A stretch of DNA of 64,000 bases from the NCBI RefSeq assembly GCF_000969985.1, contig NZ_CP009526.1, forward strand, positions 620,001 to 684,000. Direction: 5' to 3'. How positions within the stretch are numbered: position 1 is the first letter of the stretch; every line of letters starts with the position of its first letter. The notes beneath the pieces are model-generated. The model did not search any database. It was not told the origin of the DNA and saw only the letters and a program-made list of their open reading frames with translations. Origin of the DNA: Methanosarcina barkeri str. Wiesmoor (GTDB taxonomy: Archaea; Halobacteriota; Methanosarcinia; Methanosarcinales; Methanosarcinaceae). The position numbers and the translations under genes were made by a program. Of this stretch, positions 1 to 64,000 are shown piece after piece.

Positions 1-334
1 TGAAACTTTTTTCCTTTTGTTCATTCTTATAACCCAAACAATCTCATTCCAGCTCTGAATTTTGTTTCAACTGGCAATCTGTTCCAGAATGCATCTTGTG
101 GTGATTGAAATCGTAATAAAAACAGAAGTTTTTAAGTATTTATAAAAAGTATGGTCGCTCAAAGAGGCAATAACTCCCAGGTCAACGGAAATTAAATAAA
201 AAAATTAAAGATGGGGTCGGAATGTAAAATCCAGTGAAAAGAAAGTAGTGAAATCACTGGATTAAATTGTATCACTTAACTTCTTTATTTAAAGTGTACG
301 ATCTGAGCCTGTATTGCCGTAATTATTAGCTCAC
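1..334. other. intergenic, downstream end of the minus-strand importer operon
   Basis: No coding sequence is evident. The stretch is AT-rich. The arms ATCCAGTGA (229-237) and TCACTGGAT (254-262) are perfectly complementary with a 16-nt loop, and on the minus strand they lie about 70 nt past the stop codon of the methyltransferase gene and are followed by a short T-rich run. This could terminate the operon, but the T-run is weak. Confidence 0.35.
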
Positions 335-1093
335 TTACTTGTAGGCAATTACGCGGAACCTTTTCCCCTGATATCCATATCTCCAGAATTCAATATTTAA
401 TGGACTGTTACGGAAACGATCCTTTGTCACTTCTACTTTTGAAAAACCTGCTTTCAGCAACAGTTCTCGATCATATTGCGGTCGCTTATGCCGAATCATT
501 GGCAGCTGTTCGAATCCATTTCCTGGGGAATTGTGCTGGTTCTTTTTCCGATGTTTCCTCTCCATGAAGAAATTAATCAGGTCTGAGGTAAATTTCAATA
601 CATGGTAACGCAAAGACGATTGATCCCGCCTGTAATCTCCATCATAGATAACGATTTTACCATCCGTCTTCAGCAGATTTTTCCATCTAATGAAAGCTTT
701 CTCCGGGTCATAGAGTGTCCAGACAACATCACGTGATACTATGGCATCAAGACTGTTTTCCTTTTCTTTATCCAAAAGCACGGCGTCGCTTTTATATATT
801 TTTGCATTTAACGCCTCCTTTTTGATATTGATCCTTGCACGATCTACCATTCCCTCAGCACCATCAACAGATGTCACATTATGTTTTAGCCTGGCAAGCA
901 TAATTGTAAAAAATCCAGGCCCACATCCGATATCAAGCACATGCAATGGTTTCTCATCAAGCACCAGCCGAAGTTCATCCTGCCAATGCTTTACGTCTTT
1001 TTCATTACTTAGCTGTTTTTGAATCACCTGGTCGTAACCTCCGGCATCGGCAGACCAGGCTTTTTCAATCTGTTCAAATACAGTCCCCAACAT
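335..1093 (-). CDS. class I SAM-dependent methyltransferase (importer-linked, copy 1)
   Basis: A 252-residue class I SAM-dependent methyltransferase. The SAM-binding glycine motif is DIGCGPGFF and the acidic residue after strand 2 lies in VTSVDGAEGM. The family-specific block reads SRDVVWTLYDPEKAF, followed by a KTDGKIVIYDGD strand. The ATG at 1093 is preferred over the in-frame ATG at 1132 because AGAGGT sits six bases upstream and the longer form would overlap the preceding gene. It is the last gene of a minus-strand operon, 11 bp after the lipoprotein gene of a peptide/nickel-type importer. Three similar paralogues occur at 6613-7362, 11355-12134 and 12150-12902. The substrate is unknown; a small molecule linked to the imported compound is the natural inference. 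Cytosolic. Confidence 0.85.
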   Translation of the reverse strand: MLGTVFEQIEKAWSADAGGYDQVIQKQLSNEKDVKHWQDELRLVLDEKPLHVLDIGCGPGFFTIMLARLKHNVTSVDGAEGMVDRARINIKKEALNAKIYKSDAVLLDKEKENSLDAIVSRDVVWTLYDPEKAFIRWKNLLKTDGKIVIYDGDYRRDQSSLRYHVLKFTSDLINFFMERKHRKKNQHNSPGNGFEQLPMIRHKRPQYDRELLLKAGFSKVEVTKDRFRNSPLNIEFWRYGYQGKRFRVIAYK

Positions 1094-1104
1094 GCTTTGA
1101 CCTC

Positions 1105-2721
1105 TTACTTTTCCATAGTGATCAACTGCCACTCTATGCCTTCATAGCTCGTCGGTGCGACTGTCACGTTTTGCAGGCGGGTATTATATACATATTGTTT
1201 GTTGGGATAGCACAGAGGAACAACAAGCGCTTTGTCATTGATCAGCTTAAATATCTGATCATACTTTGCCTGACGCGTTGTCTCGTCCTGTGTTTTAATG
1301 ACTTCGTCAAGATCTGTATTTAACTGCGGGTCATACCAGCATACGGACGTGCTTCCCTCTGACTGATAAAACATGGAGCGCAAAAATCCGTGTGGATTCC
1401 ATGAATCCTCATATGTGCGGTAAATAATCATGTCAAAATCACGGTTTTTCCAGATCGCATCATAGTAGGCCGAAGTGTCCAGTTGCTCAAGCTGAATATC
1501 AATGCCGACCTCTTTGGCCGCAGCCTGCATGTATTCACACATAGATTTCCAGCTTGCATATTCCTCAGACTGAAATACAAGTTTAAGGGACAGCGGCACA
1601 CCGTCCTTATCAACGATCCCATCCCCATCACTGTCCGTATACCCAGATCCTGCTAGCAGTTCTTTCGCTTTTTCCGGGTTATAAGAGTATCCTTTGCTGT
1701 TTTCATCAGTGACGTACGGTACTGTATCAGGTAAAATGCCCTTTGCTGCAACAGCGTCGCCTCCAAATATATTTTCCACGATGCTGTCTTTGTCCATTGC
1801 ATAATTTAACGCAAGGCGGACATTTTCATCCTGTAACACGGTATTTTCTTGATTTAGCATGAGGAAAAATCCCAATGTGCCTTCAGTGGTTGTAGCGCCA
1901 AGATTTTTTGATGACTCGATGATCGATTTACTTTCGGAAGGCAGATCAGCTAGAGAAAGGTCAGCTTCTCCGCTTTGAAGTGCCATAATTCTTGATTCGC
2001 CTTCGGTAACTTTTCTGATGGTTATCTTATTAATATTCGGCTTCGTCCCGTAATAATACGGGTTGGGCACCATAACCACCTCTTCCTCAGGGACATAACT
2101 TTCCACCATCCACTCGCCTGTACCGATCATTTTTACAAAGTTACCGTTTTCATCAAATGAGTTTTCAGATGCGATGCGGAAAGGCCGTGGATAGGTCAGT
2201 TCGATTAATACAGGATAACAGTTTTCCTTAAATGTCAGCCTGACCGTGTAGTCGTCTAATTTCTCCACATTTGTAAGCGGCGTGGAAAAGCTTGTGGGGT
2301 TCCAGCGTTTTGCACTGCTTACCACGCTGTCCGCATTAAGGTTGGTACCATCTGAAAATTTGGCATCTTTACGTAAGTAGAAAGTATACTGCGTTCCATT
2401 ATCGCTGATTTCCCATCTCTCAGCAAGTTCAGGCTCAATCACGCCGCCTTTCCCGTATTTGACCAGCGGTTCGTACACCATTTCATAAAGGCACATTTCC
2501 GTGCTGGATTCTATCGGGCTGGCATCTTCCGGATTCAGTTTGCCAGAGACCATAATTGTAATGGAATCGGACTGATTACTGACGGCCGTGGCGGTGGTAT
2601 CTGAAGAATCAGAAATTTCGTTCTGTGTATTGTTTGACGCTTGATTTGAGATGCATCCACTCAGCAACAGCACTACTGATAGTGCTGACGCGATAATTGC
2701 CCAGATATATTTTTTCTTCAT
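1105..2721 (-). CDS. ABC transporter substrate-binding lipoprotein, peptide/nickel family
   Basis: A 538-residue extracytoplasmic solute-binding protein of family 5 (DppA/OppA/NikA type). Residues 1-22 are a hydrophobic signal sequence ending in a lipobox LLSG with Cys23 as the likely lipidated residue. It is followed by a Ser/Thr/Asn-rich linker and the bilobal binding domain; typical family stretches are RKDAKFSDGT and ALNYAMDKDSI. Members bind oligopeptides, nickel chelates, opines or similar ligands, and the ligand cannot be read from sequence. It is downstream of two permease and two ATPase genes and upstream of a methyltransferase gene, all on one strand with short gaps, so it should be the capture component of this importer. 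ATG at 2721 has a GGGAG-type ribosome binding site. Confidence 0.9.
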   Translation of the reverse strand: MKKKYIWAIIASALSVVLLLSGCISNQASNNTQNEISDSSDTTATAVSNQSDSITIMVSGKLNPEDASPIESSTEMCLYEMVYEPLVKYGKGGVIEPELAERWEISDNGTQYTFYLRKDAKFSDGTNLNADSVVSSAKRWNPTSFSTPLTNVEKLDDYTVRLTFKENCYPVLIELTYPRPFRIASENSFDENGNFVKMIGTGEWMVESYVPEEEVVMVPNPYYYGTKPNINKITIRKVTEGESRIMALQSGEADLSLADLPSESKSIIESSKNLGATTTEGTLGFFLMLNQENTVLQDENVRLALNYAMDKDSIVENIFGGDAVAAKGILPDTVPYVTDENSKGYSYNPEKAKELLAGSGYTDSDGDGIVDKDGVPLSLKLVFQSEEYASWKSMCEYMQAAAKEVGIDIQLEQLDTSAYYDAIWKNRDFDMIIYRTYEDSWNPHGFLRSMFYQSEGSTSVCWYDPQLNTDLDEVIKTQDETTRQAKYDQIFKLINDKALVVPLCYPNKQYVYNTRLQNVTVAPTSYEGIEWQLITMEK

Positions 2722-2747
2722 TTTTCATTCTCCCTTTCTTTAATGGC

Positions 2748-3728
2748 TTATACAATGTGACATGCTACGGAATGGCATGCTACAAAATGACCGCTTGCGA
2801 CCTCCTTTAGCAATGGCTCCTCATTTATGCAACGTTCCGTACAGAAAGGACAGCGTGGAAAAAACCGACAACAGTGTTTTGAATCAGGTATAACTGTTGT
2901 ATCAATTATGCTCTCCATTGTGCATTTTTTTCGTTCTGCAGGCACCTTTGCTGGTATACACGAAAGCAGTAAGCTGGTGTATGGGTGAAGTGCGTTCTGC
3001 ATCGAGTCATTCTTTAAATCGATTTGCTCCACTATCTTACCTGCATACATAATGGCCATCATATCGCAGACATAAGGCACACAGTTTAGGTCATGAGTGA
3101 TAAACAAGTAAGTTAAACCAAACTTTTTTCGTAAGTCATTAAGTAAAGTCAGAATTTGTTTGCGCAATGAATAATCAAGGCTAGAAACGGGCTCGTCGCA
3201 AACAACAAACTCTGGATGAAGAACAAGCGCACGTGCAATATTGGCACGCTGGCGCTGCCCTCCGCTCAGCTCCTTTGGATTCCTCTGAGCGTATAAGGCA
3301 TCTAGCCCCACTTGTTCCAATATTGTCTCAATTTTTTCTAAGCATTCTTTTTTTGATACTCTCTCACTGTTTTCAATAACCTCGGCAATACTTTCGCCTA
3401 CAGTATAGGAAGTATCAAAAACGCTGCTGCTATTTTGAAATATCATCTGGATATTACGTCGTAATGGACGCATTTTTCGAAGGGAAATATTCGATATTGA
3501 CCGTCCTCGAAACAGTGCCTGTCCTTCTGTTGGCGTTTCCAGCCCAACCATCATTCTGCCAAGCGTGCTTTTTCCGCTTCCGCTCTCTCCGATAAGTCCT
3601 ACTGAACATCCCTTCTGAATTTTAAGAGACACACCGTTTACGGCAGAGACCTGCTCTCTCTTTTTTGTAAACAAATTTTGTTTTTCGTAGGATTTTCGTA
3701 TGTTTTGGGTTTCCGCCAATACTTCCAT
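2748..3728 (-). CDS. oligopeptide/nickel-type ABC transporter ATPase (DppF/NikE-like)
   Basis: A 326-residue ATP-binding subunit. Walker A is GESGSGKS at about residues 47-54, the signature is LSGGQRQR, and Walker B ends VVCDEP. After the nucleotide-binding domain comes the oligopeptide-transporter C-terminal extension with Cys-containing FFPRCPFCTERC. The ATG at 3728 is chosen because AAGAGG lies seven bases upstream; a TTG at 3734 would give two more residues. It pairs with the ATPase encoded just upstream (3740-4552) to form the heterodimeric motor energising the two permeases. The second N-terminal insert KQNLFTKKREQ is typical of the DppF/NikE half. Confidence 0.93.
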   Translation of the reverse strand: MEVLAETQNIRKSYEKQNLFTKKREQVSAVNGVSLKIQKGCSVGLIGESGSGKSTLGRMMVGLETPTEGQALFRGRSISNISLRKMRPLRRNIQMIFQNSSSVFDTSYTVGESIAEVIENSERVSKKECLEKIETILEQVGLDALYAQRNPKELSGGQRQRANIARALVLHPEFVVCDEPVSSLDYSLRKQILTLLNDLRKKFGLTYLFITHDLNCVPYVCDMMAIMYAGKIVEQIDLKNDSMQNALHPYTSLLLSCIPAKVPAERKKCTMESIIDTTVIPDSKHCCRFFPRCPFCTERCINEEPLLKEVASGHFVACHSVACHIV

Positions 3729-3739
3729 GGCCAAACCTC

Positions 3740-4552
3740 TTAGAGAGCCGCCGCCAGTAATTGGCGTGTATACGTATGTTGCGGATTATAAAATATGTCG
3801 TCTACTGTGCCGCTTTCCACAATATGTCCGTCCTTCATGATACACACATCATCTGCTATTTCTGCGACGACTCCCAAATCGTGCGTAATAAGCAGAATTG
3901 CAGTTCCGTTTCTCTTTCTCATCGAATCCAATTGATGCAGGATTTGAGCCTGAACCGTTACATCAAGAGCGGTCGTTGGCTCATCTGCAATGAGAAGCGG
4001 TGGACGGAATACGCTGGCGATGGCAATCATGACACGCTGACACATTCCTCCACTCAGCATAAAGGGGTATTTTTTCATCAATTCTTCCGGCTGTGGCAGG
4101 CTGACCGCCATAAGTTGATTGAGAGCAATGGTACGAGCTTGCTTTTTTGTTATTTTTTCATGTATCAGGATTGTCTCCACCAACTGCTCTCCAACAGTTA
4201 ATAACGGATTCAGCGAATCAATTGGATCCTGAAAAATAATGCCGGTATGGTTCGATATGTAAGGTCGCATATCTTTTTTAGGCATAGAAAGTATATCCGT
4301 CCCTGCCAGGTGAATCTCACCACTTGAGATTACAGCGTTTTCATCCTGAATACCCATTACCGCCAGTGCAACGGTGGATTTTCCACTGCCGCTTTCTCCA
4401 ACAAGTGCTGTGATTTTTCCCATTCGTGCAGCAAGGTCCAAGTTTACCACGGCGTGAATGTTTTGATCCTGCATAATGTAGTCCAGAGAAAGTCCCCGGA
4501 TATCTAATACCGCGTTTTCACTCTGAAGTCCATGGTCATTTTTGTATTGCAT
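3740..4552 (-). CDS. oligopeptide/nickel-type ABC transporter ATPase (DppD/NikD-like)
   Basis: A 270-residue ATP-binding subunit. Walker A is GESGSGKST at residues 52-60, the signature is LSGGMCQR (a Q-to-M variant common in this group) and Walker B is LLIADEPTTALD. It lacks the long C-terminal Cys-rich tail seen in the partner ATPase, consistent with the shorter NikD type. The start overlaps the end of the permease gene by 17 bp, with GAAGGA about eight bases upstream, indicating translational coupling. It is one half of the heterodimeric motor of the importer. Confidence 0.92.
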   Translation of the reverse strand: MQYKNDHGLQSENAVLDIRGLSLDYIMQDQNIHAVVNLDLAARMGKITALVGESGSGKSTVALAVMGIQDENAVISSGEIHLAGTDILSMPKKDMRPYISNHTGIIFQDPIDSLNPLLTVGEQLVETILIHEKITKKQARTIALNQLMAVSLPQPEELMKKYPFMLSGGMCQRVMIAIASVFRPPLLIADEPTTALDVTVQAQILHQLDSMRKRNGTAILLITHDLGVVAEIADDVCIMKDGHIVESGTVDDIFYNPQHTYTRQLLAAAL

Positions 4553-5408
4553 TTTTCAGTCCTTCCCCCAGAAGATTAAATGCCATAACTGTGATCATAA
4601 TTGCAAGTCCCGGATAAATCATCAGCTGCGGCTGTGTCTGCATAAATTCTTTGCTGTCGCTGAGCATAACACCCCACTCAGGCGTAGGCGGCTGCGCACC
4701 TAACCCGATAAAAGAAAATGACGCGATGGCCAGTATAATTGAACCAATTTCAAGTGTGGCCATTACAATAATTGTTGGGGCGATATTACGAAGTATGTGC
4801 CGAAAAATAATCTGTGTATGAGTACAGGCGGCTGCTTTTGCTGCAAGCATAAAGTCCTGCTGCTTTATCTGCATTGCCATACCACGTATTATTCTTGCAT
4901 AAGGTGCCCACCACACGCTGGCCATGGCAATAATCATATTTCTAGCACTGGGTTCCAGCATACCGGCGATGGCTAATGCCATCAGAAAAGTTGGAAGTGA
5001 TAAAAATATGTCTATAACTCGCATAATAAACGTGTCTATATGACCGCCTGCATACCCAGAAAGGAGTCCTATAGGGATACTAATTGCCATCATAAGGCCC
5101 AGCACGCACAGGCTGTATATTAGTGACATCCGTGCTCCCCAGATCAGACGAGATGCAATGCATCGCCCAAGATTGTCGGTGCCAAGCCAATATAGCAAGC
5201 TTGGGTCTGTTAAACGCATTGACATATTTACCTTAAGAGGGTCATTTGGCGCGATTACAGATGCAGCTATGGCAATGACTATAATCAAAGCCGCTATTAC
5301 AAAACCGAAAACTGCTTCTTTTTGCGTAAATATAAAATTTATAATGCCATCGGATGAATGAAACCATGCATTCGATCTTTTTATTGCTTGAGTTTTGACC
5401 TGCATCAT
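4536..5408 (-). CDS. ABC transporter permease (DppC/NikC-like)
   Basis: A 290-residue inner-membrane permease of the binding-protein-dependent transport family. It has an N-terminal membrane segment (about 28-52), then five further segments. The EAA loop that docks on the ATPases is at about residues 185-215 (AAKAAACTHTQIIFRHILRN). The extracytoplasmic DPLKVNMSMRLTDPS stretch after the first segment is typical of the DppC/OppC half. It is encoded 9 bp after the DppB-type permease and overlaps the next ATPase gene. AGAGGA precedes the ATGATG start. Confidence 0.92.
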   Translation of the reverse strand: MMQVKTQAIKRSNAWFHSSDGIINFIFTQKEAVFGFVIAALIIVIAIAASVIAPNDPLKVNMSMRLTDPSLLYWLGTDNLGRCIASRLIWGARMSLIYSLCVLGLMMAISIPIGLLSGYAGGHIDTFIMRVIDIFLSLPTFLMALAIAGMLEPSARNMIIAMASVWWAPYARIIRGMAMQIKQQDFMLAAKAAACTHTQIIFRHILRNIAPTIIVMATLEIGSIILAIASFSFIGLGAQPPTPEWGVMLSDSKEFMQTQPQLMIYPGLAIMITVMAFNLLGEGLKNAIQK

Positions 5409-5417
5409 ATGTTCCTC

Positions 5418-6347
5418 TCATTCATTTCTAAGACGCGGATCAATGATGCTGCAGACAATATCTACAGCCAGGTTAATTAACACCATCAAAACAGCCATAA
5501 ACAGCACATATCCCTGGACTACTGGATAGTCTTTGAGTTTAACAGATTCGAGAGCCAGATTTCCAAGCCCATTCCATGAAAATATTGATTCAATAATTGC
5601 AGATCCAGCTAACAAAGATCCAAATCCGATCCCAAGCTTGTTAAGTACAGGAAGCGTTGCGTTTTTTAGAGCATGTTTTGTTATTATTTTATATTCGCTG
5701 ACGCCTTTTGCTCTGGCTGCACGGATATATCCTTTGTTCAGTACTTCCTCCATATTTGTGCGAATAAGTCGGACATAAATCCCACCGCTGCATATAGACA
5801 TTGTAAGAGCAGGTATTATTGGAAATTTCATTGAACTTCCACCAAGCACTGATATTAGTCCAAGACGAGCACCGAAAATATACAGTAGAATGAGTCCAAA
5901 CCAGAATTCAGGCATTGATACACTCCAAAAACAGTATATTCTGGAAATCTTGTCGATCCACGAGCCGGAAAACACTGCCGATAAAATTCCAAGAGTAAAT
6001 GAAATTATAATTAAAAACAATAGTGCTAGAAGGGCCAACTGTAATGTTTTAGGAAAATATTGAACGATCTCATCAACCACCGGCCTGTCATTTGAATAAG
6101 AAAAGCCCAAATTACCCTTCACCGCATCTTTAAGCCAACTGGCGTATTGGACGAGCACCGGTCTGTCAAATCCCATTTCGGTTCGTATTTCCTCAATCTG
6201 CTCATATGTTGGCCTGTCATATTTCTTTTCAGCTAGTGTACGTGCCGTGTCACCTGATGACATGCTGCCGAGGATGAAGGTTATTAATGAAATAGCCAGC
6301 AGTACTGGAATCAATGTGAATAACCGTTCTCCTATGCCTTTAAGCAT
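5418..6347 (-). CDS. ABC transporter permease (DppB/NikB-like)
   Basis: A 309-residue permease with six predicted membrane segments. The N-terminus (RLFTLIPVLLAISLITFIL) and the TEMGFDRPVLVQYASWL stretch are characteristic of DppB/OppB/NikB proteins. The EAA loop is near residues 205-230 (AARAKGVSEYKIITKHALKN). It forms the translocation channel with the DppC-like partner encoded 9 bp downstream. A 265-bp gap without an evident gene separates it from the upstream methyltransferase gene, so it may have its own promoter or a processed leader. Confidence 0.92.
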   Translation of the reverse strand: MLKGIGERLFTLIPVLLAISLITFILGSMSSGDTARTLAEKKYDRPTYEQIEEIRTEMGFDRPVLVQYASWLKDAVKGNLGFSYSNDRPVVDEIVQYFPKTLQLALLALLFLIIISFTLGILSAVFSGSWIDKISRIYCFWSVSMPEFWFGLILLYIFGARLGLISVLGGSSMKFPIIPALTMSICSGGIYVRLIRTNMEEVLNKGYIRAARAKGVSEYKIITKHALKNATLPVLNKLGIGFGSLLAGSAIIESIFSWNGLGNLALESVKLKDYPVVQGYVLFMAVLMVLINLAVDIVCSIIDPRLRNE

Positions 6348-6612
6348 TACTTCATCACCAGTGACCTGATGTTACTTACCTTATAAATTACCCAAATTTT
6401 TGTGATTGTAAACCAATAAGGATCTTGTAAAAGCCGGGCTGCTTTATTAATTCGTCGAGGTACCGACTTATCAATGCTAATATCTTTAAAAATCGCACAT
6501 TGTGGACAACAGACCAGTTGTTACTTTGCCTACTGAATCTTTTTTTGAATCCGTGCAGGAACTTTATAAACCGTAAACATTTTGGCACAAGACACAAATT
6601 ATTACGTCCATT

Positions 6613-7362
6613 CTATTTTTCTCCTCCAACTAAAAACGGAGGATGCATACTGTTTCTATCCTGCTGCTGTTCATTGAGTATCCGTTCACCAACTGAAGTA
6701 TCCGCAAATACCTTTGAAAATCCGAGTTTAAGCATTATATCCAAATCCCACTGTGGTCTGACTTTGTCACTCATAAACAGCTTCCGGCTGAGTGCATCGC
6801 CTTCGACCTGATCTTTGTGCTGGTGCATTGGATGCCCGTATTTCATAAGGATTTCTTTTTCCTTTTTCTCATAGGCTATTTTCATATTTTCATCAAACAG
6901 GTGCAGATACCAGCAAGCATCAAAGATAAGAACCCTTCCGCCTGGTTTCAGGACGCGGTGCCATTCCTTATATGCCTTTGCGGGGTCATCGAGTGTCCAT
7001 GTGAGATTACGGCAAACTAACAGATCAAAACAGTTGTCTGGAAATTTCAAATTTTGACAATCCATCGTCACCAGCTTTGCACTAGCACCTTCACGTGCAA
7101 GGTTAAGACGTGCAAATTCGATCATATTTTCGGTTAGGTCTATACCAGTAACATTATGTCCACCCTGTGATAAGACGATTGGAAAGAATCCCGGCCCGGT
7201 ACCGATATCCAGTATGTCAAGACGATCTTTGGAGGGAGCGTATTCTAGTACCAAATCAGACCATGCTTTTCTCTCAAATCCGTTTAATTCATCTTCAATT
7301 GCTTCGCTGTAACCCTGCGCCTCTCCTTCCCAATAATTTTTAATGCGGATGTTTAAATTCAT
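6613..7362 (-). CDS. class I SAM-dependent methyltransferase (importer-linked, copy 2)
   Basis: A 249-residue methyltransferase. The SAM-binding motif is DIGTGPGFF, the strand-2 acidic residue lies in VTGIDLTENM, and the family block is CRNLTWTLDDPAKAYKEW followed by LKPGGRVLIFD. It resembles the other three importer-linked copies in this window, and is closest in architecture to copy 1. It is the promoter-proximal gene of the minus-strand set, with AGAGGA upstream of ATG 7362, followed by a 265-bp gap and then the importer genes. The C-terminus is unusual in ending with a Gln/Asn-rich tail before HPPFLVGGEK. Substrate unknown; methylation of a metal ligand or of a transported metabolite is inferred only from context. 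Confidence 0.85.
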   Translation of the reverse strand: MNLNIRIKNYWEGEAQGYSEAIEDELNGFERKAWSDLVLEYAPSKDRLDILDIGTGPGFFPIVLSQGGHNVTGIDLTENMIEFARLNLAREGASAKLVTMDCQNLKFPDNCFDLLVCRNLTWTLDDPAKAYKEWHRVLKPGGRVLIFDACWYLHLFDENMKIAYEKKEKEILMKYGHPMHQHKDQVEGDALSRKLFMSDKVRPQWDLDIMLKLGFSKVFADTSVGERILNEQQQDRNSMHPPFLVGGEK

Positions 7363-7566
7363 TTTTCTGTTCCTCTAATGTACAACATTTTTTTGACCAA
7401 ATTATAATCTTAATAGAATTGCCATTTTCAGACAATATCTTAGAGATTTCTGAAATTTTTTCACGTGACCTATTTCAATTTTTCAAACAATTATTAGTGT
7501 TTTAACCACTTTTGACTAGTATATTTATTAAAAATATCATATTTTTATTAATTTTTATTATTAATT

Positions 7567-7706
7567 CTTTTTAATATAATTTAACATGATATATATCTTG
7601 TTATTTGACTAACAAATATTATCTTTCTTAAAAATAATGCATTTATTATTACTTTTAATTACTATTTCCTTTTAATGTAAATTAATATGATATAACTATT
7701 GTTATT
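7567..7706. promoter_or_regulatory. duplicated AT-rich block with palindromes, candidate operator
   Basis: Two direct copies of a roughly 39-bp block lie at 7567-7605 and 7668-7706 and agree at about three quarters of positions; both contain a TTTTTAAT-like start, an AACATGATAT / AATATGATAT core and end TTGTTATT. The first overlaps the inverted repeat TTGTTA-N6-TAACAA (7598-7615), and the second contains ATAAC-N4-GTTAT (7692-7705). Paired palindromes in the only region shared by two divergent importer operons suggest regulator binding, possibly metal-responsive; the regulator is not known. Confidence 0.45.
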
Positions 7707-7791
7707 AATGTTAATTAATAAGTTATTTATCTGTTTTTTGTAGCATATATATTAGAATTCGTTGAAATTTGATTTCTCTCAAGTAAGTAAT

Positions 7792-7935
7792 CATAGGCCT
7801 TCGACGATTAGGTCGGCAGACCGGGTGATAATGCTAACAAATGGAAAAGTTGAGGAGAACGGCACATTCGACGAACTTGTCACTGCTAAAGGCTCTTTCG
7901 GCCGGCTAATGGCTGCACAGATAACCGCACCTTAA
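7792..7935 (+). pseudogene. 3' remnant of an ABC exporter ATPase gene
   Basis: Reading from CAT at 7792 to TAA at 7933-7935 gives 47 codons whose product matches the end of an exporter-type ABC ATPase: an H-loop-like HRPSTIRSADRV, then MLTNGKVEENGTFDEL and a GSFGRLMAAQ tail. Walker motifs and membrane domain are absent, so it is the last fragment of a deleted gene. It shows that an ABC export protein once lay upstream of the chelate importer. Confidence 0.7.
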
Positions 7936-8329
7936 GATAAATGGATTTCTCGGATTGCAGTGGAACTTCTTTCATCTCTCCACTCACAAAATCTTGCCCA
8001 AATACATGATGCCTATGCTGCAGTTTGGCTTTTTAAGGTGAACAATTAGTATCTGATCATCCGGCATCTCATACCTGCTATATCTCTTAATATAATAAAA
8101 AAATGAAAAGTTTAAAAATTTCAATGTAGGTTGTTACAAAATATTTAACATAGTGCATAAAATAATACTATTTAATAAATTATTAATACATTAAAACCTG
8201 TTGAATAATATATCATTACTAAATAATCGATGACCATGATACTGAATGATATACTCTGATGACAGATCCTCGTTTTTGGATAATATAAAAGTTGTCCAGT
8301 TCCGGTTAATTTAAGTGGTAGAGGTCAAC

Positions 8330-9484
8330 ATGCGCAATAAGTTAACAACATTCCCTATACTTGCGATTACATTGGTCGTTTTTTTGATTTTTTCAGTTTC
8401 GGGCTGTATCACGAACGGCAGCACAGATGACCAGGCAAAGACGATTAACGTTACGGACATGGCGGGAAGATCGGTGACATTAAAATATCCTGTTGAGAGC
8501 CTTGTACTGATGGACTCAACATGTACGGCAGAATTTTCATCGGTCTATGGAGAGGGCTTTGATAGTAAAATCGTTGGATGGGATAACAATCTCAGGGATA
8601 ATTCCGGCGACATGTATGAGAAATACGTGGAAAAATTCCCTGCAATGGCCGAAATACCTGATGTAGGCTCCCTGGATGATAATACTTTTAATGCCGAAAA
8701 AGTGATAGCATTGAATCCTGACGTTGTCATCATGCACGACTGGGAGTTCATGTGGGATGGGGAAGCGACAAAGGAGGCACTGACCAGGCTGGACCAGGCC
8801 GGTATCCCTGTAGTATTTTTAGACTTCTACATGGACCCCATGACAAATTCGACAAAGAGTATGCAGTTACTTGGAAAGATCACGGACAAGGAACAGAGAG
8901 CTCAGGACATAGTTGATTATTATGATGATAAAGTCAACAGCATATATTCCCGCCTGGAAAAAATACAGGGAAAGAAACCCACTGTTTACATCGAATGCGC
9001 ATATAAAGGCCCGGAGACTTACGGTATATCTTATGGAGATGTGGCATGGGGAGACATCGTTAAGAAAGCGGGAGGAGACAACATCGCAGAACCAATTTTA
9101 CTCAACAAAAGCAAGGCCCTTAGCGCAGAGTATCTAGTCAACCAGAGTCCAGACATCATTATATTGACGGGAAGGAACTGGTCTACGCCCGGGTCACTCA
9201 GAATGGGCTATACTTCTACACCTAACGTAACGAAGAGTACGATGACGCCATTCATCAACCGTCCCGGGTGGGATACGATAAATGCAGTAGAGAATCAGAA
9301 GGTATACGGCATATATCACGGCTATTGCACGGACATATTTAACTTCGTTGCACTGGAAGCATTCGCCAAATGGTTCTACCCTGAAGAGTTCAGGGACGTG
9401 GATCCTGCTGAGACGCTCAAGGAATATCACAGGAAGTTCATGCCCATAGATTATAGCGGTACACTGGTGTACAGCTATTATTAA
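8330..9484 (+). CDS. ABC transporter substrate-binding lipoprotein, iron-chelate/cobalamin family
   Basis: A 384-residue periplasmic-binding-protein-like lipoprotein of the FepB/BtuF (class III, TroA-fold) family. The signal sequence is followed by the lipobox SVSG with Cys26. The mature part begins with the typical INVTDMAGRSVTL strand, and shows NAEKVIALNPDVVIMH and LVNQSPDIIILT, the two parallel strands seen in this family. Members bind ferric siderophores, haem, cobalamin or other metal chelates. ATG 8330 is preferred over GTG 8315 because the AGAGGT between them is well placed for the ATG. It heads a plus-strand operon with permease, ATPase and two methyltransferase genes. Confidence 0.9.
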   Translation: MRNKLTTFPILAITLVVFLIFSVSGCITNGSTDDQAKTINVTDMAGRSVTLKYPVESLVLMDSTCTAEFSSVYGEGFDSKIVGWDNNLRDNSGDMYEKYVEKFPAMAEIPDVGSLDDNTFNAEKVIALNPDVVIMHDWEFMWDGEATKEALTRLDQAGIPVVFLDFYMDPMTNSTKSMQLLGKITDKEQRAQDIVDYYDDKVNSIYSRLEKIQGKKPTVYIECAYKGPETYGISYGDVAWGDIVKKAGGDNIAEPILLNKSKALSAEYLVNQSPDIIILTGRNWSTPGSLRMGYTSTPNVTKSTMTPFINRPGWDTINAVENQKVYGIYHGYCTDIFNFVALEAFAKWFYPEEFRDVDPAETLKEYHRKFMPIDYSGTLVYSYY

Positions 9485-9514
9485 CAAATGCGGACTTGAG
9501 GAGTGGCTCTTAGG

Positions 9515-10558
9515 ATGGACGTTAAATCAAAAGAGGCATACAAGAAAATGGTGGGGAGAAAATATTTTTTTCTCCTCTCGATTTCGGTAGCAATCTTCTT
9601 CACTTTTATCCTCGACATTATGACAGGACCGGCTTCTTTATCGGTAAGAGAGGTCATTTCAACGATATTCTTTCCTGCCTACAGCGAGCGATCTGTCCAG
9701 GTTATCGTTTGGACCTTCCGCCTGCCAGTCGCCCTCATGGCAGTCGTGACCGGAATAACTTTAGGCCTTGCCGGCGCGAACATGCAAACTATCCTCGATA
9801 ATCCCCTGGCTAGCCCTTATACGCTTGGAATATCCGCAGCCGCCGGGTTTGGTGCCGCGCTGGCTATCGTATTCGGCGTGGGAGTGCTGCCTTTCGCAGA
9901 TACCTTATTCGTGCCGATAAATGCATTCGTGTTCTCGTTAATCAGTTGCATGGCAATATATGGCATTGCCAGGTTCAAGCGAGCGACCTCCGAAACCATT
10001 GTGCTTACAGGCATCGCCGTTTTGTTCCTGTTCGACTCTCTGTTGGCGCTTCTGGAATATACGGCAAACCCAGAGCAGGTCCAGGCTATAGTTTTCTGGC
10101 TCTTCGGCAGCTTGACTAAGACCACCTGGACCACTCTGGGCATCACGGTGGGAATTGTTTTGATGGTCATACCACTGCTAGCCATAGACGTCTGGAAACT
10201 CACCGCTCTCAGGCTGGGTGACGATAAGGCAAAAAGCCTTGGAGTAAATGTTGAAAAGATGAGATTAAAGGGATTGATCCTGATTTCGATTCTTACGTCC
10301 ACGGCAGTGGCATTCGTAGGCACCATCGGGTTCATCGGCCTCGTGGCACCACATATAGCACGGATGCTCGTGGGTGAGGACCACCGGTACTTTTTACCTT
10401 TTTCAGCTTTATCTGGGGCGTTTATACTCTCCACTGCTTCGGTTCTCAGCAAAGCCGTTGTCCCAGGAATCGTATTTCCTATAGGGATACTCACGTCGCT
10501 GATTGGAATACCGTTTTTTGTCTGGCTTCTTCTATCTAAAAAGAGGGGATACTGGTGA
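9515..10558 (+). CDS. FecCD-family ABC transporter permease
   Basis: A permease of about 347 residues and about ten membrane segments, of the FecCD/BtuC family. Diagnostic stretches are FRLPVALMAVVTGITLGLAGANMQ (abridged here as FRLPVALMAV and LGLAGANMQ) and the coupling-loop region GTIGFIGLVAPHIARMLVG. It works as a homodimer with the ATPase encoded by the overlapping next gene and the lipoprotein encoded upstream. The start is uncertain: GTG 9503 or ATG 9515 could both use the GAGGAG at about 9497. The stop codon overlaps the GTG start of the ATPase gene. Confidence 0.92.
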   Translation: MDVKSKEAYKKMVGRKYFFLLSISVAIFFTFILDIMTGPASLSVREVISTIFFPAYSERSVQVIVWTFRLPVALMAVVTGITLGLAGANMQTILDNPLASPYTLGISAAAGFGAALAIVFGVGVLPFADTLFVPINAFVFSLISCMAIYGIARFKRATSETIVLTGIAVLFLFDSLLALLEYTANPEQVQAIVFWLFGSLTKTTWTTLGITVGIVLMVIPLLAIDVWKLTALRLGDDKAKSLGVNVEKMRLKGLILISILTSTAVAFVGTIGFIGLVAPHIARMLVGEDHRYFLPFSALSGAFILSTASVLSKAVVPGIVFPIGILTSLIGIPFFVWLLLSKKRGYW

Positions 10559-11352
10559 AGCTGGAAATCAAAAACCTAACGTTCGGATATAATTCCAATC
10601 TGGTATTAAAAGGCTTGAATATGGTAGCTGAGCCAATGGTAACTGCGATCATAGGCCCTAATGCGGTAGGAAAATCCACCTTGCTAAAATGCATATGCGG
10701 GATACTCAAGACTGAAGGATCGATAAGATTCAATGGAAAAGACCTGAAGGCATATCGAAAGGACGAGGTCATAAAAGCCATTAGCTACCTTCCCCAGGAA
10801 TCCTCTACAAGTACGGTTATGACGGTTTTAGAGGCGACAATGCTGGGAAGGATAAATTCGCTTGGCTGGAGAATCAAGGATGAGGACCTGTCTGCATCGA
10901 TGGATACGCTTGAAAAACTCGGGATCGAAGACCTGGCAATGCGATCAATGAATGAGCTCAGCGGCGGGCAGAAGCAAATGGTATCTATCGCCCAGTCGAT
11001 CATCCGAAAGCCCAAAGTGCTCCTCATGGACGAGCCTACGAACTCACTGGACCTCCAGCGGCAGCTTGAGCTTTTTGACGTGATCCAGAACATTACGGAA
11101 GAGAATGGAATGACAACGATAGTCGCATTACACGACCTCAACCTGGCGGCTCGGTATGCGGGCAATGTCGTATTAATGGATGGAGGTAAAATTGTGTCGG
11201 CGGGGAGTCCGGCTTCCGTGATAACCGAAGCAATGATTCGAAAAGTCTATGGGGTCAACGCGAGGGTAACACTTGACGGTGAGGGTATACCACAAGTCAT
11301 ACCAATTAATTCGACGCGAAAATGCGGAATAAAAAAGGCCATAATGGGGTGA
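10555..11352 (+). CDS. FepC/BtuD-type ABC transporter ATPase
   Basis: A 265-residue ATPase starting with GTG that overlaps the permease stop (GTGA). Walker A is GPNAVGKST (residues 34-42), with Ala where a Gly is usual; the signature is LSGGQKQM, Walker B is VLLMDEPTNSLD, and the switch His lies in VALHDLNLAA. It energises uptake through the FecCD-type permease. The C-terminal region (KVYGVNARVTLDGEGIPQVI) is typical of iron-chelate and cobalamin importers. The next methyltransferase gene begins two bases after its stop. Confidence 0.93.
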   Translation: MKLEIKNLTFGYNSNLVLKGLNMVAEPMVTAIIGPNAVGKSTLLKCICGILKTEGSIRFNGKDLKAYRKDEVIKAISYLPQESSTSTVMTVLEATMLGRINSLGWRIKDEDLSASMDTLEKLGIEDLAMRSMNELSGGQKQMVSIAQSIIRKPKVLLMDEPTNSLDLQRQLELFDVIQNITEENGMTTIVALHDLNLAARYAGNVVLMDGGKIVSAGSPASVITEAMIRKVYGVNARVTLDGEGIPQVIPINSTRKCGIKKAIMG

Positions 11353-11354
11353 TC

Positions 11355-12134
11355 ATGGTGGAATCAGGAAAGCTGAAACTCGACAGGACCAAGGAAGGAG
11401 TAAAGAAATACTGGGATTATGGGAGCAAGTTCTACGATACGGCGCCAGGGAACGGAGGAGTCGAGGAAAGCCAGATGTGGAGTAAGCTATTATCAGGGGC
11501 TATCGGGCCTGGCCCTAAAAATGTCCTGGACGTTGGCAGTGGTACTGGAATAATCGCCATGTACCTGGCAGAGCTGGGCCATAGAGTGACTGCGGTAGAC
11601 TTTAGTGAAGGAATGATGGATGTAGCCCGGAAGAAAGCTCTGGAAAAAGGGGCGAATATTCGGTTCATGGAAATGGATGTTGAGAACCTTAACTTCGAGG
11701 ACGAGACTTTTGATTTCATCACTGCCCGGTATGTACTCTGGACTATGTCTCACCCGGAGAAGGCGGTAAAAGAATGGGTCAGAGTCGTGAAGCCAGGTGG
11801 CAGGATTGTCATTATTGACGGCAAGTGGGTCACAAAGGGGTTACTTCCCTGTATATCTGCATTTAATTACCATATTTATCGATTTATAAAATATGGAAAG
11901 AATCCCTTCACTTATGATTATAAGAAGGACATCAATGTCAGCCTTCCCAATCCGCATGGGGTGGAGAGTAAGCAGGTTGTGGAATATATGTCTAAGGCCG
12001 GTTTAGACGATATCGCTGTTACTGACTTGAAAATAATTAGGGATATACAGCGGAAGAGATTACCATGGTATTTAAAATATGCCAATGATCACCCCATTTT
12101 TATGGTTCATGGTATCGCGGTTAAAAATAGGTAA
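11355..12134 (+). CDS. class I SAM-dependent methyltransferase (importer-linked, copy 3)
   Basis: A 259-residue methyltransferase. The SAM motif is DVGSGTGII, the strand-2 acid lies in VTAVDFSEGM, and the family block is ARYVLWTMSHPEKAVKEW followed by VKPGGRIVIIDG. ATG 11355 is chosen because GGGGTGATC immediately precedes it; a longer frame begins at 11322 but would overlap the ATPase gene. Two bases separate it from the ATPase stop, so it is co-transcribed and probably translationally coupled with the chelate importer. The N-terminal KKYWDYGSKFYD helix is shared with copy 4 (KRWDYSSQRYD). Confidence 0.88.
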   Translation: MVESGKLKLDRTKEGVKKYWDYGSKFYDTAPGNGGVEESQMWSKLLSGAIGPGPKNVLDVGSGTGIIAMYLAELGHRVTAVDFSEGMMDVARKKALEKGANIRFMEMDVENLNFEDETFDFITARYVLWTMSHPEKAVKEWVRVVKPGGRIVIIDGKWVTKGLLPCISAFNYHIYRFIKYGKNPFTYDYKKDINVSLPNPHGVESKQVVEYMSKAGLDDIAVTDLKIIRDIQRKRLPWYLKYANDHPIFMVHGIAVKNR

Positions 12135-12149
12135 GCTTCGAGGTATTGT

Positions 12150-12902
12150 ATGTCAATTAATGAAAACAAGATCAAGGAAGAGATTACGAAACGATGGGAT
12201 TATTCGTCGCAGCGTTACGACACATATCATGGCCACGGGGTAAAGAGTGACGAAGAAGCGGAAGCCTGGAAGGCTCTTTTCAGGCAGGTAATCCCTGGGG
12301 AAAGGCTAAGCGTTCTTGATATCGGCTGCGGTACTGGAGAAATGAGCAAGATGCTGGCGGATCTGGGGCATAAGGTGACGGGTATCGACCTGTCCGAGAA
12401 AATGCTCTCGGTGGCGAAGTCTAAGTCTCCTAGCAGTATCAAATTTAGGATCGGCGACGCAGAGAATCCCCCGTTCGATGAAGGAAAGTTCGATGCCGTC
12501 GTGACTCGTCATGTGCTATGGACGCTACCGAATCCTGAAAAAGCCCTTAAAAGCTGGCGAAATGTACTGAAGCCAGGGGGAAAAGTAGTCATAATAGACG
12601 GCGTCTGGGATGACGGCCGTCTAGAGACACACCTGAAAAGGAAGATCGGTGAGACTATGATACATATAGTCGAAAGAAACGATATCTCCAAAGACGGTTA
12701 TACTGCGGAAGTGAATGCTATACTGCCCAACGCGAAAGGGGTGTCCCTGGATAAGGCTCGGGAATATATGGAAAAAGCCGGGTTTAAAGACGTGCGATCA
12801 ATAGTACTGGATGATCTGATGCGAATCCAGAAAAAACACATGCCACTCAGATATAAAATTGCCTATAAGTATGAGTATTATGTGATCTATGGCCTGAAAT
12901 GA
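12150..12902 (+). CDS. class I SAM-dependent methyltransferase (importer-linked, copy 4)
   Basis: A 250-residue methyltransferase closely similar to copy 3. The SAM motif is DIGCGTGEM, the strand-2 acid is in VTGIDLSEKM, and the family block is TRHVLWTLPNPEKALKSW followed by LKPGGKVVIIDG. GAGGT lies seven bases before ATG 12150. It is 15 bp downstream of copy 3 and ends the plus-strand operon before a bidirectional hairpin. Two tandem methyltransferases may act on successive positions of one substrate or as a heterodimer; both ideas are inference. Confidence 0.88.
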   Translation: MSINENKIKEEITKRWDYSSQRYDTYHGHGVKSDEEAEAWKALFRQVIPGERLSVLDIGCGTGEMSKMLADLGHKVTGIDLSEKMLSVAKSKSPSSIKFRIGDAENPPFDEGKFDAVVTRHVLWTLPNPEKALKSWRNVLKPGGKVVIIDGVWDDGRLETHLKRKIGETMIHIVERNDISKDGYTAEVNAILPNAKGVSLDKAREYMEKAGFKDVRSIVLDDLMRIQKKHMPLRYKIAYKYEYYVIYGLK

Positions 12903-12921
12903 TATCAGGACAATAAAGTTT

Positions 12922-12967
12922 CGCTGACGCGAATATATCCCGTTGCTTACAGCGGTATGCGTCAGCG
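12922..12967. terminator. bidirectional hairpin between convergent operons
   Basis: CGCTGACGC (12922-12930) and GCGTCAGCG (12959-12967) are perfectly complementary. They sit between the convergent ends of the methyltransferase operon and ftsY, with T-rich sequence on the plus-strand exit side. A transcription terminator for both directions is likely. Confidence 0.6.
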
Positions 12968-13022
12968 TAACTTTGATTTTGGAAACAACTTTTATTTTGG
13001 AAAGTTGGTACAGTCAATAGCT

Positions 13023-14315
13023 TCACATTGAAGTAATTTCCTGGTTAAAAAGCTGGTCTATAAACCATTCGGGATCGAACTTTTTTAGATCTTCGTAGCC
13101 CTGTCCTATCCCGAAAAAGAGAATAGGTTTGCCTGTGATATAGGCGATGGATATTGCAGCTCCTCCTTTGGCATCTGCGTCGATTTTTGTCAGAATGGAC
13201 CCATCAATTGGTACAGCCTCATTAAACTGCGCAGCCCTTTCAACGGCATCATTTCCTGCAACAGCTTCATCTACAAAAATTATAAGGTCAGGAGTACTTA
13301 CTCTGCAGATCTTTTCCATCTGTGACATCAAGTTAAGATTGGTATGCATTCGGCCTGCGGTATCGGAAAGAACAAAATCGATTTTATGGCCTTTTGCATA
13401 CTGTACGGCATCGTAAATAACTGCAGCAGGATCGGCACCAGGCTGATGTTTTATCATCTTTACTCCAAGCCTGTCGGCATGGATTCCAAGCTGGTCAATG
13501 GCACCTGCCCTGAAAGTATCTCCTGCAGCAAGGACTACTGAATAATCCGATTTGAGCAGCCTGTGAGTTATTTTTGCAATAGATGTTGTTTTTCCTGTAC
13601 CGTTAATTCCGACAAAGACAATGTGGACCGGTTTTTCTCTGTCTCTTACATACTCGTCGAAGTCGAAAGTATTCGCAGACACTACTTCAAGGATGGCTTT
13701 TTTCAGGGCTTCCTCTACAATTTCTCCGGTATTGCTGCCAATGCGTTTTGTTGTGCCTGTGAGTTGTGTTTTCACTGATTCCACAATTGCCTCGGAAACC
13801 GAGAGGGCAAGGTCACTTTCAAGAAGCCCCATTTCAAGTTCCCAGAGAGGCTCGTCGAGGTCTTTACTATCCAGATAGACTTCCCTATTAAGGACCAGGG
13901 CTTTTGCTTTCTTTGTAAATCCTATCTTCGAGAATTTTTTGAAAAAGGACTTCTTTTCTTCAGGTACGTTTTCAGGTACATTTTCTTCTTCAGGTTCGCT
14001 CTCGACCGCTTTTTTTCTGTTTTTCAGTTTTTTCCTGTACTCGGCCTTTTTTCTGTCTTCTATCCCGGCAGTTGCAGGAGCAGCCGTTACAGGTTCGGCT
14101 TCGTAACTTTCCTCTTCTGTCAGCGTTTCAAGAGCTTCTTCCTCCGGAATGGGCTCAATGTCCTCTTCAAAGCCTTCTTTGGCCTCAGGCACAGGCTCAA
14201 CCACAGGTTCGATATCTACTGCTTTATCGTCAATAGTTCTGCTGAGCGACTTTTTAAAATTCCCTAGTTTCTCTTTGAATTTGTTGAACACAGGATCCCA
14301 TCCCAAAAAAGCCAA
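13023..14315 (-). CDS. ftsY: signal recognition particle receptor FtsY
   Basis: A 430-residue SRP receptor GTPase. The N-terminal 110 residues are highly charged and Glu-rich (the A domain), followed by an N domain and the GTPase G domain. The GTPase elements visible are GINGTGKTTSIAK (P-loop), GDTFRAGAIDQL (G2/insertion box region), DTAGRMHTN (G3) and TKIDADAKGG (G4). It docks SRP-bound ribosomes at the membrane through reciprocal GTPase activation with Ffh/SRP54. It is the last gene of a conserved archaeal minus-strand cluster after prefoldin alpha, L18a, eIF6 and ribosomal proteins, an arrangement known from other euryarchaea. Confidence 0.97.
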   Translation of the reverse strand: MAFLGWDPVFNKFKEKLGNFKKSLSRTIDDKAVDIEPVVEPVPEAKEGFEEDIEPIPEEEALETLTEEESYEAEPVTAAPATAGIEDRKKAEYRKKLKNRKKAVESEPEEENVPENVPEEKKSFFKKFSKIGFTKKAKALVLNREVYLDSKDLDEPLWELEMGLLESDLALSVSEAIVESVKTQLTGTTKRIGSNTGEIVEEALKKAILEVVSANTFDFDEYVRDREKPVHIVFVGINGTGKTTSIAKITHRLLKSDYSVVLAAGDTFRAGAIDQLGIHADRLGVKMIKHQPGADPAAVIYDAVQYAKGHKIDFVLSDTAGRMHTNLNLMSQMEKICRVSTPDLIIFVDEAVAGNDAVERAAQFNEAVPIDGSILTKIDADAKGGAAISIAYITGKPILFFGIGQGYEDLKKFDPEWFIDQLFNQEITSM

Positions 14316-14402
14316 TAAAAAAATAGTAGTTAAGTCAAAATAAAAAGTTCTTTCTCAAATGCAGGCTTTGAGTTCGATTCTTTTGTTTCTAAACCAGGTT
14401 TT

Positions 14403-14837
14403 TTAGGCCTGGCTGGGTTGTTGAAGCTTTTCAGCTTCAACTTCCAGGGCCTGCATACCCTGTATATATTTAGTCAGTGAAGCACTCATCTGTTCGAGAA
14501 TTTTCGTAAGCTGTTCTTTGCGGCGCTTCAGGGTTTCAACGGCTTCATCAGCGGTCTCTTCCGCACTAAAGCCTGCTCCAAGGTCCACAATAACCTTATC
14601 TGCATTTTTTATTTCGGCGTAAACGAATGAGCCAAATCCAACTGGTACCATCGTTTCGGCAGTCTTGCCTTCCGCTGAAACGGTTTTAAGCTCGTTGATG
14701 GTTACAGTTGCCTGGTCGCAGCTTGTAATCGAAGCCTGGACCATGTTCATCTGCTGCTTTAAGCCTTCGGCCTGCCTCTGGAACTCCTGATGCCTGGCTG
14801 CCAGATTTCTGATATCTTCTTCACTGACTTCTACCAT
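14403..14837 (-). CDS. pfdA: prefoldin subunit alpha
   Basis: A 144-residue prefoldin alpha subunit. Two long coiled-coil helices flank a central beta-hairpin region (GKTAETMVPVGFGSFVYAEI), the classic prefoldin-alpha layout. The protein assembles as alpha2-beta4 jellyfish-like hexamers that hand unfolded proteins to the thermosome. ATG 14837 is preferred, with GAGGAG eight bases upstream; a GTG at 14846 overlaps the L18a stop and would add three residues. Encoded directly after L18a, upstream of ftsY. Confidence 0.95.
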   Translation of the reverse strand: MVEVSEEDIRNLAARHQEFQRQAEGLKQQMNMVQASITSCDQATVTINELKTVSAEGKTAETMVPVGFGSFVYAEIKNADKVIVDLGAGFSAEETADEAVETLKRRKEQLTKILEQMSASLTKYIQGMQALEVEAEKLQQPSQA

Positions 14838-14842
14838 ATCCT

Positions 14843-15019
14843 TCACTCCTCAGCAATGCTTTCGATCTGGATCTGGCTTCTTTTAATTCCATGTTTGCTT
14901 CCGAAGACAGAATAGACCTTATCAGTCGCGTTCTTTTCATTCTGACTTTCGACTTGCTTTGTGAATTTTTCCCAGGAATTTCCTGCTTTAAATTTGCCTT
15001 TAACAATATAATTCTTCAT
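14843..15019 (-). CDS. rpl18a: ribosomal protein L18a (LX)
   Basis: A 58-residue archaeal large-subunit protein L18Ae/LX. The start [11 protein letters not shown], the [10 protein letters not shown] segment and the [17 protein letters not shown] segment match the single-domain archaeal form, roughly one repeat of the two-domain eukaryotic eL20. ATG 15019 is chosen; GTG 15031 would add four residues. The stop overlaps the region just before the prefoldin start, consistent with coupled expression in the eIF6-L18a-prefoldin-ftsY group. Confidence 0.93.
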
Positions 15020-15068
15020 CTTGGTCACCACTCTTGCTGTAATTTTTTACGAAACAGGTGGATTGATA

Positions 15069-15728
15069 TTACTCTAAGAACCCGAGAGCTTCCTCTATTC
15101 TCCCAAGTTCGGGGCCTGTAGTATCTGAACCTGCCAGATAGTTCTTTGAGTTCGCAAGCAGGCCTGAGCCAAGCATTTGAGTCCCAAAGTTCGTAGTCCC
15201 TATATTTACCGGAAGCTCGAAGAGCTTTTCCAGAGTTTCTATTTCAGAAGCCGTCACTTTCGGGTGCACCAGAAGTCCTTTGTTGGTGACAACTCCAGCC
15301 ATTCCTACATTCTTTATTCCGGCAATTGTTCCCCTGTAAACTTCTACTTTGAGGGTACTGGCAATTACTTCGATAGCCTTGTCTGACAGTTCAGGGTGGA
15401 CAAGAGCTGCGGAATCGTTTGCAAGTACGATGTTTCCAACTGCATTCAGTTTGCCCGGGAGGATCTCAGCCTCAACTCCGGTCAGTTCTTTCATCTCCCC
15501 GGCATCGGTCCCATATGAATAAAGGAAACCGTTTGAGTTTCCTCTGGAAAGGGCTCCGATAACGACACTTCCGTTTACAAGAGTCTCAACGATTCTTGCA
15601 TCCAGGGAATCCTCAAGTATGGCACAGGTTTCGGGCTTTGTTCCTGTAGGAACAAGAACAACATCTTCTGTGCAGGTTGCAAAGACCCCGATCATTGGGG
15701 TATCGTAGATATCCACTGTTCGAATCAT
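15069..15728 (-). CDS. eif6: translation initiation factor 6 (aIF6)
   Basis: A 219-residue aIF6, which binds the 50S subunit and prevents premature joining with 30S. The five-fold pseudosymmetric repeat structure is evident in repeated segments such as [20 protein letters not shown] and [16 protein letters not shown]. Length agrees with the family (about 220). It lies between L31e and L18a in the conserved translation cluster. Confidence 0.96.
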
Positions 15729-15760
15729 ATTCTTTGAAGCTTCGTGTCTTCTGGTAGATT

Positions 15761-16030
15761 TTACTGGGCGAGTTCTGCCTGTACCTCGCCATCTGCGAAT
15801 TTTACAGCTCTGACCCGGACGGAGAGAGGGGGCTTTTTACAGCCTTTTTCCCAGAGGCACTCATTAATTGATTTGTCCAGTTTGACCTGCACGGAATCAA
15901 CCTTCATGTGCCTTACAAGAAAACCTCTTACTTCAGTAACTGCTCTGTTTGCTCTTTTCCATGCAGGTACGTTCTTTACTTTCCTGAGAGGAATAGTATA
16001 TATCTGTTCTTTTACCATGTCGTCAGCCAT
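15761..16030 (-). CDS. rpl31e: ribosomal protein L31e
   Basis: An 89-residue eL31 homologue located near the peptide exit tunnel. It has [20 protein letters not shown] at the N-terminus and the conserved [12 protein letters not shown] near the end. ATG 16030 is preferred because AAGGTGG is six bases upstream; GTG 16039 would extend by three residues. It follows L39e and precedes eIF6. Confidence 0.95.
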
Positions 16031-16048
16031 TTTTTCCACCTTCCTCGC

Positions 16049-16234
<186 letters not shown>

Positions 16235-16486
16235 TTAATTTCGTTAATTTCTGGTTATATCCGATAATTAGCTGATTGTGATTTTAACCCTTGCATAATC
16301 AAGGTTTTTTCCTGCCAGTTAAAAGGCAGTTTTTTAAACCATATCCCGGTAAATTCTATGAAAACCATGTCCGGTAAATTCTATGAGGGTTTTGGTTAAT
16401 CTGCAGCAGTATAAGGGTTGAATATAACTCGATTATTGTATAAATCTTTATTCCAGAATTTTTCCCTTTCCGGAAGACTTCCGATT

Positions 16487-17104
16487 TTAAGGCATGCTTT
16501 CTTCAGGGCAGTTTTTCCTGGAAAGTACATGGGACTGAATATGGGAAGGAAATAGTTCCTTTATTTTTTCCTCACCGTCTCTCTGCCTGATTAACTCCCT
16601 GAGCTCGGCTTCGTAATCAGCTTTCTGAGTATTCTCACTCGGCCCTTCTTCAATTCTTAGATAACGCTCTACAAGAATACTCACGGTTTTTTTGCCATAC
16701 CCCTTCAAAGGGCAGATATACTGAACGCCCAATCGGTCTTCAATACTTCGTACCTGTGAAATTGAAAGTACAGGAACTCTATCATCCCTTCTGGTTCCAT
16801 CAGCAATGAGTTTAACTTCCGGATCCGAGGCAAGAGTTTCTACGGCTTTTTCGTGAATATAATTTATAGCACTTTTCGGGAAACCGTTCTTCATTATTTC
16901 TTCGTAAGCCTTTTCAAGGATTTCCCACTCCAGAGAAAGAACCCTGTGCGGAAACCCTAACTTTTTTGCAGTTTTTGCTGCCAGCTCACCATTGGGGAGC
17001 AGGCCAAAGCTGCAGGTTACGAGTTCTATTTCAAAAAACGGTTCCATCAAAAGGGCAGAGAGCGAGCTGTCCTTGCCTCCGCTAAACAGGACCGAAATTC
17101 TCAT
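16487..17104 (-). CDS. PP-loop superfamily ATPase (ATP pyrophosphatase)
   Basis: A 205-residue protein with the PP-loop SGGKDSS at residues 8-14, which binds ATP for adenylation of a substrate. The rest follows the HUP-fold of the asparagine-synthase/diphthine-ligase/ThiI-type superfamily (LIADGTRRDDRVP is the conserved region after the fold core). The exact substrate is not assigned; in archaea it is often found in this translation gene neighbourhood, so an RNA or translation-factor modification is plausible. It is 5 bp downstream of the PDCD5 gene and in the same direction. Confidence 0.85.
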   Translation of the reverse strand: MRISVLFSGGKDSSLSALLMEPFFEIELVTCSFGLLPNGELAAKTAKKLGFPHRVLSLEWEILEKAYEEIMKNGFPKSAINYIHEKAVETLASDPEVKLIADGTRRDDRVPVLSISQVRSIEDRLGVQYICPLKGYGKKTVSILVERYLRIEEGPSENTQKADYEAELRELIRQRDGEEKIKELFPSHIQSHVLSRKNCPEESMP

Positions 17105-17109
17105 TGTTT

Positions 17110-17478
17110 TTAAACTCTGGTTATAGACGTCTTACGCTTTTTTGGCTGCATCTTCATGAGAAGTGTTTTAAGCTGTTCGTCACTGATTTGAGACGGGAGC
17201 CTTCCACTCTGAGCAAGCGAGATCAGCTGCATTTCGAGCTGTTCCCCAATAGCCGGTCTTGACATCTTTAAGGTTGTAAGGCGCTCTCTGGCTTCAGGAG
17301 TCAGGATTTGCCTCAGGATGGCCTGCTTTTGAGCCTCCATCTCAGCTTTTGCCTGTTCCTGCTGGTAAGCTGCCTGGATGTCAGACTGTTGGTTCTGTGC
17401 CTGCTGTCTCTGAATTTCTGCAAGCCGTCTCTTTCGGATTTCGTTGAGTTCGTCATCCATTGTAGACATGGCAATCAT
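17110..17478 (-). CDS. DNA-binding protein, PDCD5/TFAR19 family
   Basis: A 122-residue protein with a long charged N-terminal helix rich in Gln and Ala ([15 protein letters not shown]), followed by the compact triple-helix PDCD5 core ([21 protein letters not shown]). The family binds DNA in vitro and may also be linked to the ribosome/chaperonin. Starts at ATG 17478, 17469 or 17460 are all possible; the shortest matches the usual family start MDDELNEIR. Between S19e and a PP-loop ATPase gene, the common archaeal order. Confidence 0.92.
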
Positions 17479-17598
17479 CTAAAAAAACCGGTTTTCCGGA
17501 GCAATCTGGATTAAGATTAATAATATCTGAATTGAGATTAATGATATTTGAAAGGGAATCCTATGAATTTTTCAGGTCCCCTTCGGATGGAATTTTTC

Positions 17599-18048
17599 TC
17601 AGTATTTTGCAAGTTCAGGGATCTTCTCAAGAAGTTCCTGCTTGAGCTCATTGGCTGCATTATCAAGCATAGAACGTCCTTTTGCAGATACCGTTCTTCC
17701 GTCCTTTACTTTTTGCAGGTAACCTGCAGCTTCAAGCTGCTGTACTGCCTTCCTGGCAATCGAACCGCTGCCTTTTGCTTTGTGGTATGGCTGTGATCCG
17801 TTGTCCTTCTTTCCACCGTATATTGATCTGAGCCTTTCAATTCCTACAGGCCCGTCTGTATAGATTTTTCTCAGGATCGCTGCGGTTCTGATATACCACC
17901 AGTCATCGTTGTTCGGAGGGAGTTCCTTGTGAACCCCGGTCTTTACGTTCTTTGCCCACTCAGGGGGAACGACGTTTTCATTTTCTTTAAGTATGCCTGC
18001 AACCTTCTCGATGAGTTCCATTGCAGGGACATCAAACACTGTTGTCAT
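17599..18048 (-). CDS. rps19e: ribosomal protein S19e
   Basis: A 149-residue eS19 homologue of the small subunit. It shows the diagnostic segments [15 protein letters not shown] and [18 protein letters not shown], and the helix [19 protein letters not shown] 18048 is preferred, four bases after AAGGTGGC; GTG 18057 would add three residues. It is the first gene of the minus-strand translation cluster. Confidence 0.96.
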
Positions 18049-18389
18049 GCATGCCACCTTTTCTAAATTAGGTTGTCTTTGCAGATCCTGAGAGATAGTG
18101 CCGATTCTACTCCCCTGGCTGCTAGAAATCTACTTTTTCCCGAAACGAGGTAACTCATTCTCTTTCGAGAGGTCCTTTCCAATCTTTATAGCTGGATTTA
18201 TGGACTCTTATGGTTTGGGCTTTCAGGCCCGATAAGCCGGTAAATATGATTTTTAGTTTTAACTGGAAGGAGGTTGATATATTTATCAATTACTGTGTTC
18301 AGGCATTCATATACAATCGATCAGATGATATATAGTATGAAAAGCTTCAAACTGAAAAACGATCTAATTGTATTGAGTTAACTTTTGTC

Positions 18390-19113
18390 AATTGACGCAA
18401 ATGCGAACATCCAGCGTAATTACTTTCAAGCTATAAAAGGATTTTGTGAATTCATGGATAAATGCTTGATGAACTTATTCTGAAAGCTAAACAGGGAGCT
18501 AAACCTGGTTTGTTGATGAGATAGAGGCGCATTAAATATATCTCGTTAGTTTCAAGAAGGTTATGCTTAGGTAGGACTGTACTTTGATCCAGAATAAACG
18601 CCGTACAGTATTATATAGTATTCTTTGTATCTGTTGCCTTGGAAATCTCAGAAGTATTTCCAGTGTTTTTTCCATGAGTTTCTTCAAAATTTTGAGTTTA
18701 GCTATAATCACGAGGCTAAACAATGCAGCTAATCAAGGAGATATAGAGTATTCTTTGTTGCAACAATTAAAGGCATGACTATATCTCGTATCCGGTTTGA
18801 TCTAGAGAGTACTCCGAAAATGATCGCATTAAAGGTTTTTGAATCAAAAAACTTCCATTTTCGAAGAGGGATTTGCTACCACTTCACTGTATTACGTAAT
18901 GTGAACAGTAGTGCTGCAACTAAAACATACTACATAAAACTGACGATTGATACAAGATCAAATTTATACTCTGAAAGCAAACTAACCCTTCAAATTGAAA
19001 AAATGATATCAAGATCAAGGCTAAAGGGTAGTAGAGAATTCATTTTATATATAAAGGCGGATTCCACAAAATTTATTCAATACTTTATTTCTAAAGTTTC
19101 ACTGATTTTTTGA
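18390..19113 (+). pseudogene. decayed tyrosine recombinase/integrase
   Basis: Between S19e and frhA, translation in shifting frames recovers an archaeal integrase-like N-terminal SAM domain: QRNYFQAIKGFCEFMDK, then after a frame change ELILKAKQGAKPGLLMR, a stop, RRIKY, and so on. About 330 bp further, an open frame (from 18775) gives FDLESTPKMIALKVFESKNF, resembling the middle of XerD-type archaeal recombinases. Several stops and frameshifts interrupt it, so it is inactive. The second segment could be an unrelated ORF. Confidence 0.5.
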
Positions 19114-19482
19114 TTAATCAAGCTCTGAATTTTAATAAGTAATTTTTGAGTATATTTATGAGTCATATGTTTTGATAACTTCAAAGCTTTCTTTTTCATA
19201 GGAAGAATGCCAATTAATATAAATTTAAATTTATATATTGGAAAAAATATCCATATTATTTTATTTGCTTTCTTTATATAGATAGAAGGATTTATGTAAT
19301 ATCGCGTTTTCAACCATTTATCGTTATAAATCAAATATTTAATATACTGAGGTACTACGCGCTGGAGAAATTAAGAGGTTAACGTACTTCATGTACGAGT
19401 AACTATCTTAGAATTATCGCACAGAAAGTGCCTTAACCACGGTACAGCCTAAATAAAAACAAATCGAAAACGAGGCATACCA
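19114..19482. promoter_or_regulatory. frh operon upstream region
   Basis: AT-rich, no gene recognised. Several A/T-only runs such as TATTTAATATA (about 19334-19345) could serve as a TATA box. The ribosome binding site GAGGC lies about 8 bases before the TTG start of frhA. The start is decided by similarity of the protein N-terminus (MTKVVEISPTTRLEGH) to known FrhA proteins. Confidence 0.35.
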
Positions 19483-20853
19483 TTGACGAAAGTTGTAGAA
19501 ATCTCTCCAACCACAAGACTTGAAGGTCACTCCAAGCTCACCCTGAAGGTAGATGATCAGGGTATTGTTGAGCGAGGAGACTGGCTTTCTATCACCCCGG
19601 TCAGGGGTATTGAAAAGCTCGCTATAGGTAAGACAATGGAACAGGTTCCGAAGATCGCTTCTCGGGTCTGCGGTATCTGTCCTATTGCCCACACCCTGGC
19701 AAGCACCGAAGCCATGGAGGCTTCGATCGGCTGCGAAATCCCCACGGATGCAAAGCTCCTGCGGACCATTCTCCATGCCGCGAACCGTATCCATAGCATC
19801 GCCCTGCACAACATCCTGATCCTCCCGGACTTTTACATTCCTGGGACGGAAAAGAAGTTTAACCTGTTCGCCAACGAGCAGCCTGCCAGGAGTGTTATGG
19901 CTAGAATTGTCCGCATCCGCGAGATTGCACAGACAATTGGAGCCATCGCAGGTGGCGAGGCGATCCATCCATCCAATCCGAGGATCGGCGGGATGTACTA
20001 TAATGTGAGTCCCCGGGCAAAGCAAAAAATGGCCGACCTGGCGAAAGAAGGTCTTGTTCTTGTCCACGAGCAGATGGAATTCATGTTTGATGTCATCAGG
20101 AACATGCAGAACAGGGAATTTGTAGAGGTCGCAGGCAAACAGATCCCACTTCCTAAGAAACTTGGGTATCACAACCAGGGAGTTATGGCCACAGCTTCGA
20201 TGTACGGGTCATCCAGTCTGGATGATAATCCTACATGGGATTTCACTCGTTGGAAAGAAACCCGTCCATGGGATTGGTACATGGGTGAGGTAACAATCGA
20301 TCTTGAGGATCCAAGCTACCCGATCGGAGGTACCACGAAGATCGGCACTAAAGCCAACCCCCAGATGGAGGCCTGCACAGGTGTTCCTACCTACGACGGA
20401 CAGCCTGTTGAGGTTGGTCCGAGGGCAAGGCTTGCTACATTCAAGAACTTCGATGAGAAGGGTACTTTTGCCCAGCACATCGCCAGGCAGATGGAATACC
20501 CAGACTGCTGCTACACCATACTCAGGTGCCTTGACAACCTGAATACTTCAGGTAAGGTCCTTGCCGACCATATTCCCCAGGGAGATGGGTCCATGGGCTG
20601 GGCCGCGAACGAGGCTCCGCGTGGGAGTAATATCCATCTCGCACGGGTGAAGGACGGGAAAGTGTTGTGGTATGATATGCTTGTGCCTACCACCTGGAAC
20701 TTCCCGACCTGCAGCCGTGCTCTGACTGGAGCGCCCTGGCAGATTGCCGAAATGGTCGTCCGGGCCTATGACCCGTGCGTTTCGTGTGCAACCCACATGA
20801 TCGTGGTGAACGAGGAGGAAAAGATAGTCACCCAGAAGCTCATGCAGTGGTGA
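19483..20853 (+). CDS. frhA: coenzyme F420-reducing hydrogenase, large subunit alpha
   Basis: A 456-residue [NiFe]-hydrogenase large subunit starting with TTG. The N-terminal nickel ligands are in RVCGIC (Cys63, Cys66) and the C-terminal ones in DPCVSC (Cys432, Cys435), followed by ATH; the final 18 residues after His438 should be cleaved by the FrhD protease after nickel insertion. All four nickel-binding residues are cysteine; no selenocysteine codon is seen. The enzyme catalyses H2 + F420 = F420H2 in the cytosolic or membrane-associated FrhAGB complex. First gene of frhADGB; frhD starts at or next to its stop codon. Confidence 0.97.
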   Translation: MTKVVEISPTTRLEGHSKLTLKVDDQGIVERGDWLSITPVRGIEKLAIGKTMEQVPKIASRVCGICPIAHTLASTEAMEASIGCEIPTDAKLLRTILHAANRIHSIALHNILILPDFYIPGTEKKFNLFANEQPARSVMARIVRIREIAQTIGAIAGGEAIHPSNPRIGGMYYNVSPRAKQKMADLAKEGLVLVHEQMEFMFDVIRNMQNREFVEVAGKQIPLPKKLGYHNQGVMATASMYGSSSLDDNPTWDFTRWKETRPWDWYMGEVTIDLEDPSYPIGGTTKIGTKANPQMEACTGVPTYDGQPVEVGPRARLATFKNFDEKGTFAQHIARQMEYPDCCYTILRCLDNLNTSGKVLADHIPQGDGSMGWAANEAPRGSNIHLARVKDGKVLWYDMLVPTTWNFPTCSRALTGAPWQIAEMVVRAYDPCVSCATHMIVVNEEEKIVTQKLMQW

Positions 20854-20858
20854 AGGGA

Positions 20859-21338
20859 ATGGAAACGCTGTACTCCGAGATTGTGGTGGCAGGCTGCGGC
20901 AACCCACTTTTTGCAGATGATGGGTTCGGACCTGCAGTTGTGGAGAAACTCAAGGACCTCAAACTTCCAGAGAATGTCACGGTTGTTGACGCAGGGCTCG
21001 GGGGTCCACATTTTGTTTTTACTCTTCTCAACCCTGAGTCTACAAAGACTCTTATTATTGTGGACATTGCGGACTTTGGTGGGGAACCCGGTGAGCTCAG
21101 GTGGCTCTCTGTTGATGAGCTTCCAGTGGGGAGCTACCGGGACGCCCACTCATGGGACCTGACCGAGCCGCTCCAGTACATTAAGGACGATATCCGGATC
21201 CGTGTCCTTGCATGCCAGAAGAAATACGTTTCTTCTCCCGAGATGGTCATCGGGATTACAGACGAGGTACAGAGAGCCATTCCAGACGCTGTATCCGAGA
21301 TACTAAAGGAAATCGGAGTGAACTATGGGACTGCTTAA
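20859..21338 (+). CDS. frhD: hydrogenase maturation endopeptidase for FrhA
   Basis: A 159-residue protease of the HyaD/HycI/FrhD family. The metal-site residues recognised are the Glu/Asp of GCGNPLFADDGFGP and the second Asp in VDAGLGG, plus a C-terminal-half His in DAHSWDLTEPL. It trims the C-terminal peptide of FrhA once nickel is in place. Start ambiguous: ATG 20859, or GTG 20850 overlapping the frhA stop. It overlaps frhG by 14 bp. Presence of D rather than another second gene marks this as the frh-type operon. Confidence 0.94.
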   Translation: METLYSEIVVAGCGNPLFADDGFGPAVVEKLKDLKLPENVTVVDAGLGGPHFVFTLLNPESTKTLIIVDIADFGGEPGELRWLSVDELPVGSYRDAHSWDLTEPLQYIKDDIRIRVLACQKKYVSSPEMVIGITDEVQRAIPDAVSEILKEIGVNYGTA

Positions 21339-22206
21339 CTCCATCGAGAAAACCATGGGCAAGGAAGCAAAGCTCGCTCTGGTTGCGATGGAGAACAAGG
21401 CGGAAGCTACAAAGGAGAAAAAACCAGTGACAAATAAGATTAAGATCGGTCATGTACACATGAGCGGCTGTACCGGCTGCCTTGTGTCTCTGGCCGACAA
21501 CAACTTAGGACTCATCAAGATCCTGGACGACTATGCCGACCTCGTATACTGCCTCACTCTCGCTGACGTCCGGCACATCCCAGAGATGGACGTTGCTCTC
21601 GTCGAGGGATCGGTCTGCCTCCAGGACCATGAATCAGTGGAGGACATAAAGGAGACGCGGAAGAAATCTAAGATCGTGGTGGCCCTCGGTTCCTGCGCAT
21701 GCTACGGGAACATCACCCGGTTCAGCCGTGGCGGGCAGCACAACCAGCCACAGCACGAGTCTTACCTCCCAATAGGGGATCTCATTGACGTGGATGTTTA
21801 CATCCCAGGATGTCCCCCGAGCCCGGAGCTTATAAGGAACGTCGCTGTCATGGCGTACCTGCTTCTTGAAGGGAACGAGGAACAGAAGGAGCTTGCAGGC
21901 AAGTACTTAAAACCCCTCATGGACCTTGCGAAGCGTGGCACTTCCGGATGTTTCTGCGACCTTATGTACGATGTGATCAACCAGGGCCTCTGCATGGGCT
22001 GTGGCACTTGCGCTGCATCCTGTCCAGTGCATGCGATTACTCTTGAGTTCGGGAAGCCTCAGGGCGAACGTGACCTATGTATCAAGTGCGGTTCCTGCTA
22101 TGGCGCCTGCCCGAGGTCGTTCTTCAATTTAGACGTGATTCCTGAATTTGAGAACATCAACGAGATAATTGCTAACGCGCTTAAGGAAGGTGAGAGTGAT
22201 GATTGA
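21325..22206 (+). CDS. frhG: coenzyme F420-reducing hydrogenase, small subunit gamma
   Basis: A 293-residue small subunit carrying three iron-sulfur clusters. The proximal-cluster region starts with SGCTGC (Cys49, Cys52) and continues with GSCACYG and PGCPPSPE; two ferredoxin-like [4Fe-4S] motifs near the end are CMGCGTCAASCP and CIKCGSCYGACP. Electrons pass from FrhA through it to FrhB. GGAG lies seven bases before the ATG at 21325, inside frhD, so translation is coupled. Overlaps frhB by 8 bp. Confidence 0.97.
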   Translation: MGLLNSIEKTMGKEAKLALVAMENKAEATKEKKPVTNKIKIGHVHMSGCTGCLVSLADNNLGLIKILDDYADLVYCLTLADVRHIPEMDVALVEGSVCLQDHESVEDIKETRKKSKIVVALGSCACYGNITRFSRGGQHNQPQHESYLPIGDLIDVDVYIPGCPPSPELIRNVAVMAYLLLEGNEEQKELAGKYLKPLMDLAKRGTSGCFCDLMYDVINQGLCMGCGTCAASCPVHAITLEFGKPQGERDLCIKCGSCYGACPRSFFNLDVIPEFENINEIIANALKEGESDD

Positions 22207-23074
22207 AGATCCGTATCTTGGCAAATACGTGACATGCGTTTCGGCACGGAGCACGGACAAAGAGATCCTCAAGAAAGCTCAGGACGGCGGAATCGCCACC
22301 GCTCTCATGGTCTATGCCCTTGAAGAAGGGTTCATTGACGGAACTATTGTTGCAGGCGAGGGCGACAAACCCTGGCAGCCAAAGCCGGAAGTTGCGATGA
22401 CCCGTGAGGAAATCCTTAAGGCACGAGGAACTAGATACAGCATCAGCCCCCAGATCTCCTGGCTCAAGGAGGCTACACGGTCCTTTGGCCTCGATAAGGT
22501 CGGGGTCACCGGCGTTTGCTGCCAGATGCAGGCAGTGAGGAAGGCTCAGCTTTATCCTATCAATATGCGTGATGTCCCGGGCAAGGTTGCTTTTACAGTG
22601 GGGCTTTTCTGCATGGAGAACTTCCCGTACAAGTCCTTGCAGAGCATTGTCGAAGACCACGCAAACCAGAGCCTCGGCTCCGTGAAGAAGATGGAGATCA
22701 CGAAGGGCAAGTTCTGGGTCTATACTGAGCGTGGAAACGTTGCCACTGTTCCTCTTAAGGCAACCCACAAGTACGAGCAGCCAGGCTGCCATGTTTGTCT
22801 TGATTATGTTTCTAACCTCGCCGACATTTCAACCGGCTCGGTCGGAAGCCCAGACGGCTGGTCTACGGTTTTCATCCGCACCAAAGTCGGAAACGAGATC
22901 TGGTCAAAGGCTGTTGCAGACGGCATGTTCGAGACAAAACCCATTGAGGAAGTCAAGCCCGGTCTCGATCTCCTCAGGAAACTTGCGAAAGAGAAGATCG
23001 AAAAGAACCAGAAGACAGTTGAGGAGCGCAAGACTTTCGGCGTCAACAAGGGGCTACGGAACCCTTACGCCTAA
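22199..23074 (+). CDS. frhB: coenzyme F420-reducing hydrogenase, beta subunit
   Basis: A 291-residue flavoprotein of the FrhB/FdhB family holding FAD, one [4Fe-4S] cluster and the F420-binding site. Typical regions are KKAQDGGIATALMVYALEEG near the N-terminus, GVCCQMQAVRKAQ, and the CHVCLDYVSNLADISTGSVG stretch that contributes cluster cysteines. The ATG at 22199 follows AAGGTGAG and lies inside the end of frhG. It completes the FrhAGB enzyme. Followed by a GC-rich hairpin terminator. Confidence 0.97.
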   Translation: MIEDPYLGKYVTCVSARSTDKEILKKAQDGGIATALMVYALEEGFIDGTIVAGEGDKPWQPKPEVAMTREEILKARGTRYSISPQISWLKEATRSFGLDKVGVTGVCCQMQAVRKAQLYPINMRDVPGKVAFTVGLFCMENFPYKSLQSIVEDHANQSLGSVKKMEITKGKFWVYTERGNVATVPLKATHKYEQPGCHVCLDYVSNLADISTGSVGSPDGWSTVFIRTKVGNEIWSKAVADGMFETKPIEEVKPGLDLLRKLAKEKIEKNQKTVEERKTFGVNKGLRNPYA

Positions 23075-23124
23075 AACTCCTCTTTTTTTGTCAGCGAAGC
23101 TATTGTATTAGCTACGCTGAATAC

Positions 23125-23149
23125 GGGGATGGGATTGGTTCTCATCCCC
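23125..23149 (+). terminator. frh operon terminator hairpin
   Basis: GGGGATG (23125-23131) pairs with CATCCCC (23143-23149) across an 11-nt loop, about 50 bp after the frhB stop. The rest of the 385-bp gap up to the next gene is AT-rich without a recognisable gene. Confidence 0.6.
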
Positions 23150-23459
23150 AAATTATGATTTCACTGTTTTATCCTGATATGATTTCGTAAATTCAAAAAT
23201 TGTGGCATATTCTCTGAGCGGTAGGATACGAACAAGATGTTAAAAATGTTAAAAAGTTCGTGTTTATTAAAGAATATTCAAAATAATGATAAAAATAATT
23301 GATTTTTGCTTAAAATCCTAACGTTCTATAACAAAATATTCATATTTGAAAAACGGTAAAAATTCTGAGACGAAATTATTTTAGGACAAAAAAGTATGAA
23401 ATAATTTTTTATTTTATTCAGATTGTTTCATGAAAAAAGATTTATATTTTTACATAAGG

Positions 23460-24350
23460 CTAGTCCTGTTCAGATGAATCTTCTATATGCACACATTTAA
23501 TGATATTCTTACTTAATTTAGCAGCAAATAGAACATTATTTACAAGTTCTCTGACAATCTCTTTTTTAAACTGTTGTGGTACATTATTGTTTTTACATAT
23601 ACGTATATCCTGTGCAGCATTGCTTAAAAAAATTTGAATTTCGATGACGTTCGTTGTTATTTTTGGTTCAATATAGTTTTGATATTTTATTTGGAATGTA
23701 CTAAATTTATTATATCCTGATTCAAGTATCTTATCCCAACTACCATTTAAAATTCGGGAGGAGATGTTAGAGTAGTTAATGTTATCTTTATTAGAGCTTT
23801 CAATATTTTCGTCAAATATATCATCAATTTTTTTATGTTGATTAGGATCCTGATTAGGGACAAAGCCAAATAGCATAATTGCTAGATTAGTTTTCAAATT
23901 TTCTGACTCTCTAACTAACTCTTTATATGCTTCATTCTTTATAGGCTCCCATCTACGGTCTTTTTCATCTTCACTTATTTTATCTAATAAAATCCCAATT
24001 AAAGTTACAGAAAATATGCCGCATACTAAATTTTCGACCAGAGTTCCAGATTTAGAGATACCATTTATATGATAGTTATCAGAGTCCATAAGTGAAAAAA
24101 AAGCTTTTGTACTGATAAGAATACAATTATCGAATGATGAACTAGATGATTCTACATAATACAGAGTCGAAAAAATAAGTACAATTATTGTAGCAACTGG
24201 AATAGAATAAATCAAAATATATCTTAAAATGTGGAAGGCATGTTTGTAAACTTCCCTCCTCTCTTTTTCTAAAAGGATTCCGATTGTCATGCCTATGCAA
24301 AGTAAGAAAATAAGGTCGAAAATAAATATCATTTCCAAAACATCCACCAT
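23460..24350 (-). CDS. hypothetical membrane protein with C-terminal cytoplasmic domain
   Basis: A 296-residue protein I cannot assign. Three hydrophobic segments are visible at about residues 6-25, 40-64 and 106-122. Between the second and third is a loop with SFDNCILISTKAFFSLMDSD that resembles the pore-helix region of two-TM ion channels but lacks a potassium selectivity motif. The C-terminal 170 residues are charged, AT-rich in codon use and probably cytoplasmic. It is divergent from the Mrr-like nuclease gene. A membrane-effector role in defence is speculation from the neighbour. Confidence 0.7.
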   Translation of the reverse strand: MVDVLEMIFIFDLIFLLCIGMTIGILLEKERREVYKHAFHILRYILIYSIPVATIIVLIFSTLYYVESSSSSFDNCILISTKAFFSLMDSDNYHINGISKSGTLVENLVCGIFSVTLIGILLDKISEDEKDRRWEPIKNEAYKELVRESENLKTNLAIMLFGFVPNQDPNQHKKIDDIFDENIESSNKDNINYSNISSRILNGSWDKILESGYNKFSTFQIKYQNYIEPKITTNVIEIQIFLSNAAQDIRICKNNNVPQQFKKEIVRELVNNVLFAAKLSKNIIKCVHIEDSSEQD

Positions 24351-24528
24351 GCCTTTTTATTTTCTACATTCTTAGAAAGCAGGGTTCTGTTAAGTCTTCG
24401 TCTGCTACAGTATAATGGTCATTTTCTATAAGGCAACTAATACTAATAAAATTGCTTCAATAATATTAGCAGACAAAAACTTAACAGAGACTTATTTATT
24501 AAAATGATTATCAACTATGGTGAGGAAT

Positions 24529-25452
24529 ATGACACGTAAAGGTCGCGAATTAGAAGAATTAGTAGCTATCTTGGAGAAAGGACTAAGCGGCACAGATGTA
24601 AAAATCACCTCTCCTGATTTTATTGAAGATATAGTTATAGAAGATAAGAGAGAAGTTGACGTCTCATTGAGATTTAATATGGGTTCTCACGATTTTTTGT
24701 TGGTTTTTGAATGTAGAGATCGCAAAAATACAGAGGATGTTACATGGATTGAACAACTCGCAACAAAAAGAGACGATATATGTGTGAATAAATTAATTGC
24801 CGTATCGTCAAATGGATTTTCGAATAATGCTAGAAAAAAAGCACATGCAAAAAATATTGAATTAAGAACATTAAAAGAAATAGATCCCAAAGAAATATTT
24901 GGGTGGTTTCAAGTAACGGAGATAGATGTTATTAACCTACGATGGAGTCTAATAAGAGCATTTATTGTTAAACATGAGTCACTAGATACTACTCAAATTG
25001 ATGAATTAAAGAAGTTCATTAAATCACTTTCAGGTGATTTTCTTTACAATAATAAGTTTATACTTGATCCGAAAGCTGAAGACGTGTTAAGTATAAGTGA
25101 TTGTGTATCATATAACTCTGATAATATAAATAGAGATTTCAATCCCACTGAGGAAAAAAAGATCATTCAATTCAAATTAAGACCACAAAGTGAAGAAGAT
25201 TGTTTTTACATATCGACTACTGACACGTTAATAAGAATTGAATGTATTGAACTTGAGTTGGAGATTTGGCAGGAATTTTACGTATCTAAAATTGTTTCAC
25301 CATCTTCATACGATAATGAAAAAAAACAGCTAGCTCAAATTGTGAAGTTTGAGGATATTGAAATTGGTGGGGTTAAAAAATCTCTTAAAACTCATCTGAT
25401 GATTAAAGACGATAAAGAAACACTAGAATTTTTCTTAAAGGATAAAGGTTGA
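24529..25452 (+). CDS. Mrr-like PD-(D/E)XK restriction endonuclease family protein
   Basis: A 307-residue protein with an N-terminal nuclease-like fold (about residues 1-120): GRELEELVAILE helix, then KREVDVSLRF with the catalytic Asp, then LLVFECRDR where the usual E-x-K is E-C-R, and a GFSNNARKKAHAKNIEL segment typical of RE_Mrr proteins. The C-terminal half is of unknown function. ATG 24529 is preferred because GGTGAGG lies six bases upstream; ATG 24517 would add four residues. The K-to-R change leaves activity uncertain. A role in cleaving foreign or modified DNA is likely from the family. Confidence 0.7.
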   Translation: MTRKGRELEELVAILEKGLSGTDVKITSPDFIEDIVIEDKREVDVSLRFNMGSHDFLLVFECRDRKNTEDVTWIEQLATKRDDICVNKLIAVSSNGFSNNARKKAHAKNIELRTLKEIDPKEIFGWFQVTEIDVINLRWSLIRAFIVKHESLDTTQIDELKKFIKSLSGDFLYNNKFILDPKAEDVLSISDCVSYNSDNINRDFNPTEEKKIIQFKLRPQSEEDCFYISTTDTLIRIECIELELEIWQEFYVSKIVSPSSYDNEKKQLAQIVKFEDIEIGGVKKSLKTHLMIKDDKETLEFFLKDKG

Positions 25453-25742
25453 AATCTTCGCAAGTCATTAACGGATTGAGGTTCGTTTTTGAATTCACGT
25501 ACTCACAAGTAATAACTATTTCACCTGACTCTGAGAGACGCACAATCATACTTTCAAGGTCATTAGAACCTCAAGGTGAGCCCGGAAATTAATCCCAGTA
25601 TAATAAATTAATAAGAAAACAACTGTATATGTAGAAGAAAATAACAATGTCCAATCAGAAAATTGTCAAGTAGGCGAAAGGAAGAACGGCTTTAAAGTCA
25701 CAAGAAGAAAATTTATTAAGTTGATGGCTCATAAAAGATACA

Positions 25743-26221
25743 ATGTCTGATGAGAATAATGCAGAACACGAAGTATCAAATATAATGAAAGAACTGCAGC
25801 CAATAGCTTTCTTATTCTCAGTATGTATGGTTGTTGCAGCTTTTTATACAAATAATGAAGTAAATAAAACTGATTTAGCCAATGTTTTGATGGCTTCATT
25901 GTTTTTCTTTTTTGCATATATTGGATTGTTTTTCTCAAAAAAAACTGATTTTCGTTGGTTCATGTATTTTGGAGAATTTTCTCTAGCAATCGGTGCGATA
26001 TATGTTTATAAATCTTTAGTTGGAATAGCTAAAATAATAGATCAAGCAGCCATTGATACAAATTCTCTATGGATTTATATCGTTTTATATTCTTTCTTTT
26101 TGATTTTATTTATGTACTTATCTAATAAAGTAAAAAATGAAGGAATATATTTTTGTAAATTATTTTTTCATATAAGTTTGATCTTGTTTTGCTTTTATGT
26201 AATTTTATTACTATGGGAGCG
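25743..26221 (+). pseudogene. 5' part of a membrane protein gene interrupted by an IS200-type element
   Basis: From ATG 25743 an open frame encodes a protein with four or five hydrophobic segments (about residues 18-37, 45-62, 73-88, 103-122, 138-155) and no recognised family. The frame runs into the left end of an IS200/IS605-type element at about 26221 and stops inside it. On the other side, from about 26930, an open frame continues with two more hydrophobic segments to 27220. The two parts together would make a protein of about 255 residues. Confidence 0.6.
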
Positions 26222-26929
26222 CAGAGGGTCACGAATACCCTGACCTTTAGGTCGGGGATGAAGTGAACCCTCGCTGGCTGTTTTATATTCGCATAACTGT
26301 TTCAATCATCAGTTCTTTGTAAAATAAAGTTTTTTTTGGCACCATAACCACAGGTGGTGCCAGCCACCTATGGCTAGGATGTGATATAATGTTGGAACTA
26401 CGTAGTTTTAGCCATGGCTATGGTCAGATTACCTACCACATCGTGTTGGTACCTAAATATCGATACAGTATATTCTACAACAAGCGGATTAAAAAGGATT
26501 GCGAGTTGATTCTCAGCAGTATTTGCATGGAAAAAGGCTACAAAATTCATGCAATGGAAGTTGTAGATGATCATGTTCACTTGTTTCTAGAGTTTCATCC
26601 AAGTACTTCTCTATCAGAGGTAATTCAATACTTGAAAGGAGGAAGTTCTTACAGACTTTTCAAGCTTCATCCTGAAATGAGACACCAGTATTGGAGTGGA
26701 AGTCTATGGTCAAGTGGAAAGTTCTATCGATCTGTTGGGAATGTAACTGCTGACACAATCAAGCATTATATTAAGGAATCGCAGGGAAAAACGAAAACAG
26801 AAGCTCAATCACAGAGGTTAAAAAAATCCGGGCAACGTAGAATTAATGAGTTCTAAGTACCAAAATAACCGGGCGGGCGGCCCGAAGCATACCCCATCCT
26901 TTAGGGTGGGGTGGCCGCACGCAATTTGA
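26222..26929 (+). mobile_element. IS200/IS605-type insertion sequence with tnpA only
   Basis: About 0.7 kb. There are no inverted termini; instead each end has a short imperfect hairpin, CCCTGACC-TTTA-GGTCGGGG near 26238-26256 and ACCCCATCC-TTTA-GGGTGGGG near 26891-26911, as expected of single-strand Y1 transposition. It contains one gene (26389-26856) and no tnpB. It lies within a membrane-protein gene. Exact ends are estimated from where the flanking frame resumes. Confidence 0.8.
26389..26856 (+). CDS. tnpA: IS200/IS605 family transposase TnpA
   Basis: A 155-residue Y1 (HUH) transposase. The HUH motif is DHVHLFLEF and the catalytic tyrosine lies in ADTIKHYIKESQ. ITYHIVLVPKYRYSIF near the start is typical of IS200 TnpA. 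It cuts and joins single-stranded element ends via a phosphotyrosine link, recognising the terminal hairpins. Intact; presumably active. A decayed relative of its C-terminus is at 35498-35587. Confidence 0.93.
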   Translation: MLELRSFSHGYGQITYHIVLVPKYRYSIFYNKRIKKDCELILSSICMEKGYKIHAMEVVDDHVHLFLEFHPSTSLSEVIQYLKGGSSYRLFKLHPEMRHQYWSGSLWSSGKFYRSVGNVTADTIKHYIKESQGKTKTEAQSQRLKKSGQRRINEF

Positions 26930-27220
26930 TTTGGGCTACAATTAGTATTTCAATATTCTGAATATATTAGAGCACTGGTTTCAATTTCATTACGAAATAC
27001 AGTTATGATATGTTTAATTCCAGCACTTTCATTTTATCTTCGGGAACTTAACTTATTCAATGTAAAAAAAGTAACATCATTGGGAGAAATAGCCAGTTTA
27101 ATTATTGGCGCCTTGCTAGTAGTGATTGGTTTTGGGCTACTAACAAGCGTACCATCGATGTTCTATGAAGTAGTATCTATTTTCATACTTGGCGCTATGT
27201 ATTATCATAGAGAAAGTTAG
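26930..27220 (+). pseudogene. 3' part of the interrupted membrane protein gene
   Basis: The frame is open from TTT at 26930, immediately after the IS right end, to the stop at 27218-27220. It encodes LVFQYSEYIRALVSISLRNT, then two hydrophobic segments (MICLIPALSFYLREL and LIIGALLVVIGFGLLTSVPS) and a short tail. There is an ATG at 27005 that could start an independent 71-residue peptide, but the open, sensible sequence upstream of it argues that it is the continuation of the gene beginning at 25743. Confidence 0.55.
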
Positions 27221-27872
27221 TAAGAGAAGTATCCTGCGCTTTTTAATAAGAATTGATATTATTAATTTCTTGATACTATTAAGTAGTTTTATAAGAAAAG
27301 TACTGGATTTTGAAGCCTGTTACCTAGTGCATTGATTCTAAAGTATGTCAGGTATGAATTTTTTGAAAATCACTGAAAGCACGGAAGACACGGAAATAAG
27401 TAGTAAAGGCGTGTTTCTTCCGTGCTTTTAGTGTTTTCCGTGTTTTCCGTGGTTGCAATATCCAAATTGAATCCTCTGCAATCGATTGCGTTTTCCGTGT
27501 TACAGAATTCCATCTGACTTTAAAATAATATTTGCGTCATAAGCTGTGATTATTTTCTTATTATGTATGTATTTGAGAATCGATGCACGGTATCTATGCT
27601 GGTCGGTTTACAATGAGGTAACTTTCGAGTTTGCCCTGAGATATGCTTTTTTCCGTGCTTGTTTTCCTTTTTGTCTTCAGATGGAAAACACATCTACCTA
27701 AAACTTACATTCTGATACAGATGTCTCTGCATTCTGAAATTAGATGATGGGAGTCTGCCAGACAGGATTAACTACAACTACGTGTTTAGTGCTTTTGGAA
27801 TAAAAACAAAATTGAATGTTGTTCGGTGGACAGTCACGATGTCTCATCGAACTAACAAACTGGGCGGTTTGA

Positions 27873-28019
27873 ATGAAGATAATCTATACGAGATCATATA
27901 AAAGTTTGTCCGAATCGGTCGACGTTCATGTCGAGTTTGAACCACGTGTGCCTAAAGAGCTGATTATCTCGATGATTCCCATCATCGTAGTGATTCTAAA
28001 GAGTCATTTGTTTCTTTGA
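27873..28019 (+). CDS. possible small membrane peptide or gene fragment
   Basis: A 48-codon ORF from ATG 27873 to TGA 28017-28019. The product has a polar N-terminal half (VDVHVEFEPRVPKE) and a hydrophobic C-terminal half (LIISMIPIIVVILK). The good amino-acid composition suggests coding origin, either a tiny single-pass protein or the end of a lost gene. No family recognised and no clear ribosome binding site. Confidence 0.25.
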   Translation: MKIIYTRSYKSLSESVDVHVEFEPRVPKELIISMIPIIVVILKSHLFL

Positions 28020-28336
28020 ACAGCATTTATGCTGTTCTTCTTTTTTGCGTATCTCATTCGATGGCTTATTTTCCTTTCTTTATAACTTGTCTGAAAATCT
28101 GGCTGTCTGGATTAGGCAGGTTTACAATGCAGTGACTTTTCTGGTTTGCCCCAAGTATGCTTATTTGAACTTACCAATTCCATAATCTATAAGATATGGC
28201 TTTATGGTCAATAATCACTTTATTCAACGCTGTTTTGTCCTAAAATCATTTGTACTTCTTTAATTTTTTCACTACATTATATATCGTATGCAGGTGGCCC
28301 AATGTTTAAATTCACATGTGAAGTTGTTTCTTTTAC

Positions 28337-28618
28337 AACCTCTATTCGGCAGGTCGACATAAGGAATTTGAATATTTTTCTTGATATCGTTTTTGAACAT
28401 TTGATAAACACACATTAGATTTAAAGCTGGTTAACTTGTGGCTCAACTTACACGACACATATAAACACTAAATCATTTCTCCATTAAAGTTTAGTATGAG
28501 AGATTATGTTTGGATCATATGTTAACCTTACAACTGCACACAATAAAAGATCATCATTTCAAAATCGCCATCATCAAAAATTATCGAAAATGAAATGTCG
28601 ACCTGACGAATATAGGTT
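28337..28618. repeat. inverted-repeat-bounded segment (MITE-like)
   Basis: Arms at 28337-28360 and 28595-28618 are reverse complements at 22 of 24 positions (shared core CAGGTCGACAT), with weaker similarity continuing outward (GTTTC on both sides). The 280-bp interval has no gene. A non-autonomous transposon remnant is the simplest reading. Confidence 0.45.
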
Positions 28619-28710
28619 ATAATTGACGAAACAAAATTATTCTAAGACAAAACAAGTGGCTCTCTTTCATCAGGATATGTTTAAATTGTAACAAACGAAA
28701 TTATGCCAAT

Positions 28711-29007
28711 ATGGAGAATGCTTCCCAAAATAAAGAGTTATTCGAAAAAATATCTCCATTCCTCAAGAAAGAAGGAGCAACAAAGGTAGCTATTTTTGGC
28801 TCTTATGCAAGAGGAGAAGAAAGACCAGAAAGTGATATCGATGTTCTTGTAGAGTTTTCCGAAACGAAAGGTCTGCTCACTATGGTAAGAATTGAGAGAG
28901 AGCTATCGGAGTTTCTTGGAGTAAAAGTCGATTTACTAACCGAAGGGTCGATAAGCCCATACCTTATTGAAGGAATTAAAAAAGAAGCAAAAGTGATCTC
29001 TGCATGA
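28711..29007 (+). CDS. mntA: MNT-type nucleotidyltransferase antitoxin (MntA)
   Basis: A 98-residue minimal nucleotidyltransferase. The catalytic motif is GSYARGE followed by SDIDVLVEF (G-S-x10-D-x-D). In MNT-HEPN modules the MNT protein AMPylates or otherwise neutralises the HEPN RNase encoded by the overlapping next gene. Intact here, whereas the HEPN gene, whose ATG overlaps the stop (ATGA), is broken. Confidence 0.9.
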   Translation: MENASQNKELFEKISPFLKKEGATKVAIFGSYARGEERPESDIDVLVEFSETKGLLTMVRIERELSEFLGVKVDLLTEGSISPYLIEGIKKEAKVISA

Positions 29008-29353
29008 GAAAAAATGACTCGATTTATCTTCACCACATCCTCGATTCAATTGAACGTATTGAAGAATATACTAGAGGTATGGAAAAAGAAGATTTTTCGT
29101 CTAGCAATCTAGTTCAAGATGGGACTATCAGGTAAATTGAGATTATAGGTGAAGCCACTAAAAATTTATCCAAAGATCTCCGCGAAAAGTATCCTCAAGT
29201 TCCCTGGAGGGACATTGCTGGAATGAGGGTCGATTGACTCATCATTATTTTGGAATTAATTTGGAAGATGTCTGGCATACTGTTAAAGTCGATATTCCTG
29301 CTTTAAAAGATGAGATTCTTGTAATACTTGATATTCTGGAGACTAAAAAATAA
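29004..29353 (+). pseudogene. hepT: HEPN-domain toxin (HepT) gene, inactivated
   Basis: The frame starts with ATG 29004 (HHILDSIERIEEYTRGM), is stopped by TAA at 29133-29135 (after VQDGTIR), continues [20 protein letters not shown] and [10 protein letters not shown], and then needs a frameshift at about 29228-29234 to read [18 protein letters not shown] to the TAA at 29351. The R-x4-6-H RNase motif (RLTHHY) lies after the frameshift. Two lesions, so no functional toxin. Partner of the intact mntA. Confidence 0.85.
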
Positions 29354-29504
29354 GGTTCTTCGCCATTCCGTATGGATAAGATGATTTTCAATTCAAGAAC
29401 GCATTGGTTTTTATGAGAATATTATGAGAATGTCCACATAAAACAACGAAGAGCCAAGATAAATAATTTAATTTCATGAGCTGATAGCGTGTAAACATAC
29501 AAAA

Positions 29505-29759
29505 TCACGCTAAAATTTCATCAAAACTTAGTTCTCCGGCAGCCACTGGATGCAAGAGCAATTTGGACTCATGAAATTTCTTCATAATTATATCTATTTT
29601 CCTTGAAACTTCTGGAGTATAATATGCTTCTCCGCAGTTTTCACATATATAGGCAGAAACATCTTTAATGGCAATAATCTGCTCTCCGATTTTTGCCACA
29701 AATTCTGTCTTACCTTCAATAAGTCTACCTTTACAAAAACTGCATCTGTCAGGTTTCAT
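29505..29759 (-). CDS. YgiT/MqsA-type zinc-finger antitoxin
   Basis: An 84-residue protein with two CxxC pairs, CSFC near the start and CENC at about residue 40, characteristic of YgiT-type zinc fingers. The C-terminal tail ends with ELSFDEILA. It is encoded immediately after, and overlapping by 4 bp, a DUF4258-type gene. This pairing is a common toxin-antitoxin arrangement in archaea, with the zinc-finger protein as likely antitoxin and autorepressor. Confidence 0.85.
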   Translation of the reverse strand: MKPDRCSFCKGRLIEGKTEFVAKIGEQIIAIKDVSAYICENCGEAYYTPEVSRKIDIIMKKFHESKLLLHPVAAGELSFDEILA

Positions 29760-30070
29760 CTTTGATCTCTCCTAAATATGTAGTCTATCCATTTATTATT
29801 TTCCGGAATATATACTGTAATAATTCTTGCATGATCCTCACATTCTGCTACCACAACATGACAGGGTCTACCTTCAGAATATGCAAAAAACAAAGCTGAT
29901 GGACATGGTTCGTCTTCTGGATAATCCTCAATTATTTGCCCATAAACTATAACCTCTTTTATGTTATCAGTTGAAATATTCCTCTGAAACATGCGAACTC
30001 TGGCATGGTTTGATATAATAAAGGCATCTTCTGTAAGAAAATATTTTAATTTTTCATGGTTAACACTCAT
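29756..30070 (-). CDS. DUF4258 family putative toxin
   Basis: A 104-residue protein with the family signature: ISNHARVRMFQRNIS, then EVIVYGQIIEDYPEDEPCP and a CHVVVAECEDHARIITVY strand pair, ending near WIDYIFRRDQR. It has the small RelE/BrnT-like size. ATG 30070 is preferred; TTG 30079 would add three residues. It precedes and overlaps the zinc-finger antitoxin gene. RNase activity is inferred from context only. Confidence 0.8.
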   Translation of the reverse strand: MSVNHEKLKYFLTEDAFIISNHARVRMFQRNISTDNIKEVIVYGQIIEDYPEDEPCPSALFFAYSEGRPCHVVVAECEDHARIITVYIPENNKWIDYIFRRDQR

Positions 30071-31004
30071 TTGTACCAAATCCTAAAAAATAACACCCGA
30101 TCTGTAATATTGAGTTCAATTATCCTTATTGCAGAATTGAACAAATACTTAAGTTTTGTAGTAATAAAGCCTATGTATAAAATGTGATTTTTGAATCCAG
30201 TTTTTAGTTATGATATTCACAGATATGTGAACAAAATACAGAGATTATACTAATGTCAAGGCCGGTGAATAGTTTCCCATTTTAGCCGAATTAAAATTCC
30301 CCAATTTCCAATCCTCAAGAAAGCTTGAGGATTATAAATAATGCTGAAAATGGAGAGTAGTACCGGTTCAAGAAAAATACAGTCGTTTTCCAGTAAAACC
30401 ACTGCATTTTTTGTATCCTCTTCAAATTGTATGGGTAAAAGTAAATTTCATGCAATTTATGAAAATTTAAGAATTTAATAACGTTTAAGAAACAACTTCA
30501 GGCGAAGTATTAAATTTTGTAACTACCTACTAAAATTGCTGTATATTTTTCGAGTTGGAAATTTCTCCATTGAATTTGAAGAAGATACCATTTTTTTCTA
30601 TAATATGGCGGGAATAGGGGACAGACTAGTAAAATTCCCTGGGAAATACGGTATTTATGGAGAAAATTACTTCATTTTTTTGCCTGCTCTCTGTTAGCTC
30701 CTGATCTGATTTTCTATAAGATTATTCTGCAAGCAGAAGTAATAGTTTATCAGGCTGATCTGGCCTGTCTCTAGTAGTTTTTCTTCTTCCAGGGCGTTTG
30801 CCACACAGGCTAGATGTTCGCCTGCCTTCTTTTGTGATTGGGCAAAACTGTGGAATTATTTTTGGTTTATCTCACGTTGATGAGGGCTAATAAATTTTTC
30901 CAACAACAATCGACCAAGTAACTGAGAAAGTAAAAATGTGAGTGACTTTATCAGCCTTTTTAATTGTAACAATTATAAATACTATAATCGCTATAGCGGC
31001 TATT
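30071..31004. other. intergenic region with hairpin and dispersed-repeat pieces
   Basis: No gene recognised. A perfect hairpin AATCCTCAAG-AAAG-CTTGAGGATT is at 30310-30333, inside a larger imperfect inverted pair (about 30243-30266 and 30342-30365, both with CCGGT at the outside). A 28-bp piece at 30413-30440 recurs inverted at 33419-33446, and a 34-bp piece at 30831-30864 recurs at 35977-36010. Confidence 0.5.
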
Positions 31005-31199
31005 ATGTCAGAAACTACAACTATACAGATATCTAAAGACACCCGTGATGAGTTAAAAGCCATTGGGAAAATGGGTGATGACTACAATACCGTTATACGA
31101 AAATTGATCCATGAACACAACTGCAATAAACTTATAGACGAGGGCGCTAAGCTCATAAAAGAACATCGTGATGAGTTTGTGAGCATCGATGACCTTTAA
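31005..31199 (+). CDS. antitoxin of a RelE-type toxin-antitoxin pair
   Basis: A 64-residue protein starting at ATG 31005. TTTIQISKDTRDELKAIGK is a ribbon-helix-helix-like N-terminus and the charged C-terminal half (ELIKEHRDEFVSIDDL-type) would wrap the toxin. A GTG at 30942 would add 21 hydrophobic residues, which is not typical for this family. Its 3' end overlaps the toxin start by 11 bp. Confidence 0.82.
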   Translation: MSETTTIQISKDTRDELKAIGKMGDDYNTVIRKLIHEHNCNKLIDEGAKLIKEHRDEFVSIDDL

Positions 31200-31458
31200 A
31201 GTTCTGATCCACCCTAAGGTCTTCGAAAAGGTTCCTGTGGATCGTAGGGATCAAATAAAAGAAGCCCTTCAAGAACTAAAAGACCCCTTGCCAGGGGGAA
31301 ACAAAAAAGAAGTAAAAGGAAGTCACAAAACGGTCTATCGGCTTCGTGTAGGCGATTTTCGCATTTTATACGAAATTGATTTTGAACGAAGCGAGGTTCT
31401 TGTTTTTAATATCATAACGGCTGAACAGGCGCATAAGAAGTACAACCGTTTTAAATAA
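31189..31458 (+). CDS. relE: RelE/ParE-family toxin
   Basis: An 89-residue protein with the RelE fold signature: FKVLIHPKVFEKVP at the start, KGSHKTVYRLRVGDFRILYE in the middle and VLVFNIITAEQAHKKY at the end. The basic residues in YRLRVGDFRILY are those that act in ribosome-dependent mRNA cleavage in the family. Co-transcribed with the overlapping antitoxin gene. Intact. Confidence 0.9.
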   Translation: MTFKVLIHPKVFEKVPVDRRDQIKEALQELKDPLPGGNKKEVKGSHKTVYRLRVGDFRILYEIDFERSEVLVFNIITAEQAHKKYNRFK

Positions 31459-31467
31459 TTCCTAAGC

Positions 31468-31625
31468 AGGCTGTCTCAAAACTCGGCTCTTTTCTACAAT
31501 TAGGTAATCGACATTGTTGATTTTAAATGTAAGCCGGAAATTATTCTGGAATTCAGGTACATATTTATCTTAAAATCTAATCTTTTAATCCATTTATAAA
31601 ATCAAATGTTGTTTTGAGACAGTCT
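31468..31625. repeat. MITE-like element with 15-bp terminal inverted repeats
   Basis: AGGCTGTCTCAAAAC (31468-31482) and GTTTTGAGACAGTCT (31611-31625) are inverted repeats with one mismatch. The 158-bp element is non-coding. No clear target duplication. It lies directly after the toxin gene. Termini of this kind are found in several insertion sequences, so it is probably a deletion derivative. Confidence 0.65.
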
Positions 31626-31683
31626 GTTATAATCGGATTTTCCGTGAGGTTGAGGAATACAGAGGTTTCGGATGAAACCCTAC

Positions 31684-31964
31684 GTTTTAGCTGGTTTACT
31701 CTCAACTTTGAGAACATCTTTGCCTAAAAATCGGAAAACTATAGAGCTTTTAACATAAAACTGTATATAAACATGTATATAAACATGTATAATTAAATTA
31801 TTGCTTTTCTCTTTGGCAAATTGGTCTACTTTCCACGATCTCTCATTTCTAATAATAACATACTTTTTATGGCAGCTATCAATTCTTCTTTTCTTCTTTT
31901 TTGCCAGTAGCCGTCCGATATCTGCCCACTTCGTGAGCATGCGGGCGTGGAGGGAAGTTTTCAG
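31684..31964. repeat. dispersed repeat C, copy 1
   Basis: The 3' half (31858-31964: TTTTTATGGCAG, a TTCTTCTTTTCTTC tract, GCCAGT, then CACTTCGTGAGCATGC and GTGGAGGGAAGTTTT) recurs at 38098-38204 with few changes. The 5' half (31684-31850, with CTCAACTTTGAGAACAT and AAATTGGTCTA) recurs in eroded form at 57420-57570. A minus-strand ORF of 86 codons spans copy 1 but is not kept in copy 2, so coding is doubtful. Confidence 0.6.
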
Positions 31965-32107
31965 ATAAATTCTAAAAAGAAATTTGGCGACTCCTTCAGA
32001 GTCAATAAGGCGTTGCGGGATCCCTAAACCTAAAACTCCTCTTTGAATGAATGGAATACTCTTAATTCAACTTTTGGAGGGACTGGGCAAAAATATCCAC
32101 TGTGAAA

Positions 32108-32503
32108 CTATTTTTGCTCCTTTATGACTCTTTTATTCATATATGCTAAAACCAAAAGTATTGTAACGTAACCTCCTACTAACATTGCAAATGTACTAAT
32201 TTCAATTTTTAATAAGTTCGCAATTATTAATACAATGATCCATAAAAAATAACCTATCAGATTTCCTTTTATGGCCATTATATCTTCAGTTCTCTTTTTT
32301 TCATCAATGACTTTTCTTGATACTGTATAATGCCCTATGGTTACCATTAGAGCGGCAAGACCAACAGTAACCCAAACAATTATTTGATTAGAAATATTTA
32401 GCAAAGTACTTGTCTTAAGAATTAAAGCCATTACAACAAAAAAAAGTATGCCTCCAAATATAATTCCTGAATTTTCTTCTGGTTTGTTTTTGCGTATTTT
32501 CAT
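32108..32503 (-). CDS. small membrane protein, DUF2178-like
   Basis: A 131-residue protein with four hydrophobic segments (about 15-33, 39-57, 83-100, 105-124) separated by a charged cytoplasmic loop SRKVIDEKKRTEDIMAIKG. This two-plus-two layout is like DUF2178 membrane proteins of archaea. No function known. ATG 32503 follows GAGTGAT; a GTG at 32512 would add three residues. It stands alone in repeat-rich DNA. Confidence 0.6.
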   Translation of the reverse strand: MKIRKNKPEENSGIIFGGILFFVVMALILKTSTLLNISNQIIVWVTVGLAALMVTIGHYTVSRKVIDEKKRTEDIMAIKGNLIGYFLWIIVLIIANLLKIEISTFAMLVGGYVTILLVLAYMNKRVIKEQK

Positions 32504-32739
32504 CAATATCACTCAGAAATATATCTTAGAAATATATCTCCGACCTTCCGCAGATGTCTTGAAAAAAAGAACATTTTTCTGGCTATCGTTTTTGGGCATT
32601 TACTCAATAATTTGCAATTATTATCTCAACTGAAACTTCCGGAAATAGAGGTTAGAAGCTTTCAATAAAGCTTGAATAATCAGAGTAATTTTCAGAAAAA
32701 GCGATAGCAAGAAAAATTGTGAAAATTGAATAGACATGT

Positions 32740-33206
32740 TGAATAAGAAAGAGCGATTACTCGCCCTCCCTCTTCTAAGAACCGTACGTGAAAGTTTCCC
32801 TTCATACGGCTCAAGCATTCTATAACCTTTTCTGTATCAGGCAGCAGTTTTTTTTTCAAATGGGATGTCCTTTCCGGAAACTTAATTTGTATTGACGTTC
32901 ACGGAAGTAGTCAGGGTCAAGAAATGGATTCATTTGTAGTTTCAAAGGAATATGTCTGTGTATCCTAGTTTGGGATAAAAGCAATAACTCGTTTCTTCCT
33001 GTTCTGAAATTCCACCTTCTGGAAGTGCTTCTTTTCCAGTATTTGTTAACAATCCAATCTTTGGATTTATTCGGATGTCTTCTTTTAGCCCATTTCCATA
33101 ACAGCTCCCATATTCTGTGTGCCATAATGTCCGCAGACCCATTACAACCTGATTCCGTACCTTTTGGTTTAAGCGCATCAACCTGCTTTCGCTTATTTGA
33201 CTTCAC
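32740..33206 (-). mobile_element. 3' end of a group II intron with maturase remnant
   Basis: On the minus strand, 33206 to about 32856 encodes RIWELLWKWAKRRHPNKSKD, the start of the maturase-specific domain of group II intron reverse transcriptases, then drifts out of frame. Downstream, 32812-32779 is a textbook 34-nt domain V: GAGCCGTATG, a GAAA-type bulged hairpin, ACGTACGGTTC. A domain VI-like stem follows to about 32740. The reverse transcriptase domain and 5' ribozyme are missing, so the intron is a dead fragment. Confidence 0.85.
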
Positions 33207-33786
33207 GATTCTTACGATGGTTCACTTTACGTTCTTCATAGTATTCTTATCCTAACCAATTATCAAAGCCAGGTTCCTTGAGTTCTTGATATTGTCGTGT
33301 GAGCTTCACACACAAACGTTACCATTTATGCATGTCACAGTAGGATTACCTCAAATGGAAAAGGTAGCGTATGACGCAATTCATAGTATAGCTTCTTGTC
33401 GCACCTGCGGAAAGTGAGTTTTACCCATACAATTTGAAGAGGATACATGAAACTTGAAAAAAAGACACATTCAGCTTGTATGGGTATGTTTATTAATAGT
33501 TCTTCTGCAATCTTTTTTTGATTACTTACCTTCGCTCGATGTTGAAGATACAGAAAAACCCATGGCAATCCTTAAGTATAATATTCTCCCTTTTTTTCTA
33601 TAATGTTAAGTTCTACCAAAAACTACGCGGAATCCAGTTTACCTGTTTCTGTATTAGCTGTAGTAGTGGTAGTACTATTCGCTTGAGCAAGAAAAAGAAA
33701 CTATTCTGGCTCAAGTGTGCTGTTTTTGGTTATTATAGTGAATAGTACATCCTGTGCCATTTTGGTTTCTTTCCGGGAGTTTTAAG
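33207..33786. other. intergenic region upstream of the acetolactate-synthase-like gene
   Basis: No gene recognised. It contains the inverted copy (33419-33446) of a 28-bp piece found at 30413-30440. GGGAG at about 33773-33777 is the ribosome binding site of the downstream gene. Confidence 0.5.
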
Positions 33787-35499
33787 ATGAAAGAAATGAA
33801 TGGAGCAGAAGTCCTGGTTAAGTGTCTGGAGGACCTTGGTGTCAAACACATCTTTGGCTATACGGGAGCGGCAATACTTCCGGTATTTCATGCCCTCGGG
33901 CATAGTGATATTGAGATTATAGTCAATTCCAACGAGCAATCGGCAGCATTCAGCGCAGCAGGTTATTCACGGTCGAGCAACAGGGTCGGTGTAGCCATAG
34001 TCACATCCGGACCTGCCATTACTAACACGCTCACCAGCGTTGCTGACGCATATGAGGACAGTATCCCCCTGCTTGTATTTGCAGGGCAGGTCCCTGAGTA
34101 TAAGATAGGCACCGATTCCTTCCAGCACATTAACGTCAAAGGCATCTTTAAGGATGCAACCAAGAAGGTCATACAGCTCTCAAATGGTGATGACATCGAA
34201 ACCATAGTGAAGGATGCCTATTACTTTGCAAAGTCTGGAAAACCCGGGCCTGTAGTCATAGATTTCCCTCTTGACAAGCAGAAGAAAAAACATGAGTATC
34301 GTGGTATGGATGTCACAAAGTTTGAGGAAAGTTATCACGATGACAGGCACCTGACTGAAGAACAATGCAGAGCCTTTTTTAAGCTGTTGCTCAACTCAAA
34401 AAGACCCCTGCTCTACCTTGGAGGCGGCCTGAACTCGGAGCCCGGAAGCCAGGCCGTCAGGGAATTAAATGAGCTTTTCGGAATACCTTCTGTCAACACA
34501 CTCATGGCAAAGGGTGTTGTTGACGAAAGGGATGAGCTGAACCTGGGAATGCTGGGAATGTTCGGTACACCATACGCGAACATGCTCATACAGGAAAACG
34601 ACTTCTTCTTTTCTATCGGGGTAAGATGGGATGACCGGGTTGCGGAAAAGATTGGGTTTGCAATAGGTACCGACATAGCTTACATTGATATCAATCCTGA
34701 GAAAATGCATCAGATAAAAATCGAGCGCAGCCCGAAATTCACATTCATGGGGGATGCTGCCACAGCACTCCGAGACCTGCTGAACTATGCCGTGAAGCAT
34801 AACATCCATCTGGATATTCGGGAATGGCAGATGCGTGCAAGAGACCTGAAAAGGTCGTGGCCTCTGGATTACAACAGGAAATCCGAATACATACAAGCTG
34901 CTGAGGTCATTTCAATGCTTGTAAACTACATTGATGAAAATAAAAAGATAACCACTGGTGTAGGCAATCATCAGATGCTCGCAGCACAGTATCTGCCAAT
35001 GTACTGCCCCAAATCTTTCATGACTTCTGGCTCTTTCGGCACAATGGGATTTTCCATGCCCACTGCAATCGGTGTACATTATGCGAACCCACATTCAGGA
35101 GTCATAGCAATCGATGGTGACGGCAGTCTGAGGATGAATCTGGGTGAACTGCATACTATCGCATCGTTGGACCTTCCAATCAAGATACTTATGCTGAACA
35201 ACAGAAGCGATGGTATGGTCCAGAACTTGCAGGATGCGGATTATGAAGGAACACGCATAGGAACACAAAGGCCAAAAGATGTGAATTTTGCAGAGATTGC
35301 AAGGTCATTTGGTTTCAGTTACGCAGAGAGGATAAGCAGCAGAAATGATTTGAAAGTGAAAATGGAAGCATTTATGAATGCAGAGGGACCTTGCTTCTTG
35401 GAAGCCTGCACGGACAGGGAAGAGATCCTGTATCCGAAGGTTCCGGCAGGGGGATCTTATAAAGATATGATTCTTGGCCCTTACATTAAATCAATTTGA
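33787..35499 (+). CDS. acetolactate synthase-like thiamine pyrophosphate enzyme
   Basis: A 570-residue TPP-dependent enzyme of the acetolactate synthase/benzoylformate decarboxylase superfamily. The three domains are in order: PYR domain with the cofactor-activating Glu50 in NSNEQSA, a central domain, and the PP domain with the TPP motif GDGSLRMN ending in NN. ATG 33787 follows GGGAG; the upstream in-frame ATG 33754 lacks one. No regulatory-subunit gene (ilvN) is adjacent, so biosynthetic acetohydroxyacid synthase is not certain; a decarboxylase or sulfopyruvate-type activity is possible. The stop lies at the edge of an IS200 scar. Confidence 0.82.
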   Translation: MKEMNGAEVLVKCLEDLGVKHIFGYTGAAILPVFHALGHSDIEIIVNSNEQSAAFSAAGYSRSSNRVGVAIVTSGPAITNTLTSVADAYEDSIPLLVFAGQVPEYKIGTDSFQHINVKGIFKDATKKVIQLSNGDDIETIVKDAYYFAKSGKPGPVVIDFPLDKQKKKHEYRGMDVTKFEESYHDDRHLTEEQCRAFFKLLLNSKRPLLYLGGGLNSEPGSQAVRELNELFGIPSVNTLMAKGVVDERDELNLGMLGMFGTPYANMLIQENDFFFSIGVRWDDRVAEKIGFAIGTDIAYIDINPEKMHQIKIERSPKFTFMGDAATALRDLLNYAVKHNIHLDIREWQMRARDLKRSWPLDYNRKSEYIQAAEVISMLVNYIDENKKITTGVGNHQMLAAQYLPMYCPKSFMTSGSFGTMGFSMPTAIGVHYANPHSGVIAIDGDGSLRMNLGELHTIASLDLPIKILMLNNRSDGMVQNLQDADYEGTRIGTQRPKDVNFAEIARSFGFSYAERISSRNDLKVKMEAFMNAEGPCFLEACTDREEILYPKVPAGGSYKDMILGPYIKSI

Positions 35500-35660
35500 C
35501 TATCTTAAGAACTATGTTATAGAACTACAGGGGAAAACGAAAGCAGAGTTTCAATCCCGTAGATTTAGGAAATCCGGGAAACAGTAACTCGAAGCTTTCC
35601 GAACCCCCAAGAAAACTGGTCCTGAGGGACCTGATGTGCGACCCGGTGCAGACATCTCTT
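35498..35660 (+). mobile_element. scar of an IS200-type element (tnpA 3' end and right-end hairpin)
   Basis: In the frame starting at 35498, DYLKNYVIELQGKTKAEFQS followed by RRFRKSGKQ and a TAA at 35585-35587 aligns with the C-terminus of the intact TnpA at 26389-26856 (HYIKESQGKTKTEAQSQRL...). Past the stop, ACCCCC-type and GGGGGGT arms (about 35604 and 35653) with inner GC hairpins look like the element's right end. Everything upstream of the catalytic tyrosine region has gone. Confidence 0.75.
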
Positions 35661-36071
35661 TGGGGGGTAGTTTTTTCACCGGAAAAGTTGGGTTGTTTAC
35701 TGAAAAATGCCTTTAGTAGGATAAATTTCTATAAAATGATAACTTGAGCTGGCATTCCTTTATTTCATGAAATCTTACATGTGAAATGTCTACTATAAAC
35801 CCATGTCTACTATAAACACGTCTTAATCAGCTTCTTGAGTCTTGTAATTTATCAGTTTCACTATTCCTCCACTGCCCTCAAAATCCTGATCCATTTCAAC
35901 CATATATGTGTAATCCGATATCTGCGGAAGCCCTCATATCTTTTTATAACTGTTATTTTCCCATAAAAGTACTGTATTTGTGATTGGGCAAAACTGCGGG
36001 ATTATTTTTGCAACAAAACCAGATCAAATGCCTGAGTTTTATCTGAAAAATCTGATAACTAGTATTAATAT
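35661..36071. other. intergenic region left of the insertion sequence
   Basis: Nothing coding is seen. It carries the second copy (35977-36010) of a 34-bp dispersed piece, TTTGTGATTGGGCAAAACTG plus ATTATTTTTG, whose first copy is at 30831-30864. Confidence 0.45.
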
Positions 36072-37326
36072 TAGGGTCCTCTTAAACTCACTCTCAAACT
36101 AGAGGTTATTACTTATTTGTTCCATTTATTAAGGTTATTAGTAGTTCCCCTCAAAAAAGTACATTCAATTTTTCGTCTGAATTTTAATTAATGTCATAAA
36201 AAATCGTAAATTTTATTGAGAAGGATTTTCAATCCTTCTCTGGTGATTATTACGAAACCTCCACTTATACCACTAAATGAAGATTTCAAATGGCAATTGT
36301 TGTCCGAAATATTAAATGTTTTTGATTTGAGATTCTGTAAGCAAACTCTTACAAGGAGGGGCATTGTGCCCCTCCACAGATCAGTACCTACTATAAAAAT
36401 TGTTCTTCTAAGCATGTTTTTTTCTTGTGAAATCTCTTATTCTATAAAGGAATTAAAAGAAAGAGAAAGCTTGAGAAACTTTTTAAAAATCAGTTTAGTA
36501 CCAACTGAAAAGGAAGTTTATGGCATTCTTAGTAAGTATGAACCCCAAGAGTTTACTGCTTTTGTTTTTGAAATATTGAATGATTTATGCCCTAAGAGAA
36601 AAAATGGATCAAGAGACATTATTATTGATAGTACTGACATAAACCTTAACCTGAACTGGCACGCTAAAAAGATTACCAAAGAAAGCCTAAAAAACAAAGA
36701 ATACAAGTGGGGCCATTCAACCCATAGAGGTTTCTTCATTGGCATGAAACTTACTCTTGCACTTGATTCTCAAACATTAAAACCTTTAGCGTTTCTGATT
36801 AATGAAGCAAATGTAGCAGAACCTAAAATTTATCCTGAAATACTTAAAGAACTTAAAAGAAAGAGAATAATAAAAGCAGGTGACGTTATCTATGCTGATA
36901 GAGGGTACTATTCCTATGAAAACTACGTTATATCTGTAAGAAATTTTAAGGTAGTACCTTTAATTTTTCCAAGGAAAAACTGTAATTTTAAGAAACTTTT
37001 CAATATGTTTAGATATCCTCTGAAAATATTTGATTTAAGAAGAAATACTGAAAAAGAAATTAAATTCTACAAAGAAATAATTGCAAAGTTTAAAGAGTTA
37101 ATAAGCAAATGGAAAGAACTCAGATCTGTAAGGTCAATCATAGAAGATGTATTCAAAATAGCGAAGAAAGCATACTCTATGGAGAATTTACACAGATATA
37201 CAAGGAGTTCTGTCCAAAAATACTGTTCTTTAGCTGTACTTTTAGTAGGGGCAACTGTAAATTACGGTATTAATGAAAGGAAGGAATTGCAAGCCTTCTC
37301 TGAATGAAGAAATTAAGAGGGGACTA
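36072..37326 (+). mobile_element. intact DDE insertion sequence with 9-bp target duplication
   Basis: A 1255-bp element. The left end TAGGGTCCTCTTAA (36072-36085) and the reverse complement of the right end, TAGTCCCCTCTTAA (37326-37313), share TAG and CCTCTTAA. It is flanked by perfect direct repeats TATTAATAT at 36063-36071 and 37327-37335. One transposase gene fills most of it. The preserved duplication and intact gene point to a recent insertion. Confidence 0.85.
36216..37307 (+). CDS. IS4/IS5-superfamily DDE transposase
   Basis: A 363-residue transposase. Candidate catalytic residues: Asp in IIIDSTDIN (about residue 133), Asp in IYADRGYYS (about 228) and Glu in SIIEDVFKIAKKAY (about 311), the latter two in the Y-(2)-R-(3)-E-(6)-K-like neighbourhood of the IS4/IS5 clan. 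Codon use is AT-rich like many Methanosarcina IS genes. It cuts both ends of the element and inserts into AT-rich targets, consistent with the TATTAATAT duplication. Confidence 0.88.
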   Translation: MRRIFNPSLVIITKPPLIPLNEDFKWQLLSEILNVFDLRFCKQTLTRRGIVPLHRSVPTIKIVLLSMFFSCEISYSIKELKERESLRNFLKISLVPTEKEVYGILSKYEPQEFTAFVFEILNDLCPKRKNGSRDIIIDSTDINLNLNWHAKKITKESLKNKEYKWGHSTHRGFFIGMKLTLALDSQTLKPLAFLINEANVAEPKIYPEILKELKRKRIIKAGDVIYADRGYYSYENYVISVRNFKVVPLIFPRKNCNFKKLFNMFRYPLKIFDLRRNTEKEIKFYKEIIAKFKELISKWKELRSVRSIIEDVFKIAKKAYSMENLHRYTRSSVQKYCSLAVLLVGATVNYGINERKELQAFSE

Positions 37327-37500
37327 TATTAATATGCAAAATATGCAAGAGTTGAATTCCATTATATTTTTAGATCCTTAAACGTTAAATAGAGAGTCGG
37401 AGAAACGATTTATCATTACTGAAGTGCGTAATGCTCGGTATTTGGGGAAATCAAGGGACATATTAACTGTTCAAAAGTTAAATAATAGGGTGGTGGGAGT

Positions 37501-37758
37501 ATGGTGTCAGTGAGTAAAAGATGGATTTTAGATAACGTTCAAATGTTGTACTGTTCTTGTGGAGTACTTGAACTTGACGATATCAAGGATTTCAAGGAAC
37601 CTGACGGGGGCTTTGAAACAAATCTGAATCATAATGAAAAGCTGGAAGTGGAAAAAGGGGAAAGACAGGAAACGTTCAATATCCTTATTCCCGGCGGGTT
37701 TGGATGGGCTGAAGCGTTTCCTTTCACGGCATACCCCAAAGAAACCTGTGAATATTAA
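37501..37758 (+). CDS. doubtful 85-residue ORF
   Basis: ATG 37501 has a GGTGGGAG sequence upstream. The product (WILDNVQMLYCSCGVLELDD..., ending TAYPKETCEY) has no recognised domain and mixed composition. It may be a fragment of a gene cut by the nearby insertion sequence or chance. Listed for completeness. Confidence 0.25.
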   Translation: MVSVSKRWILDNVQMLYCSCGVLELDDIKDFKEPDGGFETNLNHNEKLEVEKGERQETFNILIPGGFGWAEAFPFTAYPKETCEY

Positions 37759-38097
37759 CTCTTTAAAGGATATGAAACCGAATGACTGTGAAAAAAGGAA
37801 AGCAAATACTTCAAAAACGTATCCGTGTATTTTTTACAAATTTTTGGTGCATAATTTTTTGAGATAAAACCTATGCATATGCTCAAATATTCCCTGCAAT
37901 TTGCCTGGAATTGACGCACAACGTGTTAAAATACATATTGCATGTGCTTTAGAAACTCGATTTATAAGGTTATTGAAGGCATGTCCCGCAACGCAGTATT
38001 TTTCCCTTATAATTACTCGATATGCTATCTTGCCTGAAAGTATCCGTGCTGCTAATTGTTAACCAAAACATCAGGATAATTTTTTATTTCTCACACA

Positions 38098-38204
38098 TTT
38101 TTTATGGCAGTGGCAGATTCTTCTTTTCTTCTTTTCTTCTTTTTTGCCAGTGACCACCCGATATCTGCTCACTTCGTGAGCATGCGTGCGTGGAGGGAAG
38201 TTTT
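38098..38204. repeat. dispersed repeat C, copy 2
   Basis: Near-identical to 31858-31964, sharing TTTTTATGGCAG, an extended TTCTTCTTTTCTTC tract, and CACTTCGTGAGCATGC with GTGGAGGGAAGTTTT. Orientation is the same as copy 1. Confidence 0.7.
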
Positions 38205-38263
38205 TAGTAACGATGTGTTGAGTATTAAAAAATTTTAAAACTAAGGAACACTAAGAGCTATTA

Positions 38264-38420
38264 GGTTCTGTGTAGTCTAGGGACTGAGGTAAATTTTCAG
38301 TATAGTTCTGAAGCCAGTCCGAAGGTCGTCCCCCGCAAACTACGTAGTGCCTCGTACATAGTGACTGTGTGGGTTCTGTAAAGTTCTCGGGAATGAATAT
38401 TTTTTTCAATCTAGTGCTTC
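38264..38420. repeat. dispersed repeat A, copy 1
   Basis: Begins GGTTCTGTGTAGTCT and carries the core AAATTTTCAGTA, TCTGAAGCCAGTCCGAAGGT, CCCGCAAACTAC, then GGTTCTGTAAAGT and TTTTTTTCAA-CTAGTGC. Matching copies are at 51014-51205, 57579-57835 and 60140-60232. GTAGT near the start and ACTAC after the core are complementary, suggesting a folded RNA or DNA structure. Confidence 0.65.
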
Positions 38421-38783
38421 GATTTCATATATTCTTAATATCCAAAATTTGACAGATTCCACTAATTACTATAGTATGATTCTTCAAAAAACATTGCGTT
38501 GACACATGCCTGTGAAAATAAAATGAAAAATGTCAAAAATCAGTAAACACATAAGATAAATTTGAATCATATGAATAAAACAGAAGCCTGAAGCCCATTT
38601 ATACATTACAAAATGTATGCTTCTGTCAAAGTCAGTATATTTCATATATTTCATATATTCTCAATAAATCACGGATAAACATAGATGAACGTAGACGGCT
38701 TCGATTCGTTTTTACCTATGTCTATTTGTAGTTTTTATGGAGAACTCATTGATCAGCGTTGATTTCAAATTCCAGTTTTATTG

Positions 38784-39290
38784 TCACTTTTTTTTGCTTA
38801 CTTCACCAGTATCCGTATTATTTTCATTTTTTTTAGGACAACAGTAATTATTCTCAATAAACCTCATTCCTTTTCCATCGCCGCCAATTCGGAATATTAG
38901 ATTGGAGCCACAGTTTGGACAGCTTGTGGGGCGAGGCTGGTTGTCCTTTGCTTCCCACATATGATCGCATTCTTTACAGAGAAATTCGATCTTGCATTCA
39001 CCAGTATTAACGTATTCTCCTCCACAGATTTCGATCGCTTTTCCATTGACAAGAGCATCAGCAATCTTCTGTCGTGCCTTTTGGAGGTCGCTCCAGAAAG
39101 TTTTCCTGGATATTCCCATCCTGTCAGCAGCCTCACTCTGCTCTATCTTGAGAAGGTCGCAAAGACGAATAGCCTCAATTTCTTCTATGGATAGGTTAGT
39201 GATTTCCAAACAACAAAGAGGGATTTCTCTGGGCTTATAATAGGTGGCCTTTGGAAAGCAAGATACCCTGCGCTTAACTTTATTGACCAT
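38784..39290 (-). CDS. DUF134 (UPF0251) family HTH protein with C-terminal zinc ribbon
   Basis: A 168-residue DNA-binding protein. The N-terminal 100 residues are DUF134: RRVSCFPKATYYKPREIP, then LSIEEIEAIRLCDLLKIEQ and a helix-turn-helix SEAADRMGISRKTFWSDLQK. The C-terminal part has a four-Cys zinc ribbon (CKECDHMW ... SCPNCGS). Family members are thought to be transcription regulators, often near redox or metal genes. ATG 39290 is taken, with an overlapping TTG at 39293. A decayed copy lies 0.8 kb upstream at about 40040-40640. Confidence 0.85.
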   Translation of the reverse strand: MVNKVKRRVSCFPKATYYKPREIPLCCLEITNLSIEEIEAIRLCDLLKIEQSEAADRMGISRKTFWSDLQKARQKIADALVNGKAIEICGGEYVNTGECKIEFLCKECDHMWEAKDNQPRPTSCPNCGSNLIFRIGGDGKGMRFIENNYCCPKKNENNTDTGEVSKKK

Positions 39291-40039
39291 CAAATTACAC
39301 TTACGTGACGCGTAATAAATATCTATCGATCGAGGTATTCTATTTAAAGTATTTTTTACCTTAACATCTTCATTAAGGATTAGAGTAAATACAAACTATC
39401 GTTAAACACAAGCTACCATAATCGATGGCAACATACTTTCAAAATTGTTTCTTAAAAATAATTTAGAAAAAATTTCTGGTGAAACGTGTGTATTATTGAC
39501 ATTTAAGAAATATCGTAATGCTTACATAGTTTCCGGAATACGAGACATTGAAGTCTTATCTTTCTACTGAACCGCAGTTTGGACAGAGATCTTGATTGAA
39601 CTTACTATTTAAAACAGGTCTATCATAATTGCATGGCGGACAAGAAAAAGACTCTCTGATTTTTAATTATATCGCACTTACTAAATAAAATTGGTTAGTC
39701 CTTTAAGATTGGTTAGTCCTTTAAGATTGGTTAGTCCTTTAAGATTGGTTAGTACTTTAGTAGCTTACTTTTAATATGGCTTAGTTTTAAGATATATACT
39801 CTGAATAAGTTTTACATATATATCTTTCAAATCTGTAACTAATATCTTTCAAATCTGTAACTAAACTCTTAATTTCTATGAATACTGGCATGAATTTTTC
39901 CTCTGAAATCTTGAGCTGTAATTATATTCGGCAAATATTTATTTCCTGACCGTGCGTTGAGGCTTGAAATCCTCTACGTTTCAATATCTTCTGTCTTAGT
40001 CTACTTTCTACATTATTTTCTGCTTCTTTCATTAGTATT
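39291..40039. other. intergenic region with short tandem duplications
   Basis: No gene recognised. It includes four tandem copies of the 18-bp unit ATTGGTTAGTCCTTTAAG (39690-39761) and two copies of a 22-bp unit ATATCTTTCAAATCTGTAAC-TA at about 39818-39862. Confidence 0.5.
39690..39761. repeat. 18-bp unit repeated four times
   Basis: ATTGGTTAGTCCTTTAAG starts at 39690, 39708, 39726 and 39744; the first three are identical and the last differs at its end. No spacers, so this is a simple tandem repeat. Confidence 0.9.
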
Positions 40040-40640
40040 CCGGCTGCTTCCCTTTTTGGACAACAGAAATCATACCAATAAACCTCTTCCTTTTTCCATC
40101 ACTACAGAATTAGAAATACAGAATTAGAAATACAGAATTAGAAATACAGAATTAGAAATACAGAATTAGAAATACAGAATTAGAAATACAGAATTAGAAA
40201 TACAGAATTAGAAATACAGAATTAGAAAATTAGACAGGAGCCAAAGCTCGGACAGCTTGTTGGGCGAGACTGGTCGCACTTTGCGTCCCCCCATGATCTC
40301 ATTCTTTGCAGAGAAATTCGACCTTGCATCCATCGCTATTAACGTATATTCTTCTCAGAGACTTTGATCGCTTTTCCGTTGACAAGAGCAATCTTCTGTT
40401 GTCTTCTGTCATGCCTTTTGGAGGTTGTTCCATAAAGTTTTCCGGGATACCTCATTCTGTCAGCAGTCTAATTCTGCCCTACATGGGGACGGTCGCAAAG
40501 ACGAATGCTTCAAGCTCTTCAAAGGGCAAGTTAATAATATGGGAACACTTAGGGGTTTTTCTCTGAGTTTGTAATAAGTGACTTTTTGGATTTTTGACAC
40601 TTAGTTTAACTCAATCGACCATCAAAATACGCAAATGAGA
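40040..40640 (-). pseudogene. decayed second copy of the DUF134 gene
   Basis: The plus-strand text parallels 38830-39300 segment by segment: GGACAACAG near 40057, then AAACCTC-TTCCTTTTTCCATC, AGGAGCCAAAGCTCGGACAG, CTCATTCTTTGCAGAGAAAT, GATCGCTTTTCCGTTGACAA, and the start region TCGACCATCAAA near 40615. Indels destroy the frame. A 126-bp tandem repeat has expanded where the zinc-ribbon end would be coded. Confidence 0.85.
40103..40228. repeat. 14-bp unit repeated nine times
   Basis: TACAGAATTAGAAA recurs at 40103, 40117, 40131, 40145, 40159, 40173, 40187, 40201 and 40215 without interruption. It sits inside the DUF134 pseudogene at the point corresponding to ATTGGAGCC upstream sequence in the intact gene (which has one related GGAATATTAGATT). 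Confidence 0.93.
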
Positions 40641-41004
40641 TGTAGTATAAATAACTATCGTTATGTCACTTTAACTATTGATTAGTTAATAAGCTCTAAA
40701 TTCCTTTTTAGAATTCTACATTTTAATACAAAACTAGTAGCAACAAACTCATAACTATGTATGACGGATTATAAGTATGACGTTTGCTTAATATTTTTGT
40801 ATCATATATCTGTTAGTCCTGCGGCTCTTTTCTGCCTTTTATATCTGATTTAACATAAAAGTTATGCTATATCACTGTACTTTCGTTTTACCTCTTATTC
40901 GAATAATTTCATTTTCTCTTCTTATTAAATGGTAGTGGACGATGCCGTTTTTCACAATTCACTGAGGGTCAACAATTCATAAAAATCTAGATAATATTTA
41001 TGTA

Positions 41005-41960
41005 TTAATATTTTTTTATTTTTATTTTTGAACCGTACAAAAATAAAAGCTATTTATACTACCTCGCTTATGTGTAATTTAGGGACTATCCGAAAAGTGT
41101 TGTGACCTAATGTAACTTCTACAATCAGCGATCACAAATGAACGGATTCCGGATAATAAACACTAATTGTCCAGTTGTAATTATACAACATACGTAGAGC
41201 TTTTCGGATAGTCTTTAAGATCTCTTTTATTCTGAGATCACATCGTTTAACAACTAGTACTTATCCACTTGAAGTCTAAAATAAGGCAGTGTACCCCTAA
41301 TTTAATATTCAAAAATTTAATCGTTTACTTTTTTATTTAAATATTTTAACCGAACAAAAATGGAAACTATTTATACTACGCGCTTATGTGTAATTTAGGA
41401 GTTTATCTGAAAAGTGCTGTGACCTACTGTAACTTTTACAATCGGCAGATCACAAATGAACAGATTCCGGATAATAAGTACTAATTATTCAGTTGTAAAC
41501 TATACAACATGCGTAGAACTTTTCGGATATCATCCAGCACCTCATTTATTATTATGAGATCTCAACCTTCATTAATAGTACTTACTCACTTGAAGTTTAA
41601 TGAAAACATTGGGCTCTTAATTTTCCAATAATTAAAGATTTAACTGCTTAATTTTTATTTTTATATTTAAACCGAACAAAAATGGAAGTTATTTATAACA
41701 CGTCGCTTATGTGTAATTTAAGAGTTTATCTGAAAAGTGCTGTGACCTACTGTAACTTCTACAATCGGCAGATCATAAATGAACGGATTCCGGATAATAA
41801 ATACTAATTGTCTAATTGTAAATTTTACAACATGCATAGAACTTTTCGGATAGTCTCCAGGATCTCTTTTATTCTGAGATCGCGACGTTTACCATTATAG
41901 AACTTACCCACTTGGTGTCTAAAACAAAAGCAGTGAACTTCTTACCCTCTTCAACTCTCT
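41005..41960 (+). promoter_or_regulatory. three tandem 320-bp promoter/hairpin units upstream of cdhA
   Basis: Three consecutive units (about 41005-41325, 41325-41640, 41640-41960) share the order: ACCGAACAAAAATGGAA-type purine-rich stretch, TATTTATA (41051, 41368, 41690), CGCTTATGTGTAATTTA, then an inverted-repeat segment opening with TATCCGAAAAGTG-like and closing with CTTTTCGGATAG-like arms, then CTTTTATTCTGAGATC and ACTTACCCACTTG. The box spacing is 317 and 322 bp. Each unit looks like a BRE/TATA promoter followed about 30 nt later by a segment able to fold. They end about 225 bp before the cdhA start. Confidence 0.65.
41084..41213. repeat. 130-bp inverted-repeat segment, first of three at cdh
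   Basis: GACTATCCGAAAAG (41084-41097) and CTTTTCGGATAGTC (41200-41213) are perfect inverted repeats. Diverged equivalents start at about 41399 and 41722 and end at about 41530 and 41855. A related 167-bp element with longer arms lies at 57234-57400. Confidence 0.8.
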
Positions 41961-42184
41961 AAAAATTCAAGTTTTAACTGCTTGATTTACTGTACTTGAT
42001 TTTGTATTGTAAGTGTGCAAGTTCTATAAAAAGTTAAAAACGACTTACTAAAAATGTCATTTAAATAGCTGGAACTTTCAAGCAGACGTCAATACAAATT
42101 AGACAATCATTATCGGTATGCCAAATATCGTAAATACAATTGTCTGATAACGCGACTTTAAGCGTATTTAGGAGGTAAAGCTAG

Positions 42185-44605
42185 ATGAGTAAATTAACTA
42201 CCGGGAGTTTTTCTATAGAAGATCTAGAATCCGTTCAGATCACTATTAACAATATTGTAGGGGCAGCAAAGGAGGCTGCTGAAGAAAAAGCAAAGGAGCT
42301 CGGTCCTATGGGCCCCACTCCATTCCCAGGTCTTGAAACCTACAGGGACGACTGGAACTTCAAACTACTTGACCGTTATGAGCCTGTTGTTACCCCCATG
42401 TGTGACCAGTGTTGCTACTGCACATACGGCCCCTGTGACCTCTCCAACAACAAGAGAGGTGCCTGTGGTATTGACATGCTTGGCCACAATGGAAGGGAAT
42501 TCTTCCTCCGTGTGATCACCGGTACTGCCTGTCACGCAGCCCACGGCCGCCACCTGCTTGACCACCTGATCGAGATCTTTGGAGAAGACTTGCCCCTCAA
42601 CCTTGGGCTATCCGATGTCCTGACCCCAAATATCACAATTACCACCGGGCAGAGACCAAAGACCCTCGGAGAAATCAAGCCTGCGATGGAATATGTTGAA
42701 GAGCAACTCACTCAGCTCCTTGCAACCGTCCATGCAGGGCAGGAATCTGCAGAGATTGACTATGACTCAAAGGCCCTTTTCAGCGGTAGCCTGGATCACG
42801 TAGGCATGGAAATTTCCGATATAGTACAGATCGCAGCCCTCGACTTCCCAAGAGCTGACCCTGAAGCCCCTCTCGTTGAAATGGGTATTGGGACCATTGA
42901 CAAGAACAAGCCGTTCCTCTGTGTGATTGGGCATAATGTAGGCGGTGTCACCTACATGATGGACTACATGGAAGAGCATGAACTAACCGACAAAGTAGAA
43001 CTCGGTGGGCTCTGCTGTACCGCAATCGACCTGACAAGGTACAAAGAGGCCGACAGGAGGCCCCCATACGCCAAAGTCGTTGGTTCCATGGCCAAGGAGC
43101 TCAAGATCATCCGCTCAGGAATGCCTGACGTCATTGTTGTTGACGAACAGTGTGTACGTGGAGACATCGTACCCGAAGCCCAGAAGCTCAAGATACCTGT
43201 GATCGCATCCAATGCCAAGATAATGTACGGCCTCCCTAACAGGACCGATGCCGATGTTAATGAGACCATTGAAGAACTCAAGTCAGGAGCAATTCCGGGT
43301 GCTGTGATCCTTGACTACGATAAGCTTGGAGAAATCTCCGTAAGGCTTGCTCAGGAAATGCACCCGATCCGCGAAGCTGCTGGGGTAAGGGAAATTCCAT
43401 CCGATGAACAGCTAAAGGCATGGGTTGACAAGTGTGCAGACTGTGGATCCTGCTACCTGGCATGTCCGATTGAGCTGGATATTCCGGAAGCCATGAAATT
43501 CGCCAAGCAGGGAGACTTCAGTTACCTTGAAAACCTCCACGATTCATGTATTGGCTGCCGCCGCTGCGAACAGGTTTGTAAGAAGGAGATCCCAATCCTT
43601 AGCGTCATAGAGAAAGCATCCCAGAAGATTATCGCTGAGGAGAAAGGCTGGATGAGAGCCGGCAGGGGTCAGGTATTTGATGCCGAAATCCGTTCAGAGG
43701 GTCTCAACCTTGTCATGGGTACAACCCCTGGTATCATCGCAATCATTGGATGTCCAAACTACTCTGATTGTGCCAAGGGTGTTTACTACATTGCAGAGGA
43801 GTTCCTGAAGAGGAACTACATCGTTGTTGGTACAGGTTGTGGGTCCATGGACATGGGCATGTACAAGGATGAAAATGGACAGACACTATATGAGAGGTTC
43901 CCAGGTGGATTCCAGTCAGGAGGACTTTCCAACATAGGATCCTGTGTCTCGAACGCCCATATCACTGGAGCTGCACAGAAAGTAGCCGGAATTTTCGGTG
44001 GCAGAACAATGGACGGAAACCTCGCGGAAATCGCTGACTATGTCCTGAACCGTGTTGGTGCCTGCGGACTTGCATGGGGTGCATTCTCGCAGAAGGCTTC
44101 TTCCATCGGTACAGGGTGTAACATCTACGGTATCCCAGCAGTTCTCGGTGCCCACAGCTCAAAGTACAGGAGAGCCCTGATCGCAAAGAACTATGATGAG
44201 TCCAAGTGGAAAGTCTATGATGCCAGAAACGGCGAAGAGATGGCAATCCCACCAGCTCCAGAATTCCTCCTGACCACAGCAGAGACCTGGCAGGAAGCGG
44301 TTCCAATGATGGCAAAAGCCTGCATCCGCCCGTCCGACAACAACCTGGGCAGGTCTATCAAACTGACTCACTGGATGGAACTCCACGAAAAGTACATTGG
44401 TGGACTGCCTGAAGACTGGTGGAAGTTCGTCAGGAACGAAGCTGACCTCCCACTTGCCAAGCGTGCAGATCTATTGAAGAAACTCGAAGAAGAACATGGC
44501 TGGGAAATCGACTGGAAGAGGAAGAAGATCATATCTGGTCCAAAGATCAAGTTCGATGTCTCGGCACAGCCTACTAACCTCAAGAGACTCTGCAAGGAGG
44601 CCTGA
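42185..44605 (+). CDS. cdhA: acetyl-CoA decarbonylase/synthase, CO dehydrogenase alpha subunit
   Basis: An 806-residue Ni-CO dehydrogenase. The N-terminal cluster cysteines are in [15 protein letters not shown] and ACGID; the two ferredoxin-type [4Fe-4S] motifs unique to archaeal CdhA are [14 protein letters not shown] and [14 protein letters not shown] (about residues 418-470). C-cluster ligands follow in the C-terminal half ([25 protein letters not shown]). It interconverts CO and CO2 within the acetyl-CoA cleaving complex. TAGGAGG precedes ATG 42185. First gene of cdhABC-cooC-cdhDE; cdhB starts two bases after its stop. Confidence 0.98.
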
Positions 44606-44607
44606 AA

Positions 44608-45120
44608 ATGGTTGACACAACAAAGAACACCAAACTCTTTACCAGCTACGGGGTAACCTCCTCCAAGGCAGTCAACCCTGACATGGTAGCCAAGATTATC
44701 TCCAAGGCAAAGAGACCTCTTCTTGTGGTCGGATCTGGAGTCCTTAAGCCCGAACTCCTGGACCGTGCAGTCAAGATTGCACAAAAAGCAAACATTCCAA
44801 TCGCTGCCACGGGTCACTCTCACATAGGGTTCTTGGACAAGGCCGTAGACGCCAAGTACATCAATCTGCACCAGCTTGGATTCTACTTAACCGATCCCAA
44901 CTGGCCCGGTCTTGACGGAAAGGGTAACTACGACACAATTATTTTACTGGAATTTAAGAAGTACTACATTAACCAGGTACTGTCCGGAACTAAGAACTTC
45001 TCCAAGGTAAAAGCAATTTCAATCGGCAGAGACTACATTCAGAACGCAACTATGTCCTTCGGGAACATCAGCCGGGAAGACCACTACGCTGCTCTGGATG
45101 AACTTATTAACGCATTATAA
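44608..45120 (+). CDS. cdhB: acetyl-CoA decarbonylase/synthase epsilon subunit
   Basis: A 170-residue subunit forming the alpha2-epsilon2 CO dehydrogenase component with CdhA. It has a Rossmann-like arrangement ([20 protein letters not shown]), followed by [13 protein letters not shown] and [17 protein letters not shown]. It has no metal ligands of its own; a role in electron transfer to FAD or ferredoxin has been proposed for the family. AGGAGG overlaps the cdhA stop. Confidence 0.96.
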
Positions 45121-45144
45121 CTTTGATTTAGGAGGCAAAATATA

Positions 45145-46563
45145 ATGGCAGAATTCCCATTTGAGATTTCCCCAATGTTTGAGGGAGAAAGAGTACGAAA
45201 GGATGGAATGTTTGTTGAACTCGGTGGTCCAAAGTCCATGGGTCTGGAACTTGTCCGTGCAAAAGATCTTGACGAGATCGAAGATGACAAGGTTACAATT
45301 GTTGGTCCTGATCTCAAAGAAATGGAAGAGGGTAAAACCTACCCCTGGGCAATGATTTTCAACATCGGTGGAGAACTTGTTGAAGCTGACCTTGAGTCTG
45401 TCGTTGAAAGGCGTGTCCACGACTTCGTTAACTACTGCCAGGGCATTATGCACCTGAACCAGAGGTACGACGTCTGGATGAGAGTTTCCAAGGATACAGC
45501 TGCAAAAATGGATTCCTTCGATTCCTTCGGCAAAGCTGTCATGATGCTTTTCAAGACCGAGCTTCCCTTTATTGAGAAGATGCAGGTTACCTTCTACACC
45601 GACGAGGCTGAAGTCGAAAAACAACTGGAAGAAGCAAAGGAAATCTTCAAGATAAGAGACGCCAGGACAAAGGACCTCCACGATGAGGATGTCGATGTCT
45701 TCTATGGATGTACCCTCTGTCAGGCTTTTGCTCCCACCAACGTCTGTGTTGTTTCTCCAGACAGAATCTCCCTCTGCGGTGCAATCAACTGGTTCGACGG
45801 CCGCGCAGCCGCAAAAGTAGACCCAGAAGGTCCGCAGTTCGCAATTGAAAAGGGTGAACTTATCAATGCCGATACCGGTGAATACTCCGGTGTCAATGAG
45901 ATTGCCAAGAAACTTTCCAGTGGTGAATATGACAAGATCAACCTCCACTCCTTCTTCGAATACCCGCACACTTCTTGTGGTTGCTTTGAAGTAGTCGGAT
46001 TCTATATCCCTGAGGTTGACGGTATTGGCTGGGTTAACAGAGAATACCAGGGAATGGCACCCAATGGTCTTGGTTTCTCAACAATGGCTGGTCAGACAGG
46101 TGGCGGAAAGCAGGTCGTAGGTTTCCTCGGTATTGGTGTCAACTACTTCTACTCTCCAAAGTTCATCCAGGCTGACGGTGGCTGGAACAGAGTTGTCTGG
46201 CTCCCAGCTATGCTCAAGGAGAAGATTGCCGAAACCATTCCTGAAGACATTAAAGACAAGATCGCAACTGAGAACGATGCAACTGATATTGAATCTCTGA
46301 AGGCTTTCCTGCAGGAGAAGAACCACCCGGTCGTTGCTAACTGGGCATCTGAGGAAGAAGAGGAAGAAGAAGAGGAAGAGGAAGAAGAGGAAGCAGCTGT
46401 TTCAGCAGCTCCAATGATGATGCCATCTGCTGGCTTCCAGATGCCTGCAATGGCTTCCATGCCAATGATGTCTGGTGGCACCGGTGGAATAAAACTGACC
46501 TTCAAGAACGCCAAGATCTCCATTGACAAAATGATCGTCAGCGAGAAGAAGGAAAATAAATAA
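45145..46563 (+). CDS. cdhC: acetyl-CoA synthase beta subunit
   Basis: A 472-residue subunit with the A-cluster that makes and breaks the acetyl C-C and C-S bonds. Ligand cysteines lie in YGCTLCQAFAP, PDRISLCGAINW and HTSCGCFE. Near residue 400 is an uninterrupted run of about fifteen Glu codons (GAA/GAG), then an Ala/Met/Pro-rich linker and a terminal IKLTFKNAKISIDKMIV segment. The acidic linker probably tethers the C-terminal segment within the complex. TAGGAGG precedes ATG 45145. Confidence 0.97.
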   Translation: MAEFPFEISPMFEGERVRKDGMFVELGGPKSMGLELVRAKDLDEIEDDKVTIVGPDLKEMEEGKTYPWAMIFNIGGELVEADLESVVERRVHDFVNYCQGIMHLNQRYDVWMRVSKDTAAKMDSFDSFGKAVMMLFKTELPFIEKMQVTFYTDEAEVEKQLEEAKEIFKIRDARTKDLHDEDVDVFYGCTLCQAFAPTNVCVVSPDRISLCGAINWFDGRAAAKVDPEGPQFAIEKGELINADTGEYSGVNEIAKKLSSGEYDKINLHSFFEYPHTSCGCFEVVGFYIPEVDGIGWVNREYQGMAPNGLGFSTMAGQTGGGKQVVGFLGIGVNYFYSPKFIQADGGWNRVVWLPAMLKEKIAETIPEDIKDKIATENDATDIESLKAFLQEKNHPVVANWASEEEEEEEEEEEEEEAAVSAAPMMMPSAGFQMPAMASMPMMSGGTGGIKLTFKNAKISIDKMIVSEKKENK

Positions 46564-46619
46564 TTGAGTGACGACAGGTAATCGCCTAAAACCGAAAAAC
46601 AATCTAAAAGGGGTATTCT

Positions 46620-47381
46620 GTGACTAGAGTAATTGCAATAACGGGAAAAGGTGGGACTGGTAAAACAGCGGTAGCGGCTCTTCTTATCCGCTACCTTTCC
46701 AAAAAAGGAAAATTTCTACTGGCAGTTGATGCCGACGCAGATGCCAACCTGCCTGAAACCCTTGGCTGTGAGTCAGTTAAAACAATCGGGGATGCAAAAG
46801 AATTCTTACAAGCCGAAATCACCAAACCAAGGCCGGACAACCCCGATATGAATAAGGAAGCTATACTTAAAAGCAAGATATATGAGATTATCGAAGAAAT
46901 GTCTGGTTATGATCTTCTGGTTATGGGTAGACCCGAAGGCTCAGGTTGTTACTGCTATGTAAACAACTTGCTCAGAGGCATCATGGATCAACTAATCACA
47001 AATTATGATATGGTTGTAATTGATGCGGAGGCAGGGCTTGAGCATTTCAGCAGGAAGATTATCCGGGATATTGATGATCTCATTGTTGTAACTGATGCTT
47101 CTCGAAGGGGATTCCGGACTGCAGAGAGAATTCGTGAACTTGTAAATGAACTGGACTCAAATGTTGAAAGGATTCATGTTATTGCAAACAAAGTTACAGA
47201 TGCTAACCGCAATAAGATCGAAGAACTTGCCGGAGACCTGAAATTCAGTCTTCTAGGAATGATTCCCCTTGACTCAAAAATAGAGGAACTCGATATACGA
47301 GGGGTTCCACTAACCGAACTTCCAGATGATTCGGCTGCGGTCATTGAAATCGAAAAAATTACAAAGAAGCTGGGGTTCTGA
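46620..47381 (+). CDS. cooC: CO dehydrogenase nickel-insertion ATPase (CooC-like)
   Basis: A 253-residue MinD/CooC-type P-loop ATPase starting with GTG. The deviant Walker A is GKGGTGKT (residues 9-16). The CxC metal-binding motif is in GSGCYCYVNN, and Walker B is VVIDAEAGLEHFS. It is expected to dimerise, bind nickel and load it into the CdhA C-cluster. It sits between cdhC and cdhD. The spacing to cdhD (580 bp) is much larger than between other genes of the operon, and holds a decayed cdhD fragment. Confidence 0.93.
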   Translation: MTRVIAITGKGGTGKTAVAALLIRYLSKKGKFLLAVDADADANLPETLGCESVKTIGDAKEFLQAEITKPRPDNPDMNKEAILKSKIYEIIEEMSGYDLLVMGRPEGSGCYCYVNNLLRGIMDQLITNYDMVVIDAEAGLEHFSRKIIRDIDDLIVVTDASRRGFRTAERIRELVNELDSNVERIHVIANKVTDANRNKIEELAGDLKFSLLGMIPLDSKIEELDIRGVPLTELPDDSAAVIEIEKITKKLGF

Positions 47382-47427
47382 TCTCCGAGATTTTCAGTAA
47401 TTAACTTACCAAAGGAATGTGAGCATT

Positions 47428-47646
47428 ATGACCACAAAAATAAAATTATTAGATCTAAAAATGACTGAAAGTCTGGATATAGAACCCTCGAAGGGATAAA
47501 TATAGAGGATAAATATAGAGGGAGAAATTGAGATCAATCTGGAATCAGGCGGAGTTAATCCGCAAATGGGAGCATTTCTCGGGCAGGAAAGCGCACAGAT
47601 AGCTAATCACCTTGCAAGTATTTCAAACCTGCTTGGGATAAGGTGA
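47428..47646 (+). pseudogene. decayed duplicate of the cdhD 5' end
   Basis: From ATG 47428 the sequence reads MTTKIKLLDLKMTESLDIEP, meets a stop, and after a small tandem duplication (GATAAATATAGAG twice, about 47496-47521) continues EGEIEINLESGGVNPQMGAF and LGQESAQIANHLASISNLLG to a stop at about 47644. It parallels CdhD residues 1-67 ([50 protein letters not shown]). So a second cdhD copy once stood, or a partial duplication arose, in front of the intact gene. Confidence 0.85.
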
Positions 47647-47961
47647 TCTTGGAAGTTCAGATATTTCAAAAGTTCCAAAAAAACGTTTATTCAGTGGTTA
47701 AAAATTAATTTTGTAGGATTTACGCACTTGAAATACAAAATCAAGCACAATTGACATTACTGTCTAATGTATGTTTTATAGGGTTGTTGATTTAATGCTG
47801 TTGAGTTTTCATTCCAACCGCGTAAGTCCGATTTTGGTCTAAATGAATAATGCAACACTCCTCTTAATTCAAAAAATGGTATAACAGTTAAAGTTCTGGG
47901 ATAAAAAGTCACTCATGAATGTTTAAAATAAAGGGAATATTACGGAAATGGTGAGGTTTAC
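47647..47961. other. intergenic region before cdhD
   Basis: AT-rich, no gene seen. GGTGAGG lies about nine bases before the cdhD ATG. No obvious terminator between cooC and cdhD, so read-through is likely, but the length would allow a separate promoter. Confidence 0.4.
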
Positions 47962-49278
47962 ATGGCAAAGAAAGTTAAGTTATCAGATATGACAGACATG
48001 TTCAAGGACATGGAGATATTGGCCCTTGAAGGTGTAACCATTGAAGGGGACATTGAGCTTGATCTTAGTGGACTCGGAGGTGGCTTTGACCCGATGCTTG
48101 CTGCTCTCCTTGGGCAGGAGAATGCAGTACTTGCACAGCACTTCGCAAGACTTGCTAGCATGTTTGGTGTCCCTGTAGGTTTTGGTGCCCCTGCCGCTGG
48201 TGCTCCTGCAATTTCTCCTGCTCTTGCAGCCCCGAAACTTAAGGATCTCATTCCTGCCAAATTCGATGTTGCAAACATTGCAGAATGGGCAAGCCAGATT
48301 CAGGAAGTCCCAATAGGCAACACCTCTGCCGACGGCGGCAGCCGTGGCAAGAGGGTCATGCTCGGTGGCGAGAAAGCTCTTCCTTTCTTCCCTGACGCCC
48401 CAATGCCCAACAGGAACCAGGTTACCATTGATGTATTCGATATGAGAATTGGTCTTGCAAAAGCTGTCAAGGTGAACTATGATGAAGTAATGGACAGCCC
48501 TGGAGAATGGGCAAAGAAGAATGTTGAGAAGTTCAACGCCGACATGATTACAATCCACCTGATCTCAACAGACCCACTGATTAAGGATACACCTGCAAAG
48601 GAAGCAGCCAAGACTGTAGAAGAAGTACTGCAGGCTGTTGATGTTCCAATCGCAATCGGCGGTTCAGGTAATCCACAGAAAGACCCCGAGGTTCTTGCAA
48701 AAGCTGCCGAAGTTGCCGAAGGCGAGCGCTGCCTCATTGCATCTGCCAGCCTGAACCTCGACTATGCCAAGATTGCGGAAGCTGCATTAAAGTATGACCA
48801 CGATGTTCTGTCCTGGACCCAGCTTGATATGAACTCACAGAAAGAACTTAACAGGAAGCTCATGAAGCAGTGCAACGTTCCAAGAGACAGGATCATCATG
48901 GACCCAACCACTGCCGCCCTCGGTTATGGTCTCGACTATGCCTACACCAACATGGAGCGTATCCGCCTTGCCGCCCTTATGGGTGACGATGAACTGACTT
49001 TCCCAATGTCTTCTGGTACCACTAACGCCTGGGGTGCCCGTGAGTCCTGGATGGTTAGCTCCCCACTGAAGGAAGATTCTGACTGGGGTCCCAGAGAGTA
49101 CAGAGGTCCTATCTGGGAAATCATTACAGGTCTGTCCCTTGCCATTGCAGGAAACGACCTCTTCATGATGATGCACCCAACATCAGTTGCTGTCCTGAAG
49201 CAGATTACCCAGACATTATTTGGTTCAATGGAGGCAGAGCCTGTTGACATTGCTAACTGGATCGGAGCGGAGGTGTAA
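47962..49278 (+). CDS. cdhD: acetyl-CoA decarbonylase/synthase corrinoid delta subunit
   Basis: A 438-residue small subunit of the corrinoid iron-sulfur protein. After an N-terminal region ending in an Ala/Pro/Gly-rich linker ([17 protein letters not shown]), the TIM-barrel includes [25 protein letters not shown], and [15 protein letters not shown]. With CdhE it carries the methyl group between tetrahydrosarcinapterin and the A-cluster. cdhE begins three bases after its stop. Confidence 0.97.
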
Positions 49279-49281
49279 AAC

Positions 49282-50691
49282 ATGAAGATAAACAGCCCAT
49301 TAGAAGCTTACAAATACCTCCCGCAGACCAACTGTGGAGAATGTGGTGAAGCAACCTGTATGGCATTTGCTTCCAAGCTGATAGACAGGTCCGGAAAGAC
49401 AGCAGACTGCTCACCTTTGATGAAAGAGAAGAAGTTTGCAAAGAAGCTTGCAGAACTTGACAGGCTCCTTGCACCTGAGATTCGTGAAATTGAAATCGGA
49501 GTGGGTGACAGAGCAGTCAAGATCGGTGGTGACGATGTTCTTTACCGTCACAAATTGACCTTCTTCAACAAAACGAAGATGTTCTTCGATGTTACTGACA
49601 CAATGGAAGAAGCTGCCCTTGTTGAAAGAGTAAAGAATATTGCTAACTTCCGTAAGTTCTATGTCGGTCGCAACCTGCTCCTTGACGGTGTGGCAATCAG
49701 GTCCGTATCAAACGATCCTGCAAAGTTCGCAGCCGCTGTTAAGAAAGTTGCAGAAGTTGGCATGCCAATGATCTTCTGTTCCTTTAACCCTGCAGTTCTT
49801 AAAGCAGGACTTGAAGCCGCAAAGGATGCAAACCCACTGCTCTACGCTGCAAACAAGGACAATTGGAAGGAAGTAGGCGAACTAGCCCTTGAATACAATG
49901 TGCCTGTCGTTGTTTCAGCTATAAATGACCTTGATGGCCTTAAGACTCTTGCAAAAACCTTTGCAGAGGCAGGTATTAAGGACATTGTCCTTGACCCCGG
50001 AACTTATCCAACTGGTAAAAGCATGAAGGAATCCTTTACCAACTTCCTGAAGATCAGGAGAGCAGGTATTATGGGAGATACCGAGATCGCATATCCGATC
50101 ATGGCTCTGCCGTTTACTGCCTGGATGGCTGGAATTTCCGACCCTGTCAGCGCCTCATACTGGGAAACTGCAATGGCTGCCGTATTTACTATCAGGTACG
50201 GTGACATTATGATTCTCCACAGTATGGAGCCATATGCCACGCTGCCTGAAGTCCACCTGGCCGAGACAATCTACACTGACCCAAGGACTCCTGTAGCTGT
50301 GGACTCAAAGATGTACAAGGTAGGAAACCCAACAGCGGACTCACCTGTGCTCTTCACCACAAACTTCGCTCTGACTTACTATACAGTAGAGAGCGACCTT
50401 TCCTCAAACGACATCGACTGCTATCTGCTTGCAGTTGACACCGATGGTATTGGTGTGGAAGCCTCTGTTGCCGGTGGGCAGCTGACTGCTGACAAAGTAA
50501 AGGATGCCTTTGATAAATCAGGCTTTGACCTTAAGAAGGATGTTACCCATAACAGTGTAATCATTCCTGGTCTGGCTGCACGTCTACAGGGCGACCTTGA
50601 GGACAAACTGGGCGCAAATATTCTTGTGGGCCCAATGGACTCCGGAAGGCTGCCTGGCTTTATGGAGAAGAACTGGCCTCCAAAGAAATAA
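49282..50691 (+). CDS. cdhE: acetyl-CoA decarbonylase/synthase corrinoid Fe-S gamma subunit
   Basis: A 469-residue large subunit of the corrinoid iron-sulfur protein. The N-terminal [4Fe-4S] domain has Cys18, Cys21, Cys26 and Cys43 (NCGECGEATC ... DCSPL). A TIM-barrel follows (FCSFNPAVLKAGLEAAKD, VVVSAINDLDGLK) and the C-terminal part is the cobalamin-binding domain (VEASVAGGQLTADKVKDAF, IIPGLAARLQGDL). It reduces and holds the corrinoid cofactor in methyl transfer. Last gene of the operon, followed by a strong hairpin. Confidence 0.97.
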   Translation: MKINSPLEAYKYLPQTNCGECGEATCMAFASKLIDRSGKTADCSPLMKEKKFAKKLAELDRLLAPEIREIEIGVGDRAVKIGGDDVLYRHKLTFFNKTKMFFDVTDTMEEAALVERVKNIANFRKFYVGRNLLLDGVAIRSVSNDPAKFAAAVKKVAEVGMPMIFCSFNPAVLKAGLEAAKDANPLLYAANKDNWKEVGELALEYNVPVVVSAINDLDGLKTLAKTFAEAGIKDIVLDPGTYPTGKSMKESFTNFLKIRRAGIMGDTEIAYPIMALPFTAWMAGISDPVSASYWETAMAAVFTIRYGDIMILHSMEPYATLPEVHLAETIYTDPRTPVAVDSKMYKVGNPTADSPVLFTTNFALTYYTVESDLSSNDIDCYLLAVDTDGIGVEASVAGGQLTADKVKDAFDKSGFDLKKDVTHNSVIIPGLAARLQGDLEDKLGANILVGPMDSGRLPGFMEKNWPPKK

Positions 50692-50717
50692 TCAGAAAAT
50701 AAAGTTGAATATTAATA

Positions 50718-50740
50718 TTCCGTGTCATAAAGACACGGAA
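50718..50740 (+). terminator. cdh operon terminator hairpin
   Basis: TTCCGTGTC (50718-50726) and GACACGGAA (50732-50740) form a perfect 9-bp stem with a 5-nt loop, 27 bp after the cdhE stop. Confidence 0.75.
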
Positions 50741-51205
50741 TAACATTTATTGGAACTTTTACAAAACGTAATTGTTGACTTATTGTTGACTTATTGTTGA
50801 CTTTCCGGATAGAATTAATAGCAAGAAATCTTATGCAGTTTCTGTTCTAATGTTTCTTTGTGAAACTTCCATTTTCAATTTGGATATATGTAATTTTCAT
50901 TGCTGCCCCGAGTTTACGTTAGACGTCGATGAGCTGATGCCATTTCCCGTTAAATCAAAAAAGTGGAGAAAACGGAGCATAAAAGTTTCGTCTAAATAAA
51001 CTCTCCTATATGCGGTTCGGTGTAGTCTATTGGAACTGGGATAAATTTTCAGTAATTTCTGAAGCCCGTCAGAAGGCTAGATCCTGCAAACTACTTAGTA
51101 CCTCGGAAAGCATAACTGTATGTTCTCCTTCGAAACTTCTTGGAGGTCTCAGAGGATTTTTGGAAACGAGATTCTGTGAACATTACACACGTTCCGGGAT
51201 TGAAA
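50741..51205. other. intergenic region with repeat A copy 2
   Basis: Contains three tandem copies of TTATTGTTGACT-type sequence near 50771-50804 and repeat A copy 2 at 51014-51205. No gene recognised. Confidence 0.5.
51014..51205. repeat. dispersed repeat A, copy 2
   Basis: Starts GGTTCGGTGTAGTCT and contains GATAAATTTTCAGTAA, TCTGAAGCCCGTCAGAAGG and TGCAAACTACTTAGTACCTC, then CTTCGAAACTTCTTGGAGGT, which is also in copy 3. It abuts the 3' end of the acetolactate synthase gene at 51206. Confidence 0.7.
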
Positions 51206-52957
51206 TTAAATAGGCTGCATCAGTTGACCCAACTTGTTGGTGAGCTTAATATTCTCGGAATAGTCGACCGGACAGACAACCACTGAGACCACGTCTTCGG
51301 CAAGTGCTTTCTTGAGCGTTGGTAAGAGGTCAGCCGCCGCCTCAATGAAATAGCCCTTAGCCCCAAAGCTCTCAGCGTACTTGACAAAGTCCGGGTTACC
51401 GAAATCGACAAAGGAATGATGACCCAGTTCCAAGTCCATCTTCCATTTGATCAGGCCATAGGCACCGTCAACCCAAATAAGTACGACGAACGGAATATGC
51501 TCACGTATCGCAGTCTCCAACTCCTGGGAATTCATCAGAAAACTGCCATCACCTGTCACGGCGAGCACTTTCCGGTCAGGATAAGCTAGCTTCGCGCCGA
51601 TTGCACCGGGCACAGCAAATGCCATCGTTGATAAACCATTCGAGATCACGCAAGTATTCGGCTGATTCGTCGGATAGAGACGGGCCATCCACATTTTCAG
51701 GGAGCCGGTATCAACCAGCGCGATGTCCGAATCCCCCATAGCTGCACGGATATCGGATACAAGTCGCTGCGGTTTGACGGGATATGCATCGGCATGTGCC
51801 CCATCCTCGAGCTCTTCCTTGAGCAGGTTCCTGATTTTCCGGTCAGCGGCATCCAAACCTTCTTTCGGAGTTACTATTGCGGCCAGTTTATCAAGCGCAT
51901 CTGAGATGTTCCCCTCAACGCTGACGGTGACAGGATAGTGAGTGTCGATCTCAGCCGGATATCGATGCAGATGCAGAATTTTCTTGTCGGCATTTGGGTT
52001 CATGCGGACGGGATCGAACTCCTGGAGGTCGTAGCCGACGCAAACTATCACGTCCGCTTCATCAAATCCGAAGTTCACGTAGTCGTGTTTCATGAAACCC
52101 ATGGTACCCAGGGAGTTAGGATGGTTATCAGGGAAAATACCCTTGCCCATAAACGTAGTTGCGACCGGAATCCGAAGGCGTTCGGAGAATCGGACAAGTG
52201 CGTCCCCAGCGTGGTCTCGCACTGCGCCGTGGCCTGCGAGGATAATTGGTTTGGTCGCCGCTTGCAGGACGTGCGAAGCGTACGCAATCTGTGAGGGGCC
52301 TGGCATACTGTCTGCTTCGTAGGACTGAGAAAGAGGACGCAAGCCGGTGAGGCCCGAAATTGCCTCTACATCCTCAGGAACGCACAGATAAACGGCGCCT
52401 GGCCGCTCAGTTTTTGCTTTCTCGAACGCTTCTCGCACCATTTCGGGTATGGCAGCGGAACCGACAATCATTCCAGCCCATTTAGTAATCGGTTTGAACA
52501 TGCTTAGCAGATCTACAACCTGATGTGTTTCCTTATAGATGCGGTTGAGGCCGACTTGGGCGCTGATTGCCACTAAGGGAGTGCTGTCTGTGAAGGCATC
52601 GGCGGTTCCCAGAAGCAGATTGATTGCACCCGGTCCCAGCGTGGATATACACACCCCCGCTTTGCCCGTGACGCGGCCATAGATATCGGCCATGAAAGAC
52701 GCGCCCTGCTCATGACGCACCACTATGAAGCGAATAGTTGAGTCCTTCACGGCGTCGACGAACCTGATGTTTTCCTCGCCGGGTAGCCCAAAAATATACT
52801 CTACGCCCTCGTTCTCGAGGCACTGGACAATGAGCTGAGCTGTGGTGAGAGTGATGTCTTCTGGCATGATCTTCTCCTTTGTGTTCTGACTCTTGTCCTC
52901 CGAGCTGGCGCCTCTGTGGGCGGTCTCGGCTTCATGTTGATGTCTAAGAATTTCCAT
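51206..52957 (-). CDS. alsS: acetolactate synthase, catabolic type
   Basis: A 583-residue (or 553-residue) TPP enzyme. The activating Glu is in VVRHEQGASFMADIYG, the catabolic-type loop is YKETHQVVDLLSMFKPITKW, and the TPP motif is GDGSFLMN. It should condense two pyruvates to acetolactate and CO2. Two starts both have good ribosome binding sites: ATG 52957 (AGGAGG) and ATG 52867 (AAAGGAG); the 30 extra residues are polar and unlike the family, so 52867 is the more likely start. The higher-GC codon use and bacterial resemblance suggest transfer. No acetolactate decarboxylase gene is in the window. Confidence 0.88.
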   Translation of the reverse strand: MEILRHQHEAETAHRGASSEDKSQNTKEKIMPEDITLTTAQLIVQCLENEGVEYIFGLPGEENIRFVDAVKDSTIRFIVVRHEQGASFMADIYGRVTGKAGVCISTLGPGAINLLLGTADAFTDSTPLVAISAQVGLNRIYKETHQVVDLLSMFKPITKWAGMIVGSAAIPEMVREAFEKAKTERPGAVYLCVPEDVEAISGLTGLRPLSQSYEADSMPGPSQIAYASHVLQAATKPIILAGHGAVRDHAGDALVRFSERLRIPVATTFMGKGIFPDNHPNSLGTMGFMKHDYVNFGFDEADVIVCVGYDLQEFDPVRMNPNADKKILHLHRYPAEIDTHYPVTVSVEGNISDALDKLAAIVTPKEGLDAADRKIRNLLKEELEDGAHADAYPVKPQRLVSDIRAAMGDSDIALVDTGSLKMWMARLYPTNQPNTCVISNGLSTMAFAVPGAIGAKLAYPDRKVLAVTGDGSFLMNSQELETAIREHIPFVVLIWVDGAYGLIKWKMDLELGHHSFVDFGNPDFVKYAESFGAKGYFIEAAADLLPTLKKALAEDVVSVVVCPVDYSENIKLTNKLGQLMQPI

Positions 52958-53171
52958 CGCTTATCCTCCTATACTCTTTCTAACTACGTTATCCGCTTCG
53001 TGATGTGAGCGGGTGCACTGTATCCTCCGGCTGTAATGAGTGCATCTCGATTGGTAGTTTTTCTTATGATCCTTGTTGCTTTTCATTTCACACCCCATTT
53101 ATATGCTCACCATAATATACTCGGGTTTCTATATAATTAATTATATATTTAAAATATATGTACAAAGATTC

Positions 53172-53370
53172 TGAGTCACATCATCCATGGATCAAAGTAG
53201 GATAGTCCGTGTAGTCTTTCGCGCCTCCCACGTAGAAGATGAACTAGTTCGTCTCGTTCAGCGGTGCATTTTGCCTGAAACGCTCTGGAAGGTCAGGATT
53301 GGCCAGAAATGACACTCCAAAGGCGATCAGGTCAGCCTCGCCGTTGGCAATGGCTTCGTCCCTGCTGTTT
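53172..53370 (-). pseudogene. 3' fragment of an ene-reductase gene
   Basis: About 200 bp matching the 3' end of the intact ene-reductase gene and its downstream flank (60252-60452) at most positions, e.g. TTTCGCGCCTCCCACGTAGA and CGCTCTGGAAGGTCAGGATT. It encodes only the last 60 or so residues. It implies a second, now deleted, ene-reductase copy next to alsS, or a segmental duplication. Confidence 0.9.
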
Positions 53371-53932
53371 GGAAAATAAATCTTTGCATATCCTGTAAAC
53401 TGTTAAAAATATTTATCTACACACTTAAGGTAAAACCTATGTAAAAATGATGGGTAAAAGTGCTTTTCAGGACAAAAACAAGATCAAAACTTAACTTTGT
53501 AAAAAATGTCCTCACCTTCAAAATAAGGTTATACGGCATAAGACTAATTGATATCTATTGAATCAACAGCAGACATCGAGTGTCGGGTACTTTTATACGC
53601 TGTATATCTTTCCTGCTAAAAAATTTATGGCTATACCTTCAGAAAAAACATTTTACTATTATTTAAGAAGGTCTGAAAGTCATAGATGGGGATAAGTTTA
53701 GGTTTGAAATTGTTATACTTCTCATCGAAGAATGGTTGAGACCATCGAAGAATGGTTGAGACGAGATTTAAGGGTAGGCTAATGGTTGGAATGTTTGCGG
53801 TTGAGTTATTTAAAGCCTGATTATCGTCGTCTTGAGGTCGGAAGATGTCGGAAGTGAGAAAATGTTCTCTGAAATTCGGCAGAAAGGCGCTCCCGTCCAT
53901 GGGTGCAAATGATATCTAGGAGGCTATAAATA
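53371..53932. other. intergenic region before the first cassette-like methyltransferase
   Basis: A 20-bp unit CATCGAAGAATGGTTGAGAC is duplicated in tandem (53723-53762). From 53772 begins the junction sequence described separately. No gene recognised; a short minus-strand ORF at 53631-53900 overlaps these repeats and is not credible. Confidence 0.5.
53772..53868 (+). repeat. junction element 1 before a methyltransferase gene
   Basis: Starts GGGTAGGCTAATG (53772-53784) and ends GTCGGAAGTGAGAAAATG-TTCT (53847-53868). The end matches 18 of 22 positions at 55066-55087 and more weakly 55958-55975. Comparable starts occur at 55010 (GGGTCTAACAT) and 55918 (GGGTCTAATG). Confidence 0.5.
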
Positions 53933-54841
53933 ATGAGTGAGTATTATTGGGATACAAAACTTGATTATTTAAAAACAAGTAGGTTCTTATATTTTAATGA
54001 TGACTATCTAGAATTTCTGATTTACAAAGTATGGGGCTTTACTAATCCAATCAAAATCATTGATTTTGGTTGCGGTTTAGGTTATTTGGGTTTAAAGTTT
54101 TTACCGCTACTTCCAAAAGGGTCAACATACATTGGAATTGATAAGGGAGAGAAATTAATTGAAGAAGCAAAAGAAATATTTTCAAAGTTACCTTATGATA
54201 CTGAGTTTATTGTAAGTGATGTAGAGCAGGTTCAGTTATGGGAAATGAAATATGATGTTGCTATTTGCCAAGCGTTACTGTTGCATTTACCTAACCCTAA
54301 GGAAGTACTATTAAAAATGATTAATTGTGTAAAAAATAATGGGAAAATTATTTGCATTGAACCCCATTGGAACTCATGTATGGCTAATTTCTATATTGAT
54401 GAGCTGGAAGAGTTTAAGTCCATAAACTTAGGATTACTTCAAAAACTTTATAGAATGGATAAAAATAGAACTGGTAAAGATGGTAATATTGGGATTAAGC
54501 TACCTGTTTATATGAGGGAGTTAGGATTAAAAAATGTAAGTAGCCGGATTAGCGATTGCGTGAGATACCTAAATCCTGATCTGTGCCTTGAAGATAGGGA
54601 GTTACTATATAATTTACTGTGTAATGAAGGATTTGGCAGCGTTTGTAACAATTTAGACAACGCTGTAAAAGGTTTAGTAAATAGAGGACTGACTATTGAA
54701 GAAGCGCAAGAACAGGTAGAGTCAGAGAACTACATAAGCAGGTGCTTTAGAGAAAAAGGGCTTGAATATAACACTATATTTGCGCCAACGATGATAATTT
54801 CATATCCAACGATGATAATTTCATATGGAACAAAGGAATAA
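53933..54841 (+). CDS. class I SAM-dependent methyltransferase, AT-rich, bacterial-like
   Basis: A 302-residue methyltransferase with SAM motif DFGCGLGYLG, strand-2 acid in YIGIDKGEKL, and a post-motif LLLHLPNPKEVLLKM. A long C-terminal part is specific to its subfamily. The C-terminus contains a 7-residue duplication (PTMIISY twice) from a 21-bp tandem repeat at 54785-54826, just before the stop. AGGAGG is 12 bases before ATG 53933. Codon use is very AT-rich. Different subfamily from the four importer-linked enzymes. Substrate unknown. Confidence 0.82.
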   Translation: MSEYYWDTKLDYLKTSRFLYFNDDYLEFLIYKVWGFTNPIKIIDFGCGLGYLGLKFLPLLPKGSTYIGIDKGEKLIEEAKEIFSKLPYDTEFIVSDVEQVQLWEMKYDVAICQALLLHLPNPKEVLLKMINCVKNNGKIICIEPHWNSCMANFYIDELEEFKSINLGLLQKLYRMDKNRTGKDGNIGIKLPVYMRELGLKNVSSRISDCVRYLNPDLCLEDRELLYNLLCNEGFGSVCNNLDNAVKGLVNRGLTIEEAQEQVESENYISRCFREKGLEYNTIFAPTMIISYPTMIISYGTKE

Positions 54842-55152
54842 TTTTAGGGTAGTCGTCCGTAGCTGCTCTGAATATAGAGCCTTCCGCACATCAGAGAACA
54901 CGCACTTCCGCAAGGCGTGGATAAGCTGGTTCAGTGGGGGCCGGATTTAAGGAAAGGCTGAAGATGTCGGCACATCCCCCAGCCCAAGACCGCAGGACCC
55001 TACTCGCTCGGGTCTAACATAAGAGATATATGTAAGGCCCAAGCATCGACTTCGGGCCGAAAGGCGTTGGGAGTGCGAAAATGTTCTATGCCATGTAGTG
55101 CAAAAGCCGTGCTATCCTTTGCACGGGAATAATATGTTTTTGGAGGGAAAGT
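54842..55152 (+). other. GC-rich structured leader between two methyltransferase genes
   Basis: In contrast to the AT-rich genes on both sides, this is GC-richer and full of hairpins: CACGC/GCGTG (54899-54903, 54915-54919); GGCTG/CAGCC (54956-54960, 54980-54984) enclosing GATGT/ACATC; GACCC/GGGTC (54996-55000, 55010-55014); GGCCC/GGGCC (55036-55040, 55054-55058). Near the end are two mutually exclusive stems, GTGCAAA/TTTGCAC (55098-55104, 55118-55124) and CCGTGC/GCACGG (55107-55112, 55121-55126). It holds junction element 2. No known RNA family recognised. Confidence 0.55.
55010..55087 (+). repeat. junction element 2 (attC-like features)
   Basis: Begins GGGTCTAACAT; GTCTAAC matches the RYYYAAC consensus of integron attC sites. 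It ends in GGCGTTGGGAGTGCG, where GTTGGGA resembles GTTRRRY except for the last base. Between them is the GGCCC/GGGCC stem. It then runs into GCGAAAATGTTCT shared with junction 1. Length about 60 bp between the boxes, in the attC size range. Confidence 0.35.
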
Positions 55153-55893
55153 ATGCAACCACAAAATATATTTGATAATGAAGTTTTTTTTCAGGGCTAT
55201 AAAAAGCTTCGCGAAAATCCTAACAGCGCAAATATATTGGAAGAAAAACCAGCTATTTTTAGTCTTCTACCAGAATTGACAGGGAAAAAAGTACTGGATT
55301 TAGGTTGCGGTTATGGGGAAAATTGCAACATGTTTTCCAAAATGGGTGCTAATAAGGTAGTCGGTATAGATGTTTCTTCAAAAATGCTTGCTATCGCCAA
55401 TAATGATAACAGTGGAGATAATATTTTTTATGAGAATATGTGTATGGAAGATATCTTCTGCATTAATGAGAAGTTTGACGTAGTTGTAAGCTCTTTGGCA
55501 GTGCATTATATTAATGATTTTAATAAATTGGTTTGTAATGTGAACTCATTGTTGAAAGATAATGGCATTTTTGTTTTTTCTCAGGAACATCCGCTTACAA
55601 CAGCACCAAAAAACGGTGCGAGATGGTTTAAAAATGTAGATGGAAGGATCGCTCACTATGTATTGACCGATTATGCGACCAGTGGAGAGCGAACTGTATC
55701 GTGGATAGTGGACGGGATAACGAAATACCATAGGACTTTTTCGGATATTGTCAACGCCTTAATTGATGCTGGCTTCATTATCGAAAAAATGCTGGAACCC
55801 GTTCCTACAAAGGAAATAATCGAAAGAGATCCTTCTTCTGCAAAAGACTTACATAAACCCAACTTTTTAGTAACTAGAGCACGAAAGAAATAA
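55153..55893 (+). CDS. class I SAM-dependent methyltransferase, bacterial-like
   Basis: A 246-residue methyltransferase. The SAM motif is DLGCGYGENCNMF, strand-2 acid in VVGIDVSSKML, and the motif after strand 4 is VVSSLAVHYINDFNKL. The C-terminal part has FSQEHPLTTAPKNGARWF and WIVDGITKYHRTFSDIVNAL, a pattern common in Firmicutes methyltransferases of unknown substrate. GGAGG precedes ATG 55153 after the structured leader. AT-rich; likely acquired. Not closely similar to its upstream neighbour. Confidence 0.85.
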   Translation: MQPQNIFDNEVFFQGYKKLRENPNSANILEEKPAIFSLLPELTGKKVLDLGCGYGENCNMFSKMGANKVVGIDVSSKMLAIANNDNSGDNIFYENMCMEDIFCINEKFDVVVSSLAVHYINDFNKLVCNVNSLLKDNGIFVFSQEHPLTTAPKNGARWFKNVDGRIAHYVLTDYATSGERTVSWIVDGITKYHRTFSDIVNALIDAGFIIEKMLEPVPTKEIIERDPSSAKDLHKPNFLVTRARKK

Positions 55894-56114
55894 CACAATA
55901 CCGTTATGTGAAAGCCTGGGTCTAATGCAAAGTTATCATAATTTGGATTAGACAAGTGTTGAAGGAAGAATGTGCATGGATATGCAATCAGCTATAGATC
56001 AGCTATAGTTATTTATATTGTACTAACATTTCTGCAGCATGCCTTCCATTATATTTTTTAGGTTGACCTGATCTTGGCTTATCTATCAAAGCACTTTGTA
56101 GACCTTCTTCAAGA
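55894..56114. other. intergenic region with junction element 3
   Basis: GTCTAATGCAAA (55920-55931) and TTTGGATTAGAC (55942-55953) form an 11-of-12 bp hairpin 26 bp after the methyltransferase stop, possibly a terminator and possibly the recombination-like site discussed for junctions 1 and 2. GTTGAAGGAAGAATGTGC follows at 55958-55975. Confidence 0.5.
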
Positions 56115-56321
56115 TTATTCCTCTCCTTTCAATTCTATAACTCTCTGTTTCAACCTACTAAAAAATTCGTCTTTGTTTATCGTTGAAACATTATCAACAC
56201 CCCAGTTTATATCCTCTGAAATTATATTATACTTAGAACATTGAGCCATAAATTCTATAAGTTTCTCTGCGGTGTTAAATTCAAGAATTAAAGTTGGAAA
56301 TTTTTGCTTTTTTCCGAACAT
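56115..56321 (-). CDS. small hypothetical protein
   Basis: A 68-residue protein (FPTLILEFNTAEKLIEFMAQ, then SKYNIISEDINWGVDNVSTI and a charged end FSRLKQRVIELKGEE). Predicted alpha/beta, soluble. GGTTGTGAT about six bases before ATG 56321 fits an archaeal ribosome binding site. No family recognised. It may be real, since composition is protein-like. Confidence 0.45.
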   Translation of the reverse strand: MFGKKQKFPTLILEFNTAEKLIEFMAQCSKYNIISEDINWGVDNVSTINKDEFFSRLKQRVIELKGEE

Positions 56322-56612
56322 TCGATCACAACCGGTATTTGATAAAACAGAAGTATTGACCTGTAATAACTCATTTTTTTAATGATTAAAATATCTTTGC
56401 GATTTATCTTTGAATTTTAATAAAGATAAGCTTTGTAAGAAACTATAATCAACGTTTTCGATCAAAGCTAGTTTTAACAGAAGCATTTAGGAAAAGAGAG
56501 GTGTGTATGGTAGATGTAGCTTTAAATTCCCGTGCTTGTCATTTCATGAGAAAGTTCTTAGACCAAACATAATTGTGAAAACGGTTCTTTCAAGTCGTCG
56601 GTTGATACCTAA

Positions 56613-56765
<153 letters not shown>

Positions 56766-56992
56766 TAACTTTTTCAAGGCAACCTTAAAAACCCTTCACT
56801 TTTAATATATTTTTTAAGTAAGTGATTACAAATATCTATCATTTCCCTTCCAAAAGCATGAAGATCAGCAGGATTCTTTGAAATAGAAAGTTTACTTCAA
56901 TAACTACTTCCTTGTTTTCTTAATTTTCTATGCAGCTATGATGTCGTCCCTTATATCTAGCTAGCAGGTGCTTCCTGCCTTTTAAATCCCTG

Positions 56993-57139
56993 ATGAAACA
57001 AACTAAGGAATGTGTTAGATTGCATAATCGATCAGCTTCGGAGCAAATCCTCCAGGGCTACGGAGTAAACCAACAGTACGGAGGTAAGATTCTTCGCCTC
57101 GCCGGAGTATCTGAGAAGCTTACGAAGCAGGTTACTTGA
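56993..57139 (+). CDS. possible 48-residue ORF or gene fragment
   Basis: ATG 56993 to TGA 57137-57139. The second half (YGVNQQYGGKILRLAGVSEK) has a helix-turn-helix-like feel but no firm family. The higher GC than its surroundings is the main reason to list it. Confidence 0.2.
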   Translation: MKQTKECVRLHNRSASEQILQGYGVNQQYGGKILRLAGVSEKLTKQVT

Positions 57140-57233
57140 TGAAATGATGGCCATAGGTAGCCTCAATTTCGGAAATAGCAGGTTCATTCAGTTTCGTTGG
57201 CTGTTCCTCTTTTGTGTATGTTCCATTTGCAAC

Positions 57234-57400
57234 TAAGAGCCTGTCCGAGAAGTGTCATGACTGATTCTAACTCCCACAGTAGGTAATGGCAAAGCCGAAA
57301 TTACAAAGTTATCGTAGTCTATATATCGAGTACCTGTTCCGGCTATGCGTATTACAATTTTAAAGTTATGTAGATCGCAATATTTTCGGATAGGCTCTTA
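57234..57400. repeat. MITE-like element with 18-bp terminal inverted repeats
   Basis: TAAGAGCCTGTCCGAGAA (57234-57251) and TTTTCGGATAGGCTCTTA (57383-57400) are inverted repeats at 16 of 18 positions. Internal words (AAGTGTCATGACTGATTCTA, then GTAATGGC) parallel the AAGTGTTGTGACC-TAA region of the cdh-upstream units, so these belong to one element family. Confidence 0.7.
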
Positions 57401-57578
57401 GTAAAAATTCTGCATTTTTGCTGTTTTAACCTCAACTTTGGGAACATTTTTACCTAATAATAGGGAAAAAATACAAATCTTTTACTCAGAATTATGTAAA
57501 AACAATTGTTACTTTTCTTTTCGGTAAATTGGTCTGTAAATTGGTCTAGTTCTTTCACTATTTCTTATTTCTAAACAA

Positions 57579-57835
57579 GGCTCTATGTAGTCTGAGGGGC
57601 TGGGATGAATTTTTCAGTAAGCTCTAAAGCCAGTCCGAATGTCAGCCCCGCAAACTACTTAGTCTTCGGACAGCGTGAATGTATTTTCTCCTTCGAAACT
57701 TCTTGGAGGTCACGGATGATTTTGGATACAGATGCTACGAATACCACCATGCTCCGGGACAGAAATCAGGGTTCTGTGAAGTCTTTGGAGAAGGATAATT
57801 TTTTTCAAGCTAGTGCAGATTCAAGCTATATCAAC
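57579..57835. repeat. dispersed repeat A, copy 3
   Basis: The longest copy: GGCTCTATGTAGTCT, TTTTCAGTAAGCTCTAAAGC, CAGTCCGAATGTCAGCCCCG, CAAACTACTTAGT, CTTCGAAACTTCTTGGAGGT, and a 3' part GGGTTCTGTGAAGTCTTTGG ... TTTTTTTCAAGCTAGTGC that also occurs in copy 1. Lies 80 bp beyond the 3' end of fumC. Confidence 0.7.
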
Positions 57836-57916
57836 CCATAAATATACCCATTCCTCGAAGACCTTACAGTGCCTAATGTCTAAATAAATAAAAAAAGAAT
57901 ATCGGTAAAGTTACTT

Positions 57917-59413
57917 CTACTCTGAAGCCAGCTTCAGGTCGTGTCGCGGATTCCCTACCATCTTCTTTGGATCCACAATTCTGTCAAAATCCTTCGCGCT
58001 GATGAAACCTCCTTTCACTGCAGCTTCCCTCAGTGTAGTATTCTCGTCCAGTGCTCGCTGGGTAATTGCGGAAGCCTTGTCGTAGCCTATAACAGGGCTA
58101 AGTGCTGTCACTAACATGAGGGAGTCGTCCACAAATTTGTCTATACGACTCCGGTCGAGCATGATTTCCTTGATTCCGTACTCACAGAACTTTACGCAAG
58201 CATCACCGAGAATACGTGCAGAATGTAAGACATTATTTATGATTATCGGGCACATTGCGTTAAGCTCGAAGTTTCCCTGTAACCCGGCAAATGCGACGGC
58301 ATTGTCTTCACCAATTACCTGGATGCAAACCATTAGCATGGCTTCCTCCTGAGTCGGATTGACTTTCCCAGGCATGATCGCGCTGCCAGGCTCGTTACTG
58401 GGGAGGATAAGCTCGTGGATCCCCGACCTCGGTCCCGAACCAAGCCATCGCAGGTCATTTGCGATCTTCATCAGTGCTACTGCTAATGCACGCAAGGCTG
58501 CGCTTGAGTTTACCATTGCATCAAGGGAGCCCTGAGCTGCGAATTTATTTGGAGCTGTAACGAATGGATGACCTGTGAGCCTGGAAATCTCACCTGCAAC
58601 CTTTTCACCGAAGTCTGGTGGGGTATTGATGCCAGTTCCTACCGCAGTGCCTCCGATGGCCAACCGATATAATCCCTGGAGAGATTGTTTAACAAACGCC
58701 AGCGCGTCATTGAGTTGTGTGGCATAGCCAGACCACTCCTGACCCACTGTAAGTGGTGTTGCGTCCTGAAGATGTGTTCGACCGATCTTGATGATATCCA
58801 CCCATTCCCGTGCTTTAGCCCATATTGACTCTTCAAGAGCGGTAGCTGCGGGAATGAGGCGGTTGCTGAATTCGAGCACAGTTGCAATGTGCATGGCCGT
58901 GGGAAAGGTGTCGTTAGACGACTGACTCATATTAACATCGTCATTAGGATGGACAGGGTACTTGCTGCCGAGGCTTCCACCCACGAGCTGGATGGCGCGA
59001 TTGCTGATGACTTCATTCACGTTCATATTCGACTGAGTGCCTGAGCCAGTCTGCCAGACATAGAGCGGGAATTCGCTGTCGAGTTTACCTGCAATAACTT
59101 CATCTGCAACTCTTGCTATCAATTCAGCTTTCCACGGCGGTATTATTCCGGCGGCTTCGTTGACCAGAGCAGATGCCTTTTTCACATACCCATAAGCGTA
59201 ATAGACCTCCTTTGGCATGTAGTCGTCACCGATGGAGAAGTGAATCAGAGACCTCTGGGTCTGAGCCCCCCAGTAATGGTCGGCTGGAACCTCAACTTCC
59301 CCTAAAGAATCGCTTTCTTTTCGCTTGCCAGTAGCTCCAGTGCCGACAGGCAGGTCGAGGATTGAAGGCACTTGTTCGGCATTTTTTCGTTGTGTATCCA
59401 CGTCAATCGGCAA
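57917..59413 (-). CDS. fumC: class II fumarate hydratase
   Basis: A 498-residue fumarase of the aspartase/fumarase superfamily, interconverting fumarate and malate without an iron-sulfur cluster. Conserved regions: GSGTQSNMNVNEV, IGRTHLQDATP (with the acid/base His), and the signature loop GSAIMPGKVNPTQEEA. The N-terminal 35 residues before the SLGEVEVPADHYWGAQ start exceed the usual length. Start is TTG 59413 with GGAGGG nine bases upstream. Methanosarcina normally uses a two-subunit class I fumarase, so this bacterial-type gene is probably acquired. Confidence 0.92.
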   Translation of the reverse strand: MPIDVDTQRKNAEQVPSILDLPVGTGATGKRKESDSLGEVEVPADHYWGAQTQRSLIHFSIGDDYMPKEVYYAYGYVKKASALVNEAAGIIPPWKAELIARVADEVIAGKLDSEFPLYVWQTGSGTQSNMNVNEVISNRAIQLVGGSLGSKYPVHPNDDVNMSQSSNDTFPTAMHIATVLEFSNRLIPAATALEESIWAKAREWVDIIKIGRTHLQDATPLTVGQEWSGYATQLNDALAFVKQSLQGLYRLAIGGTAVGTGINTPPDFGEKVAGEISRLTGHPFVTAPNKFAAQGSLDAMVNSSAALRALAVALMKIANDLRWLGSGPRSGIHELILPSNEPGSAIMPGKVNPTQEEAMLMVCIQVIGEDNAVAFAGLQGNFELNAMCPIIINNVLHSARILGDACVKFCEYGIKEIMLDRSRIDKFVDDSLMLVTALSPVIGYDKASAITQRALDENTTLREAAVKGGFISAKDFDRIVDPKKMVGNPRHDLKLASE

Positions 59414-59435
59414 ATTCTGCCCTCCTATAGATGAC

Positions 59436-59790
59436 TTAACTGTGTTGGGGTTTGTAGAGTATCTCTCGGAGCCAGGCGTTGATGTCCTCTGGCTGATCTA
59501 CTTTCGCCAGATCCCAATTGAAAATTAAAGTGGCAATTTGTAAGATGGTGCGTACTTCAGTCTCCAAAATTTTGCTTTGAGGTGGGAATAGCAGACCTTT
59601 CTTGAGCTGTTCATCGGTCACCTGGTCTGGCTGTCACCTTCGCGGCCTCGGTGAATATCTCGTTAGTGATGCGCTTTGCTCGCGTGACGTAGACCGTGAG
59701 GCCAACCGCCGGATATATGTAAAATTTGTTCGCTTGCCCGGGCAGAAAAATGTCACCGTTATAATGAACTGGAGGGAATTGAACACCGGC
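59436..59790 (-). pseudogene. 3' fragment of a malic enzyme gene
   Basis: In two frames the minus strand encodes the end of NAD-dependent malic enzyme: FPPVHYNGDIFLPGQANKFY, IYPAVGLTVYVTRAKRITNE, then after a frameshift at about 59630 DQVTDEQLKKGLLFPPQSKI and TEVRTILQIATLIFNWDLAK to a stop at 59436. The catalytic domains upstream are gone. It lies 22 bp upstream of the fumC start and would have formed a malate-pyruvate gene pair with it. Confidence 0.88.
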
Positions 59791-59799
59791 TACATAAAT

Positions 59800-60051
59800 A
59801 GCTCTGCCACCTGCAGGGCCGGCAGGTCGTGCTGGTCGAGGATCATCTCCAGCTTACCGGCCGCAGGCATCATTGACAAGTCTGCCTGTCTCTTTCAAGT
59901 CTTCTGGGTTCGAAGGCTTGACACCGGAACGCGGGTAAACCGACGCACAGATGTCGATGCCGATTGCATTCTCTTCCTCGCGGGCAGCATCTGTGACAAC
60001 AGCCACCTTACCTTGCAGGCCCCCCTCCTGTCCTGAAGTTGCTTTGCCCAT
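59800..60051 (-). pseudogene. 5' fragment of a short-chain dehydrogenase gene
   Basis: From ATG 60051 (AGGAAGGAACA upstream) the frame gives GGLQGKVAVVTDAAREEENA and IGIDICASVYPRSGVKPSNP, then EDLKETGRLVNDACGR and a stop; a frameshifted continuation can be followed to about 59800. This resembles the NAD-binding start of bacterial SDR enzymes with internal deletions (the GxxxGxG motif is damaged). It joins directly to the malic enzyme fragment, showing a deletion fusion. Confidence 0.75.
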
Positions 60052-60139
60052 TATTGTTCCTTCCTCTGAGCACCTCATATGCTCAAAAATTGATACTTCA
60101 CCACAGGCTTGGTTTACAGATTTTTTACTAGTAGAGTAC

Positions 60140-60232
60140 TATGTAGTCTGATGTAGTCTGCGTGGGGCCTACGATAAATTTTCAGTAAACTCTGAAGCTA
60201 GTCCGAAGGTCAGCCCCGCAAACTACACAGTA
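60140..60232. repeat. dispersed repeat A, copy 4 (short)
   Basis: A duplicated TGATGTAGTCTG start, then GATAAATTTTCAGTAAACTC, TGAAGCTAGTCCGAAGGTCA and GCCCCGCAAACTAC. The 3' part present in copies 1-3 is missing. Immediately downstream of the ene-reductase gene. Confidence 0.7.
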
Positions 60233-60260
60233 TCTATACAGTACCACGCTTTGAGCCACA

Positions 60261-61355
60261 TCATCTATGGACTACTAGGGCCGGATAGTCCGTGTAGCCT
60301 TTCGCGCCTCCCACGTAGAAGGTGGACTCGTCCGGCTCATTCAGCGGAGCATTCTGCCTAAAGCGCTCTGGAAGGTCAGGATTGGCCAGGAATGGTACTC
60401 CGAAAGCAATTAGGTCGGCTTCGCCGTTGGCAATAGCTTCGTTCCCGCTGTGGAGGCCATAGCCGCCGTTCAGTATGAAAGTCCTTTCGAAAATCCTGCG
60501 CAGGATGGGCCCAAGCCGTGCCTCGGGTGGAGCGAACCCCATCCGGCCTCCTATGGGCTCGATTAAATGAAGGTATCCCAGGCCCGTTTTGTTCAGCTCT
60601 CTGGCAAAATAGGAAAAAGTCTCCAGGGGGTTTTCATCCGACATAGAATGCGCGTTATTGTGCGGAGAGATGCGATAGCCGACACGGTCGCCACCCCATA
60701 CCTCGATAACGGCTTTCGTGACCTCAAGCGGCAGACGGGTCCGATTCTCAAGGCTGCCGCCGTATTTATCGGTTCGCTTATTGGACCCGCTCCTCAGAAA
60801 TTGGTCCAGCAGGTATGTGTTAGCTCCATGGATTTCTACACCATCGAAACCTGCGGTTTTTGCGTTCTCAGCAGCCTGCCGGAATTGCCTGACGATGTCC
60901 GGCACTTCTTCGGTCTTCAGGGCCCTGGGCACAGGAATCGGCTTTTTTCCACCTGATGCGTGGGTAAAGCCTTCGACAGGTAGTGCGGATGGTGCGACTG
61001 GCAGAGCGCCTCCCAGTAAGTCGGGGTGAGAAACCCTTCCTACGTGCCAGAGCTGGATGAAAATCCTGCCTCCTTCCCGATGGACTGCATCCGTTACCTT
61101 TTTCCAGCCGGCGACCTGTGCTGCAGAGTATATTCCTGGTGTATGCATGTAGCCTACTCCCTGCGGGCTAACCTGTGAACCTTCGGTGATAATTATACCT
61201 GCCGAGGCTCGCTGCACATAATAAGTAACTGTCAGTGGGACAGGAATGTCGTCATCCCCTGCGCGGTTGCGGGTCATTGGTGCCATCACTATGCGGTTTG
61301 GCAGCGTGAGATCACCCATCCTATACTGTGAAAATAAGTCTGTATCTTCTGCCAT
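60261..61355 (-). CDS. Old Yellow Enzyme-family alkene reductase
   Basis: A 364-residue FMN-dependent ene-reductase of the NemA/OYE type. The N-terminus has LFSQYRMGDLTLPNRIVMAP; substrate-binding His and Asn are in VEIHGANTYLLDQFLRSGSN; FMN-phosphate binding is at the C-terminal NGGYG and FGVPFLANPDLPERF. It reduces activated C=C bonds or nitro compounds with NAD(P)H. AAAGGAG precedes the ATG at 61355. A 3' duplicate lies at 53172-53370. Bacterial-like, probably acquired with its neighbours. Confidence 0.93.
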   Translation of the reverse strand: MAEDTDLFSQYRMGDLTLPNRIVMAPMTRNRAGDDDIPVPLTVTYYVQRASAGIIITEGSQVSPQGVGYMHTPGIYSAAQVAGWKKVTDAVHREGGRIFIQLWHVGRVSHPDLLGGALPVAPSALPVEGFTHASGGKKPIPVPRALKTEEVPDIVRQFRQAAENAKTAGFDGVEIHGANTYLLDQFLRSGSNKRTDKYGGSLENRTRLPLEVTKAVIEVWGGDRVGYRISPHNNAHSMSDENPLETFSYFARELNKTGLGYLHLIEPIGGRMGFAPPEARLGPILRRIFERTFILNGGYGLHSGNEAIANGEADLIAFGVPFLANPDLPERFRQNAPLNEPDESTFYVGGAKGYTDYPALVVHR

Positions 61356-61390
61356 GATGATTGTCTCCTTTAAGTCTGGCTGGTTGCCGG

Positions 61391-61648
61391 TTAGAGCTCC
61401 TCTGATTTCAAAAGCTGCTTAAATCTCTCTGGATTGAACCCAATGACAACTACTTCTCCTATCCTGACAAACGGGAAGCCGATATTGCCAGTGCCCTCCA
61501 TCATTTCAGCTGCTATCTTGTTTTGTTCGCTCTCACTGGCGAGATCGTAATCAATGAAATCGAATGGTATGCCTCTGGCCCGAAAAAATTCCTTTGTTTT
61601 TCTGCAAACCGGGCAGTTGCTTATGGTGTACATTGATACTTTTGCCAC
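61391..61648 (-). CDS. glutaredoxin-like thiol-disulfide protein
   Basis: An 85-residue glutaredoxin/NrdH-type protein. The active site is CPVC within SMYTISNCPVCRKTKEFF; the cis-Pro region is GNIGFPFVRIG and the C-terminal part GFNPERFKQLL. GTG 61648 is preferred, five bases after AGGAG; a longer frame from ATG 61732 would overlap the glucosidase gene by 20 bp and add 28 polar residues unlike the family. Reductant is unknown. It may be co-transcribed with the glucosidase gene upstream. Confidence 0.85.
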   Translation of the reverse strand: MAKVSMYTISNCPVCRKTKEFFRARGIPFDFIDYDLASESEQNKIAAEMMEGTGNIGFPFVRIGEVVVIGFNPERFKQLLKSEEL

Positions 61649-61712
61649 ACGCTCTCCTAATTCTATTGTTGATTCTGTTTCCTTCAACTTTTTCCGTTTA
61701 GTTCCCTGAAGC

Positions 61713-63896
61713 TTAGTACTCGATGAGCACATTGATATCCCCTCCCTTCTTGGATACGTTGACCAGCGTCTCTTCTTCGACGAGCTTGAAATTCAGATCG
61801 GTAAGCGTGTTGCCGACTTTCACGTGGTTAAACTGCACGTTGTCCAGCCATGAAGGTAGGTGGGGCTTCTTGATGATCAGCCGGTTATTCAGAGCGTCGG
61901 GAGCTATGCCCAGGCTGGAGGTGAGCATAAACGGCATGGTCCCAGACGCCCATGCCTGTGGACTACAGGCTACCGGGTATTTCACTGGGACGCCGTAATC
62001 TGAGCGCGTCAGCCCTCCGAAGCACTCAGGTAAACGGTAGCCTTCGAATGCCTTTGCCGCTTCATACATGCCCGTGAACAATAAAGACATCTCATTGATG
62101 AACCCATACTTTCTTAATCCCATGGCAATTATCGCGTTTTCATGAGGCCAGACCGTGCCGTTGTGGTACCCTAGAGGATTATACCGTTTCTCTTTCGAGG
62201 ATAGCGTGCGAATGCCCCATTCGGTGAACATGTCTTCTCTGAAGATCCTGTTTACCAGGTACTTTACATATTTTTGATCAATGATTCCTGTCCACAGGCA
62301 CTGCGCTGGGTTTGACGATATCACGTCGCACAAGCCTTCTGCGTCAAGTGCCTGGGCGAAAAACTGCCTATCTTTCATCCAGAACTGCCGGTTAAACCTC
62401 TCTTTCAGTTCCTTTGCTTCCTTTTCCAACCTGGCTGCGTCGTTTTCCCGGCCAAGCTGCCTGAACAATGGTGCAAGGCATATTTTCGCCATGTAAACGT
62501 ACCCCTGTACTTCAGCCACAGCAACTGGTTGTTTCGCAAGTGAACCATCGGAGCGGCTGATTGAGTCGGGCGAGTCTTTCCAGCCCTGGTTGTAAATGCC
62601 CATTGGGGATTTCACCGCATAGTAGGCAAAGCCATTTCTTTCCATATTGGCATAGACGTCGATCCATTTCAGGGCTCGGTCCACGTTGCCTTCCAGCTTC
62701 TTGACCAATTCGATGTCTCCTGTCCAGTTCACGTATTCGGTCAGGAGGATCAGAAATAAGGGTGTGGAGTCTACAGTGCCGTAGTACGGAGTTTGCGGAA
62801 TCAGGTTCAGGTTAGCCAGCTCACCTAGCCTTAGTTCATGAAGCATTTTACCGGGCTCCTGATCCCTCCAGTCATCTGATCTGTCGCTTTGGAATTTTGC
62901 GTTCACTATCAGCGTGCTTTTTGCCAGCTTCTCCTCGAATGGCAATAGCTGGAGCGCTGAGATAATGCTGTCCCTCCCAAACAGCGTGTCGTACCAGGGC
63001 ACCCCAGCCGAATGGAACATGTCTCCGTTGAGGCTCATGCGCATCATGTTCAGGTCGGCAAGCGAGCGCACCATGATATTGTTGAAAATGTTGTTGTTTG
63101 TCGGTATTTTCTCGCAGCAATCAAGAGCCGTGATGTAGGATTTCATGATCTGGTTCATTCGATCATCGGGATTTTTCACTGGCTGCTCTGGTTTCTTACC
63201 AGGCTTTACCTCCTCGACAGAGATTTCCACGTTAACTGTCTGTGACCCATGGGGGCCTATCGTCAGCTCGAAGGTGCATGTTTTTCCTTCTATTCTCGTG
63301 GGCGATGGATCAAATGCAATAATCGTGTTGCGCCGATTCTTGTCCTCTCCTTCGTAGGATAAGTAAAGGTTTTTACCATCGAACCTGGCAGGCAACACTT
63401 CTCCAGATGTCGGAGGGGCGATGCCCATGATGGTGAACATGTCTGCGAAATCTGCGTCGAATTCAAAAGTCAGGTTCAAGGTCACGGGGAAATTGTTGAA
63501 GTTCCGGATAGTATGGGTATGCCGTACGCATCCAGGTATGACCGTGGCCAGGGTTCCGAGGAGCGTTTCTTTGGGAACGGTGGTGCCTGTGCAATCTTTT
63601 AGGTTCGGGTTGGTAACCATAAGTGTAGATTTGAAACCTCTTTCGTCGCTGGATAGAACCCGCGTCGGAGGCGTGTCCATGAGTCTTATGAGAAAACCGC
63701 TCAGGTACCTGCAATCATGGTAATAGAGGCCATACCCGTAATTTTCTGTAATCGGTATTTCTCCATCTTGCTGCGTTACGAGCGTTAGCTCGTTGTCCCG
63801 TATGACCATATCGTTGGTAATGTTGCTGGCCAGGGTATGTTTCTTGTATATGTCCCATGCTTCGCGGATTTCCCCTCGTTCGGAAGGCTCGAGCAT
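61713..63896 (-). CDS. amylo-alpha-1,6-glucosidase / glycogen debranching-type protein
   Basis: A 727-residue protein with an N-terminal beta-sandwich (residues 25-240; NYGYGLYYHDCRYLSGF, VIRDNELTLVTQQDGEI) and an (alpha/alpha)6-barrel glycoside hydrolase domain. Catalytic-region stretches are GVPWYDTLFGRDSIISALQL and GTVWPHENAIIAMGLRKYG, as in the GDE_N_bis plus MGH1/amylo-1,6-glucosidase family. Likely a cytosolic debranching or oligosaccharide hydrolase acting on glycogen-type or related glucans. TGAGGA is about nine bases before ATG 63896 and a TATA-like TATAAAA (minus strand) is at 63929-63923. Confidence 0.9.
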   Translation of the reverse strand: MLEPSERGEIREAWDIYKKHTLASNITNDMVIRDNELTLVTQQDGEIPITENYGYGLYYHDCRYLSGFLIRLMDTPPTRVLSSDERGFKSTLMVTNPNLKDCTGTTVPKETLLGTLATVIPGCVRHTHTIRNFNNFPVTLNLTFEFDADFADMFTIMGIAPPTSGEVLPARFDGKNLYLSYEGEDKNRRNTIIAFDPSPTRIEGKTCTFELTIGPHGSQTVNVEISVEEVKPGKKPEQPVKNPDDRMNQIMKSYITALDCCEKIPTNNNIFNNIMVRSLADLNMMRMSLNGDMFHSAGVPWYDTLFGRDSIISALQLLPFEEKLAKSTLIVNAKFQSDRSDDWRDQEPGKMLHELRLGELANLNLIPQTPYYGTVDSTPLFLILLTEYVNWTGDIELVKKLEGNVDRALKWIDVYANMERNGFAYYAVKSPMGIYNQGWKDSPDSISRSDGSLAKQPVAVAEVQGYVYMAKICLAPLFRQLGRENDAARLEKEAKELKERFNRQFWMKDRQFFAQALDAEGLCDVISSNPAQCLWTGIIDQKYVKYLVNRIFREDMFTEWGIRTLSSKEKRYNPLGYHNGTVWPHENAIIAMGLRKYGFINEMSLLFTGMYEAAKAFEGYRLPECFGGLTRSDYGVPVKYPVACSPQAWASGTMPFMLTSSLGIAPDALNNRLIIKKPHLPSWLDNVQFNHVKVGNTLTDLNFKLVEEETLVNVSKKGGDINVLIEY

Positions 63897-64000
63897 GCAA
63901 ATTCCTCATAGTCCAGTATCTGTTTTATACAGTGGCTGCAGCCCTTGGACTGGCCCTCAGACGGTTCTTTTCCCGGATGAGCGGAAGTACGTCCCGCCCG

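Follow-up and report, generated by a model that had tools for sequence, protein, structure and literature searches.

The three tandem units that precede one cdh operon of Methanosarcina barkeri str. Wiesmoor each carry an 18-mer, in exact or near copy, that is antisense to the predicted mRNA start of the other cdh operon of the same genome. Here, the operon adjoining the array is called cdh1, the array-less one cdh2, and the window is the whole stretch of DNA that was analysed (64,000 nt). Judging from sequence comparisons, one copy of the operon probably regulates the other, and it seems rather likely that this occurs through RNA-RNA pairing between the array units and the cdh2 mRNA. Methane formation from acetate has CODH/ACS as its central enzyme. 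Why Methanosarcina has kept two cdh operons that are almost identical, and in what way the cdh leader works, are questions that such a model addresses. Its answer is specific and ready for mutagenesis: an RNA from one operon would target nt 1-18 of the mRNA of the other.

Organization of the array

The array consists of three units of 317-324 bp each, spanning positions 41013-41975, with a start-to-start spacing of 317-323 nt at positions other than the promoter. Each unit is composed, in order, of a T-rich stretch, the box TATTTATA, a conserved CGCTTATGTGTAATTTA, an inverted-repeat segment of about 130 nt, a GATCTC...GAGATC hairpin and a tail of about 100 nt. The preliminary description had recognized three units with a box at the same place in each, and both observations hold: the promoters are spaced by 317 and 322 nt, the units have nhmmer matches in related species, and TATTTATA is found at 41051, 41368 and 41690. 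The features of the region are as follows.

41013-41329, + strand: unit 1, distal-most; promoter, putatively MITE-derived structured RNA and tail; candidate small-RNA gene
41051-41058, + strand: TATA box of unit 1; start predicted from distance at about 41081
41079-41218, + strand: putatively MITE-derived segment of unit 1; closing stem arms (former terminal inverted repeats) and inner hairpins
41151-41168, + strand: antisense core of unit 1, GGATAATAAACACTAATT; 18/18 against predicted cdh2 mRNA nt 1-18
41219-41239, + strand: small second hairpin of unit 1, GATCTC-loop-GAGATC, 3′ of the main structure
41330-41651, + strand: unit 2, middle; two core changes, each G-U-compatible with the target
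41368-41375, + strand: TATA box of unit 2; start predicted from distance at about 41398
41469-41486, + strand: antisense core of unit 2, GGATAATAAGTACTAATT
41652-41975, + strand: unit 3, proximal; promoter plus the beginning of the cdh1 mRNA leader
41690-41697, + strand: TATA box of unit 3; start of the cdh1 mRNA predicted from distance at about 41720
41792-41809, + strand: antisense core of unit 3, GGATAATAAATACTAATT
41976-42184, + strand: remaining cdh1 leader; ribosome-binding site AGGAGG at 42170-42175
42185-44605, + strand: cdhA of the array-bearing (cdh1-type) operon

Transcription start sites were predicted by distance, about 26 nt downstream of the centre of the TATA box. This puts the start on the opening bases of the inverted repeat, so that the RNA would have its 5′ end inside the stem. 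Transcripts had been expected to begin just before a long hairpin; the hairpin is indeed downstream of the TATA box, but the predicted start is better placed at the first bases of the stem. Likewise, inverted repeats do bound a segment of about 130 bp, but the arms of unit 1, formerly given as perfect over 14 bp, are 19 nt long and 89% complementary (41079-41097 and 41200-41218, with 102 nt between them). The inverted repeats of units 2 and 3 pair at the RNA level with G-U pairs. Folding of 165 nt gives energies of -50, -39 and -43 kcal/mol for units 1, 2 and 3, and the predicted fold is multi-branched, with the core loop AAACACTA unpaired. The second hairpin, located at 41861-41881 in unit 3, is possibly the 3′ end signal of the unit RNA. 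An Rfam search of the array and the cdh2 leader returned nothing near the gathering threshold.

Distribution in Methanosarcina

A unit profile was searched with nhmmer against 31 Methanosarcina genomes, including that of the window. Between two and four copies precede one cdhA in 14 of the 31 (window genome counted), while the other cdhA of these genomes has no unit; in the 13 other genomes, full units were found upstream of cdhA, most with E values from 1e-60 to 1e-104. All 14 single-cdhA genomes are without a unit, and a further three gave no cdhA match. Among named assemblies, BM5_bin.6, STD2_68 and BL5_bin.6 also carry arrays, the last having one unit within 4 kb of cdhA. Thus, an array precedes one cdh operon in all 17 two-operon genomes examined, and the number of units, for which a check in other species had been suggested, varies from one to four. 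The promoter box is present at a fixed position in all 31 full-length units (TATTTATA in 27, TATATATA in four), so that the combination of promoter and hairpin first described for this window is conserved across the genus. The proximal unit almost always ends 150-220 nt upstream of cdhA, and other units may be as far as 1.9 kb upstream. In the window genome, the second cdh operon, at C2:950180, has a different leader and no array. Additionally, genome G001 has a third, isolated cdhA (C1:5430885-5433299) that has kept the 3′ part of a cdh2-type leader and lost the 18-nt target site.

The antisense core and its target

Conservation within the unit peaks at TGAACGGATTCCGGATAATAAACACTAATTGT. This stretch ends in GGATAATAAACACTAATT, which, read as its reverse complement, matches AATTAGTGTTTATTATCC of the array-less cdh leader exactly. 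In the window genome, the target of the unit 1 core is found at C2:949814-949831 (18/18). The leader copy lies 351-380 nt upstream of the start codon (the cdh leader of M. thermophila is reportedly about 370 nt long). The TATA box TTATATAG is centred about 26 nt upstream of this copy, which would therefore form nt 1-18 of the cdh2 mRNA. The 18-mer is thus in sense orientation at the predicted start of the array-less leader and in antisense orientation in the units.

When up to two mismatches were allowed in the 31 genomes, exact copies were found at cdh loci only, and the four matches in the window genome are the three units and the one leader. The sole near match outside cdh that was checked, G009:890164, is inside a protein-coding frame. 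In all 17 two-operon genomes, one unit is complementary to the leader of the same genome at 18/18 positions, and it is the distal-most one wherever there are two or more; the proximal unit is exactly complementary in six species of the genus search, and non-pairing mismatches are frequent in proximal and middle units. The longest complementary run between unit and leader is 18, compared with a maximum of 13 in 500 shuffles. For the unit 1 core and the cdh2 leader, a duplex of -21.4 kcal/mol is predicted (net -13.8 kcal/mol); the predicted net pairing is from -10 to -15 kcal/mol, and opening of the loop requires about 0 kcal/mol. By comparison, whole-length duplex energies were uninformative (-40 observed, mean of -33 ± 4 with shuffled leaders), as they are dominated by long loops. 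We also discarded wobble-only drift of the core as proof of pairing: although all three changes in the window allow G-U pairing, proximal and middle units elsewhere also have incompatible ones.

Regarding the origin of the match, gene conversion was rejected: the flanks on both sides differ between leader and unit, which argues that the shared 18-mer is not copied DNA. Each MITE copy that was sampled differs from the core at no fewer than 5 of the 18 positions, and perfect complementarity would therefore have been gained after insertion. The leader motif is exact in six of the 12 array-less single-operon species examined, which suggests that it has some role independent of the array; in about half of the species without arrays, the leader site has drifted freely, with one to four changes.

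Another stretch of the unit, TGAACGGATTC, is complementary to GAATCCGTTCA near the start of cdhA (window 42222-42237; cdhA codons 13-18, also given as 14-17). The GAATCCGTTCA match is present in 23 of the 24 cdhA genes checked from array species and in six of 11 others. It is a possible second contact of the unit RNA, although coding constraint and inherited MITE sequence account for part of it.

Signs of possible selection at the RNA level

In three independent lineages, the leader departs from the consensus, and in each of them the same change is found in a unit. In G022, the leader has GTGTGT and the distal unit ACACAC; in G023, the leader has GTGTCC and three units have GGACAC; and in BL5_bin.6, ATTACCC in the leader is matched by GGGTAAT in the unit. 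When units were permuted among genomes, this matching had p = 2.5e-4, and the pairing energies of units with leaders from other genomes are worse than those of own pairs.

The closing stem provides a different kind of observation. On the + strand, its G-U and A-C cells, which are not independent events, number 47 and 8, whereas the ends of dispersed MITEs have 22 and 21; a contrast of this sign is what selection for folding of the + strand RNA would be expected to leave. Covariation in the inner hairpins is weak.

Distal and proximal units also differ in what is conserved. Between distal orthologues, the promoter is 83-88% identical, the hairpin segment 92%, the tail 75-77% and the interval with the cdhA relic 68-85%; between proximal orthologues, the tail, which is the cdh1 leader, is 89% identical. 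On sequence grounds, this pattern separates a candidate stand-alone RNA gene (distal) from a promoter-leader (proximal). The units have the characteristics of a small RNA that can be read from sequence, namely a predicted promoter of their own, conserved complementarity to an unlinked mRNA and compensatory changes.

Alternative folds of the cdh2 leader

Two folds are predicted for the cdh2 leader. One contains the long helix CCAUCGGUAGCGACC/GGUCUCAAUCGUUGG, backed by pairing of GUGUUU at the 5′ end with AAAAAC. The other, terminator-like, contains the hairpin AAUCGUU/AACGGUU followed by seven U. When nt 1-18 were barred from pairing, thermodynamic prediction shifted all 21 scored leaders towards the terminator-like hairpin, by an amount that varies with the folded length (at 82 nt, some free leaders already favour this fold). 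It counts against a switch between terminator and antiterminator that its pairs are almost invariant across leaders and that a U tract is the main requirement for termination in archaea. Where G022 and G023 have changed on both sides, the pair within the leader is lost but pairing with the unit RNA is kept.

The 95-nt start of the leader is itself nearly invariant in all Methanosarcina, array-less species included, and is absent from Rfam. In array-less cdh leaders (e.g., L062, about 5635-5715), it has two exclusive folds and a U7 tract, which makes it a candidate cis-regulatory RNA in its own right.

Proposed mechanism and alternatives

We propose that the array comprises sibling units for regulatory RNAs, each under an archaeal promoter of its own. 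Each unit would give an RNA of about 135-160 nt that starts within the long stem, a former MITE terminal repeat, and presents AAACACTA in a hairpin loop; this loop belongs to the 18-nt core, which is antisense to the predicted 5′ terminus of the cdh2 mRNA. Distal units, which keep the core best and need not belong to the cdh1 mRNA, would be stand-alone small RNAs acting in trans on that mRNA, while the proximal unit would also be the promoter and leader of cdh1. Since all units share the cdh1-type promoter, their RNA would tie cdh2 to the activity of the cdh1 promoter. By pairing with nt 1-18, the RNA would keep the 5′ end of cdh2 out of the antiterminator-like fold and favour the hairpin and U7 tract (AAUCGUU/AACGGUU-UUUUUUU), causing attenuation of cdh2; protection or degradation of the 5′ end are alternative outcomes. 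A trans pairing that disfavours readthrough of cdh2 is preferred because blocking nt 1-18 shifts the leaders and the co-substitutions keep the pairing with the unit. The direction of the effect is the least certain step of the model. In M. acetivorans, both cdh operons are more expressed on acetate than on trimethylamine (PMC12918732), and hence a purely repressive role is not obvious. Both the attenuation step and the complete proposal, in which a domesticated MITE became a tandem antisense RNA family and mediates trans-attenuation between paralogous operons through mRNA nt 1-18, are tentative and fall short of an even chance.

The 18-mer could instead be a DNA operator for a cdh-specific regulator, located at the cdh2 start and inverted in each cdh1 unit, with the array being a multi-operator promoter. 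DNA sites are indifferent to orientation, the motif is kept at the start site in single-operon species, and a regulator with drifting specificity could pull all its sites along; an acetate regulator, MreA, is known from M. acetivorans (PMC3600222). We nonetheless consider this unlikely, as the motif is non-palindromic, its exact copies are nowhere but at cdh loci, and conservation is higher in the distal copy, which may lie as far as 1.9 kb from cdhA next to a decayed gene fragment, than in the copy within the actual cdh1 leader; the strand-specific G-U bias of the stem and the conservation of the whole 130-nt segment would also be left unexplained.

The preliminary description had assigned the array a role in cis, with multiple cdh1 promoters and serial folded leader segments setting cdh1 output. 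Every unit does have a TATA box, and the proximal one adjoins cdhA. Moreover, Methanosarcina is known to control CODH/ACS through a 5′ leader, probably via early termination or cleavage (Anderson et al. 2009, as summarized in PMC3600222). Tuning of the downstream operon does not fit the conserved core, however, which is antisense to the mRNA 5′ end of the other operon. A role in cis alone explains neither this exact, co-varying complementarity nor the lost conservation of the tail in distal units, and in many species a pseudogene relic of about 0.4-1 kb separates the distal unit from cdh1; we regard it as improbable. The premature termination then suggested is possible, but it would take place in the leader of the paralogous operon, cdh2. 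Finally, the cdh1 mRNA leader itself might pair with the cdh2 leader, with no separate small RNA and with the distal units as inert relics. The proximal unit is within the cdh1 leader and exact in six species of the genus search, and the only unit of BL5_bin.6 is proximal and co-varies; but where units differ, the exact match is the distal one, which makes this explanation very improbable. Trans-acting RNA from the units is retained as the preferred reading.

Origin of the units

The suspected MITE-like origin of the hairpin segment is supported, since it shares a homologous interior and terminal repeats with a dispersed MITE family. Dispersed MITEs of about 131 bp and elements of 871-872 bp have GAGCCTATCCGAAAAGT at both ends, and the latter encode an IS4/5-type DDE transposase (DUF4096 and DDE_Tnp_1). 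The segment thus appears to be an old, immobile copy of an IS5-type MITE. That such an element brought the promoter can be dismissed, as the MITE stops with its terminal repeat downstream of the TATA box and dispersed copies have no promoter. Most dispersed copies are flanked by TTA or TAA; the cdh units have degraded flanks (TTA on the left, TAA or TTA on the right). There is no sign of mobility at the cdh locus, where units are found only upstream of cdhA and have spread by tandem duplication. The cdh copies share with IS5-family MITEs the terminal repeats GAGCCTATCCGAAAAGT, the length of about 130 bp and the interior, and differ in being fixed at one locus, diverged and joined to a promoter, with a core under selection.

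The stretch that follows the distal unit in G010, G020, G022 and G001 opens with decayed copies of the cdh1 leader and of the initial 25-50 cdhA codons, and it also carries copies of sequence from upstream of the array. Hence, the array originated when a region comprising the cdh1 promoter, the leader and the 5′ end of cdhA was duplicated in tandem, gene ends included. In the clade of the window, the cdhA relic has been lost and the three units are close together. Small ORFs between units are relics only, such as a truncated CdhA start in G022.

Upstream of the array, the window encodes a transposase of 363 aa with a DDE_Tnp_1 domain (36216-37307, about 5 kb upstream of cdhA) and a DUF134 protein (38784-39293, - strand). 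Cross-species matches suggest that 40225-40660 (- strand) is a decayed second copy of the DUF134 region, a trace of the same tandem duplications. A promoter-like sequence at 40624-40656 (- strand), with 79% identity to the unit promoter across 33 nt (TATTTATACTAC), points away from cdh and may drive a divergent relic.

Comparison with known systems

Both the transposon origin and the pairing site have been identified here. If the model is true, this would be a clear archaeal case of conversion of a transposon into a regulatory RNA, the evidence being that two unlinked loci covary. Bacterial sibling small RNAs are tandem, near-identical RNAs, and ColE1-type antisense RNAs pair loop first and switch the fold of a leader. 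Compared with these, the cdh units are archaeal and apparently MITE-derived, and their target would be the paralogue of the adjoining operon. The leader that they would target is the one whose regulation was described by Anderson et al. (2009); the summary of that work in PMC3600222 includes no trans RNA. Another related system is sRNA41 of Methanosarcina mazei (Buddeweg et al., as cited in PMC5867862), a trans RNA of the same genus that is reported to control ACDS/CODH by base pairing. According to that account, sRNA41 is intergenic and nitrogen-controlled and masks ribosome-binding sites within the operon, whereas the cdh units are placed in tandem before a paralogous operon, share its promoter type and are antisense to nt 1-18 of the predicted mRNA.

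Follow-up and report, generated by a model that had tools for sequence, protein, structure and literature searches.

An eroded copy of the CdhD N-terminal domain in a mosaic cdh operon of Methanosarcina barkeri Wiesmoor is probably the remnant of a small gene that recurs in related archaea

Between cooC and cdhD in a cdh operon of Methanosarcina barkeri str. Wiesmoor lies a broken copy of the first part of CdhD, the acetyl-CoA decarbonylase/synthase delta subunit (PF03599, NF003375), within the 64,000-nucleotide stretch of DNA that we analysed (the window). Since intact, free-standing versions of this domain are present in several related archaea, the most plausible reading of the fragment is a small gene that recurs among them and has died here. 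With a probability of roughly 0.6, we take it to be the remains of a stand-alone gene that sat between cooC and the cdhD leader and that would have encoded only the archaeal CdhD N-terminal domain, about 68 residues.

The fragment spans positions 47428..47646 (+), from an ATG at 47428 to a terminal TGA at 47644-47646, and its translation aligns with CdhD residues 1-68. Two in-frame stops, a TAA (47497-47499) and a TAG (47503-47505), lie at a frame break marked by a 13-bp tandem repeat (47495..47520, +; units 47495-47507 and 47508-47520), and only two start-led pieces of 26 aa each remain. The gap that contains the fragment scores 46.7 bits with an N-domain profile, whereas 300 dinucleotide shuffles of it reach 3.3 at most, which bears out the sequence-only reading that an eroded, stop-broken CdhD N-terminus is present inside the cdh operon. 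In a genus-wide protein search, CdhD residues 2-70 were matched by the fragment with 39% identity (E 8.1e-8 for one genome) across one TAG and one TAA, and the 45-residue stretch after the stops alone matches positions 25-70 of the NCBIfam CdhD model NF003375 (E 1.3e-5), with a score that, predictably for a partial sequence, falls far short of the whole-protein cut-off. Both the fragment and its living counterparts correspond to the first ~70 residues of CdhD and, unlike CdhD, are without the catalytic core. PF03599 covers only that core (residue 116 onward) and does not match the free copies tested, the fragment holds no CdhD core domain and the 45-residue stretch gives no Pfam match. Downstream of the fragment no CdhD sequence past codon ~68 is detectable (p 0.24 and above), nor does a remnant of a second cdhD start after it reach significance (p 0.57 against the second cdh operon of the same genome, 0.81 against ANME-2) or a duplicated leader ahead of it (p 0.15). 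In position (between cooC and cdhD, same strand), in homology and in ending where the N-domain does (about codon 68-72), the fragment resembles a stand-alone N-domain gene of a cdh operon. Since the archaeal domain is present without an open frame, it can only be a dead member of that class. A DNA search of 30 genomes of the genus recovered the fragment's own copy in this genome only; two further matches of 25 and 29-30 nt (L010, L011) were set aside as unrelated sequence that looks like chance.

Intact counterparts occupy the same slot elsewhere. Profile searches of 185 genomes of the order and 237 of the class, with copies then located by second searches of chosen genomes, revealed short intact ORFs of the CdhD N-domain directly upstream of cdhD; genomes with a second match under the thresholds would be missed, so the counts of stand-alone copies are lower bounds. 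Such cis copies were found in the cooC-cdhD slot of at least 12 genomes from ANME-3-like, ANME-2 and GoM-Arc1-type archaea and one Methanothrix relative, namely three of genus g14 in family f1 (G178, G182, G183), six of the 17 genomes of family f3 (G037, G038, G039, G041, G042, G049), two of f2 (G034, G035) and one of f7 (G236). The named records include HMMV2, CSMAG_2122 and CSMAG_2493 (Methanosarcinaceae, where the closely related L124, labelled ANME3, shows no cis copy), ANME-2 S7142MS1, CSMAG_508, CSMAG_2592 and UBA7939 (Methanosarcinales), GoM-Arc1 E37, ex4572_44 and Methanothrix CSMAG_2495. The order cdhC-cooC-small gene-cdhD is seen in nine of 20 operon stretches (L093-L101) and not in the other 11, one stretch of the 20 (L102) ending inside the domain. 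The small ORFs measure 68-69 aa in these nine stretches and 84-93 aa in f2, and nine ANME-type cis copies are 92-95% identical at the nucleotide level to the adjacent cdhD. When 93 distinct cooC-cdhD gaps were scored with the N-domain profile, 14 reached at least 16.7 bits and 79 at most 2.1 bits; identical gaps were merged, one genome may recur under several locus ids from the two collections, and cdhD was begun at an upstream ATG in a number of loci (128 of the 260 nt are concerned in the second operon of this genome), so that parts of some negative gaps lay outside the scan. Of 85 relatives, the contig scan retained 80. The stand-alone count excludes copies truncated at a contig or locus end (G107, G171, G055 and the C19 copy of G085), and from L096 (G037), which holds a run of N, only the clean small copy was used; a possible third tandem N-domain copy lies beside that run upstream of cdhD and may be an assembly effect. 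The gap at 16.7 bits belongs to Methanosaeta UBA204 and carries in-frame deletions relative to a related locus (L190). The small gene of UBA204 (L193 2746-2961) thus seems to be another copy in decay. No cis copy was found in other Methanosarcina, either in the genus search or among the 27 other loci of the genus listed, nor in the g5 loci examined. The sequence-only reading had held that finding the fragment conserved and translated in other species would make it a functional small gene: intact genes in the same slot do exist in other genera, but the copy in the window is broken.

The operon that houses the fragment (operon 1, 42185-50691) is a mosaic, as seen when its identity to a second cdh operon of the same genome (operon 2, L019) is followed in 100-nt steps. 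Its cdhA and cdhB (42185..45120, +) are mostly 63-87% identical to operon 2, with two short places at 94-99%, and cooC (46620..47381, +) is 65-92% identical, the gap between cooC and cdhD being poorly alignable. Between these, cdhC (45145..46563, +) matches operon 2 at 97-100% along most of the gene, with a tail at 89-92%; the intact cdhD (47962..49278, +; N-terminal domain, residues 1-71, at 47962..48174, +) and cdhE (49282..50691, +) are homogenised with operon 2 at 97-100% and 100%, respectively, similarity dropping after cdhE. Quick trees (11 and 23 rows) place the nearest relatives of operon 1 CdhA and CdhB in genus g5 (G109, BM5_bin.6): a CdhA segment of 213 residues is 95% identical to that of G109, and CdhB is 88% identical to G109 and 90% to BM5_bin.6, compared with 85-87% (CdhA) and 73-76% (CdhB) for the Methanosarcina copies listed (operon 2, G001 and G003). 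The operon 1 CooC branches outside 29 other rows of the genus (support 97/93 and 93/85), and that of operon 2 is nested in its own clade. It follows that operon 1 is foreign or very old, two of its tracts having been homogenised with operon 2. These comparisons suggest that operon 1 was probably taken over from a sister genus (g5), and cdhC and cdhD-cdhE would later have been overwritten from operon 2, with conversion seemingly beginning near the cdhD start.

The gap itself bears on how the fragment came to be there. Including the stop codon it measures 583 nt, compared with 230-340 nt in the 27 other loci of the genus in the same alignment. The sequence-only reading had attributed the large gap to the fragment; this accounts for much of it (219 nt), and a dispersed short repeat of ~118 bp (47714..47831) with inverted ends TAGGATTTACGC ... 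GCGTAAGTCC takes up a further part, the two together leaving ~246 nt, a normal gap. This repeat has many copies in the genome (~20 further matches) and sits inside the operon, downstream of the fragment and upstream of the cdhD leader. The leader (47890..47961, +) is of operon-1 type: compared with that of operon 2 it carries an insertion of 11 nt and several changed bases, and GAAATGGTGAGG is common to it and one of the two G109 operons. By contrast, the first ~200 coding nt of cdhD differ from operon 2 at one site. Only the last ~60 nt ahead of cdhD form a recognisable common leader, with the motif AGTCACTCAT (47907-47916 in operon 1). This motif is kept across the aligned loci of the genus and, with small changes, in g5; it may serve as a regulatory or leader element. 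Because the sequence immediately ahead of cdhD belongs to operon 1 itself, the original cdhD would have stood where the present one stands and the fragment would be a separate upstream copy, an argument resting on about 60 nt.

Trees of the N-domain comprise about 70 columns and are poorly resolved. Even so, the free copies need six changes on the tree, five of them forced by well-supported branches. A single clade of the copies that lie away from cdhD (trans copies) is disfavoured (p-AU 0.023), and a single clade of cis copies and fragment is rejected at p-AU 9e-14, a kind of rejection that conversion with the adjacent cdhD can cause. It thus appears from the trees that free copies arose, or were homogenised, several times. 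The branch of the fragment is long; one tree sets it close to the base of the Methanosarcina/g4/g5 CdhDs (87/84), and the other gives it no firm place. Joining it with the Methanosarcina copies (p-AU 0.22) or with the trans group (p-AU 0.19) is rejected in neither case, and its diagnostic residues are split, four being of Methanosarcina type and five of other type, with one near. Among the living free copies, pairwise omega is 0.05-0.33 for six f7 trans copies, 0.25 for another f7 pair, 0.24 for the f2 pair (GoM-Arc1 type), 0.09-0.23 for ANME-3-like and 0.21-1.16 for ANME-2 copies, with some of them under purifying selection. At 0.38-1.33 (four of six copies used), the Methanosarcina trans copies look weakly constrained.

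The trans copies number six among 30 Methanosarcina genomes, this one included, and at least eight genomes in family f7, which appears to be the Methanothrix family. The copy in M. barkeri Wiesmoor (G000:C2:3339288-3339560, corresponding to L018 4286-4561, -) is intact at 91 aa and neighbours genes for CbiQ, a CbiO-type ATPase, cobyrinate diamide synthase and two DsrE-like ORFs. It has no Pfam match at E 0.1, and six other free copies have insignificant matches only (E at least 0.18). Another trans copy lies at 480080-480355 in G001. The neighbours of the trans copies include, in L261, genes for CbiQ, a CbiO-type ATPase and cobyrinate diamide synthase; CbiM is found in L265, CobN in L258, L262 and L266, and in L254 and L257 there are Peripla_BP_2 proteins, a FecCD/BtuC-like permease and CbiK. 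In six genomes the nearest CobN, CbiQ or Peripla_BP_2 gene lies 0.5-6.6 kb from the trans copy, a closeness that holds for 1.2-7.0% of the chromosome, with Peripla_BP_2 positions counted in three of the six and two CobN fragments of G009 left out; with CobN and CbiQ alone, the nearest in G202 is 66 kb away (22%). Since the families were chosen after the neighbourhoods had been seen, Peripla_BP_2 is broad and several Methanosarcina loci represent one orthologous place, the association is suggestive only.

What kind of sequence the fragment derives from can be judged against this background. The main rival, which we regard as unlikely, is that it is the 5' stub of the original, divergent cdhD of operon 1, left as an operon-2-like cdhD-cdhE came in downstream. 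The homogenisation of cdhD-cdhE with operon 2 fits such a replacement, and the fragment is as old as operon 1 seems and begins 46 nt past cooC, near the spacing of many genera (9-88 nt in most of the non-Methanosarcina gaps listed); however, the gap before cdhD in the g5 relatives is 185-186 nt. A leader that arrived with the replacing copy is not what precedes cdhD: the operon-1 leader makes conversion appear to start at cdhD itself. A stub would also require a junction exactly at the domain end. Thus, while the sequence-only reading was right that a duplication and replacement history exists, in that cdhD-cdhE (but not cdhA, cdhB or cooC) was overwritten, a leftover of the replaced cdhD is less likely than it had worded because the leader before cdhD is of operon-1 type and CdhD sequence beyond codon ~68 is undetectable.

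The other possibility it had raised, a recent tandem duplication of the 5' end of the local cdhD in this lineage followed by quick decay, appears improbable. Such duplications are known to exist, as the close identity of the ANME cis copies to their adjacent cdhD attests, and the test of a Methanosarcina origin leaves room for one, but against a fresh duplicate stand a protein identity to the local cdhD of only 39%, a position on the trees that is not beside it, the non-Methanosarcina residue in five diagnostic columns and the want of a significant duplicated leader. Least probable by far is that the fragment still works as a small gene, read through or recoded. TAG can be read as pyrrolysine in Methanosarcina and the frame is intact from the stops to the domain end, but a TAA precedes the TAG, the start-led pieces are short, the core is broken by the 13-bp repeat and, of the 30 genomes of the genus searched at the DNA level, this one alone gave the fragment. 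The dead stand-alone gene is itself counted against by the empty slot in the other Methanosarcina and g5 operons examined, the non-significant duplicated leader, the unsettled trees and the split diagnostic residues, and is favoured by the unconverted operon-1 leader beside cdhD, which counts for a separate upstream copy. It would also offer a reason for the decay: operon 1 would have been acquired from the sister genus and its cdhC and cdhD-cdhE overwritten from operon 2, but a small gene that has no counterpart in operon 2 could not have been renewed by conversion.

What a free N-domain might do is a matter of conjecture. PDB matches to CdhD begin at residue 109 or later, and no solved structure that includes the N-domain came up in sequence searches, bar a weak acyl carrier protein match in a profile search of solved structures (E 1.4) that was set aside; a structure prediction from a 44-row alignment is of low confidence (pLDDT 62.4, pTM 0.31). 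The domain, absent from bacterial AcsD, might dock the gamma-delta corrinoid protein in ACDS, and a free copy might occupy or cap the docking site and so tune ACDS assembly or corrinoid loading; we put forward the living free copies only as putative modulators of either step. In archaea, ACDS includes the gamma-delta protein as a stable component, and the interaction of ACS with the corrinoid protein has, according to a cryo-EM paper, been visualised in no organism (PMC11474084). The study of ethanotroph ACDS isolated the alpha-epsilon-zeta part only, and white arrows in it stand for unannotated or unrelated genes (PMC11493965). A comparable history is that of mtrA-1/mtrA-2 in the mtr operon, a duplication with long-lasting gene conversion (PMC4632066); there, too, a domain was duplicated within a methanogenic operon and copies were homogenised, but both copies are live and differ in architecture, whereas the copy in the window is dead and divergent and the conversion here is between two operons. 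That a methanogenic corrinoid complex can be bound and tuned by a small protein has a precedent in MtrR of M. mazei, a 49-aa protein acting on the Mtr complex (PMC13370731), likened here by description only, since it concerns another complex and is described in the excerpt available without mention of a subunit domain copy. No title or abstract start in the open-access literature searched concerns stand-alone CdhD N-domain genes, and the available excerpts of PMC12918732 and PMC13079737 do not mention them, hinting that such genes may be absent from print.

Perhaps, and this is a doubtful proposal, free CdhD N-domains are recurrent small proteins across the class of Methanosarcina, ANME-2, ANME-3, GoM-Arc1 and Methanothrix that link the supply of cobalt or corrinoid to how the corrinoid iron-sulfur part of ACDS is assembled or loaded. 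The 5' end of cdhD would have given rise to them on several occasions, leaving them in the cdh operon or beside cobalt/corrinoid genes, and the fragment in the window would have died after operon import and partial overwriting. In the window, what looked like a pseudogene in a gap comes to mark a cdh operon that is mosaic and probably imported. The N-domain bears on the question of how the corrinoid protein is held within the 2.2-MDa archaeal ACDS complex, and its existence as a separate small gene in several lineages, in some under selection and in some near cobalt/corrinoid genes, would provide a natural reagent and a testable idea on the role of this domain.
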